From a virus, in IMG/VR virus record IMGVR_UViG_3300048837_000556, positions 1-25,120 of that record: a stretch of 25,120 nt of DNA; one strand, given 5' to 3'. The notes beneath the pieces were generated by a model, which was not told the origin of the DNA, did not search any database, and worked only from the letters and a program-made list of their open reading frames with translations. This document shows, one piece after another, positions 1 to 25,120 of the stretch; within the stretch, counting starts at the first letter, position 1; every line of letters begins with the position of its first letter. The position numbers were made by a program, and so were the translations under genes.

Positions 1-57
1 GGTAATTCGGACGGCGTCTTATCGGCAGTAACAGATTTTTCTGACAGGGTTGACGGG

Positions 58-1383
58 TTGACACAAGCCTCGGAACGGTTGACGGTTTCCTACTGGCCGG
101 TTGATCGATTGCTGCCTTATGCCCAAAACGCAAGGCTACATCCTGAAGATCAGATCCTCGAGCTGGTCTATTCCATGCGCGAGTTCGGCTTCAATGTGCC
201 ATGCCTGGTCGATGCCTCGCATTCGATTGTCGCCGGCCATGGCCGGATCATCGCGGCGAAGCGCTTAGGCCTCGAGGAGGTGCCGGTCATCCAGCTCGGC
301 CATCTGACGGAGGCCCAGGTGCGGGCCTATCGCCTGGCCGACAATCGCATCGCACTCAATTCCGAGTGGGATGAGGATTTGCTGAAAGCCGAGCTGCAGG
401 CCATCCAGGACGAGTTCGATCTCGGCTTGATGGGCTTCGATGAGAAGGAGCTGGAGGAATATCTGGCGCCGGAATTCGAAGGCGGCGCCAAGGATGGCGA
501 GGACGAGGTGCCCGAGCCAGCGGCCTTCGCGGTCGCGCGCGCGGGCGATGTCTGGTATTGCGGCCCGCATCGGGTCGGCTGCGGATCCTCGACCGACAAG
601 GCGGCGGTCGCGGCCGTTCTCGGCGGCGAGCGGCCAAACCTCATGGTCACCGATCCGCCCTATGGCGTGAATTACGACGCGTCCTGGCGCGTCAAGGCCG
701 GTGTCGGCTCGAAGAATGCGGCAGTCGGCAAGGTCCTGAATGATGATCGCGCCGATTGGACCGAGGCCTGGGCCCTGTTTCCGGGCGCTGTTGCTTACGT
801 CTGGCATGGCGGGTTGCATGCCAAGACCGTTGCCGAGAGCCTCGAGGCGGAAAAGTTCCAGATCCGCTCGCAGATCATCTGGGTTAAGCCGCGTTTTGCA
901 CTGTCGCGCGGGCACTATCATTGGCAGCATGAGCCCTGCCTCTATGGCGTGCGCGATGGCGGTGATGAAGGCTGGGGCTTTGTCGAGGAGCATGAGGTCG
1001 CGGCCTATGCCGTGCGCGAGGCCCAGACCGGCGCCTGGCGCGGCGGCCGGAAGCAATCGACGGTCTGGCAGATCGAGCATGTCAAATGCGAGACCGGGCA
1101 CTCTACCCGGAAGCCGGTCGAATGCATGCGCCGGCCGATGCTGAATAATTCGAAGCTGGGCGATGCGGTCTATGATCCCTTCCTCGGCTCTGGCACGTCG
1201 CTCATCGCGGCCGAGACCGAGGGCCGGCGCTGCTTCGGCATGGAGCTGAACCCGGCTTACGTCGATATCATCGTGCGGCGTTGGCAGGATTTTACCGGCC
1301 GTGAGGCCACGCTGGGGGCCACCGGCCAGACCTATGGCGCGGTCGCGGCCGCTCGCATGGCGGAGACCGGGATTGCGGCATGA
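58..1383 (+). CDS. ParB-domain DNA methyltransferase (phage orphan methylase)
   Basis: This is a predicted S-adenosylmethionine-dependent DNA methyltransferase with an N-terminal ParB/sulfiredoxin-like domain. Residues about 8-105 form the ParB-type domain, with GHGR at 60-63. The catalytic motif DPPY is at 199-202 and the AdoMet-binding motif DPFLGSGT at 373-380. Motif IV therefore precedes motif I, as in beta-class N6-adenine or N4-cytosine enzymes. No restriction enzyme lies beside it, so it is probably an orphan phage methylase that protects phage DNA or marks sites near packaging genes; that role is inferred. The TTG at 58 is the first plausible start. The frame is open leftward to base 1, so the real start may lie outside the window; another in-frame TTG is at 79. 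The stop overlaps the next gene by ATGA. An internal repeated segment is described in the findings. Confidence 0.88.
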   Translation: MTQASERLTVSYWPVDRLLPYAQNARLHPEDQILELVYSMREFGFNVPCLVDASHSIVAGHGRIIAAKRLGLEEVPVIQLGHLTEAQVRAYRLADNRIALNSEWDEDLLKAELQAIQDEFDLGLMGFDEKELEEYLAPEFEGGAKDGEDEVPEPAAFAVARAGDVWYCGPHRVGCGSSTDKAAVAAVLGGERPNLMVTDPPYGVNYDASWRVKAGVGSKNAAVGKVLNDDRADWTEAWALFPGAVAYVWHGGLHAKTVAESLEAEKFQIRSQIIWVKPRFALSRGHYHWQHEPCLYGVRDGGDEGWGFVEEHEVAAYAVREAQTGAWRGGRKQSTVWQIEHVKCETGHSTRKPVECMRRPMLNNSKLGDAVYDPFLGSGTSLIAAETEGRRCFGMELNPAYVDIIVRRWQDFTGREATLGATGQTYGAVAAARMAETGIAA

Positions 1384-1961
1384 GCGATGGCGTCTGGTTG
1401 TCGGTCAGTCAGGCGGCCGATGAGCGTGGTGTGTCGAAGCAGGCGATTTCCAAGCGCCTGAAGAGCCTCGAGGGCCGCGTCTCGACGCGGAAGGACGGCC
1501 AGAAATTGATGATTAACATGGTCGAATATGACCGTGTGACGCAGGCGGAGACCGATCCGGCGCAGGCGCTGCGCAATCGGGCCCTGCCACCGCGCGATCC
1601 GCGCGACGGGCCGGCCGCGGTGTCGGGCCCGGCGCCGGCGGCCCGGCCGCAGGACATGGCGCAGAAGGTGTTTTCTGCGCAGCGCGCCAAGCGCGAGAGC
1701 TACGAGGCCGAAAGCGCCCGGCTCGATCTCGAGGAGCGGCTGGGCAAGCTGCTTCCGGTCAAGGATGTTGAGGAGGCGATGGTGCGGTGTGCGACCGCCA
1801 TCATCCGCCTCATCGATGCCATGCCGGCCGAGAGCGAGGATCCGGCGGTCAGGGCCATCCTGAAACGCAAGGCCGTTGAGCTTCGGCTCGCGGTCGCATC
1901 TGAAATGACATTGCTGGCGTCTGGTGCAAACCAGGCCGAGCCCGGTTCGGAACAAGGCTAG
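1380..1961 (+). CDS. Terminase small subunit (HTH DNA-packaging protein)
   Basis: This 193-aa protein sits directly before the large terminase and starts in an ATGA overlap with the methyltransferase. Residues about 5-40 resemble a helix-turn-helix, with VSQAADERGVSKQAISKRLK near the N-terminus. That fits recognition of a packaging site on phage DNA. A proline/alanine-rich linker at about 60-90 leads into a charged helical region, EAESARLDLEERLGKL, which could mediate oligomerisation or contact with the large subunit. In lambda-type phages the small subunit binds cos DNA and recruits the motor. The assignment rests on the HTH, size and position. No cos site could be identified by eye. Confidence 0.8.
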   Translation: MSDGVWLSVSQAADERGVSKQAISKRLKSLEGRVSTRKDGQKLMINMVEYDRVTQAETDPAQALRNRALPPRDPRDGPAAVSGPAPAARPQDMAQKVFSAQRAKRESYEAESARLDLEERLGKLLPVKDVEEAMVRCATAIIRLIDAMPAESEDPAVRAILKRKAVELRLAVASEMTLLASGANQAEPGSEQG

Positions 1962-1964
1962 AAG

Positions 1965-3926
1965 ATGAAGCATCGTTCTGCTCTTGCCATCATGGCGGCC
2001 ACACTGGCCGCCTTTTTTGCGCCTCCAGTCCAGATGGCGCCGGCCGCCTGGGCCGCAAAGCATCTCATCGTGGCCGATGGCCCGCGGGCCGGCATGCGCT
2101 GGGATCCGGAGCTTACGCCGCAGCTGGTGCCGGTGCTCAATGCGCTGCAGGACGGCAGTCCATGGAACACGGTCGCGCTGCGGAAATCCGCCCAGATCGG
2201 GGCCACCGGCATCGGCATCGCCTGGGTCGGCTCGATCATCGCGCTGGCGCCGTCGAAGGCCATGGTGATCTTCCCCACCATCTCATCGGTGCAGGATTAC
2301 AACCGCGAAAAGCTGGGGCCCACCATCGCGGCCACGCCGGAATTAAACCGGCGCGTGCGCGAGCAGACCAGCCGGCAGGCCAAGGGCTCAACCGCGCTTA
2401 ACAAGCTGTTCCCGGGCGGCTCGATCGTTCTGACGGGGGCCAATTCTTCCGTCGATCTCCGCTCCAAGACCGTCAAGAAGCAGCACCGCGACGAGATCGA
2501 TGACTGGCCACTCGATCTCGACGGCCAGGGCGATCCCGAGGCCATGGCGGATGCGCGCTTGATCGCCTTCCATGCCACCGGCGATTACATGGTGTTCAAA
2601 TCCTCGACGCCGACCATCAAGGGGCGCAGCCGGATTGACCAGGCCTTCGAGAAGGGCGACCAGCGCTACTGGAATGTCACCTGTCCTCAATGCGGCCTCG
2701 AGCAGAAGCTCGAATTTGGCGGCGAGGACACCGCGCATGGCCTGAAATTCAACCGCCAACCGCCCTACAATGCGCATTACGTCTGCCGCTCGGGTTGCGT
2801 CATCGAGCACCATCAGAAGGCGGCCCTGGTGCAGGCCGGCCGCTTTGTCGCTGAAAACGAGGCCGGGCTCTATCCATCCTTCCATCTCGATGCGCTCACC
2901 TCGCGGCTGACCACCTGGGACAAGATCGCCGAGGCCTTCCTCGAGGCAAAGGACAATCCGACCAAGCTGAAGGCCTTTGTCAATCTCTGGCTCGGCCAGT
3001 CCTGGGAGGAGCGTGGCGAGGCGCCCGAGTGGAAATTGCTTCTGCAGCGGCGCGAGGCTTATCCGAAGGGCGTCTTGCCGGTCGGCGCGCTGCTCATCAC
3101 GCTCACCGTCGACGTCCAGGGTAATGGCCTGTTCTATGAGGTCATCGGCTGGGGCGCGGACAAGCAGTCCTGGTCGATCGATGCCGGCTTCCTGCCGGGC
3201 GATACGGCCGATCCCGATGGCCTGGTCTGGCGCATGCTCAGCGAGCTGTACGAGCGGCGCTATCCCGATGCTTATGGCAACGCCTGGCAGGCCGATGCGA
3301 CGGGTGTCGACGCCGGCTTCAACACCGAGGCGGTGAAGGCCTGGGTGCGCGGCCGGCCGCGGGCCTTCGCGCTCAAAGGTCAGCCGGGCTGGTATCTTCC
3401 GCCGCTCGGCACGCCGGCAAAGGTCGACGTCACCTTTGGCGGCAAGAAGCGCAGCCGCGGCGCCTTGATCTGGCCGGTCGGCACCTGGCCGCTGAAGGCC
3501 GAGTTCTATGCGCTGCTCAGGAAGGATCCGCCTTATGATGGCGCCGAGGCCTATCCATCGGGCTTCGTTCATCTGGCCGAGCACAATGACGAGCGCTATT
3601 GCCGGCAGCTGGTCGCTGAAACCCTGAAAGACCGCGAGTCGCGCGGCCGGGTTGTCAAGGAGTGGGTTGCCATGGGCGACAACCATTTCCATGACTGCCG
3701 GATCTACGGCATGGCCTTGTTCGATCATCTGGGCGGAAACCGCTTCACGGCCGACAATTGGCGGGCGCTCGCGGTGCATCGGGGTGTGAAGCCCGAGCGC
3801 CAGATCGATCTGTTTTCGGTGGCGGCCACTTTGCCGGCGCCCAAGCCTGCAGCTTCATCGCAACCGGCCACCGGCGCCGCGGCAAAATCCGCCGGCCGCC
3901 GCGTGCGCTCATCGGGGATCTCGTAA
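1965..3926 (+). CDS. Terminase large subunit, lambda gpA type
   Basis: This is the DNA-packaging motor and cos-cutting nuclease. Its 653 aa are close to lambda gpA (641 aa). A Walker A-like segment RKSAQIGATG lies at residues 73-82. A Walker B-like acidic segment RDEIDDWP lies at about 175-182. Paired cysteines (C240/C243 and C274/C278) suggest a zinc-binding knuckle. The C-terminal nuclease region contains the TVDVQG strand around residue 383 and downstream acidic residues. The N-terminal 30 residues are unusually hydrophobic and alanine-rich, but the ATG at 1965 lies three bases after the small-subunit stop and is the natural start. The motor works with the portal at one vertex of the prohead. 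Family assignment is strong; individual catalytic residues are read by eye. Confidence 0.93.
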   Translation: MKHRSALAIMAATLAAFFAPPVQMAPAAWAAKHLIVADGPRAGMRWDPELTPQLVPVLNALQDGSPWNTVALRKSAQIGATGIGIAWVGSIIALAPSKAMVIFPTISSVQDYNREKLGPTIAATPELNRRVREQTSRQAKGSTALNKLFPGGSIVLTGANSSVDLRSKTVKKQHRDEIDDWPLDLDGQGDPEAMADARLIAFHATGDYMVFKSSTPTIKGRSRIDQAFEKGDQRYWNVTCPQCGLEQKLEFGGEDTAHGLKFNRQPPYNAHYVCRSGCVIEHHQKAALVQAGRFVAENEAGLYPSFHLDALTSRLTTWDKIAEAFLEAKDNPTKLKAFVNLWLGQSWEERGEAPEWKLLLQRREAYPKGVLPVGALLITLTVDVQGNGLFYEVIGWGADKQSWSIDAGFLPGDTADPDGLVWRMLSELYERRYPDAYGNAWQADATGVDAGFNTEAVKAWVRGRPRAFALKGQPGWYLPPLGTPAKVDVTFGGKKRSRGALIWPVGTWPLKAEFYALLRKDPPYDGAEAYPSGFVHLAEHNDERYCRQLVAETLKDRESRGRVVKEWVAMGDNHFHDCRIYGMALFDHLGGNRFTADNWRALAVHRGVKPERQIDLFSVAATLPAPKPAASSQPATGAAAKSAGRRVRSSGIS

Positions 3927-4151
3927 ATGGCAGGGATCACGCTGGCACAATGCGAGGCCCAGCTCGCATTATGGCTCGAGGCCGATGCGGCCGTCGCCAC
4001 CAACCAGAGCTATTCGATCAAGGACCGCTCGCTCACGCGCGCCGATGCGGCCGAGATCACGCGAAAAATCGATTACTGGAACGGCAAGGTGCAGCAGCTC
4101 ACGCGCGCGGCATCGGGCATCCGCCGCACGCGCTATGTGGTGAACGAATGA
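3927..4151 (+). CDS. gpW / DUF6148-like head-tail neck protein
   Basis: This small 74-aa protein begins at the base after the terminase stop and ends in an ATGA overlap with the portal gene. The sequence pattern MAGITLAQCEAQLALWLEAD, then NQSYSIKDRSLTRADAAEI, is typical of DUF6148/gpW-like proteins. Those are found between terminase and portal genes in many proteobacterial phages. Lambda gpW completes the packaged head and forms part of the connector to which the tail binds. The same role is inferred from family resemblance and position. Two predicted helices are separated by a short loop containing the SYSIKDR segment, compatible with the gpW fold. Confidence 0.82.
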   Translation: MAGITLAQCEAQLALWLEADAAVATNQSYSIKDRSLTRADAAEITRKIDYWNGKVQQLTRAASGIRRTRYVVNE

Positions 4152-5800
4152 AAATTGTCCTGGGCCGAAAGACGATCGACGTTCAGTGGGGCCTGGTCGA
4201 CCGGGCCGTTGCCTGGCTGTCGCCGGCCGCCGGCGTCGAGCGCCTGAAAGGGCGCCTGATGATGGGCGCGGCCACCGGCGGTTATACCGGCGGCAAGCGC
4301 GACCGGCGTGCCACGCGCAACTGGCGGCCGGGGCAGACGTCTGCCAATGAGGAGCTGTCGGCCGATCTGCCGGATCTCCGCGCGCGCTCGCGCGACCTGG
4401 CACGCAATGTGCCCATTGCCACCGGCGCCATCCATACGACCGTCACCGGCGTCGTGGGCGATGGCCTGCAGCTCTTGAGCCAGATCGACCGCGAGGTTCT
4501 GGGCCTGTCGGTCGAGCAGGCAGAGGCCTGGCAGCGTCAGGCGCAGCGCGAGTTCGCCATCTGGGCCAAGCGGTCGGATTTTACCTCCAGGCTCAATTTC
4601 GACGGCCAGCAGGAGCTGGCCTTCAGGTCGGTGCTCGAGTCGGGCGATGTCTTTGTCGCCAGGCGCCGGCGCAAGGATCCGGGCGATACCTATGGCCTGA
4701 AGCTGCAGCTGGTCGAGGCCGACCGCTGTTCCAATCCGGGCCGCCGGGCTGACACCATGTCCATGGTCGACGGGGTCGAGCTGGATTCCGATGGCGTGCC
4801 GGTCGCCTATCATTTCTGCTCGCGCCATCCGGATGACATGGGCCGCGGCGGCTCGCGCGAATGGCGGCGCTACGATGTCGGCATGAGTGCCACCGGTACG
4901 CCCATGATCCTGCATCTCTATCGCCAGATGCGGCCCGACCAGGTGCGCGGGGCGCCATTCCTGTCGCCGGTCATCGATGCCCTGAAGCAGCTCGGCGATT
5001 ATGCCGATGCCGAAATCCGCGCGGCCGTCATCTCGGCCATGTTCACGGTGTTCATCAAGCAGGAAACGCCAGAGGACGGCCAGAATTCGATCGTCGGCAC
5101 CAATGATGCGACGGCCAATGTCGATCCGAAAACCGAGATCCAGCTCGGCAATGGCGCGATCGTGGATCTGGGCCCTGGCGAGGAGCCGGTGTTCGCCGAT
5201 CCGACCAGGCCGAACCCGGCCTTCGATGCCTTCGTCAAGGCCACCTGCCGGCATATTGGCGTGGCGCTCGAGATCCCGATCGAGTTGCTGCTCAAGAGCT
5301 TCGGCACCAGCTATTCCGCCTCACGCGCGGCACTCGAGATGGCCTGGCAAATGTTCCGCAGCCGGCGGTCCTGGCTGGCGTGGAATTTCTGCCAGCCGGT
5401 CTATGAATGGGTAATTACCGAGGCGGTCGCGTCGGGCCGCCTGGCCGCACCGGGCTTCTTTTCCGATCCCATCGTGCGCGAGGCCTGGCTGGGGTCGGAC
5501 TGGATTGGCCCGGCGCGGATCCAGCTCGATCCGCAGAAGGAAGCCAGCGCCGATTTGATCGATATCGGCATGGGCACCAAGACGCGCCAGCAGGTGATCC
5601 TCGAGCGCACCGGCGGCGATTTCGTCACGAAGCATCTGCAGCTCGCCAAAGAGCAGAAGATGCGCGACGCCGATGGTCTGTCGACGCCGGCGTCCAAGAG
5701 CGAGGCGCTGCAGCCGAAGGAATCGCGCCAGAGCGGCAAGCCCGGCGCGGAAGATCCGGACGATGAGACCGATTCCGAAACCGAGGAAGAAACGCCATGA
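4148..5800 (+). CDS. Portal protein, lambda gpB type
   Basis: This 550-aa protein forms the dodecameric ring at the packaging vertex through which the terminase drives DNA. The ATG at 4148 overlaps the gpW-like stop. Longer readings of this frame run back to about 3758 but would overlap the neck gene completely, so they are rejected. Recognisable lambda-type portal features include the N-terminal segment with RATRNWRPG, the SRDLARNVP region near residue 95, and the C-terminal SYSASRAALEMAWQMFRSRR helix followed by CQPVYEWVI. The last 40 residues are highly acidic and low-complexity. Lambda portals are trimmed by the capsid protease, and the protease gene starts in an ATGA overlap with this gene's stop. 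Confidence 0.93.
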   Translation: MKIVLGRKTIDVQWGLVDRAVAWLSPAAGVERLKGRLMMGAATGGYTGGKRDRRATRNWRPGQTSANEELSADLPDLRARSRDLARNVPIATGAIHTTVTGVVGDGLQLLSQIDREVLGLSVEQAEAWQRQAQREFAIWAKRSDFTSRLNFDGQQELAFRSVLESGDVFVARRRRKDPGDTYGLKLQLVEADRCSNPGRRADTMSMVDGVELDSDGVPVAYHFCSRHPDDMGRGGSREWRRYDVGMSATGTPMILHLYRQMRPDQVRGAPFLSPVIDALKQLGDYADAEIRAAVISAMFTVFIKQETPEDGQNSIVGTNDATANVDPKTEIQLGNGAIVDLGPGEEPVFADPTRPNPAFDAFVKATCRHIGVALEIPIELLLKSFGTSYSASRAALEMAWQMFRSRRSWLAWNFCQPVYEWVITEAVASGRLAAPGFFSDPIVREAWLGSDWIGPARIQLDPQKEASADLIDIGMGTKTRQQVILERTGGDFVTKHLQLAKEQKMRDADGLSTPASKSEALQPKESRQSGKPGAEDPDDETDSETEEETP

Positions 5801-6708
5801 TCCATCCGCGCATCGCAGCCCGCATCCTCAATGCGCCCTTGATGGTGCATCCGGGCAAGGCGGCCGCCATCTTGTCGGGCCTCGGCGGCCGCGTCCTGGG
5901 CAACGAGATCGATGTCTCTGGCGTCGACCTGGTCGATCATGTCGCGTTTGCCGGCGGCCGGCCGCATGCCGGCACCATCGGCGATCGGCTGGGCCGGCGC
6001 TTCGAGCGCCGCGGCGAGAAGCCTTATGACATGCTGGGCTCGATCGCCTTGATCCCGATCGAGGGGTCACTGGTCCACAAGGGCGCCTGGGTTGAGAGCG
6101 ATTCGGGCGAGACGTCCTACCAGGGGATCCAGACGCAGGTCAGCCGCGCCATGCGGGATCGCTCTGTCTCGGCGGTCGCCTTCGAGGTCGACAGCTATGG
6201 CGGCGAGGTGTCGGGCGCCTTCGAGACGGCCGACATGATCGCGGAATTGTCGGCGGCAAAGCCCACAATCGCCATCCTGTCGGACCATGCCTATTCGGCC
6301 GGCTACCTGATGGCAGCGGCCACGCGCTTTATCACGGTTCCGGAGGCCGGCGGTGTCGGCTCGATCGGGGTCATCACCATGCACACCGATATGAGTGCGG
6401 CGCTGGCAAATGCCGGCATCAAGGTCACCATCCTGACGGCGGGGGCCCACAAGGCCGATGCCAATCCGGTTGAGCCCTTGCCCGAAGGTGTGGCCGATCG
6501 CATCCGGGCCGATCTCGAGGCCATGCGGGGGATCTTTGCCGGCCGCGTGGCGCAGTATCGCGCGGGGCGCATCTCTCTCGATCAGATTTTGGCTACCGAG
6601 GCGCGGGTCTATTCCGGCGCCGAGGGAGTGAAGGCGGGGCTGGCCGACGCCACAGTCCATCCTTCTCAAATGTTTGCGGCGTTTTTCCAAAAATACAACC
6701 GGGCTTAG
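5797..6708 (+). CDS. S49-family (SppA/ClpP-fold) capsid maturation protease
   Basis: This 303-aa protein matches the S49 serine peptidases that mature lambda-type proheads (gpC role). The nucleophile Ser167 sits in AYSAGY and the general base Lys219 in GAHKADANP. They are 52 residues apart, as expected for a Ser-Lys dyad. The segment VDSYGGEVSGAF at about 131-142 forms the oxyanion and substrate-strand region. The gene overlaps the portal gene by ATGA. It is shorter than many phage S49 proteins because the scaffold-like C-terminal part is encoded as a separate gene from 6736. The protease is expected to cut scaffold and possibly portal during head assembly, by family analogy. Confidence 0.92.
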   Translation: MIHPRIAARILNAPLMVHPGKAAAILSGLGGRVLGNEIDVSGVDLVDHVAFAGGRPHAGTIGDRLGRRFERRGEKPYDMLGSIALIPIEGSLVHKGAWVESDSGETSYQGIQTQVSRAMRDRSVSAVAFEVDSYGGEVSGAFETADMIAELSAAKPTIAILSDHAYSAGYLMAAATRFITVPEAGGVGSIGVITMHTDMSAALANAGIKVTILTAGAHKADANPVEPLPEGVADRIRADLEAMRGIFAGRVAQYRAGRISLDQILATEARVYSGAEGVKAGLADATVHPSQMFAAFFQKYNRA

Positions 6709-6735
6709 AGCTGCCCATCAGAGAAAGGTTTACCC

Positions 6736-7284
6736 ATGACGAACAGTGGGATGATGGCGGCTGTCGCAGCCGCTGCTGGTATCGGCCTTGCCGAAGCCGC
6801 AAATGTCACAGTGGATGCGGCGTTCATCGCGCAGCATTTTCCCGATATCGCCGCTGGCCTGAAGGCCGAGGGCGCCAAGGCCGAGCGCGAGCGCGTCCTG
6901 GGGATCGAGAAGGCGGGCATGCCGGGCCATGAGGCCATCATCGCGGCCCACAAGGCGGATGCCACCAAGACGCCGGCCGATGCGGCCTTCGCGGTCCTGG
7001 CGGCCGAGCAGGCGGCCCGCGGCAACCAGATGAAGGCCCTCGAAAAGGACGAGACCGCCATGCGCGGCCTTCGCGCCGAGCCGGCCAATGGCCTTGATCC
7101 CAAGCCCGCGGCCAATGCCGGCACGCCGAGCATCGAGGGCGAGCCCAAGTGGAAGGCCGATTATGCGGCCAGCGCCAAGCTGCAGGCCGAGTTTGCCACC
7201 GAGGCGGATTACCTGGCGCTGATGCGCGCCGAAGCCCGCGGCGGAATTAGGCGCGTTCAGGATCGCAAGAACAAGACCGGCTGA
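6736..7284 (+). CDS. Capsid scaffolding protein (Nu3-like), separate from protease
   Basis: This 182-aa alanine- and lysine-rich helical protein follows the protease after 27 bases, with a Shine-Dalgarno-like GAGAAAGG before the ATG. Its central segment, with FPDIAAGLKAEGAKAERERV and MPGHEAIIAAHKADA, resembles the C-terminal extension found fused to many phage S49 peptidases. In lambda the equivalent Nu3 scaffold is made from an internal start within the protease gene. Here it has its own start and stop. The high helix propensity and absence of cysteine suit a transient scaffold that the neighbouring protease destroys. The assignment comes from sequence pattern and position. Confidence 0.72.
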   Translation: MTNSGMMAAVAAAAGIGLAEAANVTVDAAFIAQHFPDIAAGLKAEGAKAERERVLGIEKAGMPGHEAIIAAHKADATKTPADAAFAVLAAEQAARGNQMKALEKDETAMRGLRAEPANGLDPKPAANAGTPSIEGEPKWKADYAASAKLQAEFATEADYLALMRAEARGGIRRVQDRKNKTG

Positions 7285-7340
7285 GCCGGCGACGCCTGTT
7301 TCCTTTCCCGTTCAAACCCATTTCGTAAGGACATCACATC

Positions 7341-8117
7341 ATGACCACTCTTGCTGCCAACAAGCCGCGCGCCTTCGAAGGTGGCACGCGAAACGCGTTC
7401 CCTGTCATCGCCGCGGATATCATCTACGAGGGTGCCGCGGTCGGCATCGTCGATGCGTCGGGCCATGCCCAGCCGCTTGCCAATCCCAACCGCTTTGCTG
7501 GCTTTGCGGAAGCAAAGGCGGATAATTCCGCCGGCGCGGCCGCAGCCATCAATGTGCAGGTCATCGAAAGCGGCAAGATCCAGCTGGCCGTGACCGGTGC
7601 CGTCATCACCGATGTCGGCCAGCCGGTCTATGCGACCGACGATGACACCTTCACCTTCAGCCCGGTCGGCGGCGTGTTCGTCGGATTCGTGCATCGCTTC
7701 GTCTCGGCCGGCGTCGTGGTAGTGGCCTTCGATGCGCTGAAGTTCCGCGATCCCTGGGGCCATTATACCGTGCGCGAGCTGCTCTCGGGCACCAAGACCT
7801 TTGATGCCGAGGATTCGGGCAAGCTGTTCTGCGTCGATGATGCGGCTGACGATGATGCACTGACGTTGCCGGCGGTTGCCACCGGCCTCGATGGCATCTG
7901 CATCATGGCGATCGGCGCCTTCGGCACCACCAAGGTGAAGATTGATCCGGCAATTGCCGACATGATCCTGGGGCCGGATATCACCGGCGCTGACAACAAG
8001 GATCTTATTCTCACCAAGGCGACGCAGCGCCGCGGCGATTTCGTGGTCCTCGGCGGCAATGATGCCGATGGCTATTCGGTGCAGCAGCTGCGCGGCATCT
8101 GGGCCCGCGAGGCCTAA
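7341..8117 (+). CDS. Capsid decoration/cement protein (two-domain)
   Basis: This 258-aa protein is encoded between scaffold and major capsid genes, the usual place of lambda gpD-like decoration proteins. Residues about 1-140 form a valine- and glycine-rich beta domain resembling DUF2190-type capsid cement proteins, with AFPVIAADIIYEGAAVGIV and the AVTGAVITDVGQPVYATDDD segment. Residues about 145-258 look like a second beta domain. It begins with LLSGTKTFDAEDSGKLF and ends with GYSVQQLRGIW, a pattern seen in phage surface and fibre proteins. The start is preceded by AAGGAC. The gene is followed by two hairpins before the capsid gene. Function as a cement protein is inferred from position and fold-like pattern. 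Confidence 0.7.
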   Translation: MTTLAANKPRAFEGGTRNAFPVIAADIIYEGAAVGIVDASGHAQPLANPNRFAGFAEAKADNSAGAAAAINVQVIESGKIQLAVTGAVITDVGQPVYATDDDTFTFSPVGGVFVGFVHRFVSAGVVVVAFDALKFRDPWGHYTVRELLSGTKTFDAEDSGKLFCVDDAADDDALTLPAVATGLDGICIMAIGAFGTTKVKIDPAIADMILGPDITGADNKDLILTKATQRRGDFVVLGGNDADGYSVQQLRGIWAREA

Positions 8118-8159
8118 GCCGGCACCGGCTTCAAACCCGCAGGCCGTGACGCCTGCGGG
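8116..8159 (+). terminator. Two tandem hairpins between decoration and major capsid genes
   Basis: An inverted repeat AAGCCGG/CCGGCTT occupies 8116-8131. It is followed by a perfect 9-bp stem, CCCGCAGGC at 8136-8144 and GCCTGCGGG at 8151-8159, with a 6-base loop. A pyrimidine-rich stretch follows, but there is no clean T run, so termination may be weak. The hairpins could also be processing sites or protect the capsid message at its 5' side. Confidence 0.55.
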
Positions 8160-8215
8160 CTGTTCCTTCTGTCTCTCTCAAACCTCACTCTGAAATCCCG
8201 AAAGGATCTCACATT

Positions 8216-9166
8216 ATGGATCAGTCCCTTCTTTCCAGCCCTGCTATCATGGGCATGTATTTTGCCCGTCTCGAGGCAAACCCGGGCATGTCCTGGATCG
8301 ATGCCGTGTCGAATATGTTTTCGAGCGACCAGGAATCGGAAACCTACAACTTCCTGGGCCAGGCGCCGGCCATGCGGGAATGGATCGGCGGCCGCCAGGC
8401 CAAGGGTTTCAATGGCCAGGGCGTGACCGTCATCAACAAGCGCTACGAGGCGACGATCGAGGTCCAGAAAAAGGACATGCGCCGCGACAAGACCAGCCAG
8501 CTTCGCGCGCGCATCGAGGATTTCGCCGATCGCGGGCTTACGCACTGGGCGTCTCTTACCTCGACGCTGTTGCTGAATGCGCCGTCTGCTCTTTGCTATG
8601 ATGGTCAGTATTTCTTTGATACCGACCACTCGGAAGGCCAGAGCGGCACCCAGAGCAATGATATCACGTGCGATATTTCCGAGGTGCCGGCTTCGGTGCA
8701 TGGCTCTATTACCGCGCCGTCCAAGGAGGAAATGCAGCACGCCATCCTGAAGGCGGTCATGGCCATCATCGGCTTCAAGGATGACAAGGGCGAGCCGATG
8801 AATGAAGGCGCGCGGTCCTTCATGGTGACCGTGCCGCTGGCGCTCTATCCCATTGCCCAGGCGGCCGTGCAGCCGCTGGTCAATGCGGCCCTGTCGCAGA
8901 ATGTCGATCCGAATTTGCTGGCGGATTTTAACATTCAGGTGGTGCCGGTGGTGCGCTTGACTTGGACCGACAGCTTTGCGGTGTTCCGCACCGACAGCCC
9001 GATCAAGGCGTTCATCCGCCAGACCGAGCAGGAGCAGGAGCTGAAGGTCAAGGCGGAAGGTTCCGATTTCGAATTCGACAATGACGCCTGGCAGTTCGGT
9101 ATCGATGCCTGGCGCGGTGTCGGCTACGGATACTGGCAGTATGCCTGCTACGTGACCATGGTCTGA
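8216..9166 (+). CDS. Major capsid protein, Mu gpT-like
   Basis: This 316-aa protein is the expected main shell protein of the head. The segments MREWIGGRQAKGFNGQGVTV and INKRYEATIEVQKKDMRRD near residues 60-95 match the N-terminal pattern of the Mu gpT-like head protein family (HK97 fold). The FFDTDHSEG segment near residue 140 is also typical. It lies in a gene block whose terminase, portal and protease are lambda-type, so the head is mosaic. A Shine-Dalgarno-like GAAAGGAT precedes the ATG. Hairpins flank the gene on both sides, which suits separate control of its high output. The DNA shows somewhat fewer rare codons than neighbouring genes, but this was judged only by eye. Confidence 0.88.
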   Translation: MDQSLLSSPAIMGMYFARLEANPGMSWIDAVSNMFSSDQESETYNFLGQAPAMREWIGGRQAKGFNGQGVTVINKRYEATIEVQKKDMRRDKTSQLRARIEDFADRGLTHWASLTSTLLLNAPSALCYDGQYFFDTDHSEGQSGTQSNDITCDISEVPASVHGSITAPSKEEMQHAILKAVMAIIGFKDDKGEPMNEGARSFMVTVPLALYPIAQAAVQPLVNAALSQNVDPNLLADFNIQVVPVVRLTWTDSFAVFRTDSPIKAFIRQTEQEQELKVKAEGSDFEFDNDAWQFGIDAWRGVGYGYWQYACYVTMV

Positions 9167-9190
9167 GGCCTGCAACTTCATCAATGATCG

Positions 9191-9227
9191 ACGCCGGAAG
9201 GGCACCGTGTTGGGTGCCCTTCGGCGT
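9191..9227 (+). terminator. Long hairpin after the major capsid gene
   Basis: The stem pairs ACGCCG (9191-9196) with CGGCGT (9222-9227) and AAGGGCACC (9198-9206) with GGTGCCCTT (9213-9221). One G is bulged and the loop has 6 bases. Only a short TTTC tract follows. It may be a partial terminator or an mRNA-stabilising 3' hairpin for the capsid message. The Shine-Dalgarno GGAG of the next gene begins a few bases downstream. Confidence 0.65.
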
Positions 9228-9244
9228 TTCTGGAGCACTGAAAC

Positions 9245-9559
9245 ATGGAAATGAAAAAGTTTTTGCTGGTGGCCGCCTTCACGGCCGGTGCCGGCACCTT
9301 GCTGGTCTTGTCGAAGGACCAGGCCAAGACGCGGGCGCATAATCTCGAGCTGGTCGAGAAGGGGCCCGATGGCCAGGCGCTCTATCGCGCGCTTCATCCT
9401 GTCATGTTCAAGGCGGGTGAGACCATCGGCTGCGATGCCACAGGCCTCAACCGGCGCGACCAGATCGCGCTGGGCCTCGAGGAGAGCCCTGAGCAGATCA
9501 GGGCCAAGGCCAGCGCCCGCAGCGCGCCGGCCAAGGGCGCCGAAGGCAAGAAGGGTTAG
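9245..9559 (+). CDS. Small head-associated protein of unknown function (FI-like position)
   Basis: This 104-aa protein follows the capsid gene, with GGAG nine bases before the ATG. The N-terminus KKFLLVAAFTAGAGTLLVLS looks hydrophobic but is probably a beta strand rather than a signal peptide. Related small phage proteins begin with a similar 'receive, then accept AGT-L-L' pattern followed by QAKTRAHNLELVEK. The C-terminus is lysine/alanine-rich and probably disordered. The position corresponds to lambda FI, which assists head maturation. I do not recognise a precise family, and the FI comparison is positional only. Confidence 0.6.
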   Translation: MEMKKFLLVAAFTAGAGTLLVLSKDQAKTRAHNLELVEKGPDGQALYRALHPVMFKAGETIGCDATGLNRRDQIALGLEESPEQIRAKASARSAPAKGAEGKKG

Positions 9560-9564
9560 CGGCC

Positions 9565-9891
9565 GTGGGGGTCGAGAGCGCTGCCGATCGCCGGGCTTTT
9601 CTGGCAACGGAGGGCTTCGGCACGGTGGCGCTCTATCAGCCTTCAAACGGGCTCGAGCGCGCGATCACCGGCATCTTCGATGATGCGCATCTCGTATCAT
9701 CGGGATCCGAGGCGGGCGTTGCCGGCACCGCGCCGGTGTTTACCTGCACGGCCGATGATCTCGCGCTGCTGTCGCTCGGCAAGGCCGTTTACGACGACCA
9801 GATGGTGATCGATGACGACATCTATCTGGTGAAGCAGATCCAGCCCGATGGCACCGGCATGGTGATGCTGTTGCTCGAGAAGCAGTCATGA
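9565..9891 (+). CDS. Head-tail connector, lambda FII-like
   Basis: This 108-aa protein starts at GTG 9565, with AAGGG upstream, five bases after the previous stop. The C-terminal half, with APVFTCTADDLALLSLGKAV and then QIQPDGTGMVMLLLEK, resembles the lambda FII/Phage_attach family. Those proteins complete the head and provide the surface to which tails join. The segment order, with a beta strand of 'VFTCTADD' type followed by a 'PDGTG' turn, supports this. It overlaps the next gene by ATGA. Assignment is from sequence pattern plus synteny with lambda. Confidence 0.75.
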   Translation: MGVESAADRRAFLATEGFGTVALYQPSNGLERAITGIFDDAHLVSSGSEAGVAGTAPVFTCTADDLALLSLGKAVYDDQMVIDDDIYLVKQIQPDGTGMVMLLLEKQS

Positions 9892-10340
9892 CCGCGCATC
9901 TCCGCACGCAAATCCGCCTCGCGGCCGTGGCGGCCGTCGCGGATCTGGCGACCACCGGCGCCAATGTCTTTGCCTCGCGGCGCTATCCGCTGGGCGAGGA
10001 CCAGATCCCGGCCTTGTGCGTCTATACGCTCGAGGAGGATTCCGATGTCATGAACATGGGATCGACGCGCCATCTGCAGCGCGAGCTGCGCCTGGTGGTC
10101 GAGGGTGTCGCAAAAAACAACGATGCGCTTGATGACGTCCTCGATGAAATCGCCACCGAGGTCGAGGTCGCCATGGCGGCAGACGCCAGCCTCGGCGGTC
10201 TGTGCAAGGACTCGGTTCTGGTGCGCACCCAGATCGCGCTGCAGCCCGAAAAGGAAGCGGAGGCCAAGACCGGCTCTGTCGTTCTCACCTATCGCGTCGT
10301 GTACCGCTCCAACAAAGCAAATCCAACATCAACCAACTAA
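9888..10340 (+). CDS. Tail terminator / minor tail protein U-like
   Basis: This 150-aa protein is encoded between the connector and tail tube genes, the place of lambda gpZ/gpU. It has an N-terminal helix (LRTQIRLAAVAAVADLATTG), a central strand around RYPLGEDQIPALCVYTLEED, and a C-terminal strand VVLTYRVVYRS. This matches the alpha/beta pattern of U-like tail terminators, which cap the tail tube and dock to the head. Only one gene is present where lambda has Z and U, so this may be the sole tail-completion protein here. The function is inferred from position and secondary structure. Confidence 0.68.
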   Translation: MTAHLRTQIRLAAVAAVADLATTGANVFASRRYPLGEDQIPALCVYTLEEDSDVMNMGSTRHLQRELRLVVEGVAKNNDALDDVLDEIATEVEVAMAADASLGGLCKDSVLVRTQIALQPEKEAEAKTGSVVLTYRVVYRSNKANPTSTN

Positions 10341-10358
10341 AGCGAAGGGATCACCATC

Positions 10359-10757
10359 ATGGGCACCCATTGGGGCAATGAAGGCCAGGTTAAACTCGGC
10401 GTCAACACCGTTGCCGAGGTCATCGAATTCGAGTTCACCGAGTCGGTCGAGCCGGTCGATGACAGCTCCATGGGCGATACGTCGCGCACGCATATCGTCG
10501 GCTCGGGCCTGAAGGAGTGGAGCGGCAGTTTGACGTGTCATTGGGATGAGTCTGACACCAATGGCCAGGCTACCTTGGTGACCGGCGCGTCTGTCACGCT
10601 GAACCTGTATCCAGAGGGGTCGACGTCTGGCGACACTTATTGGAGTGGCACGGCATCGATTGTCGAGCGCACCCAGACCACCAAGATGGAAGGCGAGACC
10701 ATCCGAGCGACTTTCACCTTTATGGGCAATGGCGCATTAATCAGGAGCACGGTGTAA
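10359..10757 (+). CDS. Major tail tube protein
   Basis: This 132-aa beta-rich protein is encoded immediately upstream of the tail chaperone, the usual tube position. A GAAGGGAT ribosome-binding sequence precedes the ATG. The pattern begins with a short exposed N-terminus (WGNEGQVKLGVNTVAEV), then EFEFTESVEPVDDSSMGDTS. It ends with a C-terminal TIRATFTFMGNGALI strand. This is typical of small phage tail tube proteins that stack as hexameric rings. Its length is near that of many siphovirus tube proteins lacking the extra Ig-like domain of lambda gpV. No additional C-terminal domain is present. Confidence 0.78.
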   Translation: MGTHWGNEGQVKLGVNTVAEVIEFEFTESVEPVDDSSMGDTSRTHIVGSGLKEWSGSLTCHWDESDTNGQATLVTGASVTLNLYPEGSTSGDTYWSGTASIVERTQTTKMEGETIRATFTFMGNGALIRSTV

Positions 10758-10759
10758 TC

Positions 10760-11116
10760 ATGATCGTTCTCGAGCGCGCCATCGCGCATTATCAGGCCCA
10801 GGGCACCGGCTCGATCGATGTTCCCGAATGGGGCGAGCCGGGCAAGCCCTTGCGGGTGTTCTTCAAGGTGCCGAACGGCTCGACCGTCGAGCAGCTGCTC
10901 GATCTCTCCAAGGGCCGCAACATCGAATACTCGGCGCGGCTGGTGGCAAAGTGCAGCCTCGATGAGTCGGGCGAGCGCATGTTCAAGGATGCCGATTACA
11001 AGGATCTGATGATCCGCGTGCATCCGAGCGTGGTCGGCTCCATTGCCAAGGCGATTGCCGACAATGCAAAGCTCGATATGTCGCACGCGGCACAGGCAGA
11101 AGCCGAGGGAAACTGA
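10760..11116 (+). CDS. Tail assembly chaperone (gpG-like), zero-frame product
   Basis: This 118-aa protein starts two bases after the tail tube stop. Its domain runs from MIVLERAIAHYQAQ through a strand-rich part (VFFKVPNGSTVEQLLDL) to a helical C-terminus. It occupies the lambda G position between tube and tape measure. Such chaperones coat the tape measure protein while the tail tube assembles. The last codons read GAG GGA AAC TGA and hold the slippery heptamer GGGAAAC in the correct phase for a -1 shift. The zero-frame protein is thus the major product, with a longer fusion expected as the minor one. Confidence 0.85.
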   Translation: MIVLERAIAHYQAQGTGSIDVPEWGEPGKPLRVFFKVPNGSTVEQLLDLSKGRNIEYSARLVAKCSLDESGERMFKDADYKDLMIRVHPSVVGSIAKAIADNAKLDMSHAAQAEAEGN

Positions 11117-11256
11117 AGGCCGATCCGCAGCGGCTGTTTCTGTTCCAGCTCGCGGATCGGCTTCATAAGACGGTTGAAGAGATCAACCAGCTGCCCTTTG
11201 CCGAGTTGCAGGGGTGGCTGGGATATCTGCGATGGCTTCATAACCAGAAGAGTTGA
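10760..11256 (+). CDS. Tail assembly chaperone G-T fusion made by -1 ribosomal frameshift
   Basis: Ribosomes that slip back one base at GGGAAAC (11107-11113) read on for 47 codons and stop at TGA 11254-11256. This gives a 165-aa G-T fusion; the join is after AAC at 11113, which is read twice at its last base. The extra segment reads LKADPQRLFLFQLADRLHKT followed by VEEINQLPFAELQGWLGYLR. That resembles lambda gpT-like tails, with a short helix and an ELxGWLxYLR-type end. A 10-bp perfect stem begins 5 bases after the slip site. The stop overlaps the tape measure start as ATGA, which supports the extension being a true gene part. The minor GT protein normally contacts the tape measure or tube subunits. 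Confidence 0.85.
11107..11164 (+). promoter_or_regulatory. -1 programmed frameshift signal
   Basis: The slippery heptamer G GGA AAC lies in the phase X XXY YYZ. It is followed by the zero-frame stop TGA at 11114-11116. An inverted repeat then pairs GCCGATCCGC (11119-11128) with GCGGATCGGC (11152-11161) around a 23-base loop. It can be extended by an A-U and a G-U pair to start at 11117. Weak pairing inside the loop is possible. Spacing and phase match a classical stimulatory hairpin. Confidence 0.85.
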
Positions 11257-13160
11257 TGATGGCTACAACCACCAGGCTTGGCGTCGATATCGTCGGCCGC
11301 GACAAGACCGGCGCGGCCTTCTCATCGGTGCAGCGCCAGATCCAGGGGCTCGGCCGTGCGGCCGGCGTCATGAAGGGCTTGTTCGCCGGCGCGGCCGCGG
11401 GGCTGGGCCTGGCGTCGCTCAACAATGCGTTGCAGTCCTCGATCACGCATATGGACGATCTCGGCAAGTCGGCGCAGAAGATCGGCATTCCGGTCGAGGA
11501 ATTGTCGAAGCTGGAGTATGCCGCGCGCCTGGCCGATGTGCCGCTGGCAGGCCTCGAGGGCAGCATCAAAAAGCTGTCAAAGGCCATGGGCGAGCTGGCG
11601 GGCGGCGGCGAGAATGATGCGGGCGAGGCCTTCAGGGCCCTGGGCATTCAAGTCACGGCCGCCAATGGCCAGTTGCGGCCGACCAGCGCCATCATGGCCG
11701 ATGTCGCGGAGAAATTCGCCGGCATGCAGGATGGCGCGGCCAAGACCGCGCTGGCCATGGCCTTGTTCGGCCGTGCCGGGGCCGACATGATCCCGTTGCT
11801 CAATGGTGGCCGCGAGGCCATTGCCGGAGCCGCGGCCGAGCTGGCGCAGTTCGGTGGCGTGGTGACGCCGGAAGCGGCGAAGCAAGCGGAAGAGTTCAAC
11901 GACAACCTGACGCGGCTGAAGGCGGCCGGCGAGGGCCTGGCGCAGCAGGTCGCGGTGCAGCTCTTGCCCTCGATGGTCGAGCTGACGAATGCCATGGTCG
12001 AGTTTGCCAAGGATGGCGATGTCGCCAAGAGCGTTGCCGATGGTATTGCCGGCACCTTCCGCTTCGCGGCCGAGGGCGCGATCTTCCTGTCGCAGGCGGT
12101 ATTCGAGGTCGGCACGCTCATCGGCATCCTGAATGAGAATTTCACCAAGGCCGATGGCCTGGCCGCCGGGCTCGATCGCTGGCGCGCCGGCTTTGCGGCG
12201 ATCGAGGCGGCGGCGTCCAAGGCCGAGCAGAAGATCTATGAATTGCGCGGCGTCGCCGATCCCACCGGATCCCTGGCCTCGATCGATGCCATGTTCGGCA
12301 CGGCCGGAGGCAAGACCGACCGCGAGCCGGTGAAGGCCAAGGCGGAAGCGCCTTTCATGCTGGCGAAGATCAAGACCGGGGCGGATGAGGCGGCCCAGGC
12401 GTTTGACAAGCTGAAGGCGGCCGGCCAGTCGGTCTGGGAGCAAACCCGCACGCCGCTCGAGGCCTATCAGCTCGAGATCCGCAATCTGAACGAAATGCTG
12501 GGCGCCGGCGTCATCGACCATGAAACCTATGGCCGGGCGGTGACCGCGCTGCAGGATAGTTTTGCCGAGGCCCAGCCCGCGGCCGAGGATTTCCGCCAGA
12601 CCATGGCGGATCTGGTCAGTTCCGGAATCAATCAGGTGTTCGAGGCCCTGGGCGGCCTGGCCGATGGCACCATGAAGGCGGGCGATGCCTTCGCCAGCTT
12701 CCGCGACAGCGCCGTCTCGGCGCTGAAGGACATCGCAAAGGAGCTGCTCAACTCGACCTTGATGAATTTCATCGGCGGGGCGGGCGGCGTGGCGCCGAGC
12801 CAGCAGGGCGGCGGCATCATGAGCCTGTTTGCCGGCTTCTTTGCCGGTGGCGGCCGCCTGGGCGCGGGCAAATGGGGGATTGCGGGCGAGAACGGTGCCG
12901 AGCCTGTCATGGGCCCGGCGCGCATCGTTTCCAACCGCGATATGATGGCGGGCCGCGGCGGCGGCGATGTCAAGATCCGGAATCAAATCATCAACATGAA
13001 CGGCTCCCAAGTCGAAACCCAGACCGAGCGCGGGGCCGATGGCGGGATCAACATCAAGACCATCGTGCGGGGCGAGGTGCTCGAAACCCTGGGCGGCCAG
13101 TCTGGCGCCAAGATGCTCGGCGGCCGTTATGGCGCCCGCGTGAAACCGAGGCGCTCATGA
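11256..13160 (+). CDS. Tape measure protein
   Basis: This 634-aa protein sets tail length and is ejected with the DNA. The start is ATG 11256, which overlaps the chaperone-fusion stop; the next codon is also ATG. The N-terminus LGVDIVGRDKTGAAFSSVQR is typical of phage tape measures. It is followed by an alanine/glycine-rich segment of 25-30 residues that could cross a membrane. Long helical stretches follow (about residues 60-230 and 300-470), including a MDDLGKSAQKIGIPVEELSK motif common to these proteins. The C-terminal part has a FFAGGGRLGAGKWGIAGENG motif. Lambda H is 853 aa, so this tail is predicted to be clearly shorter. No peptidase domain was seen. Confidence 0.9.
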   Translation: MMATTTRLGVDIVGRDKTGAAFSSVQRQIQGLGRAAGVMKGLFAGAAAGLGLASLNNALQSSITHMDDLGKSAQKIGIPVEELSKLEYAARLADVPLAGLEGSIKKLSKAMGELAGGGENDAGEAFRALGIQVTAANGQLRPTSAIMADVAEKFAGMQDGAAKTALAMALFGRAGADMIPLLNGGREAIAGAAAELAQFGGVVTPEAAKQAEEFNDNLTRLKAAGEGLAQQVAVQLLPSMVELTNAMVEFAKDGDVAKSVADGIAGTFRFAAEGAIFLSQAVFEVGTLIGILNENFTKADGLAAGLDRWRAGFAAIEAAASKAEQKIYELRGVADPTGSLASIDAMFGTAGGKTDREPVKAKAEAPFMLAKIKTGADEAAQAFDKLKAAGQSVWEQTRTPLEAYQLEIRNLNEMLGAGVIDHETYGRAVTALQDSFAEAQPAAEDFRQTMADLVSSGINQVFEALGGLADGTMKAGDAFASFRDSAVSALKDIAKELLNSTLMNFIGGAGGVAPSQQGGGIMSLFAGFFAGGGRLGAGKWGIAGENGAEPVMGPARIVSNRDMMAGRGGGDVKIRNQIINMNGSQVETQTERGADGGINIKTIVRGEVLETLGGQSGAKMLGGRYGARVKPRRS

Positions 13161-13516
13161 GCGATGTCGTTTGGCCGGTCTATCTGCCCACCGATCAGGC
13201 TTATGGATTTACCGAGACGCCTGTCGGTGTGTCATCCTGGGCGCCCGGTGACTGGCAGGAGCCGTTGCGCCGCAAACGCACATCGGGGTCTGCGGTGACC
13301 ACCAGCTATCCCTTTGTCATGAATAACCTGCAGATGAGCCTGTTTCGCACCTGGTGGGAGGTGGATCTGGCGCGCGGGGTGAACAACATCCTGTTCATGG
13401 ACCGCGCGCTGGGGGGCCAGGTGCGCCTGTCGCCACTGGCGCAGTATCAGGCCACCGCGACAACCTATAATGCCTGGAGTGTCATCATTCCGGTACGCCG
13501 GCAGCTGGTGTCCTGA
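13157..13516 (+). CDS. Tail-tip minor protein (gpM-like position)
   Basis: This 119-aa protein overlaps the tape measure stop and the next gene start by ATGA on both sides. It is rich in tryptophan and tyrosine (WPVYLPTDQAYGF, SLFRTWWEVDLARGVNNILF) and ends in a beta-strand pattern NAWSVIIPVRRQL. Its place between tape measure and NlpC/P60 gene corresponds to lambda M/L, which build the tail tip. No precise family could be named from the sequence. The tight coupling supports a required structural role. There are no cysteine clusters that would suggest an iron-sulfur L-type protein. Confidence 0.65.
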   Translation: MSDVVWPVYLPTDQAYGFTETPVGVSSWAPGDWQEPLRRKRTSGSAVTTSYPFVMNNLQMSLFRTWWEVDLARGVNNILFMDRALGGQVRLSPLAQYQATATTYNAWSVIIPVRRQLVS

Positions 13517-14661
13517 TGGCGCTGTCAATCTCGCAGGCAGGCTCGGCCGATAGCATCGTTTCCGGGCCGACGCTGGCCGTGACCACCGTGACCGCGGCCC
13601 TGGGCGATTGGCTGGTGGTGGCGGTGGCGGCCGATAATGCCGGCAGCGGCGGCGCCGCGGCGATCGCGTCTGTGACCGATTCCGCCGGCAATGTTTACGA
13701 CGAGATTGCGATTACCACCTATGATCCCGGTGCGGCGAATGCCGGCGTGTCGCTGGGGATATTCACCTGCGAGGTGACGGCCACGCTGGCGGCGGGATCC
13801 GTCACCGTCAATTTTTCGCCCGATGTCGGCTCGAAGGCGGCGATCATCTATCGGGTCGAGCCAGGCTCTGGCGATACCATCGCGTTCCGTTCATTCGGCA
13901 ACGGGGCGACGGGCAATGGCACGGATGCGTCGCTGGCGGCTTCCGCCATCGCCGCGGGCGAGACCATCTTCAGCTTCGCGGCCCATGAAACCGCAGGCGC
14001 CGTGACGGGTGATCCCGATGCCACCGAGGGGGCCTGGTCGGCGGTCTATTCCGATCTGGCCGATACCGGTGCGACGCTCACCTCGATGCGGGTCAGCGGC
14101 CAGTACAAGACCGTCGCCGCGGCCGGCGATCAGGTCTGTGACTGGTCGACGTCGATCGCCCGCGACTATGCCATCAACTGGCTTTGCCTCTATGCCATTC
14201 CGGGCCCATCGGCACTGGCCATCCGGGCGCTTCTGGGGCTCGAGCCCGACGAGGTGGTGATCGCGCTGCTCACCATCGAGCATGAGGCGATCGAGACCAT
14301 CCGCGTCTGCAATGATGACCGCGATCTGGTGTCCAATGGCCAGACCTTCCTGTCGTTTCCCTTCAACATCACGGTGCCGGGCGATTCGGACGAGCCCGGC
14401 GCCGGCCGTCTCGAGATCGCCAATCTCGACCTTTCGATTGTCGAGGCGATCGAGGCCATGGACGGGCCGTCTACCAGCACGGTGCAGATCATCCTGGCGT
14501 CGGATCCCGACAAGGTGGAGTTCGAATGGACCAATCTCACGCTGCGCTCTGTCTCTGGCGATGATGTCGTGGTGTTGGGGGTCATCGGCCATCCGCCCAT
14601 CGATGCGATGCCCTATCCGCCTGTCAGGGTCACCATGCGCGATTTTCCGGGGCTCTATTGA
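13516..14661 (+). CDS. Tail-tip protein: extra N-terminal beta domain plus DUF1833
   Basis: Residues about 245-381 match DUF1833-type tail-tip proteins, with LLTIEHEAIETIRVCNDDRD, then FPFNITVPGDSDEPGAGRLE, and the ending VRVTMRDFPGLY. Stand-alone members are around 150 residues. Here about 235 extra residues precede that domain. They are rich in Ala, Gly, Thr and Val with alternating strand patterns (LGDWLVVAVAAD, GSVTVNFSPDVGSKAAIIYR, INWLCLYAIPG), like an extracellular beta-sandwich. One open reading frame covers both parts, with ATGA overlaps at both ends, so the fusion appears real. The added domain might decorate the tip or touch the host surface; this is inference. Confidence 0.72.
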   Translation: MALSISQAGSADSIVSGPTLAVTTVTAALGDWLVVAVAADNAGSGGAAAIASVTDSAGNVYDEIAITTYDPGAANAGVSLGIFTCEVTATLAAGSVTVNFSPDVGSKAAIIYRVEPGSGDTIAFRSFGNGATGNGTDASLAASAIAAGETIFSFAAHETAGAVTGDPDATEGAWSAVYSDLADTGATLTSMRVSGQYKTVAAAGDQVCDWSTSIARDYAINWLCLYAIPGPSALAIRALLGLEPDEVVIALLTIEHEAIETIRVCNDDRDLVSNGQTFLSFPFNITVPGDSDEPGAGRLEIANLDLSIVEAIEAMDGPSTSTVQIILASDPDKVEFEWTNLTLRSVSGDDVVVLGVIGHPPIDAMPYPPVRVTMRDFPGLY

Positions 14662-14663
14662 CC

Positions 14664-15071
14664 ATGTGGGCAAATCTTTATCTGCAGCTGCCCTTCAAGC
14701 CCTTCGGCCGCGATCGGTCAGGCGTGGATTGCTGGGGCCTGGTGGCGCTGGTCTATGCCGAGCAGCTGGGCCTTGTGTTGCCGCAGTTCGATGGCGTCGA
14801 TCCATCCGACAACGCCACGATCGCGGATGTAGTCGGGCGCGAGCGCCTGTCCTGGCGGCCGGTGGCGCTCGAGGCCCGCGCGGCCTTCGATGTCGTGGTG
14901 ATGCGGGCGCGCATCATCCGCGACGGCCGGGCAATGACGCCCGAGATGCATCTGGGGATCGTGACGCCCGAGCGCCGGATCCTGCATATCCGCAAGGAGA
15001 CGGGTGTGACCTGTGTGCCGGTCGACCATCCATCGGTCGCGCGCCTCATTGCGGGGGTCTATCGCCGATGA
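14664..15071 (+). CDS. NlpC/P60 tail peptidase (gpK-like)
   Basis: This 135-aa cysteine peptidase lies just before the tip protein gene, like lambda gpK. The catalytic Cys23 is in GVDCWGLVALVY, the His96 in PEMHLGIV, and His108 in ILHIRK is the likely third residue. The family cuts peptidoglycan stem peptides and may help tail-tip assembly or local wall opening during DNA entry. The ATG at 14664 is chosen over the in-frame TTG at 14658, which lies inside the preceding stop region; both are possible. The N-terminal JAB-like domain of full lambda K is absent, so this is the peptidase half only. It overlaps the next gene by ATGA. Confidence 0.86.
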   Translation: MWANLYLQLPFKPFGRDRSGVDCWGLVALVYAEQLGLVLPQFDGVDPSDNATIADVVGRERLSWRPVALEARAAFDVVVMRARIIRDGRAMTPEMHLGIVTPERRILHIRKETGVTCVPVDHPSVARLIAGVYRR

Positions 15072-17737
15072 TCCTGGTCTATGTGAAATTCAATCCCTTC
15101 CAGTCAGCACCGGCCCGGCGCTTCCGGGTTGAGGCAGGCCGAACCCTGGCCGAGATTGTGGCCATGTGCCGGCCGCCGGAGTTTTTCGACCTGGCGGGCC
15201 ATGTCGGCTTCTATGGGCCGGGAGGACCCGTCGCCGAGGTGCTGCGCACCAATTGGCAGCGGGTGCGGCCGAAGGATCACACCGCGGTCGCGGTCTATTG
15301 CCTGCCCATGGGGGGCGGTGGCGGTGGTGCCGGCGGCGCCCGGAAGGATGTTCTGACGACAGTCGCGGCGCTGGCGGTGCTGGCGGCCGCCACAGCCGTC
15401 TCTGGCGGCGCCCTGGGCCCGGCCGGCCTTGGGCTGTTCGGGGCGAGCTTTGCCGCTGGCGGCTTCGGCGCGGTGGCGGCCGGCGCGGCGATCAGCGTTG
15501 TGGGCTCGCTCGCGGTCAGCGCGCTGGCGCCTCCGCCGGTGGCGGCCAACCAGAAAGCGGGCGAGAGCGATGCCGAGGGCCGCCAGGTGGCGGGCGTCAA
15601 TCCCAACGCCTTGACCAGGGGCGCGCAGCTCTCTTGCGTGGTCGGCACCATGGTGGCGTCTCCGCCGGCGCTCGCCCAGCCCTATACCAGTTTCGAGGAT
15701 GGCGAGACCTATGCCCATGCGATCGTGGGGTTCTGGGGCCGCCATACCGTGGCCGATGTCCGGATCAACAACACCGATATGGATCTCATTCCCGATCTCG
15801 AGGTCGAGATCCGCGAGGGTGTCGCCGGCGATGCCCGGATCACGGTGGCGCCGCATACCGTCATCGAGGACCGCTCTGTCGGCCAGCTCTCCGAGTTCAG
15901 CCTCGATCGCACCGACACCAACCAGCTCGAGAATCAAAGCGTGCCGTCGCGCTCCTATCCGCGCTGGCATTATGCGACGACCGATGGCCGCGCCGAGCGC
16001 ATCAACATCCGGTTGGTGTGGCCGAGCGGCATGGCCAAGGGGACCAATCGCATCGCGGTGCCGATCCGCATCGCCATGCGCCGCATCGGCGATACCGATT
16101 GGATCAATCTGCCGGAGCTGCATTTTACCGATCCCGACAAGACCACCAAGGTCATCCGCCAGCAGATCGAGATCAACTGGAATTCGCGCGTGCCCAATGA
16201 GGCGGTTGTCTCGAATGCCGATCTTCACGCCTATCTGGCGCTGGGCCGCTGCGGTGGCGCCGGGCACAGCTGGGTGCCCGATCCCTATTTCGTGCAGGCG
16301 GTCGGCGTCCATCTTGCCGGCAATACCTCTGTCGACAAAGATGGCGTAAAGATCCACCTGGCCGATGCCGGCTTCCCGCAGGGCGAGTATGAGGTCAGGA
16401 TCATGCGCGGCCTGGCCTATGCCTATAGCGATTTCACGCCCTCGACCTATCTCTACAGCGGCGCCACCGGGCGCTTCTTTGATGCCGACGAGACCGTCTC
16501 GCCCGTCATCGTGCCGGTGGCCCAGCGCGATGCCGTCTCGGCCGTTGTGGTCGAGGTGGTGCAGACCTGGCGCGATGACTATCCGATCGCCGCGCGCTTT
16601 CCCTTGACACTCATCGGGGTGCGCGGCCGCGGCCTGGTGCTTGAGAGCATCTCGGCCACCTTCACGTCCTGGGCCGAGCAATGGGACGGCGGGCAATGGA
16701 CGGCGGCGACCGAGACCGACAATCCGGCAGCGCTCGGCCGGCGCCTTCTGGTCGATTTCAACGATGTCACCGCCAAGCTGCCGGCCGCCATGCGCGATGA
16801 CAACAATCTGGGCGAATGGTTCGAGCAATGTGTCGCCGCGGGCCATACCGTCAATGCGGTGATCGGCAGCGGCACGCTTCTCGAGCACCTGCAGATGATC
16901 GCGGCCGCCGGCTGGGCCTTGCCGCGCTTCGGCGAGAAATGGGGTGTGATCATGGAGCGCGATCGCGCGGCCGAGACGCCGGTGCAGCTCATGACACCAT
17001 TGACCGGCCGCAGCGTGGTCTGGGAGAAGAGCTTTGACGCCCTGCCGCATGCCCTGGCGGCGGAGTTCATCGACGCCTCACGCGGCTACAAGACGCGCGA
17101 TGATGTATTCCACTACCGGCCGGGCTTCGGCCCGCAGACCGCGACCGAGTATCAGACCATCGTCTATACCGGAAAAACCAACGAGGCCGAGGTGCGCGCG
17201 CGCCTGGGGCTCGACATGGGTCAGCTGCTCTATCGCCAGACCACTTACAAGATCGAGCAATGGCTCGACCACATCATGGCGCGCCGCGGCGATCTGGTGC
17301 TCCTGTCTTACGATACGCTCGACCGGCGCTATGGTTTTGCCCGTGTCGCCGCTGTCAATGCATCGGGCGGCAATATCACGTCGCTGGTGCTCGACAGCGA
17401 TGTCGAGATCGCCGGCGGGCCGCTCGATCTTTATTCGGTGCCGGATCTCTATGGCGTTGCCGATCTCTATGCGGATTCCTATGCTTCCGCCGTCGCCATC
17501 CGCAAATCCGACCGGAAGGTCATCACGCTCGATATCACCGAGACGGCCGCCACATCGGTTGTGACCTTCTCGAGCCCGTTGCCGGATCCCGGCACCATCG
17601 TTCCGGGCTGCGTCGTGGCGATCGGGCAACGGGGCATTACCACCAGGCGCTGCATCGTGTTTGATATCCAGAGGCAGGATCTCGAGACGGCCGTGGTGAC
17701 GCTGGTCGATGAGGCGCCGCGGCTTCACGCGGCATAA
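15068..17737 (+). CDS. Tail tip attachment protein (gpI-like head fused to gpJ-like body)
   Basis: This 889-aa protein is a TipJ/host-specificity family tail protein. Residues about 1-80 form a beta-grasp-like domain as in lambda gpI. A glycine run follows (GGGGGGAGGARKD), then a hydrophobic Ala/Gly-rich stretch at about 95-165. The remaining 700 residues match the J-type body, with MVASPPALAQPYTSFEDGE, VLESISATFTSWAEQWDGGQ, and the SDRKVITLDITETAATS region. The frame is open upstream to about 14282, but those codons cover other genes; the ATG 15068 overlaps the peptidase stop. J-type proteins form the trimeric tail end and usually carry receptor contact. This one lacks the long repetitive C-terminus of lambda J (1132 aa). 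Confidence 0.9.
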   Translation: MILVYVKFNPFQSAPARRFRVEAGRTLAEIVAMCRPPEFFDLAGHVGFYGPGGPVAEVLRTNWQRVRPKDHTAVAVYCLPMGGGGGGAGGARKDVLTTVAALAVLAAATAVSGGALGPAGLGLFGASFAAGGFGAVAAGAAISVVGSLAVSALAPPPVAANQKAGESDAEGRQVAGVNPNALTRGAQLSCVVGTMVASPPALAQPYTSFEDGETYAHAIVGFWGRHTVADVRINNTDMDLIPDLEVEIREGVAGDARITVAPHTVIEDRSVGQLSEFSLDRTDTNQLENQSVPSRSYPRWHYATTDGRAERINIRLVWPSGMAKGTNRIAVPIRIAMRRIGDTDWINLPELHFTDPDKTTKVIRQQIEINWNSRVPNEAVVSNADLHAYLALGRCGGAGHSWVPDPYFVQAVGVHLAGNTSVDKDGVKIHLADAGFPQGEYEVRIMRGLAYAYSDFTPSTYLYSGATGRFFDADETVSPVIVPVAQRDAVSAVVVEVVQTWRDDYPIAARFPLTLIGVRGRGLVLESISATFTSWAEQWDGGQWTAATETDNPAALGRRLLVDFNDVTAKLPAAMRDDNNLGEWFEQCVAAGHTVNAVIGSGTLLEHLQMIAAAGWALPRFGEKWGVIMERDRAAETPVQLMTPLTGRSVVWEKSFDALPHALAAEFIDASRGYKTRDDVFHYRPGFGPQTATEYQTIVYTGKTNEAEVRARLGLDMGQLLYRQTTYKIEQWLDHIMARRGDLVLLSYDTLDRRYGFARVAAVNASGGNITSLVLDSDVEIAGGPLDLYSVPDLYGVADLYADSYASAVAIRKSDRKVITLDITETAATSVVTFSSPLPDPGTIVPGCVVAIGQRGITTRRCIVFDIQRQDLETAVVTLVDEAPRLHAA

Positions 17738-17754
17738 ATCAGGATAATCCGATC

Positions 17755-18723
17755 ATGGCACTTGACCAGCTCGTCTCGACAGCGGGGCCGCAGACGGCCG
17801 CTCAGCTGGCAGCCGAAATCAACGAGGAATTCGCCGAGCTGTATAAGCGCAGTTTTGCGCTGGTCGACAGCCCGGCCGGCACCAATGCTTATACGGGATC
17901 GGTCACGCCGGCGCGCACGCTCGCGACCGGTAACGGCTTTCTGATGAAGGTGCCGAACGCTAATACCGGCCCGTCGACCTATAACGGCGTCGATCTTCTG
18001 ACGTCTGAAGGCGCGGCCCTGCAGGCGGGCCAGCTGGCGGCCGATCAGTGGATTGCCTTCGTCTATGATGCTGTCGCGGGCGAGCATCGCATCGTGTCGC
18101 CGCTGGCGGCCGGCGCGACGCCCATCGTGCGGGTCTATACGTCCTCGACCAGCTGGCCGAGGCCCTCGGGCCTTCGCTACATCAAGGTCAGGAACCAGGC
18201 GCCGGGCGGTGGCGGTGGCGGTGCCGGCTCTGCCACTAATGCGGCGGGCGGCGGTGGCGGGTCTGGCGGCTATGGCGAGGCCGTCATTCCGGCGGCGTCG
18301 CTTGGCGCCACGGAAACCGTGACGATCGGGGCTGTCGGCAAGGGCGGAAGTTCGGGGGCGGGCACCGGCGGCACCGGCGGGGCTACCAGCTTCGGCGCGC
18401 TGGTGGTGACCGCGGGCGGCCTCGGCGGCGTCGGCGGTTCATCGGCCACCGGCGGTGTTTCAGGCGGTGCTGGCGGGGCCGCGGGAACGGGCGGCGATAT
18501 CAACCTGCCAGGCACGCCCGGTGCGCCTGGCATCGGCGGCGGGGCGTCAGGGACCGGCGCGCAGTCGCCGCTCGGCGGGCCGGGGGCGATCGGCGTCACG
18601 GCCGGCACCGGCATCGCTGCCGGCAATTACGGCGGCGGCGGATCTGGCGGCTATCACAACGGCACAAACCGCGGCGGTGGTGCCGGCGGGCCTGGGGTCA
18701 TCATTGTCGAGGAATATTATTGA
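17755..18723 (+). CDS. Glycine-rich tail fibre protein
   Basis: This 322-aa protein follows the tip protein by 17 bases. Residues about 1-145 form a non-repetitive attachment domain that starts MALDQLVSTAGPQTAAQLAAEI. Residues about 150-315 are extremely glycine-rich, with many GGxGG, GTGGTGG and GGAGG runs. The end reads GGAGGPGVIIVEEYY, a common C-terminal signature of phage fibres. Such glycine runs can fold as polyglycine II helix sandwiches in adhesin tips, as in the gp38-type adhesins of T-even relatives. Receptor binding is therefore likely but not demonstrated. The repetitive DNA could support recombination with related phages. Confidence 0.8.
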   Translation: MALDQLVSTAGPQTAAQLAAEINEEFAELYKRSFALVDSPAGTNAYTGSVTPARTLATGNGFLMKVPNANTGPSTYNGVDLLTSEGAALQAGQLAADQWIAFVYDAVAGEHRIVSPLAAGATPIVRVYTSSTSWPRPSGLRYIKVRNQAPGGGGGGAGSATNAAGGGGGSGGYGEAVIPAASLGATETVTIGAVGKGGSSGAGTGGTGGATSFGALVVTAGGLGGVGGSSATGGVSGGAGGAAGTGGDINLPGTPGAPGIGGGASGTGAQSPLGGPGAIGVTAGTGIAAGNYGGGGSGGYHNGTNRGGGAGGPGVIIVEEYY

Positions 18724-18785
18724 GGCCGCGCTGTCTGGCGCGGTGAAACCGGGTTTCAGAGTCAACTCTTAAAAGGATAGAACCA

Positions 18786-19070
18786 ATGGCACAGAATACG
18801 CATATCGATCTTGATGCCGGCGAATGGACCTTGCTCACGAATGCGGATGTCACCGCGGTGACGTTCCAGAACATCGGCAGCCATGAGGTGCTCATCAAGG
18901 CCACGACCGATACGGCGACGCCTACCGATGATGATGGCGCCTTGCTCTATCCCTTTGCCATGGGCGAGCGCAATGTGGCGATGTCGGATCTGTTTCCGGG
19001 CCTGTCCGGTGCCGATCGGCTTTGGGGCTATAGTGGCGCGGGCGGCCGCGTGATGGTGTCCCATGCTTGA
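18786..19070 (+). CDS. Small fibre-associated protein, unknown function
   Basis: This 94-aa protein has a good ribosome-binding sequence (AAAAGGAT) before its ATG. It overlaps the long fibre gene by 8 bases. Strand-like segments WTLLTNADVTAVTFQNIGSH and VLIKATTDTATP, and an end RLWGYSGAGGRVMVSHA, suggest a small beta-sandwich. Comparable short proteins sit beside fibre genes in other alphaproteobacterial phages. A role as a fibre cap, collar or assembly partner is possible. I cannot name a family. Confidence 0.65.
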   Translation: MAQNTHIDLDAGEWTLLTNADVTAVTFQNIGSHEVLIKATTDTATPTDDDGALLYPFAMGERNVAMSDLFPGLSGADRLWGYSGAGGRVMVSHA

Positions 19071-21300
19071 GTGGCGCTCGCCTCTTGATGGCCTGCGCTC
19101 ACCGCTGGGGGTGAGGCGCGGCGTCAGCATCCTCAGTCTTTCCGCGGCACTGCTCGCGGCCGAAGCATCGGGCCTGGCTTGGGTCACCAACGACGAGGCC
19201 GTGAGCAAATATGGTTCCATTACAATCAAGGATGCCGGCAATCCTTCAAACAATTATTCGGGGGCTCCCTTCGATTTCGAGGGCGGCAAGCTCGTTCACT
19301 CGCGTGGCAGCAATGCGATGGAGCTGGGCGCGGACGGGCTGTGGAAGTATGCACCGCACAATCTGATCTTTCAGTCGCAGACGCTGAACACGACTTGGAC
19401 AAAAACCAACGTCACTGTCACTGAGGACCAGATCAACGCACCGAACGGAACGCTCACCGCCGACAAGGTCGAAGCCGCGTCATCCACCAATACCACATTC
19501 AGCCAGCCCGCACTGGGTGCCGGAATAAACGGCATCTACGCCGCGATCTATATCAAGCAGGGGTCCGGCGCGACGGAGGCTAACAGGTTCCGCATTCGCA
19601 ATAACACGACTGCGACCGACATTGCTCGCGGGACATTCGACTACAGCACACAAGCTATTACCTATACGACTGGTTCATCTGGCGTCACACTGACACGGGA
19701 CGAAGACGGTTGGTTGCTGCTTGCATATGAAGGTTCGACCGGATGGTCGCTTGGCGATCAAATTGTTTTCTATGTCGGATTTGACGGCACCGCCGAAACT
19801 GCCGGCGAGTTCTTCTACGGTTGGGGTGCTTTGGTCTGCGCCCTTCCCGTGCTCTCTAAAAATTACATCACCGACAACCTCGTCACCACCACCGGAGCTG
19901 TCTATCGCCCGAAGATCTATCGCGATCCCGTCACGCTGCTGAACCCGCGCTACTGGCCCGAGCCGCAGGCGATGAATCGCAACCCGTGGAGCGACGATCT
20001 CACGAATGCGGCGTGGGTGAAAGTCAATGCAACCGCGGCGAAGACGGCGACCGGCATCGGCGGTTTGGCGAATAGTGCCTCGACGCTCACGGCGACGGCA
20101 GCCAATGGGTATGCGCGACTTGATATTACCGCGGCGTCCTCACTGGGTATCACCTCGACGTTCATGAAGCGGCGCACCGGATCTGGTCCGGTCACGATGG
20201 CACAGGGAGAACAGACCGGCAGTGAGATTGTCACGAACGGCGACTTTGCTACAGACATTTCAAGCTGGACGCCCGGCATGTTGGGGGCGGCTACTGCCGC
20301 AACTTGGGATGCCACTGGCAAGCTGGCGATCTCTCGGGCGACAGGGGCAAACTACAGCTTTGCCACCCAGACATTGTCGCTCACTGTAGGAAAACTATAC
20401 AGCATCACGTTCACGGCCACGACGCAGGTCGGTTGTGAAATCGGGTCTGTCATTTTCCCAACTGCTGGTGACATGCTCACAGGAGTTACTGCCAATAATG
20501 CGACAAGAACCTTTTTCTTCACCGCAACGGCAGCGACCGCGTATCTCACATTTTTCGAGAGCACTCAAAGTGCCACAGGAACAGTCGATAATGTCTCGGT
20601 AAAAGAGATCGTCGAAACCACTCTCACATTGACGAGCAACTGGACGCGCGTGAACACGCCGGCCGCAACGATCACCAATCCCTCGATCATCATCAAGCTG
20701 GCGACGAGCGGCGATGCCATCGACGTGCAGGTGGTTCAGAACGAAGCGGGCGGTGTGGTGACGAGTCCGATCCCGACGGCCGGCGCTTCGGTGACGCGGC
20801 TGGCGGATATCGTGAGCATCGCCAACACGCTCTGGCCGAACCAGGACGCGGCGATGGCGTATTATGCAAAGTATGTGGCGAACTTCGTAGATGATGCTCT
20901 GGCGCTACAATATTGCGTTTTTGAAAACGCTAATGCTTCTAACGAATATGTCAGGCTCCAGAGCACAACTCAAACATCAAGAACGGGTCGAAGCCTTTTC
21001 TCTGTTCGTGACAGCGTGGGTGGAACTGTAAATGTGGAAAGCTCAACAGACAACCTTGTGCCAAGTGGAGCAGAGTTTGAAGTTCGAGCGACCTATGACG
21101 CGAGCGGACAAGCGCACTCCATCAACGGGGCTGCAGTGATAATCGGGGCCGTACCCGCGACGTTGCCAACATGCAACACGCTTTACCTTGGGTCTGGCGG
21201 GCCATTTGCACTTAGCCATATCAATGGCCCGCTCGAAATCTTCGCCGCCGCTCCCCGTCGCGTCGTCAATGGCGACCTTCCCACATGGTTAGCAGCATGA
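19063..21300 (+). CDS. Long multi-module tail fibre/receptor-binding protein
   Basis: This 745-aa protein begins in an overlap with the preceding gene. Residues about 1-105 form an attachment region (MLEWRSPLDGLRSPLGVRRG). Residues about 105-270 look like a carbohydrate-binding-module-type beta-sandwich (NLIFQSQTLNTTWTKTNVTV to EFFYGWGALV). A second similar module begins near 310 (NPWSDDLTNAAWVKVNATAA) and finishes after 519 (TLTLTSNWTRV to GGVVTSPIPTAGASVTRLAD). Between its halves, about 384-518, lies a different module that starts IVTNGDFATDISSWTPG and ends GTVDNVSVKEI. The C-terminal 170 residues resemble a concanavalin-like fold around ATYDASGQAHSINGAAVIIG. The DNA is less GC-rich and less biased than the head genes. 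Host receptor binding is inferred. Confidence 0.8.
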   Translation: MLEWRSPLDGLRSPLGVRRGVSILSLSAALLAAEASGLAWVTNDEAVSKYGSITIKDAGNPSNNYSGAPFDFEGGKLVHSRGSNAMELGADGLWKYAPHNLIFQSQTLNTTWTKTNVTVTEDQINAPNGTLTADKVEAASSTNTTFSQPALGAGINGIYAAIYIKQGSGATEANRFRIRNNTTATDIARGTFDYSTQAITYTTGSSGVTLTRDEDGWLLLAYEGSTGWSLGDQIVFYVGFDGTAETAGEFFYGWGALVCALPVLSKNYITDNLVTTTGAVYRPKIYRDPVTLLNPRYWPEPQAMNRNPWSDDLTNAAWVKVNATAAKTATGIGGLANSASTLTATAANGYARLDITAASSLGITSTFMKRRTGSGPVTMAQGEQTGSEIVTNGDFATDISSWTPGMLGAATAATWDATGKLAISRATGANYSFATQTLSLTVGKLYSITFTATTQVGCEIGSVIFPTAGDMLTGVTANNATRTFFFTATAATAYLTFFESTQSATGTVDNVSVKEIVETTLTLTSNWTRVNTPAATITNPSIIIKLATSGDAIDVQVVQNEAGGVVTSPIPTAGASVTRLADIVSIANTLWPNQDAAMAYYAKYVANFVDDALALQYCVFENANASNEYVRLQSTTQTSRTGRSLFSVRDSVGGTVNVESSTDNLVPSGAEFEVRATYDASGQAHSINGAAVIIGAVPATLPTCNTLYLGSGGPFALSHINGPLEIFAAAPRRVVNGDLPTWLAA

Positions 21301-21770
21301 TCGAAATTCTTGCACATTGCGCATCGCGCGAAGATTTTGTGAAGGGCATGACCACCACCCATCTGCCCGATGGCTCAACTCTCTGCACACTCGACGGCGA
21401 GCGCCTCGTTCCGGCGCCCGGCGTGGTCATCATCGAGATCGGTGAAATCACCAAGCCGCTGAAGGACGAGAAGGGAAACATCTTCTTGAACGAAGACGGC
21501 TCGATCCAAACCAAGACCATCGGCGGCTTTCACGTGAACCTTTGCGCCATGGGGCCGCTTGAGGCAATGCTCACGGCGGGTCTTGAGCAGTACGACAAAG
21601 AGGGCAATCTCAAATCTGTTTTTGAACGCACGCACATCCTGGCTCTCATACCAGGCATGAAGTTTGCGCCGATCACGGAGGAGGGAGTGCCCGATGGCTA
21701 CGAGGGGCCAAACGGAGTCCGTCTGTTCGATCCCGCTGCCGTCAAGAATCGCGCTTCCGTGATTATGTGA
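21297..21770 (+). CDS. Conserved-looking protein downstream of the fibre gene, unknown
   Basis: This 157-aa protein starts at ATG 21297, overlapping the fibre stop; an in-frame ATG at 21285 is an alternative. It contains IEILAHCASREDFVKGMTTT, a middle segment GEITKPLKDEKGNIFLNEDG, and a long C-terminal part with no low complexity. No membrane segment or enzymatic motif is obvious. Its position directly after the receptor-binding fibre, in the same compositionally distinct block, suggests a fibre chaperone or an additional tip component. I do not recognise the family. It is separated from the next gene by 46 bases. Confidence 0.62.
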   Translation: MIEILAHCASREDFVKGMTTTHLPDGSTLCTLDGERLVPAPGVVIIEIGEITKPLKDEKGNIFLNEDGSIQTKTIGGFHVNLCAMGPLEAMLTAGLEQYDKEGNLKSVFERTHILALIPGMKFAPITEEGVPDGYEGPNGVRLFDPAAVKNRASVIM

Positions 21771-21816
21771 ACGGCTGCGCGTGGTTGAAAACGATCCGCG
21801 TCGCAAGTGATCCGGG

Positions 21817-22188
21817 ATGAGCCCTTCCGATCTCGACGCCAAAGAAATCGAGCGCCGGGCGCGGGCGCTCGCACTTGAAATCTCCGACAAGAGGGTCGAG
21901 GCCATGGCCTATCGTGATGATGTGAAGCTGGCCGTCCTCGAGAACGAGCTGAAGCATGTTCGTGAAGCGCAGGACCATGCGGCCGAGTTGCTGGTCAATC
22001 AGCAGCGCGAGTTCAATATCAAATTCGAGGCCATGCAGGCGCAGATGCTCAGCATGCAGAAGAATTATCAGGAGCTGAAGGATGTCTTGACAAAGGCATC
22101 CGGCGTCAAGGTCGCGTTCATGGCATTGCTCGCGGGCTTCGGTTTCCTGGTCAATCAGTTCTGGCACTATCTGGCATCGCGGCCGTGA
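21817..22188 (+). CDS. Coiled-coil protein with C-terminal membrane segment
   Basis: This 123-aa protein has a long heptad-like helix at about 5-95, with repeated Glu, Lys, Gln and Leu. A single hydrophobic segment, FMALLAGFGFLVNQFWHYLA, lies near the C-terminus. The arrangement resembles phage membrane proteins of the XhlA type, which work next to holins, but identity is unproven. It lies immediately upstream of the holin gene but before a terminator, so its transcription may follow the tail genes. It could be an accessory lysis factor, an antiholin or an anchor. The ATG at 21817 lacks a strong ribosome-binding sequence. Confidence 0.6.
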   Translation: MSPSDLDAKEIERRARALALEISDKRVEAMAYRDDVKLAVLENELKHVREAQDHAAELLVNQQREFNIKFEAMQAQMLSMQKNYQELKDVLTKASGVKVAFMALLAGFGFLVNQFWHYLASRP

Positions 22189-22217
22189 TCTAGCTGGCCG
22201 CCTGCTGTTCCCGATCG

Positions 22218-22241
22218 ACCGCCCATCGTGGCGGTTTTTTT
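22218..22241 (+). terminator. Rho-independent terminator before the holin
   Basis: A 6-bp stem, ACCGCC at 22218-22223 and GGCGGT at 22230-22235, has a 6-base loop and is followed directly by a run of T to 22241. It is the clearest intrinsic terminator shape inside the late operon. It lies between co-directional tail and lysis genes and acts only on + strand transcripts. Confidence 0.85.
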
Positions 22242-22275
22242 ATGCCATCCATCATCCGCTGAAGGAGATCACGCG

Positions 22276-22491
22276 ATGCTCGTTCGCAACTGGCGCCGCG
22301 TGCTGCGCTACGCCTGGTCGGTCAAGCTGATGGCGGCCGCGGCCGTGCTCACCGGCCTCGAGGCGGTGCTGCCCTCGATCTGGGATTGGATCCCGATGAA
22401 GCCCGAGCACAAGGCCGGGATCACCTTTGCCATCGTGGTCGGCGCGCTGGTGCTGCGCTTCAAGGTTCAAAGCAAAATTTCAGGAGAGTGA
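22276..22491 (+). CDS. Putative holin (two membrane segments)
   Basis: This 71-aa protein has a strong ribosome-binding sequence GAAGGAGAT about eight bases before ATG 22276. A longer reading from 22228 would start inside the terminator and is rejected. Residues about 13-32 (VKLMAAAAVLTGLEAVLP) and 46-62 (ITFAIVVGALVLRF) are membrane segments, separated by a short polar loop with WIPMKPEHKA. Positively charged ends suggest both termini in the cytoplasm. The order holin, endolysin, Rz, Rz1 is classical. Related alphaproteobacterial sequences are often annotated as DUF7940-type. Whether it makes large holes or small pinholes depends on the endolysin type. Confidence 0.75.
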   Translation: MLVRNWRRVLRYAWSVKLMAAAAVLTGLEAVLPSIWDWIPMKPEHKAGITFAIVVGALVLRFKVQSKISGE

Positions 22492-22497
22492 AAGCCC

Positions 22498-22962
22498 ATG
22501 TCCAGTCGCATGAAGAAGAGCGGCGCCTTGACCGCGGCGATCATCGCCCTGGTCGCGGGCTTCGAGGGGTTGCGCACCTATGCCTACCGCGATCCGGTCG
22601 GGATCCCGACCATCTGTTATGGCGAAACCCGCGGCGTGAAGATCGGCGACAAGGCCACCAAGGCGGAGTGTGAGCGCATGCTGGGCGCGAGGCTTCTCGA
22701 ATTCGAGGCCGGCGTGCGGGCGTGCTTGCGGGCGCCCGATCGGTTGCCCGATGGCACCTATGCCGCGGTGCTGTCGTTTTCCTACAATGTCGGTATTGGC
22801 GCCTTCTGCAAATCCACCATGCGGCGGAAACTCGATGGCGGCGATATCCGCGGCGCCTGCAACGAGCTGCTCAAATGGACCAATGCGCGCGGCTTCAGGC
22901 TTCCGGGCTTGGTGAAGCGCCGGCAGCTCGAGCGCGAGCTTTGCCTGAAGGGCACGATATGA
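22498..22962 (+). CDS. Endolysin, GH24 lysozyme, possible signal-anchor-release type
   Basis: This 154-aa muramidase has the catalytic arrangement Glu23-x8-Asp32-x5-Thr38 of T4-like GH24 lysozymes. The surrounding motif reads FEGLRTYAYRDPVGIPTICY, followed by GETRGVKIGD. Residues about 8-22 (SGALTAAIIALVAGF) are weakly hydrophobic, Ala/Gly-rich and immediately precede the catalytic Glu. This resembles signal-anchor-release endolysins such as P21 R. The segment is short compared with the classic case, so the enzyme may instead be soluble. An AGGAGAG ribosome-binding sequence overlaps the holin stop. The enzyme cleaves the glycan strand of peptidoglycan at the end of infection. It overlaps Rz by ATGA. 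Confidence 0.88.
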   Translation: MSSRMKKSGALTAAIIALVAGFEGLRTYAYRDPVGIPTICYGETRGVKIGDKATKAECERMLGARLLEFEAGVRACLRAPDRLPDGTYAAVLSFSYNVGIGAFCKSTMRRKLDGGDIRGACNELLKWTNARGFRLPGLVKRRQLERELCLKGTI

Positions 22963-23342
22963 GGATCCTGGCGGCGATCTTCGCATCGCTCATCGGGTCG
23001 CCCTGGGTTCTGGCCGCCGCGGCCGCGGCCGTGCTGGGATCTTACGTCTATGTCTATACTTGGGGCTACGGCGATGCGGCGGCCAAATGCCGGGAGGCGG
23101 AGTTGCGCGCGACCATCGCCAGCCTCGAGCGCGATCTCCAACGGCAGCGGATCGCCGATTCCTACCGCGATGCTTACGTCGCCTGGCTGCAGAGCGGCTA
23201 CCTGGCCGAGTTGAAAAAGGAGAGGGACGACTATGTGGTCGAAATCGAAGAGCGGCCGGCTGTCGAGCGCTGTCCTGCTTATAAGCCTCGTGATGTTGAG
23301 CGGTTGCGCCGGCTTCGGAACCTCAAGGCTCCAGCCGGTTGA
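22959..23342 (+). CDS. Rz-like inner-membrane spanin subunit
   Basis: This 127-aa protein begins in an ATGA overlap with the endolysin. The N-terminal hydrophobic segment (about residues 14-35, VLAAAAAAVLGSYVYVYTWG) is a single membrane anchor. It is followed by a charged helical periplasmic part with LRATIASLERDLQRQRIAD and ELKKERDDYVVEIEERPAVE. This fits an Rz-type i-spanin, which joins the outer-membrane lipoprotein subunit to fuse the two membranes at lysis. The 3' 110 bases also encode the start of the Rz1-like gene in the +1 frame. Two cysteines are present outside the anchor (AAKCREA and ERCPAYK) and may form dimers. Confidence 0.8.
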   Translation: MRILAAIFASLIGSPWVLAAAAAAVLGSYVYVYTWGYGDAAAKCREAELRATIASLERDLQRQRIADSYRDAYVAWLQSGYLAELKKERDDYVVEIEERPAVERCPAYKPRDVERLRRLRNLKAPAG

Positions 23343-23646
23343 TATCGGCGCGCCACCGGTGGTCCTCGAGCCCAGGGTGCCACCGGATCCGGCGGCCGCG
23401 GGCTCGGCCGACATCGATGTCGTGAACCTGTCGGAGGCGGTCGGCATGTGCGAGGTCGACAAGGCCCTGGCGCGCCGGCAATGGGGCGATCTCCGCCGGC
23501 TCTATCTCGGTGTCGCGCCAATGGCGGCCGCCGGCGGGCCACGCCTGCAGGGGCTGGCAGAGCCCGGTTTCCCGCTATGCGAGGGCGAAGCGCCGGCGTT
23601 AGCCGCTGGCGGGCCCTCCAAAGCCCGGCAATCGGCAAAGCCGTAA
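23233..23646 (+). CDS. Rz1-like outer-membrane lipoprotein spanin, overlapping Rz
   Basis: This frame starts inside Rz, with AAGGAGAG eight bases before ATG 23233. It encodes a signal sequence ending in a lipobox LSGC, with Cys25 as the lipid-modified residue. The proline-rich stretch PVDIGAPPVVLEPRVPPDP follows, as in Rz1 o-spanins. The full length of 137 aa is unusual: lambda Rz1 is only 60 aa. The last 60 or so residues are Ala/Gly/Pro-rich and may be a periplasmic extension or poorly conserved. The overlap with Rz is 110 bases, giving a partly overlapping rather than nested gene pair. Confidence 0.78.
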   Translation: MWSKSKSGRLSSAVLLISLVMLSGCAGFGTSRLQPVDIGAPPVVLEPRVPPDPAAAGSADIDVVNLSEAVGMCEVDKALARRQWGDLRRLYLGVAPMAAAGGPRLQGLAEPGFPLCEGEAPALAAGGPSKARQSAKP

Positions 23647-23734
23647 GGCCCTGAAATCGAATTCCGGCAATCCTGCCGGGATACTGTGCTGTCGTTCTAC
23701 CCAGCTCGCCGGCACTCACCTTGCACTGAAACTT

Positions 23735-23774
23735 GGCCCACCGTGCCCTCTTGCGAGGGCCGGTGGGCCTTTTT
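23735..23774 (+). terminator. Rho-independent terminator ending the late operon
   Basis: Stem GGCCCACCG (23735-23743) pairs with CGGTGGGCC (23761-23769). An inner stem CCCTC (23746-23750) pairs with GAGGG (23755-23759) around a TTGC loop, with a TG/C internal mismatch. TTTTT follows at 23770-23774. This fits the end of the rightward structural and lysis transcript. Confidence 0.9.
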
Positions 23775-23823
23775 GCGTCTGGGGCCTTGCCCTGGCGCCG
23801 GCCGCGGATTACCGTTGCGGGCC

Positions 23824-24180
23824 ATGATGCGCTCTGGCAGATCCGCGATCCTCTTGGCCCTGGCGCTGTCGGCCGTGCCGGCGGCGGCCGATCAGGCCCT
23901 GCCGATCGAGCTGAAGATCGAGCAGGCCCTGACCAGCCATCAGCCTGGCGCCGGCCGGCTGCAGGTCGGCGTCAGCTTCGCCAATCGATCGGGATATAGT
24001 TTCCGAAGGCTTACCATCGAATGCACCGCGTTTGCCGGCGGCGAGCCTGTCGGCATCGGCACCGGCTTCCTGCAGAATGTCTGGGATGGTGCCACCGTCT
24101 ATGGAACGGTCAGGATCCGCACGCGCGCGCCGGCACCGCTCGAGGCGGAGTGCCGGGTTGCGAATTACCAGCGCAGCTAG
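23824..24180 (+). CDS. Small exported protein, FxLYD-like, moron candidate
   Basis: This 118-aa protein has a signal peptide (MMRSGRSAILLALALSAVPA then AAADQ), with predicted cleavage after the Ala run near residue 22. The mature part looks like a small beta-sandwich. It reads LQVGVSFANRSGYSFRRLTI, then ECTAFAGGEPVGIGTGFLQN, and a late ECRVANYQ. That pattern resembles FxLYD-type domains, and two cysteines (near residues 67 and 111) could form a disulfide. It lies after the late terminator and before the attachment site. A transcript independent of the late operon is therefore expected, which suits a lysogenic-conversion gene. ATG 23824 is the best start; earlier in-frame codons lie in the terminator. 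The ribosome-binding site is weak. Confidence 0.62.
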   Translation: MMRSGRSAILLALALSAVPAAADQALPIELKIEQALTSHQPGAGRLQVGVSFANRSGYSFRRLTIECTAFAGGEPVGIGTGFLQNVWDGATVYGTVRIRTRAPAPLEAECRVANYQRS

Positions 24181-24290
24181 AGGGGCTCTGGCGCGGGCTC
24201 GAGGCACCGTTGACGGTTGCTCGGTTTTGCCGATCTGATTCGTGAATAGTTGGCAATTAGTTTTTTCTGTCAACCATTCAAAGTCTGTCA

Positions 24291-24315
24291 GGCCGCCAGT
24301 TTTGTGCTGGCGGTC
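24291..24315 (+). other. Hairpin in the non-coding region before the attachment site
   Basis: GGCCGCCAG (24291-24299) pairs with CTGGCGGTC (24307-24315), with one G-U pair, around a 7-base loop. No T run follows. It may be part of the attachment region, a transcription pause, or a structured 3' end for the exported-protein message. Confidence 0.45.
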
Positions 24316-24355
24316 TGGGGCTCGGGAGCGTCGTTTTATCTTCAAAGGGAGGGGT

Positions 24356-24408
24356 GAGCGGCGGTCCAAGTCGGAGGCTTGGGTTTCGGTAGCTACTCCT
24401 AGCCGCTC
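24356..24408. other. Two-stem folded element of unknown role
   Basis: An outer stem pairs GAGCGGC (24356-24362) with GCCGCTC (24402-24408). An inner stem pairs CCAAG (24366-24370) with CTTGG (24378-24382). The perfect palindrome GTAGCTAC lies at 24389-24396. It could be a small structured RNA or a protein-binding site near the attachment region. This is based on base pairing by eye only. Confidence 0.3.
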
Positions 24409-24475
24409 GGCGTTGATCTATGCGGAAGGCAGGCCCTGAAGGCAACAGATTTGCTTGGCATCTCGGCGCTAGTTT

Positions 24476-24677
24476 GATTTTCAGACTTTTGCCGATTTAG
24501 GGCCTGTTTCTGGCGGTCAAATCTCTGAAGCGCGTTTGAAATCATTGGCCTTCGTTGCGGCCTGTCACGCCGAAGGTCGCGGGTTCGAGCCCCGTCTCTC
24601 GCGCCAAAGTTTTCAAAGACTTAGGCACCTCCGCAATCCAGATTTCAGACTCGGTTATCCGACGATTTCAGACTTTT
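24476..24677 (+). repeat. Direct repeats flanking the attachment core (possible integrase arm sites)
   Basis: Copies are GATTTTCAGACTTTT at 24476-24490, GATTTCAGACT at 24641-24651 and GATTTCAGACTTTT at 24664-24677. A looser match, TTTTCAAAGACTTA, lies at 24610-24623. One copy lies left of the tRNA-like core and the others right of it, in the same orientation. Tyrosine integrases use such arm-type sites on both sides of attP. Confidence 0.5.
24549..24606 (+). other. Attachment-site-like core: 3' part of tRNA-Asp (GTC)
   Basis: The bases 24558-24606 match the 3' part of a tRNA-Asp. Anticodon stem CGGC/GCCG encloses loop CTGTCAC, with GTC at 24564-24566. A variable loop, a T-arm with TTCGAGC at 24584-24590, the acceptor 3' strand CTCTCGC, discriminator G and CCA at 24604-24606 follow. 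No D-arm or 5' acceptor strand lies upstream, so this is not a whole tRNA gene. Phage integrases often carry such tRNA 3' copies so that the host gene is restored on insertion. An inverted repeat CCTTCG/CGAAGG (24549-24554, 24571-24576) flanks the anticodon loop and may mark integrase core sites. Confidence 0.75.
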
Positions 24678-24971
24678 AGTGCTGTTTTGTTCTATTTTGG
24701 CTGATTGCCGGATCAGCTGACGGTAGGGCTCGACCGCCTTCTTTGCACGATCGACCAGCTTCAGGTCAAAGCACTGCACGCTCATCGGGTCCGATTCGAA
24801 TTCGGCGACGATCAGGTCGAGAACCGCATAGGCCTCGCGCTCGGCCGCCGGCAAATCCTCGGGGCCATAAATAAACATTCCCATTGGCCATTGACGAGGA
24901 TCTGGGTGAAGAGTCACATCCGCGGCGCGGCGAAGCTGTACGGGGATCTGCGGCTTGTCATCATCGCTCAT
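24645..24971 (-). CDS. Hypothetical early-region protein of 108 aa
   Basis: This leftward gene has a GAGGATGAG ribosome-binding sequence before its ATG (24969-24971). It follows the stop of an upstream leftward gene by 21 bases. The protein is acidic in its middle (AYAVLDLIVAEFESDPMSVQ) with a basic N-terminal part (IPVQLRRAADVTLHPDPRQ) and a lysine/serine-rich end. It has no membrane segment or known catalytic motif that I can see. The repeats at 24641-24677 overlap its last codons and stop. It probably belongs to the early or integration region that continues beyond the window. No function is assigned. Confidence 0.6.
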   Translation of the reverse strand: MSDDDKPQIPVQLRRAADVTLHPDPRQWPMGMFIYGPEDLPAAEREAYAVLDLIVAEFESDPMSVQCFDLKLVDRAKKAVEPYRQLIRQSAKIEQNSTKSLKSSDNRV

Positions 24972-24992
24972 GTCTCATCCTCTTCGGCCTGT

Positions 24993-25120
24993 TCACGGCT
25001 TCAAAGCAGCCGCTATCATCGCGCGGTCTATGCGCTCTATCTCCGCGACAAGCAGAGCGGCGGCGCGGATCAGGTCCCGGCGGCGATCCTTGGGCTTCCA
25101 CCATGATCTGTGCCAAGGCC
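24993..25120 (-). CDS. C-terminal part of a leftward gene cut by the window edge
   Basis: An open frame enters from the right edge and stops at TGA (24993-24995). It encodes at least 41 residues ending PWHRSWWKPKDRRRDLIRAA and then ALLVAEIERIDRAMIAAALKP. The start lies outside the window. It has a tryptophan- and arginine-rich segment followed by a helical one. Spacing of 21 bases to the next leftward ATG suggests one operon. I do not recognise the family. An overlapping frame on the other strand has no ribosome-binding sequence and is less likely. Confidence 0.5.
   Translation of the reverse strand, partial: PWHRSWWKPKDRRRDLIRAAALLVAEIERIDRAMIAAALKP

Follow-up and report, generated by a model that had tools for sequence, protein, structure and literature searches.

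The window analysed here, a 25,120-nucleotide stretch of DNA from an uncultivated tailed phage (IMG/VR record IMGVR_UViG_3300048837_000556, positions 1 to 25,120), carries a block of morphogenesis genes in which a major capsid protein, a head closure protein, a tail terminator and a tube protein lie upstream of the gene called G here and a tape measure gene lies downstream (Table 1). G is located between the major tail protein and the tape measure gene, the position of the lambda-type G/G-T genes, and the gene order at the locus follows lambda V-G-T-H. G matches the tail assembly chaperone family phrog_344 (E=1.7e-8), and a profile of the G family matches the HK97 tail assembly chaperone gp13 (2ob9; E=2.2e-4). 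An AlphaFold model of G (pLDDT 84) was searched with Foldseek, which returned 2ob9 as the best match (prob 1.0) and 3fgx as the next. The PHROG match, the HK97 gp13 profile match and the predicted fold together mark G as a predicted tail assembly chaperone.

Table 1. Features of the G/T locus and its neighbours (positions in the window)
Feature	Position	Strand	Remarks
Tail terminator (gpU-like)	9888..10340	+	phrog_4204, E=9e-25
Major tail (tube) protein	10359..10757	+	phrog_10528, E=7.8e-7; directly upstream of G
G, predicted tail assembly chaperone, zero-frame product	10760..11116	+	118 aa plus TGA
Slippery heptamer G GGA AAC, -1 shift to GGG AAA	11107..11113	+	phase checked
TGA, zero-frame stop of G	11114..11116	+	adjoins heptamer
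T, -1 frame extension	11113..11256	+	47 codons from CTG 11113 plus TGA; C-terminus of predicted G-T only
Candidate stem, 5' arm GCCGATCCGC	11119..11128	+	perfect complement of 11152-11161
Candidate stem, 3' arm GCGGATCGGC	11152..11161	+	pairs with 11119-11128
Tape measure protein	11256..13160	+	phrog_8462, E=1.1e-59

Elsewhere in the window, positions 1-1383 encode a ParB-like N-terminal domain, whose match is slightly below the Pfam cut-off, fused to an N6/N4 DNA methylase; the terminase genes follow directly downstream. A candidate Rz gene (22959-23342) is overlapped in another frame by a gene for an Rz1-like lipoprotein (23233-23646, lipobox-like LVMLSGC), and this candidate pair (22959-23646) lies directly 3' of a phage lysozyme gene (22498-22962). 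No tRNA genes were found in the window.

The last codons of G are GAG GGA AAC TGA, so that the heptamer near its 3' end splits as G|GGA|AAC, precisely the X XXY YYZ phasing of a lambda-type -1 frameshift site. As a bare string GGGAAAC is not rare (4 copies in the window versus 2.1 expected); it is phase and place that set the copy at 11107 apart. Across all genes of the window, 16 of 7,323 codon positions carry an in-phase XXXYYYZ heptamer, five of them with AAA or TTT as YYY, and only the one at 11107 is near a stop. A second in-phase GGGAAAC (21473-21479), within an open reading frame at 21285-21770 and 288 nt ahead of its stop, is probably a chance occurrence.

The -1 frame, which is open from 10966, runs from the heptamer as CTG AAG GCC ... 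CAG AAG AGT to a TGA at 11254-11256 that overlaps the tape measure ATG (11256-11258) by one base; a second in-frame ATG of the tape measure gene is at 11259. The predicted G-T fusion, starting at 10760, is 165 aa long, with the predicted junction peptide ...AEAEGNLKADPQR... and Asn or Lys at the slip codon. The T frame of the window contains no ATG or GTG. Its sole ATG, GTG or TTG codon is the TTG at 11206, past the midpoint of T, and the only potential starts before it are CTGs at 11113, 11134, 11140 and 11191 and an ATC at 11182. The -1 frame is thus open and carries a conserved extension without a start of its own, as in lambda-type G/G-T genes. G-T matches the tail assembly chaperone family phrog_16513 over residues 3-161 (E=6e-10), a profile that is itself one protein covering both G and T, and T by itself matches both phrog_16513 (0.002) and phrog_337 (0.003). 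No Pfam family was found for G or the fusion, and T gave only a sub-threshold match to DUF6396 (E=0.031). An earlier, sequence-only reading of this DNA had placed GGGAAAC in frameshift phase directly ahead of the zero-frame stop, followed by a 47-codon -1 frame whose stop overlaps the tape measure start and by a perfect 10-bp stem 5 nt after the heptamer; the phase was confirmed base for base, and the stop, the frame and the stem are likewise where it had put them.

Relatives with roughly 20-37% G identity were gathered from phage records, IMG/VR contigs and prophages. Single proteins served as queries, the full 10-row alignment being too divergent for a collection scan, and loci that were partial, broken or without T (L052, L060, L061, L082 and L084) were discarded. 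Of 43 distinct relatives in which G and T are intact, about 41 have an XXXYYYZ in phase at the corresponding position, together with a homologous T in the -1 frame; these 41 are not independent events, close kin including L026/L027 and the marine group L004, L008, L038, L041, L042 and L018. The signal is therefore kept in relatives as expected of the lambda G/G-T kind, and the sequence-only reading, which had named a closed second frame or a lost heptamer in homologues as grounds for its rejection, withstood the comparison. GGGAAAC is found in 12 loci (the window, L002, L010, L017, L026, L027, L034, L035, L053, L055, L057 and L059) and AAAAAAC in 24 (L003, L004, L008, L015, L016, L018, L019, L032, L038, L041, L042, L051, L056, L058, L070, L072, L073, L074, L075, L076, L077, L078, L079 and L081). 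Rarer forms are AAAAAAG (L069 and L083), AAAAAAA (L025), AAAAAAT (L071) and CCCAAAA (L080). The distance from the heptamer to the zero-frame stop is 0, 3 or about 21-60 nt, so the two often abut but need not; L010, L026, L055 and L057 have the stop 30-39 nt downstream and nevertheless keep the heptamer in the homologous place. A homologous T is present throughout the relatives, with a core resembling L-x-x-DP...LADRLGKT. In most pairs from the marine group, differences in the T frame fall mostly at the third codon position (for example 4/3/21 for L041 versus L042), showing, as judged from this substitution pattern, that selection acts on the T protein in that group.

Only L009 and L031 among the 43 distinct intact loci are missing a canonical heptamer. 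In L009 (3300-3420, a Nocardia jiangxiensis prophage) homologues of G and T occupy two frames and no XXXYYYZ was found in their overlap. In L031 (2330-2380) G ends in GAGGGGGAGTAATGGGC, and T possesses a separate ATG that overlaps the stop of G (TAATG), preceded by a Shine-Dalgarno-like GAGGGGG run and followed by a strong stem (p=0.002); L031 may use reinitiation or a non-canonical slip. A route by which T is translated alone, through termination-reinitiation or a non-AUG start and with no fusion, may thus exist in the family. For the window, the start codons argue against it: the TTG at 11206 lies beyond the midpoint of T and the early candidates are only CTGs. Separate translation would also leave unexplained both the persistence of an in-phase heptamer in the same place across about 41 of 43 relatives and the fused G-T nature of phrog_16513, and we regard it as very unlikely here.

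The same comparative set bears on two further explanations of the extension. Slippage of RNA polymerase, giving a shifted mRNA rather than a shifted ribosome, could be permitted at the A-rich sites (7-9 A) of L016, L019, L025 and L078, whereas the GGGAAAC of the window has no run above three bases, and ribosomal slippage accords with both the structure downstream and the preserved phase of XXXYYYZ; we consider a transcriptional origin highly improbable. That the bare heptamer is common could suggest a chance heptamer or a sequencing frameshift, with T a broken part of G, but the two-frame layout is common to dozens of unrelated assemblies and isolate genomes, and contig L001 is identical to the window over 3,579 bases. 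The comparative set already refutes this explanation, to which we assign a negligible probability.

The heptamer of the window is followed by a candidate stimulatory structure, a perfect 10-bp stem with a 23-nt loop. Folding of 11107-11170 gives a minimum free energy of -29.4 kcal/mol (z -3.56 relative to dinucleotide shuffles, 1 of 200 shuffles being as stable), and the GC-corrected stability is within the lowest 0.5% of windows. In the minimum-energy fold the stem is lengthened by UGAAG/CUUCA pairing and a smaller hairpin forms inside the loop. By eye, loop bases GCGGCTG (about 11130-11136) could also form a possible pseudoknot with CAGCTGC (about 11189-11195), a pairing that would compete with the hairpin inside the loop. 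Because the stem arms encode the conserved T motifs ADP and ADRL, the T protein was held fixed in a further test, in which synonymous codons were sampled at each locus's own usage. The stem of the window was stronger than 99.8% of such samples (z -3.6, p=0.002), indicating a stable structure a few nucleotides past the heptamer beyond what the coding demands. Synonymous-test p values of about 0.013 or less were also obtained for L002, L003, L017, L031, L032, L034, L056, L058, L059, L072, L076, L078 and L079, and the Fisher combined p over 22 loci, which are non-independent through shared ancestry, is 2.6e-10. By this test no stem signal was detected in the pelagiphage and most marine roseophage loci, in L026, L027 and L053, or in lambda.

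These data leave some room for a real frameshift in which the stem is a non-stimulating by-product of the ADP...ADRL protein motifs. The arms do encode those motifs, pair counts at the fixed register of the window revealed no covariation or compensatory change, and many AAAAAAC relatives, like lambda, are stemless. Against this stand the synonymous-codon results in the window and in a dozen or so relatives, together with their combined value, and the recurrence of the best helices just downstream of the heptamer in relatives, though in different registers. We consider a by-product unlikely, if distinctly less so than the alternatives to the frameshift itself; the stem probably does stimulate slippage, although it is replaceable. 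Its absence from many relatives makes it an aid rather than a defining part of the signal. Of the two elements that the sequence-only reading had proposed for comparison in homologues, the heptamer held, and the stem proved neither universal nor covarying at a fixed register.

Taken together, we conclude that the locus very probably directs a programmed -1 ribosomal frameshift of the lambda G/G-T kind. The proposal of a complete canonical -1 signal yielding a G-T chaperone fusion is thereby upheld on the sequence evidence, since all of its named parts are present and relatives keep the signal. Most ribosomes would read G and stop at the TGA at 11114. A minority, we infer a few percent, probably pausing at the stem (11119-11161) while GGA and AAC occupy the P and A sites, would re-pair one base back on GGG AAA and translate a further 47 codons to give G-T. 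By analogy with lambda, abundant G would coat the tape measure protein, the few G-T molecules would recruit tail tube subunits through T, and both would leave before the tail is mature.

The last base of the heptamer (Z) is C, giving the Asn codon AAC, at 36 of the 41 sites and not the G favoured in E. coli. It is a tentative and rather doubtful suggestion that this chaperone family, across phages of Pseudomonadota, has come to use slip sites of the Asn type (A_AAA_AAC or G_GGA_AAC) rather than Lys AAG; if true, it would suggest that host tRNA decoding or a wanted low efficiency sets Z. The preference for C may simply reflect a low required efficiency or a leucine codon (CTG/CTC) that is conserved early in T. 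A preference specific to alpha phages was considered but looks unlikely, AAAAAAC also dominating the phrog_344 loci of a phylum-wide sample. Because A_AAA_AAC sites are described as slipping far less readily in E. coli than A_AAA_AAG sites (PMC5009743), the efficiency of an AAC-ending site in the real host is uncertain.

The significance of the signal, which was previously unannotated here and whose mechanism has been known since phage lambda, lies mostly in annotation: both products, G and G-T, belong in the record. The two-product annotation that had been advocated is supported by a relative, Rhodobacter phage RcRhea, whose record already gives G-T in the form of a joined CDS. Among the annotated relatives, the first five to be found (phi3LM21, HTVC202P, HTVC026P, vB_DshS-R4C and CRP-811) have G but no fusion in their records. 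Most of the roughly 140-nt T frame is unlabelled in HTVC202P, HTVC026P, vB_DshS-R4C and CRP-811; in phi3LM21, part of it (L015 3396-3506; MF614628.1 25743-25853) is listed as a hypothetical protein in its own right, p41. With stems present or absent and stops at 0 to 60 nt, the family forms a natural series for measuring each element of -1 frameshifting outside E. coli.

The best-known counterpart is the lambda G/G-T programmed -1 frameshift (Levin 1993; Xu 2004, 2013, 2014, as cited in PMC5009743), where, in lambda work reviewed there, G forms a coat on the tape measure and T brings in the tube protein. Lambda shares the order tube-G-T-tape measure, a heptamer near the end of G, a T made only as an extension of G and a GGGAAA core. 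Its heptamer, checked directly in NC_001416, is GGGAAAG, ending in G; lambda T is about 144 codons versus 47 here, and no strong or comparable stem is present, whereas a stem follows the heptamer in the window. The earlier reading had likewise given GGGAAAG for lambda; the zero-frame stop, which adjoins the heptamer in the window, is 15 nt further on in lambda. The Rhodobacter phages RcRhea, RcCronus and RcSaxon have related G and T proteins and GGGAAAC directly before TGA, with G at about 24% identity to the window and a weaker downstream structure; the publication on the RcRhea genome records a -1 translational frameshift (PMC4882933). Burkholderia phage KL1 gp18/gp19 has GGGAAAC immediately 5' of TGA and a predicted downstream stem-loop (PMC3483164), but a longer T and one gene between chaperone and tape measure. 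In Caulobacter phages, GGGAAAC (Colossus) and AAAAAAC (phiCbK group) occur in a chaperone pair ahead of the tape measure (PMC3556154); these two heptamers are also the main ones of the present family, and the Caulobacter phage tape measures are about 2,000 aa. Phage Loki has a predicted AAAAAAC site beside the stop (PMC5313236), and haloarchaeal HCTV-1 and HCTV-2 use GGGAAAC and AAAAAAC (PMC5009743). HK97 gp13 resembles G in profile and as the top fold match (TM 0.64-0.70) at 16% identity, and in an HK97-like chaperone cluster 6-7% frameshifting has been measured (PMC3711429).
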